Program-made: the position numbers and the translations under genes | Assembly: GCA_913776195.1 (NCBI GenBank) | Contig: CAJYMH010000031.1 | Span: 1-64,000 of the forward strand | Direction of reading: 5' to 3' | Source of the DNA: an uncultured Caulobacter sp. | Lineage (GTDB): Bacteria > Pseudomonadota > Alphaproteobacteria > Caulobacterales > Caulobacteraceae | DNA: 64,000 nt | Shown: in pieces, positions 1-64,000 of the stretch | How positions within the stretch are numbered: the first letter of the stretch is position 1 | Layout of the letters: the number at the start of each line of letters is the position of its first letter | The notes under the pieces: model-generated | What the model was told of the DNA's origin: nothing | Database searches by the model: none | The model's input: the letters and a program-made list of their open reading frames with translations, nothing else

Positions 1-2
1 CG

Positions 3-44
3 GACCTGAACCCGAAAGGTTGGAAGGGCGGCGGAGCGGCCTGA
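3..44 (+). CDS. C-terminal tail of a gene entering from the left (partial)
   Basis: The third frame is open from the window edge and reads DLNPKGWKGGGAA before a TGA stop. A perfect 7-bp hairpin (GCCTGAC, CTGC loop, GTCAGGC) overlaps and follows the stop, as expected at the end of a gene. Only 13 residues are visible, so no family can be named. The other two forward frames look less protein-like here. This is a plausible reading, not a firm one. Confidence 0.3.
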   Translation, partial: DLNPKGWKGGGAA

Positions 45-540
45 CCTGCGTCAGGCGATGGGTGTTTGGAGGCGCCGGTTCGACGAAGGTCTTTCCGCTC
101 CGCGCGATCGTGTCTGGGGGCTCCTCGGAGGACTTACAGATCTCCGAGCAAAGGCCCTGACGGGCGGGCCTCCTCCAGCCAGGAGGTCCCGGACCGCGTG
201 GACGCCGGGGTTCCACGCCTGTCGCGACATCCGAGGGCGTCCTGTCACCGTCCGAACTGGACCTGGCGAACCAAGGGCGGACGTGCCGATTGAGACGGAG
301 GCTGCAAATGACGAACCCTTGCGGGCATCATGATCAGCAACGCGCCCGGCGGAGCGCTTCCCGCTCGACCGCATCCCCGCCACGGCCGGCGCTGGCCGAG
401 CGCCCTTCCGTGTGATGAAGACCGGGAAAGAGTAGGCGAGGTTCGGGAGGGGGCGGATAAGTTCGAGATATCCCCGGGTCTCCATTTCAATGACGTCTCA
501 GGTCATGGCCTCGCTTCGGCCGCGTTGTATGGTCGGCGAC
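45..540. other. About 500 bases without a convincing gene
   Basis: Several overlapping ORFs exist on both strands (144 aa minus, 91, 75 and 104 aa plus), but all are Arg/Ser/Pro-rich in the manner of out-of-frame reading, and none resembles a family I know. The stretch has several short hairpins, for example CTCGGAG/CTCCGAG near 125-150 and CCTCCT/AGGAGG near 171-186, so a structured RNA or decayed gene is possible. I found no match to RNase P RNA, tmRNA, SRP RNA or a tRNA by eye. Confidence 0.4.
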
Positions 541-1362
541 ATGCGATCCAACGCCGTCCGAAAGCCCGCGCCGTCATCCGCCGCCAGCCGTGTCGGCGAT
601 CTGCTGCGGGAGTGGCGCGCCGCCCGGCGGATGAGCCAGCTTGACCTGGCGCTGGAGGCCAACGTCTCCTCCCGGCATTTGAGCTGGGTGGAGACCGGCA
701 AGTCCCAGCCCGGCCGGGATCTGGTGGAGCAGCTGGCCGACGCCCTGGAGATGCCCCTGCGCGAACGCAATACCCTGCTGGTCGCGGCTGGCTATGCGCC
801 GAAATACCGGCAGACCGACCTGTCCGCGCCCGAGATGGCGCTGCTGCGCCGGGCGGTGGAGTTCATCATCCGCCAGCAGGAGCCGTTCCCCGCCTTTGTC
901 ATCGACCGTCACTGGGACGTGCTGATGGTCAATCCGGCGATGGAGCGGGTGTTCGGCGCGCTGAAACCGGGCGGCCCCACCCACGGCAATATCCTGCGTC
1001 AGGTTTTCGACCCCGCCGACATGCGTCCCCTCCTGGCCAACTGGGAAGAGGTGGCTGGCGACCTGATCCGTCACCTGCATCACGAAGCGGCCGCCGCCCC
1101 GTCCGACCTGCGCGTCCGGGCGCTGCTGGCCGAGATTCTGGCCTATCCGGACGTGCCGCAGGACTGGCGTCGCCGGGAGCTGGGCGCGACTCCGCTGCCG
1201 GTGATCACCACGGTGTTTCGCAAGGATGATCTGGAGCTGCGCTTCTTTTCGACCCTGACAACCTTCGGCACGTCGCAGGACGTGACCATCGAAGGGTTGC
1301 GCATCGAATGCATGTTCCCCGCAGATGAGGCGACGGAGGCGTTCTGCCGCTCCCTGACCTAG
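541..1362 (+). CDS. XRE-family regulator with MmyB-like ligand-binding domain
   Basis: The protein has an N-terminal helix-turn-helix (about residues 17-78; REWRAARRMSQLDLALEANV, then SRHLSWVETGKSQP) typical of Cro/CI-type DNA binders. A C-terminal region of about 170 residues follows, with the PAFVIDRHWDVLMVN signature of the MmyB-like, PAS-related ligand-binding fold. Family members regulate neighbouring metabolic genes in response to small ligands, often fatty-acid-like molecules; the ligand here is unknown. The ORF track starts at 490, but the ATG at 541 is preferred: residues before it are unlike the family and the usual length is about 270 aa. It converges with the TauE permease gene, so its target is not obvious from position. 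Confidence 0.85.
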   Translation: MRSNAVRKPAPSSAASRVGDLLREWRAARRMSQLDLALEANVSSRHLSWVETGKSQPGRDLVEQLADALEMPLRERNTLLVAAGYAPKYRQTDLSAPEMALLRRAVEFIIRQQEPFPAFVIDRHWDVLMVNPAMERVFGALKPGGPTHGNILRQVFDPADMRPLLANWEEVAGDLIRHLHHEAAAAPSDLRVRALLAEILAYPDVPQDWRRRELGATPLPVITTVFRKDDLELRFFSTLTTFGTSQDVTIEGLRIECMFPADEATEAFCRSLT

Positions 1363-1374
1363 GGTGTCCCTGGC

Positions 1375-2142
1375 CTAGAGCAGGCCGGCAGCGCCGTCCC
1401 AGACCAGCTTGGCGCCGACCACCACCAGCAGGACGTAGATGAAGCGGTAGAAACCTTCCGCCGGCACCTTGCGCACCAGTACGACGCCGGCCCATGTCGA
1501 GGCCACCGCGAAGGGCAGAAGCACCCCGGCCGCCGCCAGGCTCTCCCGGTTGATCTGGCCCAAGGCCAAATAGGCCGGGACCTTCATCCAGTTCACGACG
1601 GCGAAAAACACGGCGCTGGTGCCGATGAACAGGTCACGGGGCAGACGCTTGGGCAGGACATACATCTGGAACGGCGGCCCGCCCGCATGGGCGATCTGGC
1701 TGGTGAAGCCCGAGGCCGCGCCGCAGATCGCGCCCAGGATCGGCGAGGACGGCTTGCCCTGAACCTGATCCGCCGCCTTCACCGCCCGTTCGGCCCACAG
1801 ACGCTGCAGGGCGAAGACGATCGACACCGCGCCTACGGCCAGCTCCACCGCCGCCGACGAGACGAAGGCGGCCAGGGCGAAACCCAGGAAGATGCCCACC
1901 GCCGCGCTGGGCAGCAGCAGCTTCAGCAGCTTGAACTCCACCGTCTTGCGGAAGGCCCAGACCCCAACCACGTCCTGCACCAGCAGGATCGGCAAGATGA
2001 TCGACGCCGCCTGGACCGGCGGCATGATCAGGGTCATCAGCGGCACGGCCACCACGCCCACGCCCGCGAAGCCGCCCTTGGCCAGGCCAAGAATGATCAC
2101 GGCCGGCACGGCCACGGCGTAGAAGATGGGATCGTTCAGCAT
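1375..2142 (-). CDS. TauE/SafE family sulfite/anion exporter (TSUP permease)
   Basis: This is an inner-membrane protein of about 255 residues made almost entirely of hydrophobic segments, about eight, in two similar halves. LAKGGFAGVGVVAVPLM near the N-terminus and GAICGAASGFTSQIAHAGGP in the middle are the two repeats of the TSUP family. Members move sulfite, sulfoacetate or other organosulfur anions, but the substrate cannot be read from sequence. The ORF track starts at 2187; the ATG at 2142 (MLNDPIFYAV) is chosen because the preceding 15 residues are charged and unlike the family. It diverges from rimP; the gap between them holds the rimP promoter and leader. Confidence 0.85.
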   Translation of the reverse strand: MLNDPIFYAVAVPAVIILGLAKGGFAGVGVVAVPLMTLIMPPVQAASIILPILLVQDVVGVWAFRKTVEFKLLKLLLPSAAVGIFLGFALAAFVSSAAVELAVGAVSIVFALQRLWAERAVKAADQVQGKPSSPILGAICGAASGFTSQIAHAGGPPFQMYVLPKRLPRDLFIGTSAVFFAVVNWMKVPAYLALGQINRESLAAAGVLLPFAVASTWAGVVLVRKVPAEGFYRFIYVLLVVVGAKLVWDGAAGLL

Positions 2143-2207
2143 CGCGCCGTCTTGTGATCCCGCCCCCCGCGGGGGCGCAAGCCGCAAATCGACGCCGGAC
2201 GATGGAT

Positions 2208-2236
2208 TTGCGCTCTCCGCTCTACAGCGCTATAGT
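2208..2236 (+). promoter_or_regulatory. Candidate housekeeping promoter for the rimP-nusA operon
   Basis: TTGCGCT and GCTATAGT are separated by 14 bases, which fits the Caulobacter housekeeping sigma pattern TTGACGS-N10-14-GCTANAWC with a few mismatches. Transcription would begin near 2243, giving a leader of about 80 bases before rimP. GCGCTAT overlapping the -10 is repeated in inverted form as ATAGCGC at 2254-2260 and again just downstream, so an operator or leader hairpin could overlap the promoter. Confidence 0.45.
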
Positions 2237-2275
2237 CTGCGCAACATCGTCCGATAGCGCTGGATAGCGCCTTCG

Positions 2276-2303
2276 AGCGGCGGCGAAAGCCCGCCGCTTT
2301 TTT
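2276..2303 (+). terminator. Intrinsic terminator/attenuator in the rimP leader
   Basis: AGCGGCGG and CCGCCGCT form a perfect 8-bp stem with a 7-base loop, followed directly by TTTTTT. The hairpin ends only 22 bases before the chosen rimP start and lies downstream of the only promoter candidate I see. There is no upstream gene on this strand for it to serve, so it reads as an attenuator for the operon. Confidence 0.7.
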
Positions 2304-2325
2304 GTTGGCTGAAAGAGGTCAAGCT

Positions 2326-2874
2326 TTGCGCGGGAAAACCGCTGAAGACCGCCAGCTCGTCGAGCTGCTCGACCCGATCGCTGAAGCGGTCGGCTACGAG
2401 ATCGTCCGCCTTCGCCTGATGGCGGGCAAGGAGCAGCGTCGCCTGCAGATCATGGCCGAGCGTCCTGACGGCGACATGAACGTCGAGGACTGCGCCCGCC
2501 TGTCGCGCGCCGTGTCCGAACTGCTGGACGTCGATGATCCGATCAGCGGCGAATATGTCCTGGAGGTCTCCAGCCCTGGCATCGACCGGCCGCTGACCCG
2601 TCTGAAGGACTTCGAAACCTACGAAGGCCTGGAGGCCCGGCTGGAGCTAGACCGCCTGGCCGACGGCCGCAAGCGCTTCAAGGGCATCCTTGCCGGCGTC
2701 GAAGACGACAACATCTGCATCGATCTCGAAGGCGAGGAGGAGACCGCCCTGGTTCCCTTCGCCTGGGTGATCGAGGCCAAGCTGGTCCTCACCGACCAGC
2801 TCATGAAACGCGGGGCTGACCAACGGGCCGCCCGCATCCAATCCGAACAATCGTCCGAGAGTGAAGAGGACTAA
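2326..2874 (+). CDS. rimP: Ribosome maturation factor RimP
   Basis: RimP assists late maturation of the 30S subunit in the cytoplasm. The N-terminal domain carries [21 protein letters not shown] and the [20 protein letters not shown] and GIDRPLTR signatures of the family; the C-terminal SH3-like domain follows ([17 protein letters not shown]). The tail is acidic ([10 protein letters not shown]). The ORF track begins at TTG 2302, but TTG 2326 is preferred: AGAGG lies 7 bases upstream and the resulting 182-residue protein starts [16 protein letters not shown], the expected beginning. It is the first gene of the rimP-nusA-infB operon and nusA follows after 2 bases. Confidence 0.95.
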
Positions 2875-2876
2875 GC

Positions 2877-4562
2877 ATGGCCACCGGCATTTCCGCCAAC
2901 CGCCTTGAACTCCTGCAGATCGCCGACGCCGTCGCGCGCGAAAAGTCGATCGAGAAGGAGATCGTCATCGAGGCGATCGAGGACGCGATCCAGAAGGCCG
3001 CCCGCTCGCGCTACGGCGCCGAGCACGACATCCGCGTGAAGATCGACCCGAAGACCGGCGAGATGACGCTGAAGCGCGTCATCACCGTCGTGCCGGACGA
3101 CTTCGAGATGGAAGGCGAAGTCGGCAAGGTCACGATCAGCGACGCCAAGCGCGCCGATAAGGAAGCCTTCGTCGGCCAGGTGACCGAAGAGATCCTGCCG
3201 CCCTTCGAGTTCGGCCGCGTCCAGACCCAGATGGCCCGCCAGGTGGTGACCCATAAGGTTCGTGAAGCCGAACGCGAGCGTCAGTACGAAGAGTATAAGG
3301 ACCGCGTGGGCGAGATCGTCAACGGCGTGGTCAAGCGCGTCGAATACGGCAATGTCGTCGTCGACCTGGGCCGCGGCGAAGGCATCATGCGCCGCGACCA
3401 GTCGATCCCGCGCGAGAACTTCCAGCTCAACGACCGCATCCGCGCCTACATCTACGACGTCCGTCGCGAGACCAAGGGTCCGCAGATCATGCTGAGCCGC
3501 GCCCACGGCGGCTTCATGGCCAAGCTGTTCGCGCAGGAAGTGCCGGAAGTGTACGACGGCGTCATCGAGATCCGCGCCGTGGCCCGCGACCCGGGCTCGC
3601 GCGCCAAGATGGCCGTCATCTCGAACGACAGCTCGATCGACCCGGTCGGCGCCTGCGTCGGCATGCGCGGTTCGCGCGTGCAGGCGGTGGTGGCCGAGCT
3701 GCAGGGCGAGAAGATCGACATCATCCAGTGGTCCGAGGACGAGGCGACCTTCATCGTCAACGGCCTGGCTCCCGCCGAAGTCACCAAGGTGGTGATGGAC
3801 GAGGAAGACGAGCGCGTCGAAGTGGTGGTGCCGGACGAGCAGCTGTCGCTGGCCATCGGCCGCCGCGGCCAGAACGTCCGTCTCGCCTCCCAGCTGACCG
3901 GCTGGCAGATCGACATCATGACCGAAAGCCAGGAGAGCGAGCGCCGTCAGCGCGAGTTCGCCGAGCGCACCGCCCTGTTCCAGGAAGCCCTGGACGTGGA
4001 CGAGGTCATCGCCCAGCTGCTGGTCACCGAAGGCTTCGCCTCGGTCGAGGACGTCGCCTATGTGGAGCCGCATGAGATCGCGGCCATCGAAGGCTTCGAC
4101 GAGGACACCGCCGAGGAACTTCAGACCCGCGCCCGCGAGTATCTGGAGAAGGAAGCGGCCGAATACGACGCCAAGCGTCGCGAGCTGGGCGTCGACGACG
4201 CCGTGCTCGAGATCGAGGGCGTGACCCTGCCGATGGCCGTCGCCCTGGGCAAGGGCGACGTGAAGACGGTCGAGGACCTCGCCGGTCTGGTGCCGGACGA
4301 CATGCGCGGCTGGTTCGAGAACAAGAACGGCGAGCGCGTGCGCGAACCGGGCATCCTCGAAAGCTTCAACCTGTCGCCGGACGACGCCGAAGCCCTGATC
4401 ATGCGCGCGCGCATCGTCATGGGCTGGGTCGAGGCCCCGGAAGAGCCGGCCTATGAAGAAGAGGCCAGCCTCGACGACGCCGACCTGGATCCGGATCACG
4501 CCGTGAGCCAAGACGAGCGCCTGGCGCTGTCGGAAGCCCAGGGCGAGTCCCGCGACGCCTAA
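2877..4562 (+). CDS. nusA: Transcription termination/antitermination factor NusA
   Basis: NusA binds RNA polymerase and nascent RNA and controls pausing, intrinsic termination and antitermination. Domains in order: N-terminal polymerase-binding domain (residues 1-135), S1 domain (about 137-200, [20 protein letters not shown]), KH1 (about 200-285) and KH2 (about 290-350, with [18 protein letters not shown]), then two C-terminal helix-hairpin-helix repeats (about 365-430 and 440-520). The extreme C-terminus is acidic. The 561-residue length suits the longer proteobacterial form with the two C-terminal repeats. It sits between rimP and the YlxR fusion gene, the standard alphaproteobacterial order. 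In E. coli NusA represses its own operon; the leader terminator before rimP would be a natural site for this, which is inference. Confidence 0.98.
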
Positions 4563-4572
4563 AGGAGTTCCC

Positions 4573-4607
4573 GCCGCCCGCTTCGTCAGGAGCGGGCGGC
4601 TTTCTTC
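4573..4607 (+). terminator. Intrinsic terminator between nusA and ylxR
   Basis: GCCGCCCGCT and AGCGGGCGGC form a perfect 10-bp stem around an 8-base loop, followed by TTTCTTC. The stem ends 7 bases before the ATG of the next gene, so it also covers where that gene's ribosome-binding site should be. Partial termination after nusA, or hairpin control of downstream translation, is likely. Confidence 0.7.
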
Positions 4608-5261
4608 ATGACCGCACCCAAGACCCACGCCGAGGCGCATCGCGAGCGCCGCGACATCGTCACCGGCGAGGTGATGGACGAGGCTCGACTGATCCGCTTT
4701 GTGGCGGGTCCGGACGGCTCAGTCGTTCCCGATCTGGCGCGCAAGCTGCCAGGCCGGGGGATGTGGGTCGCCGCCGACCGCGCATCGGTGGAGGCGGCGG
4801 CCAAGAAGGGGCTGTTCTCCCGCTCGGCCAAGGCCAAGCTATCCGCCCCGGCCGATCTGGCCGACCAGGTGGAGCGCCTCTTGACGCAGCGCGTTCTTGA
4901 GGGGCTTGGTCTTGCGCGTCGGGCCGGCGATCTTACCTTTGGCTTCGAGAAGGTCGCTTCTGTCCTCGCCGCCGGAAAGGCGGCCTGGCTGATCGAGGCC
5001 TCCGATGGAGCCCCCGATGGCCGGCGAAAGATGCTCGGCCAGGCTCGCAAGGCCTCGCCAGAACCCAAGATTTTCGGCGTTTTCACGTCAGAGGAATTGG
5101 GTTTGGCCTTGGGCGGGGAGAATGTGATACATACCGCCTTCCTTGCGGGGCGAGGTTCGGATCGTTGGACTTCTGAAGTTCTGCGGTTATCAGGCTTCCG
5201 CCCGCTCCTTCCTCCTGAGTGGACGGCGAGTTGGCGCGAGGAGCCGTTGGATAAGGGCTAG
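4608..5261 (+). CDS. ylxR: YlxR (DUF448) / ribosomal L7Ae-type RNA-binding fusion
   Basis: The first half (about residues 8-85) is a YlxR/DUF448 domain with HRERRDIVTGEVMDEARLIRF and GRGMWVAADR, the conserved RNA-binding surface. The second half (about 90-180) is an L7Ae/L30e/YlxQ-like domain with GLARRAGDLTFGFEKV. In Firmicutes these are two genes, ylxR and ylxQ, between nusA and infB; in alphaproteobacteria one fused protein of about 220 residues is usual, as here. YlxR has been linked to RNase P and nucleoid-associated roles in other bacteria; the exact role here is unknown. No good Shine-Dalgarno is seen because a terminator stem occupies that position. Confidence 0.9.
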   Translation: MTAPKTHAEAHRERRDIVTGEVMDEARLIRFVAGPDGSVVPDLARKLPGRGMWVAADRASVEAAAKKGLFSRSAKAKLSAPADLADQVERLLTQRVLEGLGLARRAGDLTFGFEKVASVLAAGKAAWLIEASDGAPDGRRKMLGQARKASPEPKIFGVFTSEELGLALGGENVIHTAFLAGRGSDRWTSEVLRLSGFRPLLPPEWTASWREEPLDKG

Positions 5262-5337
5262 GCGAGTCATCGCCCGGTCCCTTTCGTGTTTGGAATTATG
5301 GGTCCGTCGGAACGCCGACGGGTAGTCAAGCGAACGC

Positions 5338-8337
5338 ATGAGCGACGAGAACGAAAACGGCCGCCCCGGACGGGCTCCCCTGACGCTGAAGCCCCGTACG
5401 GGTCCGGTCAGCTCGGGCGTGGTGAAACAGCAATTCAGCCACGGGCGGTCGAAGACGGTTGTGGTGGAGACCAAGCGCGCGCGCACTCATGCGCCGGCTT
5501 CGGGCAATCTCGCCGCGCCGTCGCCGGCCGAGCGCCGCGACACGGCCCCGGCTCCGCGCCCGGCGGCTCCGGCTGCGCCGCGTCCCGCCCCGACCTCGGG
5601 CGGCGCCGGCGGCTTGTCGGCTGAAGAGATGCAAGCGCGCCAGCGCGCCATCGAACTGGCCCGCCAGCAGCAAGAGCGCGACGCCGCCGAGCGCCGCGCC
5701 CAGGAAGACGCCGCGCGCCGTCGCGAGGAGGCCGCCAAGGCCGCCGCTGCTGCGGCCGCCGCTCCTGCTCCGGCGCCCGCGCCGGAACCAGCCCCGGCTC
5801 CTGCTCCGGTCGCCGCCGCGCCGGCTCCGGCTCCCGCCGCGCCGGTCGAAGCCCCGCGTCCCGCCCCGACCGAAGCCGTTCGCGCGGCTCCCGCGCCGTC
5901 GGCTGGTCAGACCCGCACCTACGAGCCGAGCCGCGAACGTCGCGACGACCGGCCGACCACCACCACCTATCGCCCGGACCGTCCGTCTGGCGACCGCCCG
6001 CAGAACGTCTACGGCCAACGCGCCCCGCGCGAGGATCGTCCGTTCAACCAGCGCGCGCCTCGCGAAGGCGGCTTCAACAACGATCGTCCGCGTCCGCCGC
6101 GTGACGGCGACCGTCCCCAGGGCGGCGGCTATCGTGGCGACCGCCCGCAAGGCGATCGCGCCGGCGGCGGCGCTGCTGGCGGCGAGACCGTCCGTTATTC
6201 GGCCCTGGCTCCCAAGCCGGCTCCGCGCGACGGCGCCCGTCCTGGCGCGCCGCGTCCTGGCGGACGTCCAGGCGCTCCGGCGGCTCCGGCCACCCCTGAA
6301 ATCCAGCGCGCGACCCGTTCGACGCCGCGTCCCGGCTCGCTCAACCTCGATCGTCGTCCCGACGAGTCCGACGACGATCGCCGCAAGGGCGCGCCCGGCA
6401 AGGCCGTGTCGCGCACCAAGGGTCAGCCTCAGCGCCGTGAAGGCCGCCTGACCATCCAGACCGTGGCCGGCGACGGCGAGTCCGCCGATCGCATGCGCTC
6501 GCTGGCCTCGGTCCGCCGGGCTCGCGAACGCGAAAAGGAAAAGCGTCGCGGCGGCGCCCAGGAGCAGGCCAAGGTCTCTCGTGAAGTCGTCATCCCGGAC
6601 GTCATCACCGTCCAGGAACTGGCCAACCGCATGGCCACCCGCGGCGTGGAGATCATCAAGTTCCTGATGCGTCAGGGCCTGATGATGAAGATCAACGACG
6701 TGATCGACAACGACACCGCCGAGCTGGTGGCCACCGAGTTCGGCCACACCGTAAAGCGCGTGTCGGAAGCCGACGTCGAAGAAGGCTTCATCGGCGCCGA
6801 GGACATCGACGATCACCTGGAGGCTCGCCCGCCGGTCGTGACCGTCATGGGCCACGTCGACCACGGCAAGACCTCGCTGCTCGACGCCCTGCGCTCCACC
6901 GACATCGCCGCTGGCGAAGCCGGCGGCATCACGCAGCACATCGGCGCCTATCAGGTCCGCATGAAGGACGGTCACCGCGTGACCTTCCTCGACACCCCGG
7001 GCCACGCCGCGTTCTCGGCCATGCGCGCCCGCGGCGCCAACATCACCGACGTCATCATCCTGGTGGTGGCCGGTGATGACGGCGTCATGCCGCAGACCAT
7101 CGAAGCCATCCAGCACGCCAAGGCGGCCGGTGTCCCGATGATCGTGGCCGTGAACAAGATGGACAAGCCGGGCGCCGACGCGACCCGCGTCACCAACGAG
7201 CTGCTCCAGCACGAGATCGTGGTGGAAAGCCTCGGCGGCGAAACTCAGATCGTCGAAGTCTCGGCCAAGACCCGTCAGGGCCTGGACGAGCTGATGGAGC
7301 GCGTCCTGCTGCAGGCCGAAATCCTCGACCTGAAGGCCAATCCGGACCGCATCGCCGACGGCGTGGTGATCGAAGCCAAGCTCGACAAGGGTCGCGGCGC
7401 CGTCTCCACCGTCCTGGTCAAGCGCGGCACGCTGAAGCGCGGCGACATCGTCGTGGCCGGCAGCCAGTGGGGCCGCGTGCGCGCCCTGCTGAACGAGCGC
7501 GACGAGCAGCTGACCGAAGCCGGTCCCTCCACCCCGGTGGAGATTCTCGGCCTCGACGGCGCGCCCTCGCCGGGCGACCCGTTCGCCGTGGTCGAGAACG
7601 AAGCACGCGCCCGCGAGCTGACCGAATACCGCATCCGCCTGAAGCGCGAGAAGTCGATGGCCCCCGTGGGCGCCGGCGCCTCGTTGGCCGACATGATGGC
7701 CAAGCTGCAGGACAAGAAGCTTCGCGAACTGCCGCTGGTCATCAAGGCCGACGTGCAAGGCTCGGCCGAAGCGATCATCGGCTCGCTGGACAAGCTGGGC
7801 ACCGACGAGGTCCGCGCGCGGATCATCCTGTCGGGCGCCGGCGCGATCAGCGAAAGCGACGTCACCTTGGCCAAGGGCGCCAACGCCCCGGTCATCGGCT
7901 TCAACGTCCGGGCCTCGGCCCAGGCGCGTCAGCTGGCCGAGCGCGAGGGTGTCGAGATCCGCTACTACTCGATCATCTACGACCTGATCGACGACATCAA
8001 AGGCGTCATGTCGGGGATGCTTTCGCCTATCCAGCGCGAAACCTTCCTGGGCAACGCCGAAGTGCTGCAGGCCTTCGACATCACCAAGGTCGGCAAGGTC
8101 GCCGGCTGCCGAGTCACCGAAGGCGTGGTCCGCAAGGGGGCCCGGGTCCGTATCGTCCGCGAGGGCGTTGTGGTTCTCGAACTCGGCACCCTGCAGACGC
8201 TCAAGCGCTTCAAGGACGAGGTCAACGAAGTCCCGTCCGGTCAGGAATGCGGCATGGCCTTCGCGGGCTTCCAGGACATCCGTCCTGGGGACCTGATCGA
8301 ATGCTTCACCGTCGAAGAAGTGAAGCGGTCGCTCTAG
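5338..8337 (+). CDS. infB: Translation initiation factor IF-2
   Basis: IF-2 is the GTPase that brings initiator tRNA to the 30S subunit and promotes subunit joining. A long low-complexity N-terminal extension (about residues 1-400, rich in Ala, Pro and Arg with RPxxDR-type repeats) precedes the conserved IF2-N domain (about 417-475). The G domain starts near residue 500 with GHVDHGKTS (G1), then DTPGHAAF (G3, about 551), NKMD (G4, about 605) and SAK (G5, about 641). Domains II-IV follow to the C-terminus. At 999 residues it matches the long alphaproteobacterial form. It is the last gene of the first half of the block; a terminator follows immediately. Confidence 0.98.
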
Positions 8338-8360
8338 GGGCGACGCGAAACCGAGAATGG

Positions 8361-8397
8361 AAGGGCCGCGCAGATGACCGTCTTCGCGGCCCTTTTC
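8361..8397 (+). terminator. Intrinsic terminator after infB
   Basis: AAGGGCCGCG and CGCGGCCCTT form a perfect 10-bp stem with a 14-base loop, ending in TTTTCTC. The ATG of the downstream AraC-type gene lies inside the loop at 8374, so the hairpin both ends the infB transcript and could sequester that start. Confidence 0.8.
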
Positions 8398-9159
8398 TCA
8401 TCCGACCTTTTTCAGATCAGCGACTTCACCACCCGTGAGGCCGGCGCCCGCGCGCCCGGCCTCGTGACGCATTCGGACTTCGGGCTGGTGCGGCGGGGAG
8501 CCTATGTCTGCCAGATGCGCGGGCGCGCCCATGTGGCCGATCCGGCTTCGGGCCTGATTTATCACGCTGGGGACGAGCATCACCTGACCAGAGCCGGTCC
8601 CGATGGCTTCGACTGCACGGTCTTCGAACCCGCCGCCGAGGTCATGGACGAGGCGGTGATCGCCGGCCCGCTCACCACCCCGCTCAGCGTCGAGACGCAG
8701 CTCGCCCATGCCCGTCTGTACCGCGCCGCCCGCGACCGCGCTGATCGTCTCGCAATCGAGGAGACGGGGATGGAGCTGTTGGCCGGCCTGGCGCACGACC
8801 GCATGGACCTCGCCAGCGTCATGCCCAGCGCGCGGGATGAACAGCGCGTGGCGGCGGCCCGCGCCCTGATCGCCGCTGATCTGGCAGCGCCCCTTGGACT
8901 GTCACGGGTGGCGTCCGAAGCGGCCTGCTCGCCCTTCCACTTTGCTCGGCTCTTCCGGGCGGTCACGGGGCGGTCGTTGCGGGACTACCGTCTTCGCCTG
9001 CGTCTGGCGGCGGCGCTGCACCGGTTGGAGGCGGGAGAGCGGGACCTGACCGCTACGGCCCTGGATCTCGGTTTCGCCAGCCACAGCCATATGACGGCGG
9101 CTTTCCGCCGGTGTTTCGGGGCGCCTCCGGGGGCGCTTCGCCGGGCGCTGGCTCACTGA
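8374..9159 (+). CDS. AraC-family transcriptional regulator
   Basis: The N-terminal half (about residues 1-140) resembles a cupin-like effector domain (DFGLVRRGAYVCQMRG, YHAGDEHHLTRAG). The C-terminal 100 residues hold the two helix-turn-helix motifs of AraC/XylS activators, with SRVASEAACSPFHFARLFRA and the second signature TALDLGFASHSHMTAAFRR. Effector and targets are unknown. It is the first of six genes lying between infB and rbfA, where these two are normally adjacent. The start codon is inside the loop of the infB terminator; no other ATG is available before residue 46, so the start is probably right but unusual. Confidence 0.85.
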   Translation: MTVFAALFSSDLFQISDFTTREAGARAPGLVTHSDFGLVRRGAYVCQMRGRAHVADPASGLIYHAGDEHHLTRAGPDGFDCTVFEPAAEVMDEAVIAGPLTTPLSVETQLAHARLYRAARDRADRLAIEETGMELLAGLAHDRMDLASVMPSARDEQRVAAARALIAADLAAPLGLSRVASEAACSPFHFARLFRAVTGRSLRDYRLRLRLAAALHRLEAGERDLTATALDLGFASHSHMTAAFRRCFGAPPGALRRALAH

Positions 9160-9236
9160 CAAGCGCAGGTTTTTGAAAGCGGCGCGACGCCGCTCCGCCC
9201 TATGGCTTTGGAAGCACGCTTTCTTCTGGAGCCGTC

Positions 9237-9707
9237 ATGAGCCGTCTGTCGGGACCTGTCACAGCCATGATCGTCGGCGGTCTCACCGCCGGGACCTTCG
9301 ACATCCTCTCCGCCTTCCTCTCCTGGGCCCCGCGCGGCGTCGCCCCAGTCCGCATCCTCAAGGGCATCGCGGCGGGCCTGCTGGGCAAGGGCGCGCTTAG
9401 CGGCGGGGCTGGCATGGCGGTCCTGGGACTCTTCCTCCACTTCGCCATCGCCATGGCCGCCGCGGTCGTGTTCGTCCTGGCGGCGACGCGAGTCCTGCCG
9501 CAGCTTCTGGAACGGCCGCTCGTGTGGGGGCCGTTGTTCGGCCTGGCCATGTTCGGGGTGATGAACGCCGTGGTCCTGCCGCTGAGCGCCAACCCGCCGC
9601 AACGTCCGCCCGAGCCGACCCACGTCCTGCTGGGCCTGTTCGTCCACGCCTTGGCCTTCGGGCTGCCTATCGGGCTAGCGGCTTGGCGGTTCGCCCGTCA
9701 GCCCTGA
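9237..9707 (+). CDS. Small integral membrane protein of unknown function
   Basis: A 156-residue protein with about four predicted membrane helices: SGPVTAMIVGGLTAGTFDIL near the N-terminus, MAVLGLFLHFAIAMAAAVVF, LFGLAMFGVMNAVVLPL, and LGLFVHALAFGLPIGLAAW at the end. The spacing of His and Pro in the last two segments recalls small uncharacterised YagU-like membrane proteins, but I do not assign a family firmly. GGAG lies 5 bases before the ATG. The gene sits in the block inserted between infB and rbfA. Confidence 0.7.
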   Translation: MSRLSGPVTAMIVGGLTAGTFDILSAFLSWAPRGVAPVRILKGIAAGLLGKGALSGGAGMAVLGLFLHFAIAMAAAVVFVLAATRVLPQLLERPLVWGPLFGLAMFGVMNAVVLPLSANPPQRPPEPTHVLLGLFVHALAFGLPIGLAAWRFARQP

Positions 9708-9759
9708 AACCGCCGCCTTCAGGCTGTCTCCTGGCGCGTCTCCCCGTTAAAAGGGCGCC

Positions 9760-10263
9760 ATGAGAAAGCTTCTCGTCCTTCCGTTGCTGCTGGCCCTTAG
9801 CGCCTGCGCCACCGTCTCGCGTGTCGATGCGTCCAACGACGTTCACGCCCTGCTGATCGCCATCCGCGACAACGATGGTCCGACCTTCGACCGCCATGTG
9901 GACAAGGTCGCCCTGAAGCGCCAGCTGGAAAGCCGCATTGTCGAGCAGACCCAGCGCTCCGGCGCGCCCGATCCCTTGAAGGCCCTTGGCCTCATGCTGT
10001 CGCGCACCGCCGCCGACTTGGCGGGCGACGCCCTGCTGAGGCCGACGGTGTTCCGCACGGCGGCGGAATACTATGGCTATAGGCCCTCCACCCCGATCCC
10101 GGGTCGTCTGGCCATCGCGAGCGCCCTGCGACCTGTCGGCAGCGGCCGGGTCTGCGCCACGCGCAGCGAGAAGGGGCCGTGTCTGCTGACCTTCGCCAAC
10201 CAGGGCGGGATCTGGCGGTTGGTCAGCTTCGATGGGCCGGTTTCGGAACTGAAGCTGCCATGA
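9760..10263 (+). CDS. DUF2939-type lipoprotein
   Basis: The N-terminus is a lipoprotein signal: MRKLLVLPLLLALSAC with lipobox LSAC, cleaved before Cys16. The mature part contains NDVHALLIAIRDNDGPTFDRHVD and LRPTVFRTAAEYYGY, as in DUF2939 proteins, whose function is unknown. It is probably anchored to the outer membrane or periplasmic face. AAAGGG precedes the ATG. The stop overlaps the start of the next gene (ATGA), so the two are translationally coupled. Confidence 0.75.
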   Translation: MRKLLVLPLLLALSACATVSRVDASNDVHALLIAIRDNDGPTFDRHVDKVALKRQLESRIVEQTQRSGAPDPLKALGLMLSRTAADLAGDALLRPTVFRTAAEYYGYRPSTPIPGRLAIASALRPVGSGRVCATRSEKGPCLLTFANQGGIWRLVSFDGPVSELKLP

Positions 10264-10787
10264 AGCGCCTGATCCCGATCGCGATCGCCGCCGTCTTCTG
10301 CGCCTCGCCGGCCGTGGGCGAGACGCGGATTTTCTCGTACGACCCAGTTTCGGCGGACGCCAAGCGGCTGACCGGCACGGGCCTGACCTTCCTGTTCGAG
10401 ACCCGTCTTCTGGGCGGCGGCAAGGTTCGCAAGATCATGGCCACGGCGGTCCCGGCCGCGGCCGAGGTTAAGTCCGTAGGCGCCGGCGCCCTGGGCAAGG
10501 GCGCGTCGATCGGGCCGGGCGAGATCTACGAGATCAACGCCGAAAAGGCCCAGGGGAAGGTCTATGTCCGCGCCTTTTGCCCCGGCTCGACCAAGGCCTG
10601 GCTGGCCGTGGGCGATCTGCGCCACGGCCGCGACCTGAAGGTTCAGGTGCTCGGCGACGATCCGGCCGGCGGTCCCGCCCGCACCTGCGCCGAGATGGAG
10701 TTCGCTTATCGGGGCGAGTGGCGGCTGGGGGCCGGTACGCGGCCCGATCCCTTCGAGGACGCTTTCGACAGCAGTTTGCGGTACTGA
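10260..10787 (+). CDS. Secreted hypothetical protein coupled to the DUF2939 lipoprotein
   Basis: A 175-residue protein beginning with a Sec signal peptide (MKRLIPIAIAAVFCASPAVG, cleavage near residue 20). The mature part has no motif I recognise; YDPVSADAKRLTGTGLTFLF and the C-terminal FAYRGEWRLGAGTRPDPF may be useful for searches. The ORF track starts at 10179, but the ATG at 10260 overlaps the previous stop as ATGA and gives a clean signal peptide, so it is preferred. A role in the envelope together with the lipoprotein is inferred from coupling only. Confidence 0.7.
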   Translation: MKRLIPIAIAAVFCASPAVGETRIFSYDPVSADAKRLTGTGLTFLFETRLLGGGKVRKIMATAVPAAAEVKSVGAGALGKGASIGPGEIYEINAEKAQGKVYVRAFCPGSTKAWLAVGDLRHGRDLKVQVLGDDPAGGPARTCAEMEFAYRGEWRLGAGTRPDPFEDAFDSSLRY

Positions 10788-10832
10788 GCGAACGCGGGTT
10801 AGCCTCGCTTCGACGAATGTTCGGGGGCGGGG

Positions 10833-12200
10833 ATGCGAGTGTTCCGAAACGCGTTGATGGCGGCTTTCCTGGTGCTCGCCGCGCCGGCCGCGGCCCAGGC
10901 GCCCAAGGCCGAGATCGACGCGATCATCCGTGAGGTGCTGGCGGAAAGCCGATCGCCTTCGGCTTCCGTCGCCGTGGTGCAGGAGGGGCGTCTGGCCCAC
11001 CTCGCCGCGTTCGGCCAGGCTCGGCTTGAGCCGCCGGTCGCCGCCACGACCGAGACCCGTTACGGGATCGCCTCGGTCTCCAAGCAGTTCACCGCCGCCT
11101 CGATCCTGCTGCTGGCCGAGGACGGCGAACTCAGCCTTGACGATCCGGTGGGGCGCTATGTTCCGGGCCTGACGGACGGGGACAGGATCACCCTTCGCCA
11201 CGTCCTCAACAACGTGTCGGGCTATACGGACTACTGGCCGCAGGATTTCGTCTTCGCGCGCATGAAGCTGCCGGCAAGCCGCGAGGACATCCTCAATGGC
11301 TGGGCCCGCACCCCGCTCGAATTCCCCACGGGGACCGAGTACCGATACTCCAACACCGGCTTCGTGGTCGCCGGGATGGTGGTCGAGAAGGTCAGCGGCA
11401 AGAGCCTGTTCGCATTCCAGAAGGAGCGCATCTTCGGCCCCCTGCGCATGACCGGGGTGACGGAAAACGACACCGCGCCGCTGAGTTCGCCGGACGCCGC
11501 CAACTACACCCGCCATGCGGCTGGTCCGCTTCGACCCGCCGACAAGGAGGGGCCGGGCTGGCTGTTCGCCGCCGCGCACCTGGCCATGCGGCCGGCGGAC
11601 CTGGCCCTTTGGAACATCAGTCTGATGGATGCCAGCCTGCTGAAGCCCGCCTCGGTCGCGGCCATGACCACGCCCGCGGTTCTGACCAGCGGAGAGCCGA
11701 TTAGCTATGCGCTGGGCCTGCGCGTCTCGGTGCAGGACGGCCGCCGGATCTGGAGCCACGGCGGGGCGTTGTCGGGCGTGCATACAGACAACCGCATCTG
11801 GCCGGACGAGAAGCTGGCGATCAGCGTCATGGTCAACACCGAGGACAATCAGGCCCAGAGCGTCATCGCCGAGCGTCTGGCCTTTCTGCTGCTGCCGTCC
11901 ACGGGTTCGGCCGCGGTGATGCGCGGGCTGCTGGCCGATGCGGCGGCGGGGCGGATCGACCGCTCCCGCCTGACGCCGAACGCCGACGCCTTCTTCACGC
12001 CGCAGGTTCTGGCCGACTACCAGGCCTCGCTGTCGGCGCTCGGCCCGCTGCGGCTACTGCGTCCAACAGGGTCGAGCAAGCGGGGCGGCATGACCTATGC
12101 CGGCTTCGACGCGGTCTATGCGGGCAAGGTGCTGTGGGTCAGCCTGCGCATGACGCCGGACGGCAAGATCGAGCAGTTCATGGCCGGGCCGAAGGTGTGA
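10833..12200 (+). CDS. Beta-lactamase-fold serine hydrolase (class C/DD-peptidase-like)
   Basis: A 455-residue periplasmic enzyme with signal peptide (MRVFRNALMAAFLVLAAPAAAQA). It shows the serine beta-lactamase/penicillin-binding fold motifs: SxxK as SVSK in GIASVSKQFTAAS (about residue 87), YxN as YSN in YRYSNTGFVVAG, and the third-strand HGG in WSHGGALSGVH. The C-terminal 100 residues form an extra domain. This family includes esterases, D-aminopeptidases and DD-peptidases, so true beta-lactamase activity should not be assumed. A strong purine-rich ribosome site precedes the ATG. The next gene starts one base after its stop. Confidence 0.85.
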   Translation: MRVFRNALMAAFLVLAAPAAAQAPKAEIDAIIREVLAESRSPSASVAVVQEGRLAHLAAFGQARLEPPVAATTETRYGIASVSKQFTAASILLLAEDGELSLDDPVGRYVPGLTDGDRITLRHVLNNVSGYTDYWPQDFVFARMKLPASREDILNGWARTPLEFPTGTEYRYSNTGFVVAGMVVEKVSGKSLFAFQKERIFGPLRMTGVTENDTAPLSSPDAANYTRHAAGPLRPADKEGPGWLFAAAHLAMRPADLALWNISLMDASLLKPASVAAMTTPAVLTSGEPISYALGLRVSVQDGRRIWSHGGALSGVHTDNRIWPDEKLAISVMVNTEDNQAQSVIAERLAFLLLPSTGSAAVMRGLLADAAAGRIDRSRLTPNADAFFTPQVLADYQASLSALGPLRLLRPTGSSKRGGMTYAGFDAVYAGKVLWVSLRMTPDGKIEQFMAGPKV

Positions 12201-12201
12201 C

Positions 12202-13047
12202 ATGGGCGGAGATTTCGACGACGCCGTTCGCGGCGACTTGAGCGACTTTGAACGGTTCGACTTTGACGACGGCCGCTGGTCTCGTCCGGTGTTCAAGAAG
12301 GGCTCCGGTCCCGCCGTCATCGTCATTCACGAGATTCCAGGCCTGCATCCCCAGGTCATCACGTTCGCCAACGATCTGGTCGATTCGGGAATGACCGTCT
12401 TCTGCCCCAGTCTTATGGGCGAGCCGGGGCGGCCCGTGACGCCGAACTACGCGCGGGGCGTGATCCTAAAGACCCTGTGCGTGAGGCGGGAGTTCACCGT
12501 CTGGGCGACCGACCGCTCCAGCCCCATTGTCGACTGGCTGCGGGCCTTGGCGCGCAAGGCCCACGCCGAATGCGGGGGGCCGGGAGTTGGGGCGGTCGGC
12601 ATGTGTTTCACAGGCGGTTTAGCCCTGGCCATGATGACCGAGCCGTCGGTGATCGCGCCGGTCCTGTCGCAGCCGTCGCTGCCGCTGGGAAAGAGGGGGG
12701 CGGCCTCTCTCGGCTGTTCGAAGGACGAGATCGCCTGCGCCCGCAGCCGGTTTGAAGCGGAGGACCTGTCCCTGCTCGGCCTGCGCTTCCACGGCGATCC
12801 GTTCGTGCCGGCGGCGCGCTTCGGCGCCTATCGCCAGGCCTTCGGCGATCGGTTCGAGGCGATCGAGCTGGACCCGGCCTCGGCTCGACAGGGAACCGGC
12901 CGCACGCCGCATTCGGTGCTGTCCACGCACTTGGACCGCACTGACCCGAACGGCCCCACCATGCGGGCCCGCGACCGGGTCGTGGACTTCTTCCGGCAGA
13001 GGCTGGGCGCCGGTCCCGGGGTGGACAGCGGCGGCTCAGAGGCCTAG
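12202..13047 (+). CDS. Dienelactone hydrolase family protein
   Basis: An alpha/beta hydrolase of 281 residues. It has VIVIHEIPGLHPQV (oxyanion region), the nucleophile elbow GMCFTGG with Cys in place of Ser as in true dienelactone hydrolases, the acid segment LRFHGDPFVPAARF and the late histidine in GTGRTPHSVLSTH. Substrate unknown; classical members open dienelactones in chloroaromatic catabolism, but many relatives act on other esters. It starts one base after the preceding hydrolase gene and is surely co-transcribed. It is the last of the six genes that separate infB from rbfA. Confidence 0.85.
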   Translation: MGGDFDDAVRGDLSDFERFDFDDGRWSRPVFKKGSGPAVIVIHEIPGLHPQVITFANDLVDSGMTVFCPSLMGEPGRPVTPNYARGVILKTLCVRREFTVWATDRSSPIVDWLRALARKAHAECGGPGVGAVGMCFTGGLALAMMTEPSVIAPVLSQPSLPLGKRGAASLGCSKDEIACARSRFEAEDLSLLGLRFHGDPFVPAARFGAYRQAFGDRFEAIELDPASARQGTGRTPHSVLSTHLDRTDPNGPTMRARDRVVDFFRQRLGAGPGVDSGGSEA

Positions 13048-13117
13048 AAGCGCGCCCTTCCATTTCTCCCCGCGACCGGCGTTCGACCCGCCGGCCGGGC
13101 CAGCAGGCGAAAGCGCC

Positions 13118-13561
13118 ATGAAACGCCACCAGAACAAGGGCGCCCTGACAGGCCCTTCGCAACGCCAGCTCCGCGCGGGCGAGCTGATCCGCCACGCCCT
13201 CGTCGACATCCTCCGCGAGGAGGAGCTTCAAGATGAAGCCCTGCAGGGCGTCTCGGTCACCGTCACCGAGGTGCGGATGAGCCCCGACCTGAAGCACGCC
13301 ATCTGTTTCGTCGAGCCGCTGGGCGCGGGCGTGTCGGGGGCGCCGACCGCCGAGGTCATCAAGGGCCTGAACCGGGTCTCCAAGTTCCTGCGCGGCCGCC
13401 TGGGCCGCAGCATCGACATGAAGTTCACCCCCGCCCTGAAGTTCATCCACGACGAGAGCTTCGACAACGCCGGGGAGATGGAGCGCCTGTTCTCCGATCC
13501 GCGCGTCCAGCAGGACATCCGCCGCCTGAGCGACGTGCTGGGCGACGAGGATGAGGACTGA
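13118..13561 (+). CDS. rbfA: Ribosome-binding factor A
   Basis: RbfA is a small KH-fold protein that binds the 30S subunit during 16S rRNA 5'-end maturation and cold adaptation. The 147 residues show [19 protein letters not shown] at the N-terminus, [17 protein letters not shown] in the middle and [20 protein letters not shown], all diagnostic. The ORF track gives a longer frame from 12752; the ATG at 13118 is the first that fits the family. Its stop overlaps the truB start by one base (TGATG), so the two are coupled. Confidence 0.95.
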
Positions 13562-14493
13562 TGGCCCGCCGCAAGAAGGGCGAGGCCGTCTCCGGCTGGG
13601 TCAATCTCGACAAGCCCTATGATCTGGGCTCCACCCACGCGGTCAGCCGCGTCCGCCGGGCGTTCAACGCCCAGAAGGCGGGCCACGCCGGCACGCTCGA
13701 TCCCCTGGCCACCGGCATCCTGCCCCTGGCCCTGGGCGAGGCGACCAAGACCGTCCCGTTCCTGATGGACGCGGACAAGACCTATCGCTTCGTCATCGAA
13801 TGGGGCCGCACCACGGCCACCTTCGACCGCGAGGGCGAGACGACGGCCCAGTCCGACGTGCGCCCCACGGTGGAGCAGGTCGAGGCCGCCCTGCCGGCCT
13901 TCGTCGGCGAAATCGATCAGGTTCCGCCCGCCTATTCCGCCATCAAGGTCGACGGCGAGCGCGCCTACGACCTGGCCCGCGAGGGCGTGGAGTTCGAGCT
14001 GAAGACCCGCAAGGTGCGCATCGACGCCCTGTCCGTGGTGGCCGCTCCGGACGCCGATCACGTAGAGCTGGAGATGGATTGCGGCAAGGGCACCTATGTC
14101 CGCGCCGTGGTCCGTGACCTGGCCGACGCGCTCGGCGCCTGCGGCCATGTCAGCCAGCTTCGCCGAACGCGGGTGGGCGCGTTCACCGAGGCGACGGCGA
14201 TATCGCTGGAAACTCTTGAGAATTTCGACTATGACGCGCGTCTGTCGGAGGCATTGCTTCCGGTCGAGACCGCGCTGGACGACATCCCGGCGTTGGCCGT
14301 GACCGAGGAAGACGCCTTCCGGCTTGCCCAGGGACGGCCGATCGTTCTCGTTCCCCGACAGGTAGAAACGCTGAAAGCCCAGCTCACGCCGGGTGATCGC
14401 ACCGTTTCCGCCATGAACGGAGAGAAGATCGTCGCCCTGTGCGAGATGCGCGCCGGACGGCTCAATCCGGTGCGGGTCTTCCAACTCACCTGA
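13561..14493 (+). CDS. truB: tRNA pseudouridine(55) synthase
   Basis: TruB makes pseudouridine 55 in the T-loop of elongator tRNAs and also acts as a tRNA chaperone. The catalytic aspartate is Asp47 in [20 protein letters not shown]. Further conserved segments are [39 protein letters not shown] and [18 protein letters not shown]. The C-terminal PUA-like region includes [20 protein letters not shown]. Length (310 aa) is normal. It sits between rbfA and rpsO in the standard order. Confidence 0.97.
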
Positions 14494-14507
14494 GCGGAGA
14501 CAACCCG

Positions 14508-14777
14508 ATGTCGATCACTGCCGAGCGCAAGACCGCGCTCATTTCCGAACATGCCCGCACGCAAGGTGATACGGGCAGCGCTGAAGTCCAGGTCGCGATC
14601 CTCTCCGAGCGCATCGCCAACCTGACCGAGCACTTCAAGACGCACAAGAAGGACAACCACTCGCGTCGCGGCCTGCTGAAGCTGGTCTCGCAACGCCGGT
14701 CGCTCCTTGATCACCTGAAGAAGTCCGACGAAGGCCGCTACGCGACCCTCATCGAAAAGCTGGGCCTGCGCCGCTAA
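14508..14777 (+). CDS. rpsO: 30S ribosomal protein S15
   Basis: S15 binds the central domain of 16S rRNA early in 30S assembly. The 89-residue sequence is typical: [40 protein letters not shown] and [12 protein letters not shown] at the C-terminus. The ORF track extends upstream to 14439, but the ATG at 14508 gives the standard N-terminus MSITAERK and is preceded by GCGGAGA. It lies 14 bases after truB; a terminator follows before pnp. Confidence 0.98.
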
Positions 14778-14789
14778 GCGCATCCCTTG

Positions 14790-14827
14790 CCGCCCATTCC
14801 CGTCGCCGGGGATGGGCGGTCCAGTTT
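14790..14827 (+). terminator. Intrinsic terminator after rpsO
   Basis: CCGCCCATTCCC and GGGGATGGGCGG form a 12-bp stem (one G-T pair) with a 6-base loop, followed by TCCAGTTTT. As in E. coli, rpsO and pnp are separated by a terminator that probably allows read-through. About 180 bases of pnp leader follow, including a small stem TCGAGG/CCTCGA near 14888-14911. Confidence 0.75.
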
Positions 14828-15009
14828 TCGCCATCGGCCTTGGACAGGCTTAGGACGATGGCGCCCGGGACGTTCCCGGTTTGATTATCGAGGGTTCGAA
14901 GCAATCCTCGACAGCCTGTCGATCGGAGAGGATTCCGCCACGCCCGCCGGGCCTGCCGCCCCTGTCCGCCCCCGAGGAAATGGGTCTTCGGGAACCGAAA
15001 GAAGCAAAA

Positions 15010-17154
15010 ATGTTCGATATCAAACGCAAGACCATCGAGTGGGGCGGCAAGACGCTCTCTCTCGAGACCGGCCGCATCGCTCGTCAGGCTGACGGCGCCG
15101 TGCTGGCGACCATGGGCGAAACCGTCGTCCTCGCCACCGCCGTGTTCGCCAAGCAGCAGAAGCCCGGTCAGGACTTCTTCCCGCTCACGGTCAACTATCA
15201 GGAAAAGACCTTCGCCGCCGGCAAGATCCCGGGTGGCTTCTTCAAGCGTGAAGGCCGGCCGTCGGAAAAGGAGACCCTGGTCTCCCGCCTGATCGACCGT
15301 CCGATCCGCCCGCTGTTCGTCAAGGGCTTCAAGAACGAAGTGCAGGTCGTCTGCACCGTACTGCAGCATGACCTGGAGAACGATCCCGACATCCTGGCCA
15401 TGGTCGCGGCGTCCGCCGCCCTGACCCTGTCGGGCGCTCCGTTCATGGGCCCGATCGGCGCCGCGCGCGTCGGCTACATCAATGGCGAATACGTGCTGAA
15501 CCCGACGCTCGACGAGCTGAAGGAAAGCGTCATGGACCTGGTCGTCGCAGGCACCAACGACGCCGTGATGATGGTCGAGTCCGAGATCAAGGAACTGACC
15601 GAAGAAGTCGTCCTCGGCGGCGTCAACTTCGCTCACGCCCAGATGCAGCCGGTGATCGACGCGATCATCGAGCTGGCCGAACACGCCGCCAAGGAGCCGT
15701 TCGATTTCACGCCGGAAGACACCGACGCGATCAAGGCCGAGATGAAGGGCCTCGTGGGCGCGGACATCGCCGCCGCCTACAAGATCCAGAAGAAGCAGGA
15801 CCGCTACGAAGCCATCGGCGCCGCCAAGAAAAAGGCGATCGCGGCCATGGGCCTGTCCGACACCAACCCGGCCGGCGCTGACCCGCAGAAGCTGGCGGGT
15901 GTGTTCAAGGAACTGGAAGCCGACGTCGTTCGTCGCGGCATCCTCGACACCGGCCTGCGCATCGACGGCCGCACCGTCGACAAGGTCCGTCCGATCCTGG
16001 GCGAAGTGGGCATCCTTCCCCGCACCCACGGCTCGGCCCTTTTCACCCGCGGCGAGACCCAGGCCATCGTGGTCGCGACCCTGGGCACCGGCGACGACGA
16101 GCAGTTCATCGACGCCCTGGAAGGCACCTACAAGGAATCCTTCCTGCTGCACTACAACTTCCCGCCCTATTCGGTGGGTGAGACGGGCCGCATGGGCTCG
16201 CCGGGCCGCCGCGAAATCGGCCACGGCAAGCTGGCCTGGCGCGCCATCCGTCCGATGCTGCCGGCCAAGGAAGACTTCCCGTACACGATCCGTCTGGTCT
16301 CCGAGATCACCGAGTCCAACGGCTCGTCCTCGATGGCCACGGTCTGCGGTTCGTCCCTGGCCATGATGGACGCCGGCGTGCCGCTGATCCGTCCGGTCTC
16401 GGGCATCGCCATGGGCCTGATCCTGGAGAAGGACGGCTTCGCCGTGCTGTCCGACATCCTGGGTGACGAAGATCACCTGGGCGACATGGACTTCAAGGTC
16501 GCCGGCACCTCGGAAGGCATCACCAGCCTTCAGATGGACATCAAGATCGCCGGCATCACGCCCGCCATCATGGAACAGGCTCTGAAGCAGGCGAAGGCCG
16601 GCCGCGACCACATCCTGGGCGAGATGAACAAGGCCATGGACGCCCCGCGCGACAGCGTCGGCGACTTTGCCCCGAAGATCGAGACCATCTCGATCCCCAC
16701 CGATAAGATCCGTGAAGTGATCGGTTCGGGCGGCAAGGTGATCCGCGAGATCGTCGAGAAGACCGGCGCCAAGGTCGATATCAGCGACGACGGCACCGTG
16801 AAGGTCTCGGCCTCGGACGGCGCCAAGATCGAAGCCGCCGTGAAGTGGATCAAGTCGATCACGCAGGAAGCGGAAGTCGGCGCGATCTATGACGGCAAGG
16901 TCGTGAAGGTCGTGGACTTCGGCGCCTTCGTGAACTTCTTCGGCGCCAAGGACGGCCTCGTCCACGTCAGCCAAATCAGCAACGAGCGGGTCTCCAAGCC
17001 CAGCGACGTGCTGACCGAAGGCCAGATGGTCAAGGTGAAGCTCCTGGGCTTCGATGATCGCGGCAAGACCAAGCTGTCGATGAAGGTCGTCGATCAGGTG
17101 ACCGGCGAAGACCTGTCGGCCAAGGCCGAAGCCAAGGAAGACGCGGAAGCCTAA
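15010..17154 (+). CDS. pnp: Polyribonucleotide nucleotidyltransferase (PNPase)
   Basis: PNPase degrades RNA 3'-5' by phosphorolysis and is a core enzyme of mRNA decay, often within the RNase E degradosome in Caulobacter relatives. The 714 residues comprise a first RNase PH domain (about 15-145), an all-helical domain (about 150-235), the catalytic second RNase PH domain (about 325-460, with [14 protein letters not shown] and [19 protein letters not shown]), a KH domain (about 556-615, [20 protein letters not shown]) and an S1 domain (about 622-692). The start at 15010 ([13 protein letters not shown]) is standard. In E. coli PNPase controls its own long leader; a leader of about 180 bases is also present here. 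Confidence 0.98.
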
Positions 17155-17186
17155 GTCTCCGCTTCAACCGAAGCTTTGAAATGCAG

Positions 17187-17216
17187 CGGGCGGCCCAGTG
17201 ATGGGCCGCCCGTTTT
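17187..17216 (+). terminator. Intrinsic terminator after pnp
   Basis: CGGGCGGCCCA and TGGGCCGCCCG form a perfect 11-bp stem with a GTGA loop and a following TTTT. It ends the rimP-to-pnp block and lies between convergent genes. Confidence 0.85.
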
Positions 17217-17244
17217 GCATTCTGGTCTTCGGCTCGGCTGAGGA

Positions 17245-17616
17245 TCAGTAGGGAATTACGGGCGGCGGGGCCTTGGCCGCGTCGGCGGCGGCTTCAGCTG
17301 GAGCCGGGGCCGGGGGCGCCGGGGCGGTCGGGATCGGCGCGGGGACGGGCGTGGTCTCGGCGGTCTCGACGACCTCCTCCTCCTTCGGCTCCTCCTTGGG
17401 CTTTTCGGCGACCTTCTTGGTCTCGATCAGCGGCGCGCCCAGGGGCACGGCGTCCTTGGCCGGCGCGGCGACCAGGCTGTCAGGCGCGGCGGCGGCCACG
17501 GTGGGCGGTCCCTGGCGCTGGAACGCGCCCTGGACGCCGACGGCGAAGCCGCTGACAGCACAGACGCCGAGGGCGCCGAGGACGAGGGGCAGCTTGTTCT
17601 GAGGCGGGCTCCACAT
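17245..17616 (-). CDS. Membrane-anchored Pro/Ala/Glu-rich hypothetical protein
   Basis: A 123-residue protein with one N-terminal membrane helix (LPLVLGALGVCAVSGFAVGV) followed by a periplasmic low-complexity tail rich in Ala, Pro, Lys and Glu (KKVAEKPKEEPKEEEVVETA) and ending in APPPVIPY. The layout recalls the spacer region of TonB-like or energy-transducing proteins, but the conserved TonB C-terminal domain is absent, so this is not TonB. The ATG at 17616 (MWSPPQNK) is preferred over the track start at 17676. It diverges from the Fur-controlled receptor gene, with the Fur site in the shared gap, so iron control is possible. Confidence 0.55.
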   Translation of the reverse strand: MWSPPQNKLPLVLGALGVCAVSGFAVGVQGAFQRQGPPTVAAAAPDSLVAAPAKDAVPLGAPLIETKKVAEKPKEEPKEEEVVETAETTPVPAPIPTAPAPPAPAPAEAAADAAKAPPPVIPY

Positions 17617-17686
17617 GGCCGTGAGCCTAATCCGCTCCGCAGTCGTGGAAAAGCGGATGTTGCGCCAACCACACACATCCGCCTTT

Positions 17687-17705
17687 GAGAATGATTATCA
17701 TTGCT
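17687..17705 (+). promoter_or_regulatory. Fur box upstream of the siderophore receptor
   Basis: GAGAATGATTATCATTGCT contains the perfect 13-base palindrome AATGATTATCATT, the core of the classical GATAATGATTATCATTATC Fur consensus. It lies about 80 bases before the receptor ATG and about 70 bases before the start of the divergent membrane-protein gene, so it could repress both when iron is plentiful. Confidence 0.85.
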
Positions 17706-17782
17706 CTGCATGGCCATCGCAAGGTAAGAACGCCTCGCAATCGCAGCGCCTGAGGGGGTTCTGCGGCAATCGGGGATACAAG

Positions 17783-20080
17783 ATGCGTAATATCAATTCG
17801 ACGGGCATCCGCGCCCGGGCCAAGCGCGCCGTGGGTGTCGCGGTCCTGGCCGGAGCCGCTGGCCTGTCTTCCGCCGCCTTCGCCGCCGACGCGGACGTGG
17901 CGGCCGACAACACGACCGAAGTTTCGGGCGTCGATGTCCAGGCCGTGGTCGGTCAGAAGCCGGAATCGCCGAAGTTCACGGGCTCCTTGGTCGACACGCC
18001 CCGTTCGGTCACCGTGATCCCGCAGCAGATCATCGACCAGACCGCCGCCACTTCGCTGCAGGACCTGCTGCGTACGTCGCCGGGCATCACCTTCGGCGCC
18101 GGCGAAGGCGGGCAGCCCCTGGCCGACCGCCCGTTCATCCGCGGCCAGAGCAGCGGCAACAACATCTTTGTCGACAACCTGCGCGACACCGGCGGTCAGA
18201 TCCGCGAAGTCTTCGCCCTGGAGCAGGTCGAGGTCGTGAAGGGCCCGGACGGCGCCTATACCGGGCGGGGTTCAGGCGGCGGCAGCATCAACCTGTCGAC
18301 CAAGAAGCCCAAGCTTGGCACCTTCGTCACCGGTTCGGCCCGCGGCGGCACGGACGACTATCTGCGCGGCGCCATCGACGCCAACTACCAGATCGGCGCG
18401 ACCTCGGCCGTTCGTCTGAATATAATGGGCACGCAGGGCGACGTCCCCGGCCGCGGCGAGGCGGTGGATTTCGAGCGCTTCGGCGTCCTGGCGGCGATCA
18501 GCTACGGCCTGGGCACGGACACCCGCGCCACCGCCAGCTACTATCATCTGGAAAGCGACGACATGCCGGACTACGGCGTGCCGCTGATGACCAAGGTCGC
18601 CGGCTTCCCGCGCACCAAGAGCGGCGTGCTGCCGGTGGGCATGGGCACGTTCTACGGCCTGAAGGCCCGCGACTTCATGAAGACCCAGGCCGACATCGGC
18701 ACGTTCTTCGTGGAGCATGACTTCAACGACAAGATCTCGATCCGCAACGTCTTCCGCTACTCGCAGACGGTGAACGACTACATCGTCACCAACCCAGGCG
18801 ACGGCGGCGCGGCTCAGTTCGTGGCCGGCGAATGGTGGATGAAGCGCGGCACCAAGTCCCGCTGGAACGAGGCGACCACGATCGCCAACATCACCGAGGT
18901 CTATGGAGAGCTAGCCACCGGCGCGCTGACCCACAACTTCGCCGCCGGCGTGGAGCTGAGCAAGGAGGTCAACGACAACGCCTCCTACCTGATCTACACG
19001 ACTGCCGGCGCGGCCTGCCCGACGGGCTTCACCAACAACGTCACTGCGGCCGGCATCGGCGACTGCACCCGCGTATTCGCGCCGAACCCGAACGATCCGT
19101 GGCAGGGGGTGGTCAATCTGGGCCCGACGTCCACGGCGCGCACTCGCTCCGGCGGCCTGTACGCCTTCGACACCATCAGCTTCGGCGAAAAGTGGAAGCT
19201 GAACCTGGGCGGCCGTTACGACGAGTACAACACCAGCGGCGTCAACGCGGCGTCGACCAGCGCCAACGGCGTGGTCACCAGCGTGACCTACACCACGCCC
19301 CGCAAGGGGAACTGGGACTTCTTCAACTACCAAGTCGGCTTGATCTACAAGCCGACCGAGAACAGCAGCGTCTACGTGTCCTACGGCACGGCCTCGACCC
19401 CGCCGACGATCTCGGGCGGCGACCAGAACACTACGTCTGGCGTCGGCACGGGCAACCTGGCCACCGAAATGCTGGAGCCGGAAGAGAGCGAAAGCATCGA
19501 AGCCGGCGTGAAGTGGGCCCTGTTCCGCGACCAGCTGCAGCTGTCGGCCGCTGCCTTCAAGACCAAGCGTGAGAACGCCCAGATCCAGATCGCCGCCGGC
19601 GTCTACGCCCAGGTCGGGGAAGCCGAGGTCCAGGGCGTCGAGCTCGGCGTGTCCGGCAACGTCACCGACAAGTGGCAGGTCTTCGGCGGCTACACCTACA
19701 TGGACAGCGAGCTGGTCCGCGGCGCCTACAACAACGTCAATGTCGGCGATCCGCTGGCCAATACGCCCAAGCACAGCTTCAGCCTGTTCTCGACCTACAA
19801 GGTCCTGGACGCGCTGTCGGTGGGCGGCGGCGCCTACTACGTCTCGAAGAGCTTCGGCGGCAACCAGGGCGGCGCCGGCGGCGGCGGCAACGCCATCTAC
19901 GCTCCGTCGTACTGGCGCTTCGACGCCTTCGCGGCCTACGCGATCAACGAGAAGATCGACGTGCAGCTCAACGTCCAGAACCTGGGCGACGAGAAATACA
20001 TCGCGCGGACTAACGGCGTGCACCACGCCGACTACGGGCCCGGCCGCCAGGCCATCGTGACCCTGAACGTCCGCTACTAG
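17783..20080 (+). CDS. TonB-dependent siderophore receptor
   Basis: An outer-membrane beta-barrel of 765 residues that imports ferric siderophores using TonB energy. It has an N-terminal signal (AVGVAVLAGAAGLSSAAFA), a plug domain with PRSVTVIPQQIIDQTAATSL, DLLRTSPGITFGAGEGGQPL and VEVVKGPDGAYTGRGSGGGSINLS, and a barrel ending in DYGPGRQAIVTLNVRY with the terminal aromatic residue needed for assembly. The plug sequence places it with the FhuA/Fiu-type siderophore subfamily. The start at ATG 17783 is preferred over 17615, which would run through the Fur box. A PiuC-like dioxygenase follows, as in many Fiu-type loci. Confidence 0.93.
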   Translation: MRNINSTGIRARAKRAVGVAVLAGAAGLSSAAFAADADVAADNTTEVSGVDVQAVVGQKPESPKFTGSLVDTPRSVTVIPQQIIDQTAATSLQDLLRTSPGITFGAGEGGQPLADRPFIRGQSSGNNIFVDNLRDTGGQIREVFALEQVEVVKGPDGAYTGRGSGGGSINLSTKKPKLGTFVTGSARGGTDDYLRGAIDANYQIGATSAVRLNIMGTQGDVPGRGEAVDFERFGVLAAISYGLGTDTRATASYYHLESDDMPDYGVPLMTKVAGFPRTKSGVLPVGMGTFYGLKARDFMKTQADIGTFFVEHDFNDKISIRNVFRYSQTVNDYIVTNPGDGGAAQFVAGEWWMKRGTKSRWNEATTIANITEVYGELATGALTHNFAAGVELSKEVNDNASYLIYTTAGAACPTGFTNNVTAAGIGDCTRVFAPNPNDPWQGVVNLGPTSTARTRSGGLYAFDTISFGEKWKLNLGGRYDEYNTSGVNAASTSANGVVTSVTYTTPRKGNWDFFNYQVGLIYKPTENSSVYVSYGTASTPPTISGGDQNTTSGVGTGNLATEMLEPEESESIEAGVKWALFRDQLQLSAAAFKTKRENAQIQIAAGVYAQVGEAEVQGVELGVSGNVTDKWQVFGGYTYMDSELVRGAYNNVNVGDPLANTPKHSFSLFSTYKVLDALSVGGGAYYVSKSFGGNQGGAGGGGNAIYAPSYWRFDAFAAYAINEKIDVQLNVQNLGDEKYIARTNGVHHADYGPGRQAIVTLNVRY

Positions 20081-20087
20081 TCTACGG

Positions 20088-20116
20088 GGCGGCGCGGAGC
20101 TCCCTCCCGCGCCGCC
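20088..20116 (+). terminator. Hairpin 1 between receptor and dioxygenase genes
   Basis: GGCGGCGCGG and CCGCGCCGCC pair perfectly over 10 bp around a 9-base unpaired loop, starting 8 bases after the receptor stop. No T-run follows, so it may act as an mRNA 3'-end stabiliser or a weak terminator. Confidence 0.5.
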
Positions 20117-20120
20117 TCAT

Positions 20121-20152
20121 GCGCCCCGTCCGATGGCCCTTGGACGGGGCGC
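20121..20152 (+). terminator. Hairpin 2 between receptor and dioxygenase genes
   Basis: GCGCCCCGTCC and GGACGGGGCGC form a perfect 11-bp stem with a 10-base loop, 4 bases after hairpin 1. It is followed by GCTTCATCT, which is only slightly T-rich. The tandem arrangement suggests reduced read-through from the receptor into the dioxygenase gene. Confidence 0.5.
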
Positions 20153-20192
20153 GCTTCATCTGAGGGCTATCAGCGTTTAAGGCTGTCCGGCC

Positions 20193-20873
20193 ATGATGCT
20201 TCACATCCCCGAGGTTCTGACCAAGGAACAGGTCGCCAAGCTCCGCGCGGTGATCGACGCCGCCGACTGGATCGACGGCAACGCCACCTCCGGCAGCCAG
20301 TCGCGGATGGCCAAGGCCAACCTGCAGCTTCCCGAAGGCTCGCACGCCGCGCGCGACGCGGGCGCCGCCATCCTCGACGCGCTGGAGAAGAGCCCGCTTT
20401 TCGTGGCCGCCGGTCTGCCGCTGAAGGTGTTTCCGCCGCTGTTCAACCATTACGGACCGGGGCAGACCTTCGGCGATCACGTGGACAACTCGATCCGTGT
20501 CGCCCCCGACGGCATGCGCATCCGCAGCGACCTTTCAGCGACCCTCTTCCTGACCGAACCGGAAGACTATGACGGCGGCGAGCTGGTGGTGGACGACACC
20601 TATGGCGTTCATGAGGTCAAGCTGCCGGCCGGCGACCTGATCCTCTATCCCGCCTCCAGCCTGCACCGGGTCGAGCCGGTGACCCGTGGGGCGCGGATCT
20701 CGTCCTTCTTCTGGATTCAGAGTCTGGTGCGCCAGGACGCTCAGCGGGCTCTGCTGTTCGACATGGACGTGGCCATCCAGCGCCTGGCCGGTCAGGTGGG
20801 CGCCAACGATCCGTCCCTGGTCGCCCTGACCGGGACCTACCACAATCTCCTGCGGATGTGGTCCGAGGTCTAG
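20193..20873 (+). CDS. piuC: Fe(II)/2-oxoglutarate dioxygenase, PiuC/YbiX (PKHD hydroxylase) family
   Basis: A 226-residue cytoplasmic oxygenase. The iron ligands are His and Asp in [10 protein letters not shown] and the distal His in [17 protein letters not shown], whose Arg would bind 2-oxoglutarate. [14 protein letters not shown] is also typical. YbiX/PiuC genes are commonly found beside Fiu/PiuA-type siderophore receptors and are iron-repressed; their substrate is not established, though a role in siderophore or catecholate handling is often proposed. It follows the Fur-controlled receptor by 112 bases containing two hairpins. It overlaps the convergent phosphoesterase gene by 4 bases. 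Confidence 0.9.
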
Positions 20874-22228
20874 GCGAGCAGCGCCTTGGCCACGACCGTC
20901 TTCAGGCGCAGTTCTGGCGTCTCGCTGAACTTCAGATCGGATGCGCCGAAATATTCGGCCTGGTTCGTCGCGCACCAGTCGGTGGTGACGATGCGAAGCC
21001 TGTCGCCTGACCCGGACGCGGCCTGGCCGGCGTAGAGGAAGTCGCCGCTGCGCTGTTCGAACGGGATGGGGCGATCCTGGTTGGCCCGCCGCATGAAGCC
21101 CGCCAGTCGTTCACGGGATACCTCGGCGACCATCAGCTTGCCCTCGAACCGCACCACCGCGTCGAACGCATAGCGCGACACCGGCCCCGCCGGCAGGCCC
21201 GTCCCCAGAGTGGTGTGGCCGATGAAACCGGCTTCGGCCCCGACCGCCTTGGCCATGGCGGCAGCCGCGGCGCGCCCGGTCTCGCCCAGGGTCAGCGCCT
21301 TGGGCGAGCGGCCGAGTATCGCCTTCTCTTGCTCGGTCAGGGTCGTGGCCAAGGTCTGGGTGATCAGGGCGGCGATGCGGGGCGACGGCGCGGCGTCCAG
21401 AGCGACGGATCGAGAGGCGGCGTCCCCAATCCCGCCTGCGCGAAGTGTGACGGCCGTGTAGGCGTTGCTCCAGGATCCGGTGTGCACATACACATTGTTC
21501 GGGAGAGGGTGCTTGAACAGCAGGTGATTGTGCCCGCCGACCATCAGCACGCCCTTGGGCAACAACGGCAGGATCTCCCGATCCGCCGAAACGCCGGCAT
21601 GGCTCATCACCATGGCCAGATCGGCGCCCGACAGGGCTTCAGCCAGGTGGGCGCGAGCCCATTCGCCGGGGGCGGGAATACTCAGGGCCGCACGGCTCGC
21701 CGCCGGATAGGTGTTCAGCGAATTGGTGGCGACGCCGACGACCCGCAGGGTGCGCTGGCCCAGCGGCACGTCCGCCCTGGCCGGGGCGTAGGGCGCGCCG
21801 GTCCGGGCGTCGATGATGTTGCTGACCACGATGATCCCCAGGCCGCGCAGGCGGGCGATTACCTCGGCCAGGTCCACGGTGATGTCGTTGTCGTGGTTGC
21901 CCAGATTGACCACTGTGGGCGCGATCTTCGGCAGCTCGCCCAGGAAGGCCCAGTCGATGGCGCCGCCGGAACGCAGGGCGACGACATTGCCATGCTCGAA
22001 GATGTCGCCGTCGATGGCGATCACGTGCGGGACCTTGTGGCGAAGGACCTCGGCCTCGAGGGCGGCCAGCAGTTGGCCCGTCCGCTCATAGGCCGAGTGC
22101 AGGTCCGACATGGCCAGCACGCGCCCGATCACAGGCGAGGCGGCGGCGGTCAGAAAGGGGGCGGCGGCGGCGGCGGCCATTCCGCCGAGCAGACGGCGGC
22201 GGTTGGGTCGGACGAAGGGACGAAGCAC
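20870..22228 (-). CDS. Exported 5'-nucleotidase-like metallophosphoesterase
   Basis: A periplasmic enzyme of about 452 residues. A Tat-like signal ([20 protein letters not shown]) leads into a calcineurin-type phosphoesterase domain with metal motifs [24 protein letters not shown] and the late [10 protein letters not shown]. The C-terminal part resembles the 5'-nucleotidase domain of UshA-type enzymes. It probably hydrolyses nucleotides or sugar nucleotides in the periplasm. I choose GTG 22228 because AGGAG lies 6 bases upstream; the ATG at 22243 and the track start at 22336 lack such a site. It diverges from a TonB receptor, suggesting joint scavenging. Confidence 0.8.
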
Positions 22229-22322
22229 TGGGTCTCCTGGCATCCAAGATGTGGGCAGGACAAGGGCGCCGTCAGCGAAGCAGGTGTCAATGCGATGTAT
22301 TTTTACCCCACTGTGTCTGTGT

Positions 22323-22337
22323 CGTGAAAAATTCACG
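22323..22337. promoter_or_regulatory. Palindrome between phosphoesterase and TonB receptor genes
   Basis: CGTGAA-AAA-TTCACG is a perfect 6-bp inverted repeat in the shared upstream region of two divergent genes. It could be an operator. It is short, so chance cannot be excluded. Confidence 0.35.
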
Positions 22338-22423
22338 CGGGGACCGGGGTTATCTTGTGGACGCTTGGGAAGCAGGGCCGTAGGTCACCCCCGTTTTTCT
22401 TCTCCCCGGGGATTACCAAAAAA

Positions 22424-24652
22424 ATGAATCGTCATCTCAGCGCGCTCGCCCTTTCGGCCAGCGGCCTGGCTCTGCTCATCTCCACGCCCGCCCTGGCCCA
22501 GTCGGCCGATGTCGCGACGGTCGAGGACATCGTCGTCACCGCCCAGCGCCGCAGCGAAAACATCCGTGACGTGCCGTTCGCCGTCACCGCCGTGAACCAG
22601 CAGACGGTGGCCGCCGTCGCCGCCGGCGGCGCGGACATCCTGTCGCTGTCGGCCCGCGTGCCCAGCCTGCAGGTGGAAAGCTCCAACGGCCGCTATGCGC
22701 CGCGATTCTACATCCGCGGCCTCGGCAATGTGGACTTCGACTTCAACGCCTCGCAGCCGGTCTCGGTGGTGCTGGACGAGGTCGTGCTCGAGAACGTCTT
22801 CCTGAAGGGCTTCCCTCTGTTCGACGTCCAGCAGCTGGAAGTGCTGCGCGGTCCGCAGGGCACCCTGTTCGGCCGCAACACCCCGGCTGGCGTGGTCAAG
22901 ATCGACACCGTCAAGCCGACCAATGAGTTCGGCGGCTTCGGCTCGCTGACCTATGGCAACCTGGGCTCCATGCGCGGCGAAGCCGGCGTGACCATCCCGC
23001 TGCACGACACCCTACAGGTCCGCATCGCTGGTCTGTGGAACTCCCGCGATGACTGGGTCGACAACGCCTACAACCCGTCCTTCGCCGATCCGGACGGCGA
23101 CGATCTGGGCAACTTCGACGACAAGGCGGGCCGCGTCCACGTGGCCTGGACGCCCACCGACCGCATGTCAGCCCTGCTGACCCTGCAGGGTCGCGACTAC
23201 GAGGGCACGGGCACGATGAACCGCGCCAACGTGCTGACCAAGGGCTCCAACGAGCTGAACGCCAACTTCGACCGCGACCGCGTCTATTACGACGGCGGCC
23301 GCAACAACTATCAGAAGCAAAAGACCACCTCGCAGTCGCTGCAGGTGGCCTATGACTTCGGCGCCGCCACCCTGACCACCGTCGTCGGCGCCTATCAGGG
23401 CTCGTCGGCCGGCAATGGCGACATCGACGGCGGCGTGGCTTCGGCCGCGGCCACCGCGCCGTACAAGACGCCGTTCAACTCCGAGACCGGCACCCTGGAC
23501 AGCGACCTGAAGCAGTACACCTACGAAATGCGCCTCGCCTCGAACGGCGACGGCCGCTTCGGCTGGCAGGTCGGCGCCTTCTACTGGAACGAGCGTTTCA
23601 AGCTGATCTCGGCCACCTTCAACGGCACCGGCGGCCTGCAGCCCACCATCATCACCGACATCGTCCAGAAGTCGGACTCCTGGTCGGTGTTCGGTCAGGC
23701 CAACTACCAGGTCACCGACGCCTTCAAGCTGACGGGCGGCCTGCGCTACACCGACGACAGCCGTGACTTCGACGGCCGCCGCATTCTCGGCCCGTCCCTG
23801 GCGCTGCTGAAGTCGGTCGGCGACGAGCAGGTCAGCTGGGACCTGAGCGCCCTGTACGAAGTGAACCCGGACCTGAACCTCTTCGCGCGCGTGGCCAAGG
23901 GCTATCGCGGTCCGTCGATCCAGGGCCGCATCGCCACGGCGAACGTCGTCACCACGGCGGATTCCGAGACGGTGATGTCCTACGAAACCGGCCTGAAGGC
24001 CCGTCTGTGGGACGGCCGCGCGCGCTTCAACGCCACGGCCTACTACTACGAGGTCTCCGACCCGCAATTCACCGCGATCGGCGGCGAGGGCAATTTCAAC
24101 CAGCTGATCAACGCCGACAAGGGCGAGGGCTACGGCATCGAACTGGACGGCGACGTCCTGCTGGGCGCCGGCTTCAGCCTGTCGGGCGGCTTCGCCTGGA
24201 ACCACACGGAGATCAAGGACAGCGACCTGCTGGTGGCCTTCTGCGGCGCCAACTGCACCGTCACTGATCCGATCGTGAACATCGGCACGACCCGTCGCGC
24301 CAATATCAATGGAAACCCGTTCCCGCAGGCCCCGAAGTACACGGCCAACATCACGCTGAACTACGTCCATACCCTGGGTAACGGTTCGGAGCTGTTCGCC
24401 TCCACCGACTGGGTCCTGCAGAAGGACTTCAACCTGTTCCTCTACGAGTCGGTTGAGTTCATGCAGGATACGGCCTTCGAGGGCGGCGTCCGCGCCGGCT
24501 GGCGTGACGCCGTTCGCGGCATCGAGGCGGCGGTCTATGCCCGCAACATCACCGATGAGGAAAACGTCATCGGCGCCATCGACTTCAACAACCTGACGGC
24601 CTTCGTCAACGAACCCCGGACCTACGGCGTCCAGGTGACGAAGCGCTTCTAA
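22424..24652 (+). CDS. TonB-dependent receptor
   Basis: An outer-membrane receptor of 742 residues with signal peptide (ALALSASGLALLISTPALAQ), a TonB-box-like segment EDIVVTAQRRSENIRDVPF typical of Caulobacterales and sphingomonad receptors, a plug domain with QQLEVLRGPQGTLFGRNTPA, and a barrel ending in PRTYGVQVTKRF. Receptors of this group carry plant-derived compounds, nucleotides or other nutrients rather than siderophores; the substrate is unknown. ATG 22424 is preceded by GGGGATTACC. The divergent neighbour is an exported nucleotidase-like enzyme, which points toward nucleotide or phosphate-ester uptake; this is inference. Confidence 0.92.
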   Translation: MNRHLSALALSASGLALLISTPALAQSADVATVEDIVVTAQRRSENIRDVPFAVTAVNQQTVAAVAAGGADILSLSARVPSLQVESSNGRYAPRFYIRGLGNVDFDFNASQPVSVVLDEVVLENVFLKGFPLFDVQQLEVLRGPQGTLFGRNTPAGVVKIDTVKPTNEFGGFGSLTYGNLGSMRGEAGVTIPLHDTLQVRIAGLWNSRDDWVDNAYNPSFADPDGDDLGNFDDKAGRVHVAWTPTDRMSALLTLQGRDYEGTGTMNRANVLTKGSNELNANFDRDRVYYDGGRNNYQKQKTTSQSLQVAYDFGAATLTTVVGAYQGSSAGNGDIDGGVASAAATAPYKTPFNSETGTLDSDLKQYTYEMRLASNGDGRFGWQVGAFYWNERFKLISATFNGTGGLQPTIITDIVQKSDSWSVFGQANYQVTDAFKLTGGLRYTDDSRDFDGRRILGPSLALLKSVGDEQVSWDLSALYEVNPDLNLFARVAKGYRGPSIQGRIATANVVTTADSETVMSYETGLKARLWDGRARFNATAYYYEVSDPQFTAIGGEGNFNQLINADKGEGYGIELDGDVLLGAGFSLSGGFAWNHTEIKDSDLLVAFCGANCTVTDPIVNIGTTRRANINGNPFPQAPKYTANITLNYVHTLGNGSELFASTDWVLQKDFNLFLYESVEFMQDTAFEGGVRAGWRDAVRGIEAAVYARNITDEENVIGAIDFNNLTAFVNEPRTYGVQVTKRF

Positions 24653-24660
24653 GCTGCTGA

Positions 24661-24694
24661 TCGTCCGGGCGTGGCTAAGGCTTCGCCCGGACGA
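24661..24694. terminator. Hairpin terminator between convergent genes
   Basis: TCGTCCGGGCG and CGCCCGGACGA form a perfect 11-bp stem with a 12-base loop, just after the receptor stop and before the convergent SDR stop. GACTTCTTC follows on the plus strand. It probably ends both transcripts. Confidence 0.6.
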
Positions 24695-24707
24695 GACTTC
24701 TTCGCGG

Positions 24708-25598
24708 CTAGCCCGCCGCTTCCCGCGCCTTCGCGGCCTTGCGCATCTCTTCCGCCTGCTCCGCCGTCATGCCCATGGCCGCCAGCAGGGGCGAGGGCGC
24801 ATTCCTGTCCCAGCTCTGACGTCCGCCGATGGTGATTCCGCCGTCGACCACCAGGTGCGTGCCCGTGACGAAGATGCTGTCGTCGCTGGCCAGGAACAGC
24901 ACCGCCTTGGCGATGTCCTCCGGCAGGCCCGCCTTGGGGATCGGCTGGATTTTCGGCCCGATCTCCGCCACCCGCGCCGCCATCTGATCGGCCACGTCCC
25001 GCGGCAGGCCCACCGACGCCCCGAAGATCGAGGTGGCGATCAGGCCGGGGCAGATGGCGTTGACCCGGATCTTCTGCGGCGATAGCTCCGCCGCCGCCGT
25101 GCGGCTCAGATGGATCACCGCCGACTTCATGGTCGAGTAGCAGATGGGGCCGAACCCCGCCTGCAGCCCGGCGATGGAGGCGGTGTTGATGATCGATCCG
25201 CTGCCGCGCTCCAGCATCAGCGGCACGGCGTAGTGCATGCCGATGGCGGGGCCGCGCAGCAGCACCGCGTAGGTGGCGTCCCAGGCGGGTATGTCCATCT
25301 CCTCTACGCCGGTCGGGCAACCGCCATGACCGGCGTTGTTGAACAGGATGTCCAGGCCGCCGAATTCGGTCTTCGACAACGCGATGGCCTTGGCGACCTC
25401 ATCTTCCTTGGTCACGTCGCAATGGATGTAGCGGACCGCATCGGGGAACCGCTTTTCCAGCATGGCGCCCTTCTCGTCCTGAACGTCGGCGGCGATGACC
25501 TTCGCCCCCTCCGCCACGAACAGTTCGACCGTGCCCAGGCCGATGCCCGAGCATCCGCCGGTGATGACGGCGACCTTGCCGTCCAGACGTCCCGCCAT
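24708..25598 (-). CDS. Short-chain dehydrogenase/reductase (classical SDR)
   Basis: A 296-residue NAD(P)-dependent oxidoreductase. Cofactor motif TGGCSGIG lies near residue 14, the NNAG motif is present, and the catalytic Ser, Tyr and Lys are in NTASIAG and CYSTMKSA. ASDDSIFVTGTHLVVDGG is the standard C-terminal segment. An extra tail of about 35 residues (GRQSWDRNAPSP to the end) is longer than in most SDRs. Asp in AADVQD after the second strand suggests NAD(H). It lies 61 bases downstream of the quinone oxidoreductase gene on the same strand and is likely in one operon with it. Substrate unknown. Confidence 0.88.
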   Translation of the reverse strand: MAGRLDGKVAVITGGCSGIGLGTVELFVAEGAKVIAADVQDEKGAMLEKRFPDAVRYIHCDVTKEDEVAKAIALSKTEFGGLDILFNNAGHGGCPTGVEEMDIPAWDATYAVLLRGPAIGMHYAVPLMLERGSGSIINTASIAGLQAGFGPICYSTMKSAVIHLSRTAAAELSPQKIRVNAICPGLIATSIFGASVGLPRDVADQMAARVAEIGPKIQPIPKAGLPEDIAKAVLFLASDDSIFVTGTHLVVDGGITIGGRQSWDRNAPSPLLAAMGMTAEQAEEMRKAAKAREAAG

Positions 25599-25659
25599 GG
25601 TTTCCTCCCTCGGCGAATGATGGGGCGGGCCGTCTGACGCGGCCTCGCCCTCGCTTTAT

Positions 25660-26658
25660 CTATTCGGTGACGATGACCACCTTGCCCATGGCCTTGCGGC
25701 TGGCCAGGTGGGCGATGGCGTCGCCGGCCTTGGCTAGGGGGAAGGTCTCCGACACGTGCGGCTTGATCTTGCCCTCGGCGTAGAGGGCCATCAGCTCCTT
25801 GACGTTCTGGGCGTGGCCCTTGGGATCGCGCGCCACCGCCGCGCCCCAGAACACGCCGACGATGTCGCAGGATTTCAGCAGCGTCAGGTTCAGCGGCACC
25901 TTGGGAATACCCGCCGGGAAGCCGATGACCAGGAAGCGGCCGCCCCAGCCGGAAGCCCGGATCACCGCCTCGGCGTAGTCGCCACCGACCGCATCATAGG
26001 CCACGTCCCAGCCATTGGGGCCGCAGGCCTCCTTGAACAGCTGCGCCAGGGCCTTCTGGCCGTCCTTGTCGAAGGGGCCCGTGGGATAGACCACGCCGCT
26101 GTCCGCGCCGCGCGAGATGGCCAGATCCACCTTCTCCTGGCTGGATGCGGCGGCGATGACCTTCGCCCCCATGGCCTTGCCCAGCTCCACCGCCGCCAAG
26201 CCGACGCCGCCGGCGGCGCCCAGAACCAGCAAGGTCTCGCCCGGCTTGATCGCGCCTCGGTCCTTCAGCCCGTAATAGGAGGTGCCGTAGGTCATCAGGA
26301 AGGCGGCGGCCTCGTCGAAGGGCATGGCGTCAGGGATCGGCACGACCCGCGCCGCGTCCACCGCCAGTTTCTCGGCCATGCCGCCCCAGCCGGTGCTGGC
26401 CAAGACCCGGTCGCCTGCCTTCAGGTGCGACACGCCCTCGCCCACCGCGCTGACCACGCCCGACACCTCGCCGCCGGGCGCGAAGGGGCGCTGCGGCTTG
26501 AACTGGTACATGTCCTGGATGATCAGGACGTCGGGATAGTTGACGCCGCAGGCCTTCACATCGAGCACGACCTGGCCCGCGCCCGGGGTCGGATCGGGCA
26601 GATCCTCCAGCTTAAGGGTCTCCGGCCCGCCTACGGTTTGGCTCAGCACAGCCTTCAT
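25660..26658 (-). CDS. NADPH:quinone oxidoreductase, zinc-independent MDR family
   Basis: A 332-residue medium-chain dehydrogenase/reductase. The N-terminal GroES-like domain has KACGVNYPDVLIIQDMYQFK and PFAPGGEVSGVV; the nucleotide-binding domain has LGAAGGVGLAAVELGKAMGA. The catalytic and structural zinc ligands of alcohol dehydrogenases are absent, which places it with the quinone oxidoreductases. The track ORF starts at 26811; ATG 26658 (MKAVLSQTVGGPE) is the family start. It diverges from the asparaginase gene across 69 bases and probably co-transcribes with the downstream SDR. Confidence 0.9.
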   Translation of the reverse strand: MKAVLSQTVGGPETLKLEDLPDPTPGAGQVVLDVKACGVNYPDVLIIQDMYQFKPQRPFAPGGEVSGVVSAVGEGVSHLKAGDRVLASTGWGGMAEKLAVDAARVVPIPDAMPFDEAAAFLMTYGTSYYGLKDRGAIKPGETLLVLGAAGGVGLAAVELGKAMGAKVIAAASSQEKVDLAISRGADSGVVYPTGPFDKDGQKALAQLFKEACGPNGWDVAYDAVGGDYAEAVIRASGWGGRFLVIGFPAGIPKVPLNLTLLKSCDIVGVFWGAAVARDPKGHAQNVKELMALYAEGKIKPHVSETFPLAKAGDAIAHLASRKAMGKVVIVTE

Positions 26659-26727
26659 GATCGCGTCTCCGACTTCTTTTTGTTCGAAAGGGACGCTATC
26701 GCACCGGACCCAAGGGAAGGAAGGCCA

Positions 26728-27606
26728 ATGTCGAACAAATGTTTGAGTCTGGCGCTGCACGGCGGCGCGGGCGCCAAGCCGGGGCGGAGCTATGATCGCG
26801 AGATCGCCCATATGAAGGGCCTGGTGGAGGAAGCCCGTGACGCCCTGCGCGCCGGGGCCACGGCGCTAGACGTGGCGACTCGCACGGTGGTCGCGCTCGA
26901 GGCCTCGGGCCTCTACGTCGCCGGCCGGGGCGCCTCGCCCAACCTGGCGGGGGAATATGAGCTGGACGCCTGTGTCATGGACGGGCTGAGCGGCAAGGCC
27001 GGCTCGGTCGCCGCCCTGCAGGGCTTCAAGAGCCCGATCAGCGCCGCCCGGGCGGTGATGGAGAAGACGCCGCACGTCATGCTGGCCGGCTCCGGCGCGG
27101 GGCTGTTCGCCGCCGAACAGGGCCTGGAGCGGATCGAGGACGCCAAGGCCTGGTTCACCCACGCCGGCGCCTTCGAGGACAACCACGCCCCCGGGGCCTT
27201 GGCGCACGGTACGGTGGGCTGCGTGGTCCGCGACGCCGAGGGCCGTCTGGCCGCCGCCACCTCCACCGCCGGGGTGTTCAACAAGATGCCCGGCCGGGTG
27301 GGCGACAGCCCGATCCCCGCCGCCGGAGCCTGGGCCGATGGCAACGTGGCCGTCTCATGCACCGGGCAGGGGGAGTATTTCATCCGCCTGGCCGCGGCGG
27401 CGCAGATCGGTTTCCGCATGCGGTTCGCCGGCCAGAGCCTAGAGGAGGCGGCCAAGGCGGTGATCGGCGAACTGGCGGCCCTGGGCGGCGACGGCGGCCT
27501 GATCGCCGTGGGCGCGGACGGTTCGGTGGCCACGCCGTTCCACTCGCAAGGCCTGAAGCGCGCGACCTTGACCCCCGACGGGACGATCAGCGCGGCCGCG
27601 TTCTGA
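26728..27606 (+). CDS. Isoaspartyl peptidase/L-asparaginase (Ntn hydrolase)
   Basis: An N-terminal-nucleophile hydrolase of 292 residues that self-cleaves into two subunits. The N-terminus LALHGGAGAKPG is diagnostic, and the predicted cleavage is before Thr in AHGTVGCVVRDAEG, which becomes the catalytic nucleophile. TSTAGVFNKMPGRVGDSPI and CTGQGEYFIR are conserved substrate-site segments. Family members hydrolyse isoaspartyl dipeptides and asparagine. The track ORF starts at 25756 on the opposite side of a divergent gene; ATG 26728 with GGAAGGAAGG upstream is clearly the start. Confidence 0.93.
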   Translation: MSNKCLSLALHGGAGAKPGRSYDREIAHMKGLVEEARDALRAGATALDVATRTVVALEASGLYVAGRGASPNLAGEYELDACVMDGLSGKAGSVAALQGFKSPISAARAVMEKTPHVMLAGSGAGLFAAEQGLERIEDAKAWFTHAGAFEDNHAPGALAHGTVGCVVRDAEGRLAAATSTAGVFNKMPGRVGDSPIPAAGAWADGNVAVSCTGQGEYFIRLAAAAQIGFRMRFAGQSLEEAAKAVIGELAALGGDGGLIAVGADGSVATPFHSQGLKRATLTPDGTISAAAF

Positions 27607-27625
27607 TCGTCGCAGGGGCCTGTTT

Positions 27626-27654
27626 TTGCGGGATTAACGCCCATCTGCTATAAG
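27626..27654 (+). promoter_or_regulatory. Candidate promoter for rlmN
   Basis: TTGCGGG and GCTATAAG are separated by 14 bases, the same geometry as the rimP promoter candidate and close to the Caulobacter housekeeping consensus. Transcription would start near 27660, about 20 bases before the GTG start. Confidence 0.45.
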
Positions 27655-27678
27655 CCGGCCCTCAATCTGGATTTTGCC

Positions 27679-28851
27679 GTGACCGTCACCCTCGACCTCG
27701 CCCGACCGGCGCGCGCCGATGCGCCCTCGCTTCCGCGGAACCTGTCCGGACTGACCCGGGCGGAGCTGACGGCCGCCCTGGTCGACAGCGGCGTGGTCGA
27801 ACCGGCCAAGGCCCGCATGCGCACCACCCAGCTGTGGCGCTGGATGCACCATCGCGGGGTCACTGATTTCGCCCAGATGAGCGACGTGGCGAAAGACCTG
27901 CGCGCCGCCCTGGCCGAGCGGTTCGTGATCTCGCGTCCCGAGGTGGTCGAGCGGCAGGTGTCCAAGGACGGCACCCGCAAGTGGCTGATCCGCATGGCGC
28001 CGGGGATCGAGGTCGAGACCGTCTATATCCCCGACGTGGGCCGGGCCGGCGCCTTGTGCGTCTCCAGCCAGGTGGGCTGCACCCTGAACTGCACCTTCTG
28101 CCATACGGGCACCCAGCCCCTGGTGCGCAACCTGACGGCGGCCGAGATCGTCGCCCAGGTGCAGGTGGCCAAGGACGATCTGGAGGAATGGCCGAGCGAC
28201 CGCGAGGAGCGCCGCCTGTCCAACATCGTCTTCATGGGCATGGGCGAGCCGCTCTACAATCTGGATGCCGTCTCGGCCGCCATCGACATCATCAGCGACG
28301 ACGAGGGCATCGCCATCTCGCGCCGCCGGATCACGGTCTCGACCTCGGGCGTGGTGCCGCAGCTCACCGCCCTGGGCGACAAGACCGGCGCCATGCTGGC
28401 CATCAGCCTGCACGCCACCAACGACGAGCTGCGCGACAAGCTGGTGCCGCTGAACAAGAAGTACCCGATCAAGGAGCTGATGGACGGCATCCGCGCCTAT
28501 CCGGGAATCTCCAACGCCCGCCGGGTGACCTTCGAGTACGTGATGCTGAAAGGCGTCAACGACAGCCCGGCCGAGGCCAAGGCCCTGGTCCAGCTGCTCA
28601 AGGGCGTGCCGGCCAAGATCAACCTGATCCCGTTCAATCCGTGGCCCAACAGCCCGTACGAATGCTCGGACTGGGGAACGATCGAGAAGTTCGCCGCCGT
28701 CATCAACCGCGCCGGCTACGCCTCGCCGATCCGCACCCCGCGCGGCCGGGACATTCTGGCCGCCTGTGGTCAGCTGAAGTCCGAGAGCGAGAAGATCCGC
28801 GCCAGCGCCCGCCGCAAACCGGTTGAAGAGACCGTCGTCGCGGCTGAATAA
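27679..28851 (+). CDS. rlmN: 23S rRNA (A2503)/tRNA (A37) C2-methyltransferase
   Basis: RlmN is a radical SAM enzyme that methylates C2 of A2503 in 23S rRNA and A37 in some tRNAs. The iron-sulfur cluster cysteines are C134, C138 and C141 in [12 protein letters not shown]. The methyl-carrying cysteine is probably C363 in [36 protein letters not shown] and [10 protein letters not shown] are family signatures. The start is GTG at 27679; the 390-residue length is normal. It appears to be transcribed from its own promoter. Confidence 0.96.
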
Positions 28852-28921
28852 TTTGCGTCATCGCTTCGAAGCGCCGCCATGTTAACGGTGCGGTCAGCGT
28901 CGTTCGGGGATTGTCGCATCC

Positions 28922-29350
28922 ATGCCGCCAGAACTTCAGTCGCCTGAGATCCAGGCCTTCGCCACGGGCTTCCCGACCACCCTGCTTCACGCGGGGATCA
29001 CCATGGTCATCCTGCTGCTGGGGACGGTGCTATACGCGCTGATGACCCCGCATCGGGAAGTGAAGCTGATCCGCGAGGGCAACGCCGCCGCCGCCCTGTC
29101 GCTGGGCGGGGTGATGGTCGGTCTGGCGATCCCGCTGGCCGTGTCGCTGCGGGCCTCGACCTCGCCCATCGACATCGCGATCTGGGGTGCGGCGACGACC
29201 ATCGTCCAGCTCTTCGTCTTCCGCATCACCGACATGATCCTCAAGGGCCTCCCCCAGCGGATCCAGGAGGGCGAGGTCGCCGCGGCCGCTCTGCTGGTCG
29301 GCGCGAAGATCGCCACCGCCCTGATTCTCGCCGCCGCCGTGGCGGGCTGA
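28922..29350 (+). CDS. DUF350 family inner-membrane protein
   Basis: A 142-residue protein with four predicted membrane helices: TLLHAGITMVILLLGTVLYA, the GGVMVGLAIPLAVSL segment, ATTIVQLFVFRITDMIL and a C-terminal VGAKIATALILAAAVAG. The order, with the charged EVKLIREGNAAAALSLGG between helices 1 and 2, is that of DUF350 (YjfL-like) proteins, whose function is unknown. The serine protease gene begins 16 bases downstream, so the two are likely an operon. Confidence 0.85.
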   Translation: MPPELQSPEIQAFATGFPTTLLHAGITMVILLLGTVLYALMTPHREVKLIREGNAAAALSLGGVMVGLAIPLAVSLRASTSPIDIAIWGAATTIVQLFVFRITDMILKGLPQRIQEGEVAAAALLVGAKIATALILAAAVAG

Positions 29351-29366
29351 GGGGCCCGCGCGGCCC

Positions 29367-30197
29367 ATGCACTTTCCCCGCCTTCCCGACTGGCTGGTCT
29401 ATGCCGCGGTGGTCTGCGCCCTGCTGATCGCCGCCATCGGCAGGCAGGAGCGCGCCGACGCCCCGCCGCCCCCGCCCCCCGTGGCGGGCGAGGAAGGCGT
29501 GCCGCTGGGCCCGGCCTCGCCCTTCGACCCGGAAATCGTGGTCGATGCACCTTTCGCTCCACAGCAGGGATCGGGCACCGCCTTCTCCGTGGATGACAGC
29601 GGAACCTGGCTGACCGCCCGCCATGTGGTGGACGGCTGCCGTCAGGCCGCCATCGTGGTCGCCGACGGGCGCGGGGTCGCCGCCCGGGTGCGCATCGATC
29701 CCAAGGCCGATGTGGCGGTGCTGCGAACCGAAGGCGGCTCCGGCGCCCTGCCGCTGGGCCTGGACCGGCCGCTGCGCCGGGGCGACCGGGCCTTCCATCC
29801 CGGCTTCCCGCAGGGCCAGCCGGGGGAGGCGGCCTCCCGCCTGCTGGGGCGTGAGCGGCTGGTGGTGCGCGGACGCGGAGCCCGCACCGAGCCGGTTCTC
29901 GTCTGGGCGGAGGTGGGTCGCACCGACACCTTGAAGGGCACCCTGGCGGGCCTGTCGGGCGCGCCTGCCTTGGATAACGCCGGCCGTGTGATCGGCGTGA
30001 CGGTGGCCGAAGCTCCCCGTCGCGGACGTATCTACACCACCGCCCCGGAAACCGTGGTCGAGAGCCTGAAACTGGCCGGCGGCCGTCGCGGCGGCCTGGC
30101 CATGGGCGAGCCGATCACCGTCGACAATTACGGCCGCGTGGCCGACAGCCTGCGCCGCGACCTGCGCGTGGCCCAGGTGGTCTGCCTCGCCAACTAG
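29367..30197 (+). CDS. Membrane-anchored trypsin-like serine protease
   Basis: A 276-residue protein with one N-terminal membrane helix (WLVYAAVVCALLIAAIG), a proline-rich linker and a trypsin-like domain. The catalytic triad is visible: His in WLTARHVVDGC, Asp in PKADVAVLRTE and Ser in LAGLSGAPALDNAGRVIGV. There is no PDZ domain, unlike DegP-type proteases. It probably faces the periplasm. It follows the DUF350 gene closely and overlaps the convergent ampG gene by 4 bases. Confidence 0.85.
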   Translation: MHFPRLPDWLVYAAVVCALLIAAIGRQERADAPPPPPPVAGEEGVPLGPASPFDPEIVVDAPFAPQQGSGTAFSVDDSGTWLTARHVVDGCRQAAIVVADGRGVAARVRIDPKADVAVLRTEGGSGALPLGLDRPLRRGDRAFHPGFPQGQPGEAASRLLGRERLVVRGRGARTEPVLVWAEVGRTDTLKGTLAGLSGAPALDNAGRVIGVTVAEAPRRGRIYTTAPETVVESLKLAGGRRGGLAMGEPITVDNYGRVADSLRRDLRVAQVVCLAN

Positions 30198-31870
30198 ACC
30201 TCGTCGGCCTTGGTTTGCTTGGCGGCCACGATCAGGCAAAGCCCGATCGCCACGACCCCGATCAGCGCCGAATAGATGAAGAACACCGAGTACCCCACCC
30301 CCATGGCGGCGGGGCTGACGCCCAGCTTGGCGCCGGCGGCCACATAGCTTTCCGGGGTGAGGCCGCCGAACATGCCTTTCAGCGCGCCCAGCGGGCCGCC
30401 GGCCTCCGACGCCCTGGCGGCCCATTCCACCAACCGCCCCGACTGCGAGGCGATCAGCTTGCCGGGCAGGGCGTAGAGCGAGGTGAACATGGCGTACTGG
30501 GTGGCGGTGAAGCCGCCGCTGGTCAGGCTCGACATGTAGACGATCAGGGCGGTGCCCGCGACGCCGCCCGCCAGGTTGTCCAGGCAGATGGCGACGAACA
30601 GGGCCGGGATCGAATGGCCCTGCGCGGCGAGCCAGATGAAGATCAGGTTGCTGATCGGCCCGGCGAAGGCGCCGATGATCAGCACGCGCATGATGCTTAG
30701 CCGCGCCACCAGAAGGCCGCCCAGCGCCACCCCGATCATCGAGGCGATGATGCCGAACACTTTGCGCACCTCGGCGATCTCGGTGAGGGTGAAGCCGAGG
30801 TCCCGATAGAATGGGTTCATGATGTTGAGGACGAAGTCGGCCACCCGGTAGAGGCAGATCGTCGCCAGGATCAGGCCCGCGACTCCCTTGTAGCGGCGCA
30901 TGAACTCGCCGAGCGGCGCGCCCAGGGCGGTGGACAGGTAGACGCCAGGCTTGGTGCGCACCTTGGGGATCGGCCAGGCGGCGGCGATGACGATGGTGAT
31001 GCCTGCCGCCACGCCGCCCAGCTGCAGCCAGACGCCCGAATGCTTGTCGGTCCAGGCCTCGGCCAGGGCCTCGCCGCCGATCACCTGCGACAGAAGGCCG
31101 GCGTCGCCCGACAGGCCGGAGCCCAGCAGCAGGGCGCCGACCACCAGCACGGCCAGGCGCAGAACCCATTCCAACGCCTGCATGACGCCGGACTGCTTCA
31201 CGTCGCCGGTGGGGATCGGTCGGATTTCGTGCGCCGCTTCCCGCGGCGCAGCCAAAGTGGCGATGAGGCCGATCACCATCACCGCCGACATGATGGCGTA
31301 GGAGATGTTCCAGCCGAACCGCTCGGCCAGCAGCAACGGCACGGCGCCGGCGGCGACCATGGCGCCGCGGAAGCCCCACTGAACCGCGGCGGCCAGAGGG
31401 CCGGGCCCCTCGTCGCCCGCAACCTCGATCCGCCAGGCGTCGATGACGATGTCATGGGTTGCGGTGAAGAAGCCCACGGCCACGGCGACGATGGCCATCA
31501 GGCCAAGATTGCGCGCCGGATCCAGGCCCGAGACCAGCCACAGGCCCAGCATGATCAGCAGTTGGCAGACCAGCATCCACGACCTTCGATGCCCTAGCAG
31601 CCGGGTCAGCCCCGGAAGGGTCGCCCGGTCGATCAGCGGCGCCCACAGGAACTTGAACGAGAAGGACAGGGTGGCGAGGCTGAAGAAGCCGATCACCGCC
31701 AGGGACAGGCCGGAGTCGCGCAGCCATACCGACAGGGTGTCGAAGATCAGCATGTACGGCAGGCCCGCTGCGAACCCCAGGCCGAGCATCACCAGGCTGC
31801 GGCGCTCGCGATAGATGGCCAGCGCCTGCAGCAGGGTGCGCTTGGGTTTGGTCTGGGTCGTCTCGCTCAT
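30194..31870 (-). CDS. ampG: AmpG-type muropeptide permease (MFS)
   Basis: An inner-membrane transporter of 558 residues with about 12-14 helices. The N-terminal LGFAAGLPYMLIFDTLSVWLRDSG and FKFLWAPLIDR are AmpG signatures, as is TATHDIVIDAWRIE. AmpG imports GlcNAc-anhydro-MurNAc peptides released during wall turnover for recycling, and through this affects inducible beta-lactamase expression where AmpR is present. The track start is 32017; ATG 31870 (MSETTQTKPKRT) with GGGGGAAG upstream is preferred. It lies 37 bases downstream of the hybrid kinase gene on the same strand and may be co-transcribed with it. Confidence 0.9.
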   Translation of the reverse strand: MSETTQTKPKRTLLQALAIYRERRSLVMLGLGFAAGLPYMLIFDTLSVWLRDSGLSLAVIGFFSLATLSFSFKFLWAPLIDRATLPGLTRLLGHRRSWMLVCQLLIMLGLWLVSGLDPARNLGLMAIVAVAVGFFTATHDIVIDAWRIEVAGDEGPGPLAAAVQWGFRGAMVAAGAVPLLLAERFGWNISYAIMSAVMVIGLIATLAAPREAAHEIRPIPTGDVKQSGVMQALEWVLRLAVLVVGALLLGSGLSGDAGLLSQVIGGEALAEAWTDKHSGVWLQLGGVAAGITIVIAAAWPIPKVRTKPGVYLSTALGAPLGEFMRRYKGVAGLILATICLYRVADFVLNIMNPFYRDLGFTLTEIAEVRKVFGIIASMIGVALGGLLVARLSIMRVLIIGAFAGPISNLIFIWLAAQGHSIPALFVAICLDNLAGGVAGTALIVYMSSLTSGGFTATQYAMFTSLYALPGKLIASQSGRLVEWAARASEAGGPLGALKGMFGGLTPESYVAAGAKLGVSPAAMGVGYSVFFIYSALIGVVAIGLCLIVAAKQTKADEV

Positions 31871-31907
31871 CGCTTCCCCCGGCTGGAGGGCGATGGGCCG
31901 CTCCGCG

Positions 31908-33437
31908 TCAGGAGGCGAACTTGGCGCGAGCCGGGTCCTGCGTCCAGCCGCCCGCGACGCATCGCGACAGGACCGAACGCATGGCGTCGGCGCTGATCGG
32001 CTTGACCAGGAAATCATCCATGCCGGCGGCCAGGCATTCGCGGCGGTCGTCCTCGAAGGCGTCGGCGGTCAGTGCGACAACCGGCGTGATCACGCCGCGC
32101 GCGCGCAAGATGCGAGTGGCCTCAACGCCGCCCAGATCGGGCATGCGGCGATCCATGAGGATCAGGTCATAGGCTCCGGCGGCCAGGGCGGCGAGCGCCT
32201 CCTGTCCGCTGGCCACGCGGTCCACGCGGCAGCCCTCGCGCTCCAGCAGGGCGCGGGCGAGCAGGGCGTTGATCGGATTATCCTCGGCCAACAGGACCCG
32301 CAGGCCCGGCGCGGCGGCGGCGGCGATCCGTTCGTCCTCGGTGACGCGGCTTTCAGTTTCCGGCTGAGCAGCGCCCTGGAAGGCGGCGCGGGCGGCCAGG
32401 ACCCGGTCGGCCAGAGACGCGCGGCGCAGCGGCTTGATCAGATAACCCAGGAAACCGTCGGCCCGCAGGCGGTCTATCCGGCCCCGCTCCTCGGCGCGCA
32501 GCAGGACCACGCAGGCCCGGTCGGCGGGTGGGCGGAAAGACTTCTTGCCTTCGGACAGGGCGACATCGACCAGGATCACCGCCTCGGTTGGGGCGGCGCG
32601 CAGGACCGAATCTATATCATAGCCCACCACGGCGCGACCGCCGCTGGCGGCCACCTGCCGGGCGGCGGCTTCGCGGACGATGGCGTTGGGCGAGGCCACG
32701 GCGACCGTCATGCCCTTCAGCGCCAGGTCGGTCGGCGCTGCCTGGACGGCGGGCAGGGGCGCCTCAAACCAAAAATCAGCGCCGTTGCCTTCTTCACCCT
32801 CCACGCCGACGACGCCGTCCATGGCGTCGCCCAGGCGGCGGACGATGGCCAGCCCCAGCCCGGTGCCGCCAGGATGGCCGGCGGTTTCAGCCTGGACGAA
32901 GGGCTGGAAGATCTTCTCGCGGGCCGAGGCCGGAACGCCGGGGCCAGTGTCGGAGACGGTGAAGCGCAGGCGATCCTCGCCTACCGTCTCGGCTGACAGC
33001 AGCACGCCGCCGCTGACCGTGAACTTCACGCCGTTGCCGACGAAATTGAGCAGCACCTGACGCAGGCGGCCTTCGTCGGCCATCACCTCGCCGACGTCGG
33101 AAGCGGCGGCCCAGCCGATCTCGATACCCTTCTCATCAGCGCGCGGGCTCATCAGTTCGCAGACCTGGCGCAGCAGGGTCTCCACATGGACCGGGCTTGG
33201 GTGCAATTCGACCCGGCCTTCGCCCAGGCGCGCGAAGTCGAGCAGGTCGTTTACCAGGGACAACAGGTGGTCGCCGCTGTCGCGCAGGGCGGCCACATAG
33301 GACCGCTGTTCGGCTGTCAGGCGCGTGCCCTCCAGCAGGCGGGCGACGCCCAGCACGCCGTTCAGCGGCGTGCGGAATTCGTGGCTCAAGGTGGCCAGTT
33401 GTTCGGGCGTGACGCTCTTGGGCGGGGTGCGGTTCAT
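31908..33437 (-). CDS. shkA: Cytoplasmic hybrid histidine kinase with degenerate and canonical receivers (ShkA-like)
   Basis: The 509 residues hold a dimerisation/phosphoacceptor domain with His19 in LSHEFRTPLNGVLGV, an ATPase domain (SDTGPGVP and GGTGLGLAIVRRLGD), a first receiver-like domain (about 243-365), and a true receiver (about 378-495) with LLAEDNPIN and phosphoacceptor Asp429 in LILMDRRMPD. There is no membrane segment or sensor domain. The first receiver lacks the normal acidic pocket but keeps GYLIKPLRR (Tyr332), followed by a linker with TEDERI. This architecture is that of Caulobacter ShkA, a stalk-biogenesis kinase whose first receiver binds cyclic di-GMP to relieve autoinhibition and which phosphorylates TacA through ShpA. 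Orthology is inferred from layout and motifs. Confidence 0.75.
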   Translation of the reverse strand: MNRTPPKSVTPEQLATLSHEFRTPLNGVLGVARLLEGTRLTAEQRSYVAALRDSGDHLLSLVNDLLDFARLGEGRVELHPSPVHVETLLRQVCELMSPRADEKGIEIGWAAASDVGEVMADEGRLRQVLLNFVGNGVKFTVSGGVLLSAETVGEDRLRFTVSDTGPGVPASAREKIFQPFVQAETAGHPGGTGLGLAIVRRLGDAMDGVVGVEGEEGNGADFWFEAPLPAVQAAPTDLALKGMTVAVASPNAIVREAAARQVAASGGRAVVGYDIDSVLRAAPTEAVILVDVALSEGKKSFRPPADRACVVLLRAEERGRIDRLRADGFLGYLIKPLRRASLADRVLAARAAFQGAAQPETESRVTEDERIAAAAAPGLRVLLAEDNPINALLARALLEREGCRVDRVASGQEALAALAAGAYDLILMDRRMPDLGGVEATRILRARGVITPVVALTADAFEDDRRECLAAGMDDFLVKPISADAMRSVLSRCVAGGWTQDPARAKFAS

Positions 33438-33592
33438 CGGGACACCCTAACTCCGGGCGTCTTAACGGGCCGTATTGGCCAAGCTTGTTTCAGAATGTCG
33501 CAGGCGGCCCGTCCCAAAAATTACAGAACGTTGTTTTGGAAGCGTGACCGCCGGGCTGTAAGCACCACGCGAAATCAAGTGGAGACCTGAAC

Positions 33593-34036
33593 ATGAAAAT
33601 GTTGCTGGCCGCGACCGCGGGCCTTGTTTCGATGACAGGCGCGGCTGTGGCCGCAGCGCCGGAAAAGGCCGATCCCGCCGTACTGGCGCCGTTGCAAAGC
33701 TATCTGGAGGGCCATCGTATCGGCAGCCGCGAAGCCTTCGAGCGCGCTTTCCATCCGCAGGCGGAGCTGTTCGGCATCCGCAACGGCCAGGTCTTCCGTG
33801 AGACGGCCGCCGCCTATGCGGTGCGGGCCGGCACCGGCCGCGCCTCGGCGGACGAGGCTCAGCGCAAGCGCTGGATCGAGAGCGTCGATGTGGTCGGCGG
33901 CGCCGGCGTGGCCAAGATCGTCCTCGACTACCCCACGGTCCGCTACACGGATTATATGTTCCTGCTGCAGGTCGACGGCCGTTGGGTGATCGTCAACAAG
34001 ACCTTCATGGGCCAAGCCAAAAGTCCCACAAAATAG
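33593..34036 (+). CDS. Secreted NTF2-like (putative lumazine-binding) protein
   Basis: A 147-residue protein with a signal peptide (MKMLLAATAGLVSMTGAAVAAA). The mature part has the small alpha+beta NTF2-like fold pattern: PLQSYLEGHRIGSREAFERA, FHPQAELFGIRNGQVFRETA and the closing strand pair YMFLLQVDGRWVIVNKTF. Such proteins are often labelled putative lumazine-binding or SnoaL-like, but the biochemical role is unknown. GTGGAGA precedes the ATG. It is divergent from the ShkA-like kinase gene. Confidence 0.8.
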   Translation: MKMLLAATAGLVSMTGAAVAAAPEKADPAVLAPLQSYLEGHRIGSREAFERAFHPQAELFGIRNGQVFRETAAAYAVRAGTGRASADEAQRKRWIESVDVVGGAGVAKIVLDYPTVRYTDYMFLLQVDGRWVIVNKTFMGQAKSPTK

Positions 34037-34212
34037 CCGTTAGGCGTGGGTTCCAGAACGCTCACGCGCCGATGGGCGACAGCCCAATGAGGCCCTGAAA
34101 CTTATCCACAGGTGATGCCGGCCGCTCGGGTCGGATCGAGAACGTAGGGTGAACCAAGAAAGAAAATGAAGTGGATCAGTCATCTAGCCGTCACACTTAA
34201 ACTCGGCGCAGC
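34037..34212. other. Gene-free stretch with a DnaA box
   Basis: No ORF of note lies here. The stretch carries a perfect DnaA box TTATCCACA at 34102-34110 and an A-rich patch (GAAAGAAAATGAAG) around 34160. I see no clear terminator hairpin. Confidence 0.5.
34102..34110 (+). promoter_or_regulatory. Perfect DnaA box
   Basis: TTATCCACA matches the consensus DnaA-binding 9-mer exactly. It is solitary and sits in a small intergenic gap, so an origin is not suggested; regulation by DnaA or chance are both possible. Confidence 0.4.
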
Positions 34213-34548
34213 TTAGCTCTGCTGGAAGTCGCCGGCCCCCTGGCTGCTGGGCGGAAGCCCGACGAGGCCCATGAATACGGGATCACCCGCGTCCTGAAGG
34301 ACGAAGGCGTCGCCGCCCCATTCGAACACAGCCCCCGGCGTCGAGGGCCAGCCCTGGGCGACGAGATTGAGCAGGTCGCCCCAGGGCAAGGACGCGCCGT
34401 CCGACCCCGCCTTCATGATCAGGTCGCCGATCCTCAGGAAGGCGACGCCGGGCGAGGCCTTCATGGAAATTAGATCACCCACGCTAAGGGAGGCGGCGGC
34501 CCCGCTAGCCTCCATGGTGATCGGCCAAAACTTCGCGAAATCGAACAT
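34213..34548 (-). CDS. Small protein with imperfect internal repeats, unknown function
   Basis: A 111-residue protein I do not recognise. The central part contains at least three and perhaps four imperfect repeats of about 15-17 residues, each with a hydrophobic-x-x-GDL/F core: SLSVGDLISMKASPG, FLRIGDLIMKAGSDG, SLPWGDLLNLVAQ and FEWGGDAFVLQDAGD. The pattern suggests stacked beta-hairpins. No signal peptide or membrane helix is seen. A GGGGGCGAA lies upstream of the ATG. The frame is better balanced in composition than the shadow ORFs nearby, supporting a real gene. Confidence 0.55.
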   Translation of the reverse strand: MFDFAKFWPITMEASGAAASLSVGDLISMKASPGVAFLRIGDLIMKAGSDGASLPWGDLLNLVAQGWPSTPGAVFEWGGDAFVLQDAGDPVFMGLVGLPPSSQGAGDFQQS

Positions 34549-34620
34549 CGACGGTTCGCCCCCGAAAAGAAGGCGACATTAGCCTTCATATGCGAAGTCT
34601 ATATAGCGTAACGCTGTTCG

Positions 34621-35565
34621 TCAAACCGCCAGCGCTTCAATCCGCTCGAACAGGGCCGCCGTGGCGTCGATCCCGGTGAAGCGCTTCAGCTGTTGCGCGC
34701 CGGTGGGGGAGGTGACGTTGATCTCGGTCATGTAGTCGCCGATCACGTCGATGCCGACGAACAGCAGGCCGCGCGCCTTCAGCTCCGGCCCGATGATGGC
34801 GCACAGCTCCTTGTCGCGGGCGGTGAGCTCGAACGGATGGGCCGTGCCGCCGCGGGCGAGGTTGGAGCGCACCTGCCCCTCGGCCGGGACGCGGTTGATG
34901 CCGCCCACCGGCTCGCCGTCGATCAGCAGGATACGCTTGTCGCCCTTGCTGACGGCTGGGACGAACTTCTGCACCACCACCTGATCGCGGCTGGCCATGC
35001 CGTGCAGTTCTAGCATGGCGTCCAGATTAGGATCTTCCGGTTTCAGCCGCACGACGCCCAGACCGCCCAGGCCGTGCAGCGGCTTCAGCACCACGTCGCC
35101 GTGGCGGGCGCGGAAGTCGTAGATCGCCTCGCGGTCGCCGGTGATCAGGGTCGGCGGCTGCACCCCCGGGAAGCCGGTGACGAACAATTTTTCCGGGGCG
35201 TTGCGCACCTCGGCCGGATTGTTGACCACCAGGGTCTTGGGGTGCACCCGCTCCAGAAGGTGGGTGGCGGTGATGTAGTGCATATCGAAGGGCGGGTCCT
35301 GGCGCATCAGGATCACGTCCACGTCATCGGCCAGATCCAGAACCTCCACTGGGCCCAGGGTCGCGTGGTCGCCTTGGATCGCCCGGATCCCCAGCTTGTG
35401 GGCGCGGGCGAACACCCGACCGTCTTCTAGGCTCAGCTTGTCAGGGGTGTAGAACCATAGCGAGTGGCCGCGCTCTTGCGCCGTCAACATCATCAGGAAG
35501 GTGGTGTCGGACTGGATGTTGACCCCTTGGATGGGGTCCATCTGGACGGCGACGCGCAGGGACAT
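34621..35565 (-). CDS. gshB: Glutathione synthetase
   Basis: GshB joins gamma-glutamylcysteine and glycine using ATP, the last step of glutathione synthesis. The N-terminus [21 protein letters not shown], the segment [20 protein letters not shown] and the ATP-grasp region [17 protein letters not shown] are diagnostic, as are [22 protein letters not shown] and [19 protein letters not shown] near the C-terminus. The 314-residue length is usual. TAGGAG lies before the ATG. It follows sirB1 in the rsmI-yraN-sirB1-gshB order common in alphaproteobacteria. Confidence 0.97.
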
Positions 35566-35619
35566 GACGGCTCCTAAATCGACCTTGGCCGATCAGATAG
35601 GCGTTGCCGTCGCAAAAGC

Positions 35620-36435
35620 CTAGTTCAGCCGCATCCGGACGCGTTCGCGCTGGGCGCGGGCGGCGATGGCCGCGCCTCCATCCAGGAACTGAGCTTGGGC
35701 CAGGGCCTGCAGCGCCCCGGCCAGGGCGCCCTGGCCCTCGCGCGCGGTGGCCACGTCCAGCCACGGACGGTGGTCGGTGGGGTCGAGCAGGGCGCGGCGC
35801 AGGGCCGAGCGCTCGGCCCGGGCCCAGTCACCGGCCGCCTGGGCCCGGGCGAAGATGTTGTTCTGCAGGCGGATCAGTACGCTGCGGTCCGGCGCGGGCG
35901 CCATCAGCACGTCCAGCTTGGCCGCCACGTCGGGGGTCAGGCCGGTGCGCAGGGCGCGTCGGGTCAATTCCGACGGCAGGACCACGCGCCCCTCGCTGAA
36001 GGGATCGAGGGCCAGGGGCCCCTCTTCGGTCTCGATGCGCAGCAGGAAGTGACCGGGAAAATCGACGCCCTGAAGGTTCAGCCCTGTCTTTCGGGCGGCG
36101 TGCAGATAGAAGATCCCCAGCGCTACCGGCAGGCCCTTGCGCCGATCGGCCACCGAGATGATGTCAGCGTTATCTGGGTGGTCGTAAGTGATCAGGTCGC
36201 CCGACAGGCGAAGGTCGCCAGACAGGGCCTCAGCGATCGCCTCCTCGGGACTTTCGCGCTCCAGGCGGACGCGGACGCGGGCCACCGCCTCGTCGGCCAG
36301 GTTGCGGGCGAGCTGCGCATCGCGGGACGGATCATCATGTACGGCGCAGGCGAGCGCCGCCTCGAACAACGGAAAGTCCGCGTCCCCAGCGCGCCCGGCG
36401 GCGCTCAGCAGCTCTTCCGCTTCTAGGCGGTCCAA
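35620..36435 (-). CDS. SirB1 family protein (transglutaminase-like plus TPR)
   Basis: A 271-residue protein. The first two thirds carry the SirB1 transglutaminase-like core: DNADIISVADRRKGLPVALG, IFYLHAARKTGLNLQGVDFP and GHFLLRI; the catalytic cysteine of true transglutaminases is not evident. The last 90 residues are helical TPR-like repeats (NNIFARAQAAGDWARAERSA). Function is unknown, though the gene often neighbours prmC or gshB. The start is TTG at 36435, with AAGGGA 6 bases upstream; this site lies inside the decayed yraN. Confidence 0.88.
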   Translation of the reverse strand: MDRLEAEELLSAAGRAGDADFPLFEAALACAVHDDPSRDAQLARNLADEAVARVRVRLERESPEEAIAEALSGDLRLSGDLITYDHPDNADIISVADRRKGLPVALGIFYLHAARKTGLNLQGVDFPGHFLLRIETEEGPLALDPFSEGRVVLPSELTRRALRTGLTPDVAAKLDVLMAPAPDRSVLIRLQNNIFARAQAAGDWARAERSALRRALLDPTDHRPWLDVATAREGQGALAGALQALAQAQFLDGGAAIAARAQRERVRMRLN

Positions 36436-36439
36436 GGCG

Positions 36440-36686
36440 ATCCCTTCCGGTCGACTCTGAAGCGCCGACCCAAGCGTCGGGAATATGACGTGGTGCGCGC
36501 CTGGGGGCGAGCGCGATCAAATCGAGACGCACTGCGACGTTTCGCAGCGACGGCCGCAGTGCGGCTATGTGAGCGCGCCGCGCGGCGAAGGCGTTCCCGC
36601 TCGTCGAAGCGATCCGCCGCCAGAGCCTCGCCCCGACGGCCGGAAAGCCGCGCGGCCGCGCCGCGTGCGCAGCGGACCTGGCTCAT
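36440..36686 (-). pseudogene. yraN: Decayed yraN (UPF0102) remnant
   Basis: The gene between rsmI and sirB1 is expected to be yraN, a nuclease-fold protein of about 120 residues. Here the first frame gives a YraN-like start (MSQVRCARGAAARLSGRRGE), then loses similarity. A second frame of the same strand gives the YraN C-terminus: AFAARRAHIAALRPSLRNVA and VRLDLIALAPRRAPRHIPDAW. The central region with the GEIDLIA and FVEVK motifs is missing in every frame, so about 40 codons are deleted as well as the frame shifted. Simple sequencing error would not remove the middle. The remaining 87-residue ORF (36423-36686) is probably not functional. Confidence 0.65.
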
Positions 36687-36688
36687 CC

Positions 36689-37558
36689 TCAGGCGCCCTT
36701 CAGGTCCAGGGCGCGACGATAGAGCTCGCGGCGGGGCAGGCCCAGGGCCTTGGCCACTTCCGATGCGGCGTCGGCGGGCCCCATGCGGGTCAGGGCCTCG
36801 GCCAGAGCCGCGTCGGCGTCCTCGGCCGTTGCGGCCTTCTCCTCGCCCGGTCCGACCAGGATGACGATCTCGCCCTTGGGGTTGTCCAGCTTGGGGTCGG
36901 CGGCCAGGTCGGCCAGGGTCCCTCGGATGCAGGTCTCGTGCAGCTTGGTGATCTCGCGGGCGACGGCCGCCTGACGGTCGCCGCCGAAAACGGCCGCCAT
37001 GTCGGCCAGGCTGTCAGCCAGGCGCGGGCCGCTTTCGTAGAAGATCAAGGTGGCGCGCACCGCCGCGAACTCGCTCAGGAAGGTGCGCCGCGCCGCGCTC
37101 TTGGGCGGAGCGAAGCCCACGAACATGAAGCGGTCGGTGGGCAGCCCCCCCAGGGTCAGGGCCGCCAGGGCCGCCGAGGCGCCGGGGATCGGGTAGACGG
37201 TGAAGCCCGCCGCCACCACTTCCTTGACCAGCCGGTAGCCGGGATCCGAGACCAGCGGGGTGCCGGCGTCGGAGACCAGGGCCACCCGGCCTCCGCCTTC
37301 CAGGGCCGCCATCACCTTCGGCCGCGCTCGTTCGGCGGCGTGCTCGTCATAGCGCTCCATGCGCTTGGACAGGTTGTAGGCCGACAGCAGCTTGCCGGTG
37401 ACCCGGGTGTCCTCAGCCAGCACCAGGTCAGCGGCGTTCAGCACGTCCAGCGCCCGCAGGGTGATGTCGCGCAGATTGCCGATCGGCGTGGCGACCACAT
37501 AGAGGCCGGGCGCGAGCGGGGCGGTCGACAGGGCGGGCGGGGGCGGGTGCTGGGCCAT
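36689..37558 (-). CDS. rsmI: 16S rRNA (cytidine-1402 2'-O)-methyltransferase
   Basis: RsmI methylates the 2'-OH of C1402 in the 30S decoding centre with SAM. The tetrapyrrole-methylase fold is clear: GLYVVATPIGNLRDITLRAL, LAEDTRVTGKLLSAY, VALVSDAGTPLVSDPGYRLV, PIPGASAALAALTLGGLPTD and RFMFVGFAPPKS. The C-terminal segment ends in LGLPRRELYRRALDLKGA. The second ATG (37558, MAQHPPPP) is preferred over 37570 because GAGGG lies 5 bases upstream. Its usual partner yraN directly downstream is degenerate here. Confidence 0.95.
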   Translation of the reverse strand: MAQHPPPPALSTAPLAPGLYVVATPIGNLRDITLRALDVLNAADLVLAEDTRVTGKLLSAYNLSKRMERYDEHAAERARPKVMAALEGGGRVALVSDAGTPLVSDPGYRLVKEVVAAGFTVYPIPGASAALAALTLGGLPTDRFMFVGFAPPKSAARRTFLSEFAAVRATLIFYESGPRLADSLADMAAVFGGDRQAAVAREITKLHETCIRGTLADLAADPKLDNPKGEIVILVGPGEEKAATAEDADAALAEALTRMGPADAASEVAKALGLPRRELYRRALDLKGA

Positions 37559-37596
37559 CGACCCTCGCATAACAGGTTACGCCGCCGGGACGAAAG

Positions 37597-38739
37597 TCAG
37601 ACGATCAGGGCGGCGGTGAGGGAGTCCAGCACCAGCCGACCCTGGCGGGTGGCGCGCAGGCGCTCGCGGTCAGGGACCAGCAGTCCTTCCGCCGCCAGGT
37701 GGGCGATCTTGGGGTCGTCCGGCGTCAAGCCGAGGGCGGCGATCTCTTCGAAACCGACCCCGGCGTCGATGCGCAGGCCCATCAGAAGGCGTTCTTCCGC
37801 CGCCTCGACGGCGGTGAGCGCCTCGCGCTCGAACCCCGTCCCTTCGGCGGTCACCCGGGCGATGTAGTCGCTGATCCGGCGCTCGGCGGCGGTGGCCGCG
37901 CGCCCGCCGGCGCCGGTCAGGCGGCCATGGGCCCCGGGACCGACCCCGGCGTAGTCGTAGCCTCGCCAGTAGGCGAGATTGTGCCGTGACCGCGCCGCCT
38001 CGCCCCTCGCGTGGTTGGACACCTCGTAAGCGTTGAAGCCGGCGTCTTCCAGCACCGCCTGGGTGGTCTCGAACAGGGTGGCGGCGAGGTCTTCGTCCGG
38101 CGGGGTGAAACGGCCGCGCCCCACGGCGCGGTCGAAGGCGGTGCCGGCCTCGATGGTCAGCTGATAGGGCGAGACGTGCTCCGGCCCGAAATCCAGGGCC
38201 TCGCGAAGCTCCGCCGCCCAGCCGTCCGGCGTCTGGCCGGGGCGGGCGTAGATCATGTCCATGGACAGGCGCGGGAAGGTCGCCGCCGCCTTTCGCGCCG
38301 CCCGGCGTGCGGTGTCGGCGTCGTGGTTTCGGCCGAGGAATGTCAGGGACGCGTCGTCCAAGGCCTGCACGCCCAGGGACAGCCGCGTCACTCCCGCCGC
38401 GGCGAAGGCCTCGAACCGGTCGGCTTCGGCGTCGGTGGGATTAGCCTCCAGGCTGATCTCCAGATCAGACTCGGCGTCCCACAGGCGTCGCGCGGTCTCG
38501 ATCACCCGCGCGGCCGCCGCCGGGTCCATCAATGAGGGGGTGCCGCCGCCCAGGAAGATCGAGGTCAGGCGGCGCGGCCCGGTCAGGGCGCGCCAGCCTT
38601 TCAGGTCGTCGATGATCGCCGCCGCCAGGGCCGCCTGTTCGTCCGTCCGCCCACGATCGCGCACGACGTTGAAGTCGCAATAGGGGCAGACCTTCGCGCA
38701 GTACGGCCAATGGACATAGACGGCGAGCGGCAGGGTCAA
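37597..38739 (-). CDS. hemW: Radical SAM heme chaperone HemW
   Basis: HemW is related to oxygen-independent coproporphyrinogen III oxidase but acts in heme delivery. The iron-sulfur cluster cysteines are C14, C18 and C21 in YCAKVCPYCDFNVV. FLGGGTPSLMD, ISLEANPTDAE, GVTRLSLGVQALDD and NLAYWRGYDYAGVGPGAHG are family signatures. HemN's extra N-terminal residues needed for oxidase activity are absent, favouring HemW. The start codon appears to be TTG at 38739, overlapping the rdgB stop. Length 380 is normal. Confidence 0.93.
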   Translation of the reverse strand: MTLPLAVYVHWPYCAKVCPYCDFNVVRDRGRTDEQAALAAAIIDDLKGWRALTGPRRLTSIFLGGGTPSLMDPAAAARVIETARRLWDAESDLEISLEANPTDAEADRFEAFAAAGVTRLSLGVQALDDASLTFLGRNHDADTARRAARKAAATFPRLSMDMIYARPGQTPDGWAAELREALDFGPEHVSPYQLTIEAGTAFDRAVGRGRFTPPDEDLAATLFETTQAVLEDAGFNAYEVSNHARGEAARSRHNLAYWRGYDYAGVGPGAHGRLTGAGGRAATAAERRISDYIARVTAEGTGFEREALTAVEAAEERLLMGLRIDAGVGFEEIAALGLTPDDPKIAHLAAEGLLVPDRERLRATRQGRLVLDSLTAALIV

Positions 38740-39338
38740 AACAGGGCGGCTTTCAGCTTCTCGAAGGCGCGGGTGCGGTGGCTGAGGGCGTCCTTGGCCG
38801 CCTGCTCCATCTCGCCGAAGGTCTGGTCGCAGCCCTCCGGGATGAAGATGGGATCATAGCCGAAGCCCTTGTCGCCGCGGGGCGGGAAGACCAGCGTCCC
38901 GTCGACGCGGCCCTCGACCACCACGGCCGGACCGCCGTCGGGCCAGCAGACGGCCAGGGCGCTGGTGAACCAGGCGCTGCGGTCCTGCGACCCGGTCTCC
39001 TCGATCCGCTCCTCGACCTTCTTCATGGCCATGGCGAAGTCCTTCTCCGGTCCCGCCCAGCGGGCGGAGAAGATGCCCGGCGCACCGTCCAGGGCGGTGA
39101 CCGAGACGCCGGAATCGTCGGCGATGGCGATCATGCCGGACAGCTCGGCCGCATGCCGCGCCTTGAGCAGGGCGTTGCCCACGAAGGTGCTTTCCGTCTC
39201 GTCCGGTTCGGGCAGGTTCAGCGACCCGGCGGTGACGATTTCGAAGCGCCCTTCCAGAAGGGCTGCCAGCTCCTTGGCTTTTCCTGGGTTGTGCGTGGCG
39301 GCCACGATCTTAAGTCCGGGGGCGAGGGTCAGAGCCAT
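38736..39338 (-). CDS. rdgB: XTP/dITP pyrophosphatase (RdgB/HAM1)
   Basis: RdgB removes non-canonical purine nucleotides (ITP, dITP, XTP) from the pool. The N-terminus ATHNPGKAKELAALL, the catalytic region ADDSGVSVTALDGAPGIFSARWAG and GDKGFGYDPIFIPEG are all conserved, as is LSHRTRAFEKL at the end. The 200-residue length fits. It is the first gene of a minus-strand run rdgB-hemW and overlaps hemW by 4 bases. The GST gene diverges from it. Confidence 0.97.
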   Translation of the reverse strand: MALTLAPGLKIVAATHNPGKAKELAALLEGRFEIVTAGSLNLPEPDETESTFVGNALLKARHAAELSGMIAIADDSGVSVTALDGAPGIFSARWAGPEKDFAMAMKKVEERIEETGSQDRSAWFTSALAVCWPDGGPAVVVEGRVDGTLVFPPRGDKGFGYDPIFIPEGCDQTFGEMEQAAKDALSHRTRAFEKLKAALF

Positions 39339-39361
39339 GGCCGTCTCCTAGGGTTCATCCG

Positions 39362-39949
39362 ATGCAGCTGCTCTACTCGCCCACCTCGCCCTTCGCCCGC
39401 AAGGTGCGTGTGGCCATGATCGAGCTTGGACTGGAGGATCGCATCCAGCTGGCGGCGGTCGATCCCTGGACCGACGAGACCCTGCGAGGCCAAAATCCCC
39501 TGTCGAAGGTGCCGACCCTGGTCACCGGCGAAGGTGAGATCATCTTCGACAGCCGGGTGATTTGCGAGCATCTGGATGTCCTGGCCGGCGGCGGCCTGTT
39601 CCCGGCCAATGGCCCTGAGCGCTGGCGCGCTCTGACCGCCCAGGCCCTGGCCGACGGCATCGGCGACGCGGCCCTGCGGGTGGTTGGCCAGGAAAAGCGT
39701 CCGCTCGCGGATCAGCACGCCGACCAGATCGCCCGTCAGCGCGCGGCCATTCTCGCCGCCCTCGACAGCCTGGAGGACGACGCGTTCGACGGCCAGTTCC
39801 AGATCGGCGAGATCGCCGTGGCGGCCCAGCTCGGCTATCTCGACTTCCGCAAGGTGCTCGACTGGCGCGAAGGTCGTCCGCATCTGACCGCCTGGTACGA
39901 GACGATCAGCGAGCGCCCTTCCATGAGGGCGTCCCAACCTCGCGAGTGA
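39362..39949 (+). CDS. Glutathione S-transferase family protein
   Basis: A 195-residue GST. The N-terminal thioredoxin-like domain has MQLLYSPTSPFARKVRVAMIE, with Ser residues in the glutathione-activating position, NPLSKVPTLVTGEGE with the cis-proline, and FDSRVICEHLD, the gamma-glutamyl-binding loop. The helical C-terminal domain has QFQIGEIAVAAQLGYLDFR. Substrate unknown. It diverges from rdgB. gshB lies 4 kb away but is not linked in an operon. Confidence 0.9.
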   Translation: MQLLYSPTSPFARKVRVAMIELGLEDRIQLAAVDPWTDETLRGQNPLSKVPTLVTGEGEIIFDSRVICEHLDVLAGGGLFPANGPERWRALTAQALADGIGDAALRVVGQEKRPLADQHADQIARQRAAILAALDSLEDDAFDGQFQIGEIAVAAQLGYLDFRKVLDWREGRPHLTAWYETISERPSMRASQPRE

Positions 39950-40127
39950 ATGCTGCAGTGCATTACAAACGATTCATTTCATTGCAAAGGTTTAATATCG
40001 TTTTTCGATATGACCCTTGATCGCTAAACGGCGAAATCCTAAGTAGCGCTTCAGACGACGAGGCCATCGCGGCCTCATCGGAGCGGGACCGTCCCGCCCC
40101 ATGTTGCACCGCAAAAGGATAACTTAA
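39950..40127. other. AT-rich leader region before the small membrane peptide
   Basis: This gap is visibly AT-richer than the surroundings. It contains ATATCG-TTTTT-CGATAT at 39995-40011, a small hairpin, then GAGGCC-ATCGC-GGCCTC and GCGGGAC-C-GTCCCGC just before the peptide's ribosome site. The structures suggest a promoter followed by a folded 5' leader. No other gene is seen. Confidence 0.4.
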
Positions 40128-40244
40128 ATGACCGCCTCTCGCTTCATGAACACCCTCGACCGCCTCTCCATGACGGCTCTCACCGCCGTCCTGCTGTCGA
40201 GCCTCCCGCTGTCGGCCGCCATGTTCCTGGTCCGCTCGATCTAG
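40128..40244 (+). CDS. 38-residue single-helix membrane peptide
   Basis: Too short for the ORF track. The ATG at 40128 follows AAAGGA at 8 bases, one of the best ribosome sites in the window. The peptide starts MTASRFMNTLDRLSMTAL and has one hydrophobic helix (TALTAVLLSSLPLSAAMFLV) ending in RSI. An amphipathic start and a C-terminal positive charge suggest an inner-membrane microprotein. I do not recognise a family. The structured AT-rich leader upstream supports expression. The DUF2975 gene follows after 138 bases. Confidence 0.55.
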   Translation: MTASRFMNTLDRLSMTALTAVLLSSLPLSAAMFLVRSI

Positions 40245-40382
40245 CGGCCGTCGTCGGCGGCTTCCAAGGCTCGCCGACGCAAGGCATTCTCGCCGTCCGC
40301 CCTGGCCTCGACCTTCCGGTCAGCCGGGCGCGGCGGGTTCCGGGGCGGAACCCCGGACGATCGACGCAAGGGGAATTGAGGC

Positions 40383-40916
40383 ATGCGCGCCTTGGGGCCG
40401 GGCTCGGTATCGAGCTTTCTGAAGATCATCCTCGACGTCGTCTATTTCGCGCTCTGGGCCGGCGTGGCCCTGCTTTCGCTTTGCGCCCTCGGGGCGTTGC
40501 TGCTCAGCTTCAATCCTGAACTTCTCAAGGGCATCCACATCAGCGGCGACGACGGCCGCGAGGTGACCGCCAAGGGGCCGCTGCTGGCCGGCGTCCTGGC
40601 CGCCGCCGCCCTCTATCTGGGCGGGGTGCTGATCATCGTCGGCCGTCTGCGCCGCATTTTCGTCACCCTGACCGCCGGCGACCCCTTCCATCCCGACAAT
40701 GTGCGCCGCCTACGGGTCGTGGGTCTGGTGCTGGGCGGGCTGGAGCTTGGTCGTTACGCCTTCTGGGGCTTGGCTGCGTGGCTGGCCCCCGGCTCCAACC
40801 GCATCGACGGAGGCGTCAACCTTACCGCCTGGTTCTCGGTGCTGGTGGTGCTGGTGCTGGCCGAAATCTTCCGCGAGGGCGCCCGCCTTCGCCGCGAAGC
40901 TGAACTGACCATTTAG
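40383..40916 (+). CDS. DUF2975 family membrane protein
   Basis: A 177-residue protein with four predicted helices: ILDVVYFALWAGVALLSLCA, PLLAGVLAAAALYLGGVLII, RVVGLVLGGLELGRYAFWGL and AWFSVLVVLVLAEIFREGA. LRRIFVTLTAGDPFHPDNVR and the C-terminal EIFREGARLRREAELTI are typical of DUF2975. Function unknown. As in many genomes it is followed by a small XRE regulator gene; the two are 24 bases apart. GAGG precedes the ATG. Confidence 0.88.
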   Translation: MRALGPGSVSSFLKIILDVVYFALWAGVALLSLCALGALLLSFNPELLKGIHISGDDGREVTAKGPLLAGVLAAAALYLGGVLIIVGRLRRIFVTLTAGDPFHPDNVRRLRVVGLVLGGLELGRYAFWGLAAWLAPGSNRIDGGVNLTAWFSVLVVLVLAEIFREGARLRREAELTI

Positions 40917-40940
40917 AGTTTTCAGGCAGAGCCTCGCCCC

Positions 40941-41195
40941 ATGGCCATCCGTGTTCAGCTCGACCGCGTCCTCGCCGAACGGCGCATGTCCCTCACCGAA
41001 CTGGCGGACCGCGTCGGCGTGACCATCGCCAACCTGTCGATCCTCAAGACCGGCAAGGCGCGGGCCATCCGTTTCTCCACCCTCGACGCCCTTTGCCGCG
41101 AGCTGGGCTGCCAGCCCGGCGACCTAGTGGTCTTCGAGCCGGGGCCCGGCGATGACGACGACTTCGAAGAAGAGCTGCAGGGCGGCCTCAGCTAG
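40941..41195 (+). CDS. Small XRE-family regulator (YozG type)
   Basis: An 84-residue DNA-binding protein made of one helix-turn-helix (AERRMSLTELADRVGVTIAN, LSILKTGKARAIRFSTLDAL) with the CRELGCQPGDLVVF ending of the YozG-like subfamily, plus an acidic tail (GDDDDFEEELQ). It is the usual partner of DUF2975 proteins and probably regulates the pair. Its stop overlaps the convergent CPBP gene by 4 bases. Confidence 0.9.
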   Translation: MAIRVQLDRVLAERRMSLTELADRVGVTIANLSILKTGKARAIRFSTLDALCRELGCQPGDLVVFEPGPGDDDDFEEELQGGLS

Positions 41196-41908
41196 ACCAG
41201 CAACATGATCGCGTTGCCGAAGTTGTGCAGCACAATCGGCAGCAGGATACTCCGCGTCCGCAGCACGATCCACACGGCGATCAGCGACGGCAGGGCGGTC
41301 AGCGCCATGGTCGGCGGATCGAACGAGAAGCCGCCGCGCGAGAAGCCGAGGGCGTGCGCCAGGCCGAACAGGGCGCAGGACAGGATCGCGCCCCAGCTCC
41401 AGTCGACGCCCAGCAGGTTCACCCGTCCGGTGAAGGCCCGGCCCAGGGCCAGCAGCAGAACCCCGCGATAGAAGGTCTCCTCCATCAGGCCCGGCATGGT
41501 CAGCTGGAAGGCGATGTTCTCCGCCGTGCTCGGTTCGTTGGGAAACATCAGCGCCAGGGCGAGGAAGAACCCCATGTATAGCGCCGAGACGAGTAAGGCG
41601 GGCTTCAATCCACCCGACGCCTGGACGGGCGTAAGGTAGGCGGCGCGCCACCCGAAGGCCGGGGTCGAGGCGACGATCAGGGTGGCGGCCAGGGCCACGA
41701 TCATCCCCTGCCAATTGCGCTCCCCGCCCCAGATCAGGCTCGGCAGCAGGCCGTAGCCCCGCGTAAGCAGGAAATCGACGAGCAGGACCAGCCCCGCCGA
41801 GATCAGCAACCACCGCAGGCTGAAATGGCTTGGGCGCGTCAGTCCGATCACCCCGCCCGCCGCGAGCAGCAGGGCGAGGATGCCCAGGATTCCGATGAAG
41901 CTGTTCAC
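41192..41908 (-). CDS. CPBP family intramembrane metalloprotease
   Basis: A 238-residue multi-pass membrane protein of the CAAX protease/bacteriocin-processing family. The active-site motif is EExxxR, seen as MEETFYRGVLL; the downstream histidines are in FGLAHALGF and VLHNFGNAI. Some members process peptides or protect against bacteriocins; the substrate here is unknown. The start is GTG at 41908 and has only a weak ribosome site. The membrane-bound AraC regulator lies 82 bases upstream on the same strand and could control it. Confidence 0.87.
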   Translation of the reverse strand: MNSFIGILGILALLLAAGGVIGLTRPSHFSLRWLLISAGLVLLVDFLLTRGYGLLPSLIWGGERNWQGMIVALAATLIVASTPAFGWRAAYLTPVQASGGLKPALLVSALYMGFFLALALMFPNEPSTAENIAFQLTMPGLMEETFYRGVLLLALGRAFTGRVNLLGVDWSWGAILSCALFGLAHALGFSRGGFSFDPPTMALTALPSLIAVWIVLRTRSILLPIVLHNFGNAIMLLV

Positions 41909-41990
41909 GTGCTTGTCTCCGCGCTTGTCATGCGGGGACAGCTAGCCTGGCCTTGCACGGCGCTCTTCTCAGAACCCGGCCAAGCGTTCC

Positions 41991-43028
41991 TCAAAATCCG
42001 GCGCGGGCGCGAAAGTCGCTGGGCGTGGTGTGCTCTACCTCCCGAAAGGCGCGGTTGAACGAGGCGAGCGAGGCGAAGCCGCTGTCCAGGGCGACGGCGA
42101 CCAGCTTGTCGTTCCGACGCGCGGGATCGGCCAGCAGGCGGCAGGCTTCGGCCACGCGCTGGGCGTTCAGAAAGTTGCGGAAATGGTCGTGGCCGAGCTG
42201 GTGATTGATCAGCCGCCGCACGGTCCGCTCCGGCGCCCCCATCTGGCGGACGAAGGCGTCGAAGGTCAGTTCGGGATCGAGGTGGACACGCTCGACCTCG
42301 ATCAGGAAGCCCAGTCGGTTCTTCAGACGCGCCTCCTCGGCCGTATCGGCAGGTTGGGGCGCGGGCTTGGGCGGCTTAGCCGGCTCATCGCTGTCGAACC
42401 CGACCCACAGCAGCCAGCAGATGAACAGCAGGAACGCCCCGTTCTGGGCGATGGAGAAGGCGTGCGGCTGCCACTCCATGCCGAGGAACACGTCCACCAG
42501 CAGGTCGGCCAGGAACTGGCCCGCCAGCAGGATGACCAGCGTCACCCGCGCCGCGCGCCGCCGGTCGAGCAGGTCGCCCCCGCAGTCACGGATCACCCGC
42601 CAGGCCAGATGGGCCACCATGCCAAGACCCAGGGTCACCAGGATCCAGGACAGACCCCTGTCTTCCAGCGCGGGTCCGAACAGGCCTCGGTCAGCGCTGG
42701 CGATGACGATCCAGGCGAGGCCGACGGTCAGGATCCAGCCCCTCGGCCGGAAGGTCCGGTCGAAGACGGCCAGGCAGAACCACCACAGGAAGGCGGCGGC
42801 GTATCCGCTCAGGAACTTGCCCACATAGCCGACAGCTCCGCCCAGACGCAGCGCGCCTTCCGGCGTGTTGCCCGCCAGGAATCCGCAAAGCCCCAAGGCC
42901 AACGGCAGGAAGGCCAGGGCCAGACGGCGGTGGCCGTCCCGATGCAGCAGAAAGACCCCCGCCAGCAACAGGGTCGCGCCGGCCACGCGCACGATCACGT
43001 CCAGGTCTTGCAGGGACATGATCTGCAT
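41991..43028 (-). CDS. Membrane-bound AraC-type regulator
   Basis: A 345-residue protein. The first 210 residues contain about six or seven predicted membrane helices (ATLLLAGVFLLHRDGHRRLA, LSGYAAAFLWWFCLAVFD and others). A proline-rich linker (AKPPKPAPQPAD) leads to a C-terminal AraC DNA-binding domain of about 110 residues with TFDAFVRQMGAPERTVRRLI and AVALDSGFASLASFNRAFRE. This layout implies sensing of a membrane or envelope signal by a DNA-binding protein. The downstream CPBP protease gene is the best target candidate. Confidence 0.85.
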   Translation of the reverse strand: MQIMSLQDLDVIVRVAGATLLLAGVFLLHRDGHRRLALAFLPLALGLCGFLAGNTPEGALRLGGAVGYVGKFLSGYAAAFLWWFCLAVFDRTFRPRGWILTVGLAWIVIASADRGLFGPALEDRGLSWILVTLGLGMVAHLAWRVIRDCGGDLLDRRRAARVTLVILLAGQFLADLLVDVFLGMEWQPHAFSIAQNGAFLLFICWLLWVGFDSDEPAKPPKPAPQPADTAEEARLKNRLGFLIEVERVHLDPELTFDAFVRQMGAPERTVRRLINHQLGHDHFRNFLNAQRVAEACRLLADPARRNDKLVAVALDSGFASLASFNRAFREVEHTTPSDFRARAGF

Positions 43029-43049
43029 CGTCGCCAGCCCCTCCGCGCG

Positions 43050-43739
43050 TTAAGCCCCCGCCATCTCCGCCACGACCTTCAGGGCCGCCTCGCGCGGGTC
43101 CTCCGCCGCCGTGATCGGTCGGCCGCAGACCAGGTGGCTGGCCCCGTTCGCCAGGGCGTCTGCCGGGGTCGCCGCCCGCGCCTGATCGTTCTTGGCGGAC
43201 CAGGCGGGCCGCACGCCCGGCGTCACCACCAGGAAATCGGGTCCGGCGATTTCGCGAGCCAGGGCCGCCTCCAGCGGGCTCGCCACCACCCCATCGACCC
43301 CTGCCTCCACCGCCTGGCGGATGCGCTTCGCCACCAAGTCGCGGGCGCTCTCGCGATAGCCCATCTCAGCCAGATCAGCTTCCGACAGGCTGGTCAGGAC
43401 GGTCACCGCCAAGATCTTCAGGTCGGAGTCGCCGCGCCCGGCCACCGCCGCCTTCATCACCTGCGGCGTCGCATGGACCGTCAGCAGGTCGCAACCGGCT
43501 CCGGCCAGCACGGCGGTGGAGCGGCGCACCGTCTCGCCGATGTCGTGCAGCTTCCAGTCCAGGAACACCTGCTTGCCCTGGCTCTTCAGCTCCGCCGCCA
43601 GGGCCATGCCGTCGCTGGCCAGCAGCTCCAGCCCCACCTTGTAGAAGGACACGGCGTCGCCCAGCCGTTTCACCATGGCCCGGGCCTCGTCGGTGGAGGG
43701 CAGGTCGAGGGGGACGATCAGGCGGGCGTCGGCGGTCAT
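43050..43739 (-). CDS. pyrF: Orotidine-5'-phosphate decarboxylase
   Basis: PyrF decarboxylates OMP to UMP, the last step of de novo pyrimidine synthesis. The 229 residues show LIVPLDLPSTDEARAMVKRL, the active-site FLDWKLHDIGETV with the Asp-Lys-Asp set, VHATPQVMKAAV, and the phosphate-binding VVTPGVRP and LVCGRPITAAEDP. It diverges from marC and lies upstream of the AraC-type gene on the same strand. Confidence 0.97.
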   Translation of the reverse strand: MTADARLIVPLDLPSTDEARAMVKRLGDAVSFYKVGLELLASDGMALAAELKSQGKQVFLDWKLHDIGETVRRSTAVLAGAGCDLLTVHATPQVMKAAVAGRGDSDLKILAVTVLTSLSEADLAEMGYRESARDLVAKRIRQAVEAGVDGVVASPLEAALAREIAGPDFLVVTPGVRPAWSAKNDQARAATPADALANGASHLVCGRPITAAEDPREAALKVVAEMAGA

Positions 43740-43837
43740 GGCGGGCAGGCTCCGGGCATGGCGCGCGGACCATCGTATCGCCTAGGATGAGGCGACTCGC
43801 GGCGGGCGCGGGTACAAGTTGAGGCTGAAGACGCCAG

Positions 43838-44536
43838 ATGATCCACAGCGACCTCGCCGTCAACTTCTTCGTCGCCCTGTTCGCTCTGATCGACCCGATC
43901 GGCAATGTGCCGCTGTTCGCCGCAGCGACGGTGGGGGCCAGCATCTGGGGGCGGCGAATGGTGGCCGTCTATATCGGCCTGTTCGTCCTGGGCTTTCTGA
44001 CCTTCTTCTTCTTCTCGGGCCTATCGCTGCTGCAGTTCTTCGGCATCTCCCTGCCGGCCTTCCGCATCGCGGGGGGCGTCATCCTGTTCCTGCTGGGCCT
44101 GGAGATGGCCCGCGACGACTTCACCGCCAGCTTCGCCGACGTCGCCGATGCCGGGGAACAGGTCCCCACTGCCCGCGCCTATGCCCGCAAGCGGTTCGAG
44201 CGGCTGATCGTGCCCTTCGGCATGCCGCTGCTGATCGGTCCCGGCGCGATCTCGACGGTGGTGATCTATGCGTCGGAGGCCAAGACCGCCGGCTTGGCCG
44301 GGGCGCTGGCGGGAATCCTGGCCATCGCCGGGGTGTCGCTGACCGTGGTCATGGCCTTCTGGGCGACGCCGCTGATCACCCGGCTGCTGGGCCGCATCGG
44401 CCTGACCATCGTGGTGCGGGTCCTGGGCCTGATACTCTGCGCCATGGCGGTGCAGTTCATCATCATCGGCGCCGCCGACGCCACGCGCGGCATCATCCGC
44501 TACGAGGCGGCCAGTCCCTACGCCGACGGAAACTAG
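43838..44536 (+). CDS. MarC family (UPF0056) inner-membrane protein
   Basis: A 232-residue protein with six predicted helices. FFVALFALIDPIGNVPLFAA near the N-terminus and FRIAGGVILFLLGLEMARDD are MarC family signatures, as is LIVPFGMPLLIGPGAISTVV. It was once thought to export antibiotics, but that role is not supported; function remains unknown. It overlaps the convergent SDR gene by 4 bases. Confidence 0.9.
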   Translation: MIHSDLAVNFFVALFALIDPIGNVPLFAAATVGASIWGRRMVAVYIGLFVLGFLTFFFFSGLSLLQFFGISLPAFRIAGGVILFLLGLEMARDDFTASFADVADAGEQVPTARAYARKRFERLIVPFGMPLLIGPGAISTVVIYASEAKTAGLAGALAGILAIAGVSLTVVMAFWATPLITRLLGRIGLTIVVRVLGLILCAMAVQFIIIGAADATRGIIRYEAASPYADGN

Positions 44537-45333
44537 ACCTTCCGGAACTTGTTCTGCTGGCTGGCGATCAGGGCCAGGGCCCAGTCGTCGGGCAGGATCT
44601 TGGCCAGGGCGACGATGGCCTTGTTGGGGGCGCCGGTGACGCAGACGGGACGATTGGCCTCTGCGGCCTCGTAACCGGCGGCGGCCACCTCGTCGGCGCC
44701 CAGCCACATCCAGGGCGGGGTCGAGCCCTGAGTCTGCTCGCGGGTGCCGTTGACGTCGTGAAACTCGGTGAAGGTGAAGCCGGGCGCGAGCGCGCTGACG
44801 TGCACCCCCGTGGACAGGTTCTCCAGATGCAGGCTCTGGGAGAATTTCACCAGGAAGCTCTTGGACGCCGCGTACAGGGTATGCCCCGCGGCGCCCGGCA
44901 CCATGCCCGCCACCGAGGCGACGTTGACGATTCGGCCGAAGCGGCGCTCCACCATGCCCGGCAGGACCTTGTGCGTGGTCTCGCAAACCGCGGTCACCAT
45001 CAGCTGCAGGAAGGCGGCCTGATCGGCCCAGGTCGTCTGGGAATAGGCGCCTGGCAGGCCGTAGCCGGCGTTGTTGACCAGGGCGTCGACCACCCGGCCC
45101 TGCTCCTCGATGCCGGCGAGCACCGCATCGACCCCGCCCTCGGCGGCTAGGTCGCCGGGAACGGTCAGGGCCTCGACCCCGAACCGCAGGGAGATTTCGG
45201 ACGCCAGCTGCTCCAGCCGGTCGGCGCGGCGAGCGGTCAGGGCGACGTCATAGCCGTGGGCGGCGTAGATGCGGGCGAAAGCGGCGCCGATGCCGGCGGA
45301 GGCGCCGGTGATCAGCGCGAGGCGGCGGGCCAT
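44533..45333 (-). CDS. Short-chain dehydrogenase/reductase
   Basis: A 266-residue classical SDR with TGASAGIG near residue 9, NNAGYG, and catalytic Ser/Tyr/Lys in NVASVAG and LYAASKSFLVKF. RRADRLEQLASEI after strand 2 carries arginines that favour NADP(H). The long C-terminal part (VTGAPNKAIVALAKILPDDW) is as in the YqjQ/DltE-like acyl-group SDRs. Substrate unknown. It lies 50 bases downstream of the Rrf2 regulator gene on the same strand, so the two are probably an operon. Confidence 0.88.
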   Translation of the reverse strand: MARRLALITGASAGIGAAFARIYAAHGYDVALTARRADRLEQLASEISLRFGVEALTVPGDLAAEGGVDAVLAGIEEQGRVVDALVNNAGYGLPGAYSQTTWADQAAFLQLMVTAVCETTHKVLPGMVERRFGRIVNVASVAGMVPGAAGHTLYAASKSFLVKFSQSLHLENLSTGVHVSALAPGFTFTEFHDVNGTREQTQGSTPPWMWLGADEVAAAGYEAAEANRPVCVTGAPNKAIVALAKILPDDWALALIASQQNKFRKV

Positions 45334-45383
45334 GGAAAGGTCACCTCGTCAGGAACGCGCCGAGATTGGCCCGCTGCGCGAAG

Positions 45384-45824
45384 CTAGGCAACAGCGCGCG
45401 GCGACTCGGCTTCGGCCAACAGGTCGGCCACGGTGATCTGCGACAGACGATCACGAGCGGCCTCGTCGGCGGCGGCCAACACGCCGCGCACGGCGTCCGG
45501 AATCTTCTCGCCGATGGGGCAGCCCTTGGCCCCCGGCGGGGGGGTGCCGAGGTGAGTGCAGCCGCCGACCGCCCTCAGCACCTCGTCCAGGCGGATGTCC
45601 TGAGGGGGCTTCAACAGCCAAGCGCCGCCGCTGGCCCCGGCGCGGGCCCCGACGAGGCCGGCGCGGCCAAGCATCGCAGTCACGCGGCGAACGACCACCG
45701 GATTGGTGGGCATGGAGGCGGCCAACATGGCGCTGGCGACGGCCTTATCGGCTGAAAACGCTTCCTTATGGGCCAGATAGGCCAAGGCGTGGGCCGCCAC
45801 GGGAAATTTTTGGCTGTCTGACAT
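45384..45824 (-). CDS. Rrf2-family transcriptional regulator
   Basis: A 146-residue winged-helix regulator. The DNA-binding region is at the start (FPVAAHALAYLAHKEAF, then PTNPVVVRRVTAMLGRAGLV) with the wing GARAGASGGAWLLKPP. Two cysteines (GGCTHLG and GCPIGEK) sit where Rrf2 proteins bind iron-sulfur clusters or sense thiols, but three are needed for an IscR/NsrR cluster, so this is more like the redox/thiol-sensing YwnA or CymR type. It is divergent from kup and upstream of an SDR gene, its most likely target. Confidence 0.88.
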   Translation of the reverse strand: MSDSQKFPVAAHALAYLAHKEAFSADKAVASAMLAASMPTNPVVVRRVTAMLGRAGLVGARAGASGGAWLLKPPQDIRLDEVLRAVGGCTHLGTPPPGAKGCPIGEKIPDAVRGVLAAADEAARDRLSQITVADLLAEAESPRAVA

Positions 45825-45978
45825 CTTATCGTGGAACGTAGGTCAGTCTGGCGCGTGTTCAATGGCTAGTTTCGTGAATCAGACCTTGCTGTCATTGAAT
45901 GGCGCCCGGAAAGGGTGTATCGCGCGCCGCTCGATCAATGGGGCTCCGCCTTCACGGACCATGCCCCGGAGGGATTGA

Positions 45979-47967
45979 ATGGCTGATCAGGCCTCTGGCG
46001 GTTCCAACGATTCCGCCGCGTCGGCGACTTCGGCCGACTCCCCGCACAATAACGGGCACGACGGCCACAGGCCTAAGGGTCAGGCCTTTCTGGCGCTTGC
46101 GCTGGGCTCGGTCGGCGTCGTCTTCGGCGACATCGGCACCAGCCCGCTCTACGCCTTCCGCGAGGCGCTGCACACGGCCGCCACGGATGGCGTGACCCGG
46201 GGCGAGATCCTGGGCGTCGTCTCCCTGGCCCTGTGGGCCCTCATCCTGGTTGTGACGATCAAGTACGTCTTCTTCGTCATGCGCGCCGACAACAAGGGCG
46301 AGGGCGGGGTTCTGTCGCTCATGGCCCTGGCCCAGCGCGCCATCGGCAAGCGGACCCGAACCGTCTTCGTTCTGGGCGTGATCGGCGCGGCCCTGTTCTA
46401 TGGCGACGCGGTCATCACGCCCGCCATCTCCGTGCTTTCGGCCGTTGAGGGCCTCGGGACCATCCCGGCCCTGGAGGGCAAGATCAGCACCCAGCTGGTC
46501 ATGCTGATCAGCGTCATCATCCTGGTCGGGCTGTTCATGGTGCAAAGCCATGGCACCGCCAAGGTCGGCCGCTTTTTCGGCCCCATCTGCGCCATCTGGT
46601 TCCTGACCATGTTCGCACTGGGAGCCTATCGCTTCTTCGAGCACCCGGACGTGCTGATGGCGATCAGCCCGCACTACGCGGTGATGTTCCTGGCCGACCA
46701 CGGCCTTGTCGGGTTCCTGGTGCTGGGCGCGGTGTTTCTGACGGTGACCGGGGCCGAGGCTCTGACCGCCGACATGGGCCACTTCGGCCGCTGGCCGATC
46801 CAGGCCTCCTGGCTGTTCTTCGTTCTGCCCTGTCTGGTGGTGAACTATCTGGGCCAGGGCGCCTTCGCGCTCGCCACCCTGGACCGCGTGGCGGCGGCGG
46901 GCGGCGTGTTCCCCAATTCCAACTGGTTCTTCGAGATGGCCCCCGACGCCATCCGTCTGCCGGTGGTGATTCTGTCTGTCCTGGCCACCATCGTCGCCTC
47001 TCAGGCGGTGATCACCGGCGCCTTCTCCCTGACCCAGCAGGCGATCCAGCTGGGGCTTCTCCCCCGTATGGACGTGCGCCGCACGTCGGAGACCCAGTCC
47101 GGCCAGATCTTCGTTCCGCAGATCAACTGGCTGATCCTGATCGGCGTGCTGGCCGTGCTGGTCAGCTTCAAGACCTCGTCCGCCCTGGCCCATGCCTACG
47201 GCCTGGCGGTGACCGGCACCATGGTGGTCACCACCTTGATGGCCTTTGTGGTCACCCGCCGCCTGTGGAGATGGCCCCTGGCGCTCAGCCTGGCCTTCAT
47301 CGGACCTTTGCTGCTGCTGGACTTCGCCTTCCTCAGCGCCAACGCCCTTCGCCTGTTCACCGGCGGCTGGCTGCCGCTGCTGATCGCCGGAGGCCTGTTC
47401 CTGGTCATGACCACCTGGGTGCGCGGCGCCCAGATCCTCACCGACAAGACCCGCCGCGACTCCGTGCCCCTGATCGACCTGATGGGCATCCTGTCGGCCC
47501 GCGCCCCGCACCGCGCCCCGGGCACGGCGATCTTCCTCACGGGCGACCCGGACATGACGCCGGTGGCCCTGATGCACAATCTCAAGCACAACAAGGTGCT
47601 GCACGAGAAAAACGTCATCCTGACCGTCGCCACCGCCGAGACTCCGCGCGTCAAGGAGGAGGACCGGGTGCGGATCGAGAAGATCAACGACGACTTCAAG
47701 AAGGTGGTCATCACCTACGGCTTCATGGAGAGCCCCAACGTGCCCAAGGCCCTGGGGCTGTGCCGCAAGCAGGGGCTGAAGTTCGACATCATGGCCACCA
47801 GCTTCTTCCTGGGCCGCCGCTCCCTGGTGCCGTCGGCCCAGTCGGGGATGCCGCTCTGGCAGGACCGGCTGTTCATCTTCCTGATGCGCAACGCCGCCAA
47901 CCCCACGGACTTCTTCAAGATCCCCCCCGGCCGCGTGGTCGAGCTGGGCGCGCAGGTGACCGTCTGA
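45979..47967 (+). CDS. kup: Low-affinity potassium transporter Kup
   Basis: Kup moves K+ with H+ across the inner membrane. The 662 residues show the family start LALGSVGVVFGDIGTSPLYAF, FFVMRADNKGEGGVLSLMAL and YGDAVITPAISVLSAVEGL, about 12 membrane helices, and a soluble C-terminal domain of about 150 residues (VILTVATAETPRVKEEDRVR, FGFMESPNVP-like segment). GGAGGGA precedes the ATG. The next gene overlaps its stop by one base (TGATG). Confidence 0.96.
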   Translation: MADQASGGSNDSAASATSADSPHNNGHDGHRPKGQAFLALALGSVGVVFGDIGTSPLYAFREALHTAATDGVTRGEILGVVSLALWALILVVTIKYVFFVMRADNKGEGGVLSLMALAQRAIGKRTRTVFVLGVIGAALFYGDAVITPAISVLSAVEGLGTIPALEGKISTQLVMLISVIILVGLFMVQSHGTAKVGRFFGPICAIWFLTMFALGAYRFFEHPDVLMAISPHYAVMFLADHGLVGFLVLGAVFLTVTGAEALTADMGHFGRWPIQASWLFFVLPCLVVNYLGQGAFALATLDRVAAAGGVFPNSNWFFEMAPDAIRLPVVILSVLATIVASQAVITGAFSLTQQAIQLGLLPRMDVRRTSETQSGQIFVPQINWLILIGVLAVLVSFKTSSALAHAYGLAVTGTMVVTTLMAFVVTRRLWRWPLALSLAFIGPLLLLDFAFLSANALRLFTGGWLPLLIAGGLFLVMTTWVRGAQILTDKTRRDSVPLIDLMGILSARAPHRAPGTAIFLTGDPDMTPVALMHNLKHNKVLHEKNVILTVATAETPRVKEEDRVRIEKINDDFKKVVITYGFMESPNVPKALGLCRKQGLKFDIMATSFFLGRRSLVPSAQSGMPLWQDRLFIFLMRNAANPTDFFKIPPGRVVELGAQVTV

Positions 47968-48326
47968 TGGACTGGATGAGCCTCATCGTCGACGGCCTGT
48001 GGATCGCCGTGCTCTCGATCATGGCCGGCGCCTCGCGCCAGGCCTGGCGCCTGATCCTGCCCGACGCCCAGGTGCCGATCGCCTTCGACAAGGCGGGACA
48101 GCCCAAGGCGCGGACGAGCAAGGCGATCGCCCTGCTGGCCCTGCCGGTGGTGGGGGCGGTCCTCTGGATCGTCCTGATGGCTCTGGGGCGGCGTTTCGGC
48201 CCCAACGAGGCGATGATCAGCCTGGGCTTGCGCGCCCTGTTCGCGCCGATCTTCGCCCTCGTGCATCTGAGCCATCTGCGCCGCGCCATGAAGGCCCTCG
48301 ACGACGAAGGCCAGCTTAGGGGTTGA
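47967..48326 (+). CDS. Small membrane protein coupled to kup
   Basis: A 119-residue protein that I do not recognise. It starts MDWMSLIVDGLWIAVLSIMA and has probably two or three membrane helices (VDGLWIAVLSIMAGA, LALPVVGAVLWIVLMALG, LGLRALFAPIFALVHLSHL) with a conserved-looking polar stretch DAQVPIAFDKAGQPKARTSK between the first two. The ATG shares a base with the kup stop, so translation is coupled and a role linked to potassium uptake is possible but unproven. The ORF track merges it into a longer shadow frame from 47265. Confidence 0.7.
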   Translation: MDWMSLIVDGLWIAVLSIMAGASRQAWRLILPDAQVPIAFDKAGQPKARTSKAIALLALPVVGAVLWIVLMALGRRFGPNEAMISLGLRALFAPIFALVHLSHLRRAMKALDDEGQLRG

Positions 48327-48392
48327 CCTTCAGCGTCCGGCGCCCTTGAACGCGCGCGACTTATCCAAACACCCAAATCCAAGGACGCGCCC

Positions 48393-49625
<1,233 letters not shown>

Positions 49626-49628
49626 GGC

Positions 49629-49832
49629 TCAGGCGCAGCGGTTGTAGGGATAGCGGTCCCGGATCATCCGCTGAAAGAACCGCCCCTTGGAGGGTGCGCG
49701 GACGAAGGCGTCCCGCACTCTCTGAGGCACGCCCACATAGACGTACTCGTCCCCGTCGATGAACCGCACGAACAGCTTGCCGTGCTCGGTCTCGTAATCG
49801 ATGGCGGAAATGGCGGTCGAGTCCACGTGCAT
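49629..49832 (-). CDS. KTSC domain protein
   Basis: A 67-residue protein that is a single KTSC domain: STAISAIDYETEHGKLFVRF, then YVYVGVPQRVRDAFVRAPSK and the C-terminal GRFFQRMIRDRYPYNR. Small stand-alone KTSC proteins are common in alphaproteobacteria; the fold is thought to bind nucleic acid or partner proteins but function is unknown. It converges with argG. Confidence 0.85.
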   Translation of the reverse strand: MHVDSTAISAIDYETEHGKLFVRFIDGDEYVYVGVPQRVRDAFVRAPSKGRFFQRMIRDRYPYNRCA

Positions 49833-49956
49833 GGGGCGGAGCTCCGTCTAAACCTGCGGCTACAACGCCTGAAGGCCCGTGATGGGTTCCTCAGGCGAAG
49901 CTTTCGCGTTTTGCGCGAAGCGTGACAGCATTCCTCAAAAGGGAGGGCTGAACGCC

Positions 49957-50367
49957 ATGAACCAACCTCACAATCTCGTCGCCCTGGTGACGCTGCTGTC
50001 TCTGCTTCTGCTGCTGTGGAAGATCGCCCGCGTGGGCAAGGCCCGCTACCGCTTCGGGGTCGAGGCGCCGGCCGTGACCGGCCATCCGGAATTCGAGCGG
50101 CATTTCCGCGTCCAGATGAACATGATCGAGGGGCTGGTGATCTTCCTGCCGTCCCTGTGGCTGTTCGCCATCTACTGGAACGACCTGATCGCCGCGGCCC
50201 TGGGCGTCGTCTTCCTGATCGGCCGCGTGATCTACATGCTGGCCTATGTGAAGGAGCCCAAGAGCCGCAGTCTCGGCTTCGGCCTGCAAGGCTTGGCGAT
50301 GATCCTGCTGTTGCTGGGCGCTGCGGCGGGTGTGGTCCGGGCCCTGATGGTCACCGGCGGCGTTTAG
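49957..50367 (+). CDS. MAPEG family membrane protein
   Basis: A 136-residue protein with four predicted helices, of the family of membrane-associated proteins in eicosanoid and glutathione metabolism. VEAPAVTGHPEFERHFRVQM and the helix-2 segment NMIEGLVIFLPSLWLFAIYW are the recognisable parts; ALGVVFLIGRVIYMLAYVKE follows. Bacterial members are likely glutathione transferases or peroxidases of lipophilic substrates. The ATG at 49957, 10 bases after GGGAGG, is preferred over 49879. Confidence 0.88.
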   Translation: MNQPHNLVALVTLLSLLLLLWKIARVGKARYRFGVEAPAVTGHPEFERHFRVQMNMIEGLVIFLPSLWLFAIYWNDLIAAALGVVFLIGRVIYMLAYVKEPKSRSLGFGLQGLAMILLLLGAAAGVVRALMVTGGV

Positions 50368-50373
50368 CCGAAA

Positions 50374-51678
50374 TCAGATCAGGTCCGTCCAGACGGCGGC
50401 GGCCAGGCCCATGATCAGGCCGCCGTGATCCAGGGGTGAAGCGACGTTCGTGACGACTTCGCGGACGTTCGCCGCCACCTGGGTGAAGCTGACCTCGCTG
50501 TCGCCGCCGAACAGGATGTGGACATCCTCGCGGCCGTCGCCGTCCAGGTCGAAGCCGATGCGGCGGCCGGCGATCGATGCGCCGACGAAATTGGCGGCGG
50601 GGTCCAGGCCGGTCAGGCTGGCGCCCTCGACGCTGACGATCTTGGGCGGGTTGGCGTCGTTGGCGAACACCAGACGGTCGCCCTGCGCCTCGTTGTAGTC
50701 GAGAATCACGCCCGCGCTGCGCGAAGCGTCGTCGGCCGGCTTGCGCCAGTTGACGATGAAGGTGTCCGCCCCCTCGCCGCCGAAGGCGACCACGCGCTCG
50801 CCCATGACGATGATGTCGGCGCCCTTGTCGCCCTGGACGTAGGTGAGGGCGTCCATGTCGGAGCCGCCCACGCCCGGAGCGACGCCCTTGTCGCCGCCCT
50901 GGCCGTTTTCGGAGCCGACGCCCGGCGGTGCGACCGGAGGCTCGCCGCCGCCCGACACCGGATCTCCGTCCGCCTCGTTCGAGGCTTGGGCGGCGGTGGA
51001 GATCACGGCCGGTTGCGGCGCGGCGAAGGCCGGCAGCGGCGCCGAGGCGCCGGAGACGACCGCCGTGGTCGCAATGTAGGCCTGAAGCTGGATGATCTCG
51101 GCCGTGGGCTGCAGCGGCGCGCGCGGGGCGGCCGGCGCCGCGAACACGTGAAGCGGCGCGTCCTCCAGGGCCGGGATCGGCAGATCGTCGACCTGCAGGC
51201 CCAAGACCGGCTGGTAGGTGTCGCTGTGAACCGGTTCGAAGCGGGGCGCCGTCTCGGCGCGCTGCGGAACGGCGTCGGCCGGATTGTCGTGCAGGGTTGC
51301 GCCGGCCACCAGCGTGAAGGGCGCGTCGGTGGGCAGGACGTCGGCCAGGATCGGCTGGACGCGGGCCGCACGGGCCGGCGGTCGCTGCTGGATGAGGGTG
51401 GCGGCGGTGAAGACGTCCGACGCCTCGCGCACCATGCCGTCGAACATCCGATGGATGATGATCCGGCCGCCTATGCGGGCGATGTGCAGGACGACGTCTT
51501 CATTGTCGTCCGTGGCCACGACCCACGGGTCGCCGTCCTCGGTCATGCCGAAGACCAGATTGGCCCCGGTCCGATCCCCAGTCAGGGCGGCGGACATCTC
51601 CCGCAGCTGCGTGCGCTCGGCGACGGTCCAGTCGCCGTCCGCGAGGCCACGGCCCATGAATTTGAGGATGGTCGCCAA
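50374..51678 (-). CDS. Protein with RTX-like calcium-binding repeats and an unknown N-terminal domain
   Basis: A 434-residue protein that I cannot name. The N-terminal 100 residues form a compact domain with DPWVVATDDNEDVVLHIARI and GGRIIIHRMFDGMVREASDV. A long Ala/Pro-rich linker follows (about 110-265). The C-terminal part carries a hemolysin-type repeat region: GDKGADIIVMGERVVAFGGE, GADTFIVNW, VILDYNEAQGDRLVF, and FDLDGDGREDVHIL, an acidic loop resembling EF-hand-like calcium sites. There is no signal peptide, which suits type I secretion, but no type I exporter is in the window. The XRE regulator gene is 14 bases upstream, so the two form an operon. Confidence 0.6.
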   Translation of the reverse strand: MATILKFMGRGLADGDWTVAERTQLREMSAALTGDRTGANLVFGMTEDGDPWVVATDDNEDVVLHIARIGGRIIIHRMFDGMVREASDVFTAATLIQQRPPARAARVQPILADVLPTDAPFTLVAGATLHDNPADAVPQRAETAPRFEPVHSDTYQPVLGLQVDDLPIPALEDAPLHVFAAPAAPRAPLQPTAEIIQLQAYIATTAVVSGASAPLPAFAAPQPAVISTAAQASNEADGDPVSGGGEPPVAPPGVGSENGQGGDKGVAPGVGGSDMDALTYVQGDKGADIIVMGERVVAFGGEGADTFIVNWRKPADDASRSAGVILDYNEAQGDRLVFANDANPPKIVSVEGASLTGLDPAANFVGASIAGRRIGFDLDGDGREDVHILFGGDSEVSFTQVAANVREVVTNVASPLDHGGLIMGLAAAVWTDLI

Positions 51679-51692
51679 CCGCTCGGGTTCCC

Positions 51693-52031
51693 TTAGCCTG
51701 CCGCCTTTTCCCGCGTCGTCTGGGCGCGGGGTTCTTCCGTGAACAGCAGGCGATGCAGTTCGGGTTCGTAATACCGCAGCAGGGTGCGCGCAAAGCCTTT
51801 CGGATCGAGGCCCAGGGCTTCCGCCCAGGCGGCCTGCATTTCGATCGGCACGCGTCCCAGCCCGCTCTCCACCTGCGAGATGAAGGTGTAATAACGGAGG
51901 TTTACACGCTCCGCGAGCCCTGCTTGGGTCAATCCGGCGGATTCTCGCGCGGTCTTGAGCCAGCGGCCGGCCTCCTGACGGAGACTCTTAGTCTCTGCTG
52001 CTCGTGCTGGATCGACGGCCTGTCTCGGCAT
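51693..52031 (-). CDS. XRE-family regulator
   Basis: A 112-residue protein with one helix-turn-helix (LKTARESAGLTQAGLAERVN, YYTFISQVESGLGRVP) in an alphaproteobacterial subfamily marked by RYYTFISQVESG and by AEALGLDPKGFARTLLRYYEPE at the C-terminus. It is the first gene of an operon with the RTX-like protein. Repeated TATCCAGT/AGTTCTTAC elements lie upstream and may be its own operator. Confidence 0.87.
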   Translation of the reverse strand: MPRQAVDPARAAETKSLRQEAGRWLKTARESAGLTQAGLAERVNLRYYTFISQVESGLGRVPIEMQAAWAEALGLDPKGFARTLLRYYEPELHRLLFTEEPRAQTTREKAAG

Positions 52032-52093
52032 TTCACACCTGATCTGACGGGGGCGGACACGCGCGACACTCGCAAAACCCCCTGGGCGTAGGG

Positions 52094-52177
52094 TATCCAG
52101 TTCTTACACAACCCACAAGGGGCGAGTGACCCGCGCAAAAAAGTCACGCTTCAGCATTTACTTATCCAGTAAGAACT
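52094..52177. promoter_or_regulatory. Paired repeats upstream of the XRE gene
   Basis: TATCCAGT occurs at 52094 and again at 52163 in direct orientation, and AGTTCTTAC at 52099-52107 is present as its reverse complement GTAAGAACT at 52169-52177. The region between is AT-rich. This looks like an operator arrangement for the XRE regulator or for the oppositely transcribed LysE gene. Confidence 0.4.
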
Positions 52178-52284
52178 ATATTCTCTCTCTGGACGACGCC
52201 GCCTCGGCGCTTAGCGTATTGCCGGGCAGCGACGTCCATTCCTGGGGCCGCGGTTCCTCCACCCCATTCTGCGAATCGCGGCTC

Positions 52285-52316
52285 CGACGCCCGTCCCTCC
52301 CTCGGGACGGGCGTCG
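52285..52316. repeat. Long perfect hairpin in the XRE/LysE gap
   Basis: CGACGCCCGTCCC and GGGACGGGCGTCG form a 13-bp perfect stem with a 6-base loop. It is not followed by T residues on either strand, so it is not a standard terminator. The rest of the 353-base gap (52032-52384) holds no convincing gene. Confidence 0.5.
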
Positions 52317-52384
52317 CCCCATCCCAAGCAGCGCTCCTCAACACGGGCCTTGACGGTCAGGCTTGCTCGGCGGAAGGAGCCGCC

Positions 52385-53017
52385 ATGGCTCTTCCTGTCG
52401 ATCCCGCCCGCTACGGCGCCTTTCTGTCGGTGATGGCGGTGATGGCCGCCACGCCCGGCCCCGCCAACCTGTTCGCCATCGCCAACGGAGCCGAGAAGGG
52501 CAAGGCCGCCGCCGTGATCGGCGCGATCGGCATGAACAGCGCCTCGCTTGTTTGGTTCGCCGCCGCCGCCCTGGGCCTCGGGGCCCTGGTGGCCGCCTTC
52601 CCCCAGGTCTTCCATATCCTCACCCTGCTGGGCGCCGCCTATGTAGCCTGGCTGGGACTGAAGTCTCTGATCAAGGCATGGAAGGATAACGGCGAGCCCC
52701 AGGCCGAAGTGCGGGTGAAGACCGGGCGGTCGGCCTTCCGAGACGGTTTCATGGTCCAGATCGCCAATCCCAAGGTCCTGCTGTTCTTCACTGCGGTCCT
52801 GCCGCCCTTCGTGGACGTCAATCGACCGGTGGCGCCGCAGATGGCCATGTTCGCCGCCGCCGCCGTCACCATGGACATGATCAGCATGACCACCTACGGC
52901 CTCGGCGGCGCCGCCCTGGCCGCGCGGATGACCGAGCCGAGGTTCCGCCGGATTTTCGCCGTCTTCGTCGGTGTTCTGCTGATCGCGGCGGCGGTGCTCA
53001 TCTTCCAGCGCGGCTAG
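52385..53017 (+). CDS. LysE/RhtB family exporter
   Basis: A 210-residue inner-membrane protein with about six helices. FLSVMAVMAATPGPANLFAI is the LysE/RhtB N-terminal signature, and FRDGFMVQIANPKVLLFFTA the central one. Members export amino acids or derivatives; the substrate is unknown. AAGGAG lies 5 bases before the ATG. It stands alone between the XRE operon and a lipoprotein gene. Confidence 0.93.
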   Translation: MALPVDPARYGAFLSVMAVMAATPGPANLFAIANGAEKGKAAAVIGAIGMNSASLVWFAAAALGLGALVAAFPQVFHILTLLGAAYVAWLGLKSLIKAWKDNGEPQAEVRVKTGRSAFRDGFMVQIANPKVLLFFTAVLPPFVDVNRPVAPQMAMFAAAAVTMDMISMTTYGLGGAALAARMTEPRFRRIFAVFVGVLLIAAAVLIFQRG

Positions 53018-53120
53018 GCCGTATATTCGGCGGAAGGGTTCGGGGCGGGCTTGCGCAACCAGCGCCGCTGCGCATGTGTTGTGAGTAGACAGAAGAACGC
53101 GCCTTTGGAGGACGCGAGCC

Positions 53121-53693
53121 ATGAAGACCAAATCCATCGCCGTCGCCGGACTTCTCGCGGTCGCCGCCACGCTTTCGGCCTGCGCCACGGCCACCCCTTA
53201 CCAGCCGGCGGCACCCGGTCGCGGAAGCAGCGCAGGCGGCTTTTCGGAAATGCGCATTGAGGCGGATCGATTCCGCGTCAATTTCGCCGGCAACAGCCTG
53301 ACCTCGCGCGACACCGTCGAACGCTACCTGCTCTATCGGGCGGCCGAACTGACCGTGGCCGAGGGCTATGACTGGTTCGAGCTCGCCGATCGCAAGACGG
53401 ACAAGACCAGCCGCACCTATGTGGATCGCGATCCGTTCTACAACCGCTGGGCCTACAGCTACTGGGCGCCGTCCTGGAGCTATTTCGGCCCGCGCATGGG
53501 CTGGCGCAGCTGGGACCCCTACTGGGGCGATCCGTTCTGGGCCGACCGCATGGACGTGCGCACCATCAACAAGTTCGAGGCCAGCGCCGAGATCGTCCTG
53601 CGCAAGGGCGCCAAGCCCGCCGACCGCAACGCCTTCGACGCCCGCGAGGTGATCGCCAACCTGGGCCCGAGCATCCAGCGCCCGACCTCGTAG
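53121..53693 (+). CDS. CC0125/CC1285-type lipoprotein
   Basis: A 190-residue envelope lipoprotein. The signal MKTKSIAVAGLLAVAATLSAC ends in lipobox LSAC. The mature part has the family pattern ATATPYQPAA, FSEMRIEADRFRVNFAGNSL, then ERYLLYRAAELTVAEGYDWF, and an aromatic-rich segment (RWAYSYWAPSWSYFGPRMGW) before EASAEIVLRKG. This matches the CC0125/CC1285 lipoproteins known from Caulobacter relatives; function unknown. GGAGGA precedes the ATG. A strong terminator follows. Confidence 0.87.
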   Translation: MKTKSIAVAGLLAVAATLSACATATPYQPAAPGRGSSAGGFSEMRIEADRFRVNFAGNSLTSRDTVERYLLYRAAELTVAEGYDWFELADRKTDKTSRTYVDRDPFYNRWAYSYWAPSWSYFGPRMGWRSWDPYWGDPFWADRMDVRTINKFEASAEIVLRKGAKPADRNAFDAREVIANLGPSIQRPTS

Positions 53694-53714
53694 TCGGCGG
53701 CGATGACAAGACAA

Positions 53715-53746
53715 AAGGCCGGTGGGCGACCACCGGCCTTTTCCTT
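53715..53746. terminator. Terminator between convergent genes
   Basis: AAGGCCGGTGG and CCACCGGCCTT form a perfect 11-bp stem with a GCGA loop. TTCCTTTTC follows on the plus strand and AAAA precedes, giving a T-run on the minus strand as well, so it can serve both the lipoprotein and the convergent SDR gene. Confidence 0.8.
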
Positions 53747-53764
53747 TTCAGTTGGCGACCAGTC

Positions 53765-54547
53765 CTAGCGCGGCGCCATCCGGATGCCGCCGTCCAGGCG
53801 CACGTCCTCGCCGTTGAAATAGCCGCACTCGATCATGGTCAGGGCCAGCTGAGCATATTCGTGCGGATGGCCCAGGCGCTTGGGGAACGGCACCGAGGCG
53901 GCCAGGGCGGCCTTCACGTTCTCCGGCGCGCCGTTCATCAGCGGGGTGTTGAAGATGCCCGGCAGGATGGTGTTCACCCGGATGCCGTCGTTCATCAGGT
54001 CACGCGCGATCGGCAAGGTCATGCCGATGACGCCGCCCTTGGACGCCGAATAGGCCGCTTGGCCCACCTGGCCGTCCTCGCCCGCCACGCTGGCGGTGTT
54101 GACGATGGCGCCGCGCTCGCCGTCCTCCATCGGCTCCAGGTCCAGCATGCCCTTCGCCGACTTGGCGATGCAGCGGAACGTGCCGACCAGATTGATCTGG
54201 ATGATCTTGTCGAACGCATCGAGCGGGAAGTGCTTGGTCTCGCCCGTCGCCTTGTCGCGGCTGGCGGTCTTGATGGCGTTGCCGGTGCCGGCGCAGTTGA
54301 CCAGGATGCGCTCCTGGCCGTGGGCGGCGCGGGCCTTTTCAAAGCCGGCTTCCACATCCGCGTCCGAGGTCACATTGACCTTGCAGAACACGCCGCCGAT
54401 ATCCTTGGCCACGGCCTCGCCGGCGGCTTCGTTCATGTCGAAGATGGCGACCTTCACGCCCTTGGCCGCAAGGGCGCGGGCGGTGGCCTCGCCGAGGCCG
54501 GAGGCGGCGCCGGTGACGACGGCGGCGATGGTGTTGTCGAGCTTCAT
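53765..54547 (-). CDS. SDR, 3-hydroxyacyl-CoA dehydrogenase type II-like
   Basis: A 260-residue SDR close to the HSD17B10/type II 3-hydroxyacyl-CoA dehydrogenase group. It has VVTGAASGLGEATARALAAK, NCAGTGNAIKTASRDKATGE with the characteristic insertion, the catalytic NTASVAGEDGQVGQAAYSASK, and DGIRVNTILPGIFNTPLM. Asp in IFDMNE favours NAD. It probably acts in fatty-acid or branched-chain acyl-CoA oxidation. It diverges from the YkvA gene. Confidence 0.88.
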   Translation of the reverse strand: MKLDNTIAAVVTGAASGLGEATARALAAKGVKVAIFDMNEAAGEAVAKDIGGVFCKVNVTSDADVEAGFEKARAAHGQERILVNCAGTGNAIKTASRDKATGETKHFPLDAFDKIIQINLVGTFRCIAKSAKGMLDLEPMEDGERGAIVNTASVAGEDGQVGQAAYSASKGGVIGMTLPIARDLMNDGIRVNTILPGIFNTPLMNGAPENVKAALAASVPFPKRLGHPHEYAQLALTMIECGYFNGEDVRLDGGIRMAPR

Positions 54548-54613
54548 GGACGTCTTCCCATTTCAGGCGTTCTGATGGACCGTTCGAGCGGCGTTTGAGG
54601 AACCCATACAAAG

Positions 54614-55015
54614 ATGAGCGCGCAAGCCAAGCCGTCACCCGACGTCAACCAGACGTTGGATTCGACAAAAGCCCTTGTTCCAGCCGTCGTCCGCGTGAAT
54701 GAGCAGCGCGTGGCCCGCGGCTTCTGGCCCAAGATCGCCCGCACGGCCGGCAAGATCCCCTTCGCCGCCGACGCCCTGGCGGTGTTCTGGGCCGCCCGCG
54801 ATCCGGCCACGCCGAAGAAGGCCAAGGCCCTGATGCTGGCCGGCCTAGCCTATTTCGTTCTGCCCACCGACGCTATTCCCGACATCCTTGCCGGGGTCGG
54901 CTTCACCGACGACGCGGCGGTGATGGCCGCCATGATCGCCTTGGTCGGCCGTCACCTGAAGGCCAGCCACCGGCAGGCCGCCCGCGAATGGTTGGAGAAG
55001 AAGGGTCAGGGATAG
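54614..55015 (+). CDS. YkvA family (DUF1232) membrane protein
   Basis: A 133-residue protein whose core is ALMLAGLAYFVLPTDAIPDI followed by LAGVGFTDDAAVMAAMIALV, the DUF1232/YkvA signature with the conserved PxDxxPD element. The N-terminal 50 residues are polar. Function is unknown. It stands alone and is divergent from the SDR gene. Confidence 0.88.
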   Translation: MSAQAKPSPDVNQTLDSTKALVPAVVRVNEQRVARGFWPKIARTAGKIPFAADALAVFWAARDPATPKKAKALMLAGLAYFVLPTDAIPDILAGVGFTDDAAVMAAMIALVGRHLKASHRQAAREWLEKKGQG

Positions 55016-55128
55016 GAGACTCTGGAGACGGATACTCCCGCGACTCTTGGACCCTTTGCGGAGACATCGGCGCCCCGCGCGGCCTGACTTATTCGCCCGG
55101 CGATGTTCTCGCCCATAATCAAGCCTGC

Positions 55129-55212
55129 TCATCCCCGCGAAGGCGGGGACCCAAGCTGAGTCCGCCAGGATGACGGGTCCGCCCAATGGATCCCCGCTTG
55201 GGCGGGGATGAG
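55129..55212. repeat. REP-like inverted repeat pair
   Basis: CATCCCCGCGAAGGCGGGGAC (55130-55150) is a self-complementary unit of the kind scattered between genes in many alphaproteobacteria. A second unit, ATCCCCGCTTGGGCGGGGAT (55190-55209), lies 39 bases on in opposite overall orientation (CTCATCCCC at left, GGGGATGAG at right). The pair occupies the gap 55016-55328, which has no gene. Confidence 0.65.
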
Positions 55213-55328
55213 TGCTGGCGGGGCGGTTATTCGCTCAGCAGGTCTGCGGCCAGGACCATCGGAGACATCGACCCCTTGTCGTCGAACGGCGTGATGCTAG
55301 ACCTCGATAAAACAAGCGGGGGATGCGC

Positions 55329-56987
55329 ATGAGCACGGCGACGGACAGCGCCTCGAACGAGAAGGGCGCCTCCATGCGCACGGTGGTGGCGGCCTCGTCC
55401 GCCGGCACCGCCTTTGAGTGGTACGACTTCTTCATCTTCGGCGCCCTGACCCAGGTCATCTCCAAGACCTTTTTCGCGGGCCTGAACGACACGGCGGCCT
55501 TCATCGCCGCCCTGGCCCTGTTCGGGGCCGGCTTCGCCTTCCGCCCGCTGGGGGCGCTGATCTTCGGACGCATCGGCGACAAGGCGGGGCGCAAGGGCGC
55601 CTTCCTGATCACCGTCTCGATGATGGGGGTCGCCACCTTCGCCATCGGCCTGCTGCCCACCTACGGCCAGGTCGGAATCATAGCGCCGATCCTGCTGGTC
55701 CTGCTGCGGATCATCCAGGGCACGGCCCTGGGCGGCGAATACGGCGGGGCCGCCATCTATGTGGCGGAGCACGCGCCGGCGAACCAGCGCGGCTGGGCCA
55801 CGGCGTGGATTCAGACCTCGGCCGCCTTCGGCCTGCTCGGAGCCCTCGCGGTGATCTTGGTCACCCGGACGGCTCTGGGCGAGGACGCCTTCGCCGCCTG
55901 GGGCTGGCGGATTCCCTTCCTGGTCTCGGCCGGCCTGCTGGCTATCTCGATCTTCATGCGGCTGAAGCTGACCGAAAGCCCCAGCTTCCAGAAGCTGAAG
56001 GCTGCCGGCGAGGAGACTAAGGCGCCCTTCAAAGAAGCCTTCGGCGAGTGGAAGAACCTCAAGCTCGTCCTTCTGGCCTTCTTCGCCATGATGAGCGCCC
56101 AAGGCGGCCTTTGGTACACCGCCTTCTTCTACAGCCAGGTGTTCCTGGAGAAGTTCCTCAAGGTCCCCGGCGCCACGGTCAACGGCATGATCATGGTCGT
56201 GACCCTGGCCAGCGCCCCGCTCTACGTCTTCTTCGGGTGGCTGTCGGACAAGGTGGGCCGCAAGTGGGTGATGCTGGGCGGCATGGCTTTGGCCACCGCG
56301 CTCTATTTCCCCGGCTTCCACCTCATGACCCAGTTCGCCAACCCGGCCCTGGCAGAGGCGCAGGAGCGCACCCCCGTGGTCGTGGTCGCCGACCCCGCCG
56401 CCTGCTCCCTGCAGTTCGACCCGGTGGGCAAGGCCGCCTTCGTCACCTCCTGCGACATCGCCAAGAGCGTTCTGGCCAACGGCGGGATCTCCTACGGCAA
56501 CGAAGCCGCGCCCGCCGGAACGGTCGCCAGCGTCCGCGTCGGCCAGACCCTGATCGCCTCGATCGAGGGCGCGGGCTTGCCGCCCGCCGCGCTGAAGGCG
56601 GCCAAGGCTGGCGTCGAGGCGGACATTAAGGCCGCCCTGACCGCTGCAGGCTATCCGGCCAAGGCCGACCCGGCGCGGATGAATCTGGTCGGGGTTTTCG
56701 GCGTGCTGATGCTGTTCACTGTGGCGGCCACCGCCCTCTACGGCCCGATGGCGGCGGCCCTGGTGGAGCTGTTCCCCACGCGGGTGCGCTACACGGCCCT
56801 GTCCTTGCCCTATCACATCGGCACCGGCTGGGTGGGCGGCTTCCTGCCCTTCACCGCCTTCGCCATCGTAGCGGCGACGGGCAACATCTATGCGGGCCTA
56901 TGGTACGGGGTGTTCTTCACCGCGCTCAGCGCGGTGACCACCCTGTTCTTCCTGCCCGAGACCAACGGGCGGCCCCTTGATGCGTAG
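55329..56987 (+). CDS. MFS transporter of the metabolite:H+ symporter type, with large loop insert
   Basis: A 552-residue permease. It has GTAFEWYDFFIFGALTQVIS, FRPLGALIFGRIGDKAGRKG and IIQGTALGGEYGGAAIYVAE, the metabolite:H+ symporter (ProP/ShiA/KgtP-like) signatures. Between the helices ending near LMTQFANPAL and starting near MNLVGVFGVLMLF there is a hydrophilic insert of about 110 residues (EAQERTPVVVVADPAACSLQ onward) with two cysteines, absent from ProP or KgtP. Substrate unknown; small organic acids or betaines are typical. The second ATG (55329) is chosen because a GGGGG run abuts the first one (55323). Confidence 0.87.
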   Translation: MSTATDSASNEKGASMRTVVAASSAGTAFEWYDFFIFGALTQVISKTFFAGLNDTAAFIAALALFGAGFAFRPLGALIFGRIGDKAGRKGAFLITVSMMGVATFAIGLLPTYGQVGIIAPILLVLLRIIQGTALGGEYGGAAIYVAEHAPANQRGWATAWIQTSAAFGLLGALAVILVTRTALGEDAFAAWGWRIPFLVSAGLLAISIFMRLKLTESPSFQKLKAAGEETKAPFKEAFGEWKNLKLVLLAFFAMMSAQGGLWYTAFFYSQVFLEKFLKVPGATVNGMIMVVTLASAPLYVFFGWLSDKVGRKWVMLGGMALATALYFPGFHLMTQFANPALAEAQERTPVVVVADPAACSLQFDPVGKAAFVTSCDIAKSVLANGGISYGNEAAPAGTVASVRVGQTLIASIEGAGLPPAALKAAKAGVEADIKAALTAAGYPAKADPARMNLVGVFGVLMLFTVAATALYGPMAAALVELFPTRVRYTALSLPYHIGTGWVGGFLPFTAFAIVAATGNIYAGLWYGVFFTALSAVTTLFFLPETNGRPLDA

Positions 56988-56996
56988 GGGGCGCGC

Positions 56997-57671
56997 TTAG
57001 CGAAACCGGCTGGCGGCGTGGCCGACGACGTCCGCCGCCAGCACCGCCGCCACCGCCAGACCGGCGGAGGCGAAGCACAGGATCGCCGCCCGCGTCTCTC
57101 CGCCCGGCGTCTGCACGGCGGCATAGATGGCGGCCGGCAAGGTCAGGGTCTCGCCCGGTATGGCGGCGACGAAGGTGATGGTCGCCCCGAACTCGCCCAG
57201 GGCCCGGGCGAAGCCCAGCACCAACCCCGCGCCTATCCCCGGGGCCGAAAGCGGGAGCACAATGCGGGCGAACCGGGCGAGGCGACCAGCGCCCAGGGTC
57301 CGGGCCGCCTCCTCGACCTCGGCGTCGATGGCCTCCATCGACAGGCGGATGGGCCGCACCATCAGGGGAAAGGCCATGATCCCGGCCGCCAGCGCCGCGC
57401 CGGTCCAGTCAAAGGCGAAGACGACGCCGATCTTTTCGAGCGCCGGCCCCATCAGGCCGCGCCGCCCGAACAGCACCAGCAGCACGAACCCGGTGGCCAC
57501 AGGCGGGATCACCAGCGGCAAGTGCAGGGCGGCGTCCAGCAAGTTGCGGCCGGGAAATCGCCCCCGCGCCAGGGCCCAGGCGGCCAGGATGGCGGGCGGC
57601 AAGCCGGCGATGGCCGCCACGGCGGCCACCTTCAGGGACAGGACAAGGATCGCCAGATCGCCGGGCTCCAT
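56997..57671 (-). CDS. modB: Molybdate ABC transporter permease ModB
   Basis: A 224-residue inner-membrane permease of the CysTWA/ModB type with about five to six helices. LHLPLVIPPVATGFVLLVLF near the N-terminus and the EAA loop EEAARTLGAGRLARFARIVL are diagnostic, as is GFARALGEFGATITFVAAIP, which marks ModB rather than CysT. No binding protein (modA) or ATPase (modC) gene is adjacent: upstream is a CysG-like gene, downstream a convergent MFS gene. It lies 25 bases after the CysG-like gene and is probably co-transcribed with it. The Moco genes lie 5-6 kb away. Confidence 0.9.
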   Translation of the reverse strand: MEPGDLAILVLSLKVAAVAAIAGLPPAILAAWALARGRFPGRNLLDAALHLPLVIPPVATGFVLLVLFGRRGLMGPALEKIGVVFAFDWTGAALAAGIMAFPLMVRPIRLSMEAIDAEVEEAARTLGAGRLARFARIVLPLSAPGIGAGLVLGFARALGEFGATITFVAAIPGETLTLPAAIYAAVQTPGGETRAAILCFASAGLAVAAVLAADVVGHAASRFR

Positions 57672-57696
57672 CAGCCCCGGTTATCAGGCCGCCCCT

Positions 57697-58590
57697 TTAG
57701 GCGCTAGGCGCGGCGAGCAGGACCTCGACCTCGACCTTGGCCTTCATCAGGGCGCGCAAGTCTGCGGGGTTCACCGGCCCGGTGATGACACGGGCCACCT
57801 GCAGGCCGGTGTCGGCGTGGGCGATCAGGCCCTTCACGTCGATCTCGGCGGGGTCGATCCGCTCTGCGTCGCGGCGGGCGAGGCTCAAGATCTGCGGATC
57901 TGCGTCGTCGTCGGCGATCAGAATGTCGGCGGCGGCCAGGGTGCGGGCGGCGCGCAGGGTCAAAAGGTCGGCCGGACCCCGCCCGGCGATATAGCGCACC
58001 CGGCCCCTGACCTTGCCCCCCTGGGCCAGGGCCTCGACCAGCTGTTCGCCGGCGGCGTCCATGTCGCCGTCCATGGCCAGTTGAGCGATGGGGCCGTTCA
58101 GGACCTCGCGCATGAAGAAGCGGCGCTTGGCTTGGTCGGGCAGGGCCTTGCGGACCTCGATCTGGTGCTTGTGCAGCAGGGCGGCCACCCGGCCGGCGCC
58201 CTCGGGCACCCGGGCCTCGATGTCGCTGCGAAGCAGAGACGACAGCAGGGGGGCGGCTCCGGCGGTGCCGACGGCGGCCACCACCTCGCCCCGGTCGATG
58301 ACGGCCGGGGTCTGGAAGTCGGAAAGTCGGGGCTTGTCGACGACGTTGATCATCGCTCCAGCCGCTTTGGCGGCCTCATGGGCGGTCTCGGCGAACAGGT
58401 TGTCGCCGGCGATGAACACCAGGGTGGCCTCGAGATAGGGCGTACGGGTGAAGGCCTCGGGCGCCTCGATGCGCACCACATGCGCAGGCGACCCGTCGAA
58501 CAGACGCGCCTTCGCCTCAGCCGCCTCGCCGGTCCCGGCGATGACGATCTTGGCGCCTTTCAGGGGAAAATAAGCCGGAAACGCTTCCAC
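57697..58590 (-). CDS. Siroheme synthase-like protein: CysG N-terminal domains with a cut-short SUMT domain
   Basis: The first 210 residues match the precorrin-2 dehydrogenase/ferrochelatase half of CysG: FPAYFPLKGAKIVIAGTGEA, AEAKARLF, MINVVDKPRLSDFQTPAVID and PLLSSLLRSDIEARVPEGAG. The rest begins like the uroporphyrinogen III methyltransferase domain (YIAGRGPADLLTLRAARTLA, then AADILIADDDADPQILSLAR) but stops after about 90 residues, where full SUMT needs about 240. So the dehydrogenase/chelatase activity may be present, but the methyltransferase part cannot be complete. Siroheme serves sulfite and nitrite reductases. ModB follows in the same operon. Confidence 0.85.
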   Translation of the reverse strand: MEAFPAYFPLKGAKIVIAGTGEAAEAKARLFDGSPAHVVRIEAPEAFTRTPYLEATLVFIAGDNLFAETAHEAAKAAGAMINVVDKPRLSDFQTPAVIDRGEVVAAVGTAGAAPLLSSLLRSDIEARVPEGAGRVAALLHKHQIEVRKALPDQAKRRFFMREVLNGPIAQLAMDGDMDAAGEQLVEALAQGGKVRGRVRYIAGRGPADLLTLRAARTLAAADILIADDDADPQILSLARRDAERIDPAEIDVKGLIAHADTGLQVARVITGPVNPADLRALMKAKVEVEVLLAAPSA

Positions 58591-58737
58591 TCGGGCCTCT
58601 CAACACACACGCTAGAATCTGCGCGGCCCCTAACCGCATGGCGACGCTTAGCCGCACATCGTGAATTTTCCACTCGCGCCGGAAAACTTATCGGAGCCAA
58701 GATGCGCTTCGCTTGACGTGGATCAAGGAGTTCTTCC

Positions 58738-59208
<471 letters not shown>

Positions 59209-59219
59209 GGGAGGGCGCG

Positions 59220-61406
59220 ATGAACAAGATCGTCCAACCCTCGACCCTGACCGGCGCCACCCGGCGTGAGGTGGTGATCGGCGCGGCCCTGGCGGGCGGC
59301 GCGCTCACCGTCGGCGCCTGCTCGCCGGCCGACATCATGTCGCTGGGCGCCAACAACGATTTCGGGGCCTTCGGGCCGTTCCTGAAAATCGCGCCGGACG
59401 GCGCGGTGACCGTCATCTCCAAGCACATCGAGTTCGGCCAGGGGAACCACGCCGGCCTCGCCGCCATCGTGGCCGAGGAGCTGGACGCCGACTGGACCCG
59501 CGTGCGGGTGGAGCAGGCCGCCGCCAACACCAAGGTCTACATGAACACCGGCATGGGAGCCCAGGGCACGGGCGGCTCCTCGGCCATCGCCAACAGCTGG
59601 GAGCAGCTGCGCAAGGTGGGCGCCAGCGCCCGGGCCATGTTCGTCCAGGCCGCCGCCGCCCGATGGTCGGTCCCGGCGGGCGAGGTCTCGGTGAAGGACA
59701 GCGTGGTCAGCCACGCCGGCAGCGGCCGCTCCGCCGGCTTCGGCGAACTGCTGGCCGACGCGGCCAAGATCGCTCCGCCCGAGACCCCGGTCCTGAAGGA
59801 CCCCAAGACCTTCACCCTGGTCGGCTCCGATCGGGTTCGCCGCAAGGACGCCGTGCTCAAGAGCACCGGCCAGGCGCGCTTCACTCAGGATGTCCGCCTG
59901 CCGGAGATGCTGGTGGCCGTGGTCGCCCACCCGCCGCGCTTCGGCGCCGTTCCGCAGAACTTCGACGCCGACAAGGCCAAGGCCGTGCCGGGCGTGATCG
60001 ACGTGTTCTCCGTCAAGTCCGGCGTGGCGGTGGTGGCCGACAGCACCTGGGCCGCCCTGCAGGGTCGCGACGCCCTGAGCGTCACCTGGGACGAAGGAAA
60101 GGCCGAAAAGCGCGGCTCCGACGCCCTGGCCAAGACCTTTCGCGACATCGCCGCCGGCAACGGCGGCGAGATCGAATGGCAGGCCTTCGACAGCAAGGGG
60201 ACGGTGGGCGACCTGTCCAGCCCCGACGTCCTGACCGTCGGCTACGACTTCCCCTATCTGGCGCACGCCACGATGGAGCCCATGAACTGCGTGGCCCAGG
60301 TGAAAGGGCGCAAGGTCAAGCTCACCTTCGGCTCACAGTTTCCCACCCTGGATCAGCTCAACACCGCCAAGATCGTCGGCTGCCTGCCCGGCTCGGTGGA
60401 GATCGAGACGCTCTATGCCGGCGGCTCCTTCGGCCGCCGTTGCAATTTCCAGTCGGACTACGTGGCTGAATGCGTCCGCATCGCCAAAAAGACCAACGGC
60501 AGGCCGGTGAAACTGGTCTGGACCCGCGAGGACGACCAGCGCGCGGGCTATTTTAGGCCGCTGACCCACCACGCCGTCTCCGTGCGGGTCGATAAGGACG
60601 GCTATCCCGCCGCCTGGCGGCACCGGATCGTCACCCAGTCGATCATGAAAGGCTCTCCCATGGGCGGCGGCGACGGCCCCGAACCGCCGGCGGTGGAAGG
60701 GGCCCAAGGCTCGCCCTATCTGAAGGCGACCCCCGCCGTGGACGCCCAGGTCGCTATGCCGGACGTGGGCGTGCCGGTCCTGTGGTGGCGTTCGGTGGGG
60801 GCGACCCACACGGCCTACGCCATGGAACACACTATCGACCAACTGGCGCGCAAGGCGGGCAAGGATCCCGCCGACTACCGCCGCGCCCTCTATCAGAAGG
60901 CAGGCTCGCAGCGGCATCTGGCGGTGTTGGACCTGCTGGTGGAGCGGTCGGGGTGGAAGGGCCCGGCCCCCGAGGGATGGGTGCGCGGCCTCGCCGTCCA
61001 TGAAAGCTTCGGCTCGGTGGTCGGGCAGGTCGCCGACGTTCAGCTCGTGGACGGCCAGCCGCCCCGGGTCGGTCGGGTGGTGACGGTGATCGATTGCGGC
61101 ACGGCGATCTCGCCTGACCAGATCGCCGCTCAAATGGAGGGCGGGACCTGCTACGGCCTTTCAGGAGCCATGTACGGTCAGATCACCCTGATCGACGGCG
61201 TGGTGCAGGAGACCAACTTCGACACCTACCGCGTCCTGCGTATGAACGAGGCGCCGAGGGTCGAGACCCACATCCTGCCCTCGGCCGCCGCCCCGTCGGG
61301 GGTGGGCGAGCCGGGAACGCCGGTGATCGGACCGGCTGTGGCGAACGCCATTCTCGCCGCCACCGGCAAGGCGACGCTGAGCCAGCCCTTCGTGAAGCCG
61401 GTCTAG
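59220..61406 (+). CDS. Molybdopterin-binding large subunit, isoquinoline 1-oxidoreductase-like
   Basis: A 728-residue subunit of the xanthine oxidase family. The N-terminus has a twin-arginine-like signal (TRREVVIGAALAGGALTVGAC), where a Cys after a lipobox-like segment may allow lipid anchoring. The conserved segments include HIEFGQGNHAGLAAIVAEEL, MGAQGTGGSSAIANSWEQL, LYAGGSFGRRCNFQSDYV and, near the C-terminus, GVGEPGTPVIGPAVANAI, which contains the catalytic Glu loop. Members hydroxylate N-heterocycles or aldehydes in the periplasm. The convergent neighbour is a MocA-like cytidylyltransferase that would make the cytosine-dinucleotide form of the cofactor used by this family. Confidence 0.92.
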   Translation: MNKIVQPSTLTGATRREVVIGAALAGGALTVGACSPADIMSLGANNDFGAFGPFLKIAPDGAVTVISKHIEFGQGNHAGLAAIVAEELDADWTRVRVEQAAANTKVYMNTGMGAQGTGGSSAIANSWEQLRKVGASARAMFVQAAAARWSVPAGEVSVKDSVVSHAGSGRSAGFGELLADAAKIAPPETPVLKDPKTFTLVGSDRVRRKDAVLKSTGQARFTQDVRLPEMLVAVVAHPPRFGAVPQNFDADKAKAVPGVIDVFSVKSGVAVVADSTWAALQGRDALSVTWDEGKAEKRGSDALAKTFRDIAAGNGGEIEWQAFDSKGTVGDLSSPDVLTVGYDFPYLAHATMEPMNCVAQVKGRKVKLTFGSQFPTLDQLNTAKIVGCLPGSVEIETLYAGGSFGRRCNFQSDYVAECVRIAKKTNGRPVKLVWTREDDQRAGYFRPLTHHAVSVRVDKDGYPAAWRHRIVTQSIMKGSPMGGGDGPEPPAVEGAQGSPYLKATPAVDAQVAMPDVGVPVLWWRSVGATHTAYAMEHTIDQLARKAGKDPADYRRALYQKAGSQRHLAVLDLLVERSGWKGPAPEGWVRGLAVHESFGSVVGQVADVQLVDGQPPRVGRVVTVIDCGTAISPDQIAAQMEGGTCYGLSGAMYGQITLIDGVVQETNFDTYRVLRMNEAPRVETHILPSAAAPSGVGEPGTPVIGPAVANAILAATGKATLSQPFVKPV

Positions 61407-61990
61407 GCGGGGGGCGGCTGATCCACGTCGAACAGCACGCCCTCGTCCTCGGTGGGGATCAGCGCGAGACGTTCGCCCAGGCCGTCCAGGATGGCGCGCG
61501 CGCCCTGGTCGCCGCTGAGGCCGCGCAGGGCCTCGAACAGCTCGGCGGAAATCAGGGCGGGATGACCGCGCCGGCCATTGACGACCGGGGCCGCAGCCGC
61601 CGCGCCTTGATCCAGGGCGTCGGCCAGGGCGTCCAGAAGGTCATGGGGGATGCGCGGCATGTCGCCGAGGAAGATGAACGCGCCGCGGCAGTCGTCGACG
61701 GCCTTCAGCCCTGCGCGCAAGGAAGCCGAAAGACCCTGCGCGTGATCCGCCGCGTAGACCAGGTTCAGTCGGCGGGATTCACCCCAGCGGCGGGCGAAGG
61801 CCAGGGCGGCCTCCTCCACGCGGTCGTCGGCTCCCAGCACGACGGTGACGCAGCGCGCCGGCGCGGCGAAGGCGGCAGCCAGGGCGCCTTCGATCAGGGG
61901 CGCGCCCCCGAAATCGGAAACCAGCTTTCCACCGCCGAACCGGCTGCCGGATCCGGCAGCCAGCACGATCGCTTCAAAACCCCTGCGCAT
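61403..61990 (-). CDS. MocA-like molybdenum cofactor cytidylyltransferase
   Basis: A 195-residue nucleotidyltransferase of the MobA/MocA fold. The nucleotide-binding loop is VLAAGSGSRFGGGKLVSDFG; LVYAADHAQGLSASLRAGL and FIFLGDMPRIPHDLLDALAD carry the metal-site Asp; GRRGHPALISAELFEAL and SGDQGARAILD follow, all as in MocA rather than MobA. MocA joins CMP to molybdopterin to form MCD, the cofactor of xanthine oxidase-family enzymes. It overlaps the end of the large-subunit gene by 4 bases, tail to tail, and diverges from moaA. Confidence 0.9.
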   Translation of the reverse strand: MRRGFEAIVLAAGSGSRFGGGKLVSDFGGAPLIEGALAAAFAAPARCVTVVLGADDRVEEAALAFARRWGESRRLNLVYAADHAQGLSASLRAGLKAVDDCRGAFIFLGDMPRIPHDLLDALADALDQGAAAAAPVVNGRRGHPALISAELFEALRGLSGDQGARAILDGLGERLALIPTEDEGVLFDVDQPPPA

Positions 61991-62044
61991 GTCCGCGCCC
62001 CTGTAACCTTGGCTCCAGACAGCCTATGTTGACCGACTGCAGCC

Positions 62045-63088
62045 ATGACGCCTTTCGACGCCACGCCCTCACTGATCCGCCAGCCCAGCCCCGATCGGGG
62101 ACTGGTGGACGGATTCGGTCGCCGGGTGACCTATCTTCGGGTCTCGGTGACCGACCGATGCGACCTGCGTTGCGCCTATTGCATGGCGGAACATATGACG
62201 TTCCTGCCCAAGAACGAAGTTCTCGGCCTCGATGAACTGGATAGGGTGACCTCCGCCTTTATCGCCCTGGGGGTGCGCAAGGTGCGGCTGACCGGCGGCG
62301 AACCGCTGGTGCGCAAGGGCTTGATGGATCTTGTCGCCGGCCTGTCGCGGCATATTCGCTCAAGAGCGCTGGACGAGCTGACCCTGACCACCAACGGCAC
62401 GCAGCTTGCGCGCCATGCTGATGATCTGGCCCGGCATGGCGTGCGGCGGATCAATGTCTCCCTAGACACCCTTGATCCCACGCGCTTCCGGCGCCTAACC
62501 CGCGGCGGCGACCTGGCTCAGGTGCTTGCCGGCCTCGACGCCGCGAAGGCGGCCGGGCTCAAGATCAAGATCAACGCCGTGGCCCTGGCCGAGGACAACG
62601 CCGCCGAACTGCCTGCGCTGATCGGCTGGGCGCATGGTCAGGGCTTCGATATGACCCTGATCGAGACCATGCCCATGGGCGAGGTGGAGGCTGACCGCAC
62701 CGATCAGTTCCTGTCTTTGGCCGATGTCCGCGCTCAGCTTTCCGCCTTCTGGACGCTGGAGGACCTGCCCCTCAACACCGGCGGACCGGCCCGCTACGTT
62801 CGGGTGGCGGAGACCGGGGGGCGGCTGGGCTTCATCACGCCGATGACGCATAACTTCTGCGAGGCCTGCAATCGCGTGCGCCTGACCTGCACCGGCGTGC
62901 TTCACACCTGCCTAGGGCGCGATGACGCCGCCGACCTGCGAGCTGTCGTGCGCGGCGGGGGTGATGATCGGGCGCTGACGGCGGCGATCCGCTCGGCGGT
63001 GGCCGGCAAGCCGCTGGGGCATGATTTCCGCATCGATCGCGGCGCGGCTCCGGCCGTGGCGCGGCACATGTCAATGACAGGCGGCTGA
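62045..63088 (+). CDS. moaA: GTP 3',8-cyclase
   Basis: MoaA is a radical SAM enzyme that starts molybdopterin synthesis from GTP. The first cluster cysteines are C39, C43 and C46 in [13 protein letters not shown]; the second cluster is in [41 protein letters not shown] and the C-terminal GG needed for activation are all present. The 347-residue length is usual. Its stop overlaps the moaD start (TGATG). It leads the operon moaA-moaD-moaE-moaB. Confidence 0.97.
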
Positions 63089-63330
63089 TGCGGGTTCTGC
63101 TGTTCGGACGACTCGGCGATGTGGCCGGCTGGCGCGAGCGCGTGCTGGCGACGCCGCCGGTTGACCTGTCGGCTCTGCGCGACAGCCTGGCCGGTGATGA
63201 CCCCGCCCTGGGCGAAGCCCTGACTGGCCCTGGCGTGCAGGTCGCCGTCGATCAGGAGCTGACGCGAGGCGAGCGGATGCTTGCCGGCGTCGCCGAGGTC
63301 GCGTTCCTGCCCCCCATGAGCGGCGGATGA
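63088..63330 (+). CDS. moaD: Molybdopterin synthase small subunit
   Basis: MoaD is the ubiquitin-like sulfur carrier of molybdopterin synthase. The 80 residues start [17 protein letters not shown] and end in VAFLPPMSGG, the Gly-Gly terminus that is adenylated and thiocarboxylated. It is coupled to moaA (one-base overlap) and to moaE (4-base overlap, ATGA). Confidence 0.95.
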   Translation: MRVLLFGRLGDVAGWRERVLATPPVDLSALRDSLAGDDPALGEALTGPGVQVAVDQELTRGERMLAGVAEVAFLPPMSGG

Positions 63331-63770
63331 TCCGGCTGCAAACCGAACCCCTGGACGTAGGCGCCCTGACGGCCGCGTTCTGCGCGGGGCGCAGCGAAAC
63401 GGGCGCAGTAGCCACCTTCATCGGCCTGGCTCGCGCCGAGGGCGGGGCGACAAAGGTTCTGGAGCTGGAGGCCTATTCGGGCTTCACCGAGAAGCGGATC
63501 GCCGAGATGGTCGAGGAGGCGCGGACTCGCTTTGGTCTGCATGACGTCAGCGTCGTCCATCGTATCGGTCCTGTGGCTCCGGGCGAGGCGGTGGTGTTCG
63601 TGGCGACCGCGGCGGCCCATCGGCGCGAGGCGCTGGAGGCCTGCGATCATCTCATGGACTATCTCAAAAGCCGCGCGCCCTTCTGGAAGAAGGAGCACGG
63701 TCCGGACGGCGAGCGCTGGATCGAGCCCACAGGCAAGGATCTGGCTGACGCCAAGCGCTGGGACCAGTAG
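63327..63770 (+). CDS. moaE: Molybdopterin synthase catalytic subunit
   Basis: MoaE transfers sulfur from MoaD to cyclic pyranopterin monophosphate. The 147 residues show GAVATFIGLARAEGGATKVL, LELEAYSGFTEKRIAEMVEE, VVHRIGPVAPGEAVVFVATA, and DHLMDYLKSRAPFWKKEHGP with the catalytic lysines near the end. Length is normal. moaB follows after 9 bases. Confidence 0.97.
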   Translation: MIRLQTEPLDVGALTAAFCAGRSETGAVATFIGLARAEGGATKVLELEAYSGFTEKRIAEMVEEARTRFGLHDVSVVHRIGPVAPGEAVVFVATAAAHRREALEACDHLMDYLKSRAPFWKKEHGPDGERWIEPTGKDLADAKRWDQ

Positions 63771-63779
63771 GACGAAACC

Positions 63780-64000
63780 ATGAGCACCCTTATTCCAGGC
63801 GGCCGCATCGTCGAAGATTTGCCCTTCACCCCCGTCCGGGTGGCGGTCTTGACCGTGTCGGACACCCGCGACGAAGAAAGCGACACCTCCGGCGCCCTGC
63901 TGGCGTCGCGGATCGAGGGGGCGGGCCACATCCTGGCCGGCAAGACCCTGGTCCCAGACGACGTGCTCGCGATCCGCACGGTGGTGAAGGCGTGGATCGC
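63780..64000 (+). CDS. moaB: Molybdenum cofactor biosynthesis protein B (5' part, runs off the edge)
   Basis: The first 73 codons are visible: MSTLIPGGRIVEDLPFTPVR, then VAVLTVSDTRDEESDTSG, the MoaB/MogA signature, and VPDDVLAIRTVVKAWIA at the window edge. MoaB-type proteins adenylylate molybdopterin before metal insertion, although in organisms that also have MogA the role is less clear. The gene continues beyond 64000. Confidence 0.92.
   Translation, partial: MSTLIPGGRIVEDLPFTPVRVAVLTVSDTRDEESDTSGALLASRIEGAGHILAGKTLVPDDVLAIRTVVKAWI

Follow-up and report, generated by a model that had tools for sequence, protein, structure and literature searches.

ComM is the branch-migration helicase of natural transformation, and ComEC is the inner-membrane channel for the incoming DNA. 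A third protein, the small PD-(D/E)XK nuclease YraN, is described in the relevant part of PMC12455585, which cites a preprint by Hardy et al. 2024, as a helicase-associated nuclease fostering extended recombination by natural transformation. The motif of YraN is ID-EVK (PMC1189080). The comM gene has been repeatedly inactivated by Tn7-like (Tn6022) and Tsy elements (PMC10293859).

We analyzed the yraN locus on a window of 64,000 nucleotides (the whole stretch of DNA under study) from an uncultured Caulobacter sp. What is left of yraN in this genome is a remnant, located where the gene normally lies, between rsmI and sirB1. We consider it probable, at roughly two chances in three, that a small Caulobacter clade has lost more of the late natural-transformation pathway than yraN and that this pseudogene belongs to that wider loss. 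As references for the alignment, we used the intact yraN genes (124 codons, 124 aa) of the close relatives G009, G013, and G083, which share the gene order. The locus is composed of the following features:

36689..37570, minus strand: rsmI, intact (ORF list, Pfam)
36615..36686, minus strand: yraN codons 1-24 in the original frame, MSQVRCARGAAARLSGRRGEALAA (alignment to G009, G013, and G083)
36600..36614, minus strand: yraN deletion scar, 15 nt (GATCGCTTCGACGAG) replacing the 162 nt of codons 25-78 with GEID and EVK (alignment)
36579..36599, minus strand: yraN codons RERLRRA in the original frame (alignment)
36575..36580, minus strand: one-base insertion in yraN with resulting frameshift; its exact position within a GC repeat is ambiguous (alignment)
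36458..36574, minus strand: C-terminal yraN codons in the shifted frame, ending at the relatives' stop position, here TCA (alignment)
36423..36686, minus strand: 87-aa ORF left by the decay of yraN, its stop overlapping the first sirB1 codons; no Pfam match (ORF list, Pfam search)
36436..36457, minus strand: spacer between yraN and sirB1, containing the ribosome site of sirB1 (GGAAGGGA); in the relatives, this lies outside yraN (relatives' spacer sequences)
35620..36435, minus strand: sirB1 (Transglut_core2 and TPR), intact, TTG start (ORF list, Pfam)

That yraN decayed in place between rsmI and sirB1, as the original prediction held, is borne out by the alignment to these orthologues, which also defines the deletion: the 162 nt of codons 25-78 in the relatives correspond to 15 nt in the window, an in-frame net loss of 147 nt. 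GEID and EVK, which belong to the PD-(D/E)XK core, both lie within the lost codons, and the central nuclease motifs are thus gone, as had been supposed. Codons 1-24, the RERLRRA stretch, and the C-terminal codons are kept. The placement of start and C-terminus in two frames was likewise exact: the frame opened by the ATG holds codons 1-24 and RERLRRA, while AHIAALRPSLRNVAVRLDLIALAPRRAPRHIPDAWVGA is read in a different frame past the +1 insertion that follows RERLRRA. The stop codon is gone as well, TCA standing where G013 has TAG. The scar is compatible with two in-frame deletions, of 21 and 126 nt, or with a single deletion plus filler.

The remnant pieces and their flanks share 84-94% DNA identity with G013 and G009, and this identity, taken with the synteny, is far beyond chance. 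A Pfam search of the 87-aa ORF gave no match, PF02021 included. The suggested search for a second copy found no PF02021 elsewhere in the 3.27-Mb assembly of 36 contigs, which is 83.75% complete, such that a copy may lie in unassembled DNA. With alignable DNA at the orthologous position, an intact orthologue in close relatives, and neither a PF02021 match nor the ID-EVK motif nor an uninterrupted frame, the yraN of the window is a degraded pseudogene and not a functional YraN member.

Of the 75 genomes of the genus, 71 contain PF02021 (59 of 60 if only the good genomes are counted), and rsmI upstream and sirB1 downstream of yraN were confirmed at 69 of 72 loci. Besides the genome of the window, G016, G027, and G070 are PF02021-negative, all of them fragmented. 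G027 was rejected as a second case of yraN loss; rsmI is missing there too, so that the locus as a whole is probably missing. The lysine of EVK and the glutamate of GEID are each kept in 71 of the 72 YraN sequences, and both exceptions are G009 (EVK to EVQ), whose gene has lost these catalytic residues and is otherwise open.

In the intact relative G083, the genes are arranged as rsmI-yraN-sirB1-gshB-hypothetical-comM. Beyond sirB1, the window contains:

34621..35565, minus strand: intact gene of 314 aa between sirB1 and the comM site, presumably gshB-like; homologue in G083 confirmed
34213..34548, minus strand: 111-aa ORF, apparently shortened (ORF list; partial DNA match to G083)
34037..34094, minus strand: deleted comM site, about 60 nt where G083 has a 508-codon gene, both flanks conserved (comparison with G083)

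The 111-aa ORF resembles both ends (VKASPG-type repeats) of a 246-aa ORF that adjoins comM in G083, and seems to be without its middle.

The 1.5-kb comM gene, intact in G083, has been removed from the window by a clean deletion 2 kb from the yraN remnant. The comEC gene of the same genome lacks residues 47-481 and shows frame breaks, within one contig (C25, at about 82.5 kb) and away from the contig of the window. Two other late competence genes, comM and comEC, are therefore inactivated in the genome that carries the yraN remnant. In the closed genome G013, comM was lost in a 2.0-kb deletion whose breakpoints are unlike those of the window, and only 40 codons of comEC are left; in G083, comEC is intact. 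G009 has lost the N-terminal part of comM and kept 138 C-terminal residues. These changes in comM and comEC are lesions, not missing data. The differing breakpoints may reflect either a shared first lesion that was later enlarged or a separate origin in each species. A tree of the concatenated neighbours reads ((window,G013),G009),G083 with supports of 96 and 99; all three species with com lesions fall into one clade, and their sister G083 is intact.

The comEC gene of G009 has a single frame break near residue 382 and an unremarkable dN/dS; as this ratio is not raised, the break is either recent or a sequencing error. A loss of dprA in the genome of the window was considered and withdrawn, since the plsY-dprA-topA region, absent from its assembly, is an assembly gap; dprA is intact in G009 and G013.

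We read these lesions as a stepwise loss along the late natural-transformation pathway. comM and comEC would have failed first, the lesions differing from species to species. Once the channel and the helicase had been lost, YraN would be left without a task, and its gene would be exposed to drift and decay. The outcome in G009 would be a gene that stays open and loses its catalytic residues; in the species of the window, the whole nuclease core would have been lost in frame, followed by frame and stop, an order that we infer. Judging by gene content, the species of this clade are probably incapable of transformation. The original prediction had missed the losses of comM, which lies in the same window, and comEC; these losses more plausibly account for the decay of yraN. 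In the intact relatives, yraN belongs to the same gene cluster as comM.

Window-specific changes are distributed over the three codon positions as 3/2/4 in the retained yraN codons versus 6/4/48 in rsmI and sirB1 (p=0.02). Against yraN's own faster baseline, the same excess is not significant for the window alone (p=0.16), and pooled with G009 and G013 it is modest (p=0.014), with a grouping that was chosen after the data had been seen. Pairwise dN/dS values of yraN among G009, G013, and G083 were 0.14-0.18 and not raised relative to the unaffected pair G076-G019 (0.14), which served as the yardstick because synonymous sites seem saturated in distant yraN pairs across the genus. On this basis, we grade relaxed selection on yraN as likely only; the loss of ComM and ComEC would have relaxed it.

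A disrupted or deleted comM together with an intact yraN was found in six other Caulobacter genomes (G005, G007, G021, G026, G078, and G098), all with intact comEC. In G005 (L218:2145-18792) and G098 (L220:2346-15545), comM is split near residue 280 by Tn7-like insertions of 13-17 kb, which encode TnsA-like, Mu-transposase C-terminal, TniB, and TniQ proteins; the G005 insertion also has a gene for a DNA methylase, and that of G098 one for a serine recombinase. In both G021 (L221, a 6-kb insertion) and G007 (L222, a frame break), comM is broken near residue 303. The parts of the split comM in G078 (L223) lie about 14 kb apart, and G026 (L219) retains only the first 23 residues.

yraN might instead be an ordinary dispensable gene that decayed alone, with the comM and comEC lesions being coincidental and comM being often disrupted in the genus anyway. 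We regard this as unlikely, though it deserves weight. The six genomes that keep yraN beside a broken comM speak for it, as loss of comM alone does not quickly bring loss of yraN, and so does the dN/dS, which gives no sign of relaxed selection. G013, with an open, motif-bearing yraN despite the loss of both comM and comEC, likewise counts against a pathway loss. However, the only deleted and the only active-site-mutated yraN of the genus share one clade, the one that is also without comEC in well-assembled genomes, and the six genomes, with comEC and yraN intact, fit the idea that both comM and comEC must fail. As all cases belong to one clade, the association comes close to a single observation. 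As a lone gene loss, the decay of yraN would be ordinary; as part of a pathway loss, it is moderately interesting and supports a link between YraN and ComM. An assembly or sequencing error in an organism with an intact yraN is barely credible: the genome, in 36 contigs, reaches 83.75% completeness, and the one-base insertion taken alone could be an error, but yraN shows several separate changes between intact neighbours, the comM deletion is clean and 2 kb distant, that of comEC is on another contig, and comparable lesions occur in the closed genome G013.

Alternatively, the 87-aa ORF could be a small gene in its own right, newly arisen or retained, or a leader peptide frame whose translation couples that of sirB1 to rsmI, having been kept open for this role. 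We give this very little credence. The core deletion is indeed in frame, and the shifted ORF is open through the sirB1 start, but the ORF is without a family match and its shifted part without a conserved counterpart in the relatives. Such an ORF stayed open in 58% of simulated deletion and insertion trials with the G009 gene, although in 0% when the G013 and G083 spacers were used; the open frame therefore says little. A coupling role of the remnant ORF is at best possible. The original prediction had placed the TTG start and the ribosome site of sirB1 inside the remnant and taken them as a possible reason for the retention of yraN DNA. The shifted 87-aa ORF does overlap both, and the site looks embedded only because this frame reads through the lost stop. 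In the three relatives G009, G013, and G083, sirB1 begins with TTG or GTG, and both this start and a purine-rich ribosome site are located in the spacer after the yraN stop, outside yraN proper. They consequently do not require yraN DNA, and the proposed reason for its retention finds no support.

On the reading of a pathway loss, the clade may be regarded as a natural experiment in which YraN is no longer under selection once ComM and ComEC have failed, with the active site lost in G009 and the core in the window. We hold this tentatively, somewhat short of even odds. If true, it would be evolutionary evidence that YraN serves mainly transformation, rather than general DNA repair, in these alphaproteobacteria. 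YraN is near-universal in the genus, and in the parts of the literature searched a single cited preprint is the basis for its cellular role. The co-decay of yraN with comM and comEC, along with the active-site loss in one sister species, lends independent evolutionary support to a role in transformation. G083, intact, and G009, G013, and the species of the window, broken to different degrees, form a species set for testing this role.

The YraN proteins of the relatives match PF02021 and 3fov (RPA0323), a solved structure of the YraN/UPF0102 family. The window copy resembles this family in its position between rsmI and sirB1 and in its N- and C-terminal sequence; in contrast, the whole ID-EVK core is absent and the frame is shifted. 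The described disruption of comM by Tn6022 and Tsy has its likeness in the Tn7-like elements in comM of other Caulobacter, whereas in the clade of the window comM has been deleted and no transposon remains. Repeated within-species losses of transformation in Legionella and Acinetobacter, as presented in the part of PMC11472951 considered here, are similar in involving large lineage changes with comM and comEC under discussion, whereas the present loss, read from gene content, lies between Caulobacter species and includes yraN.
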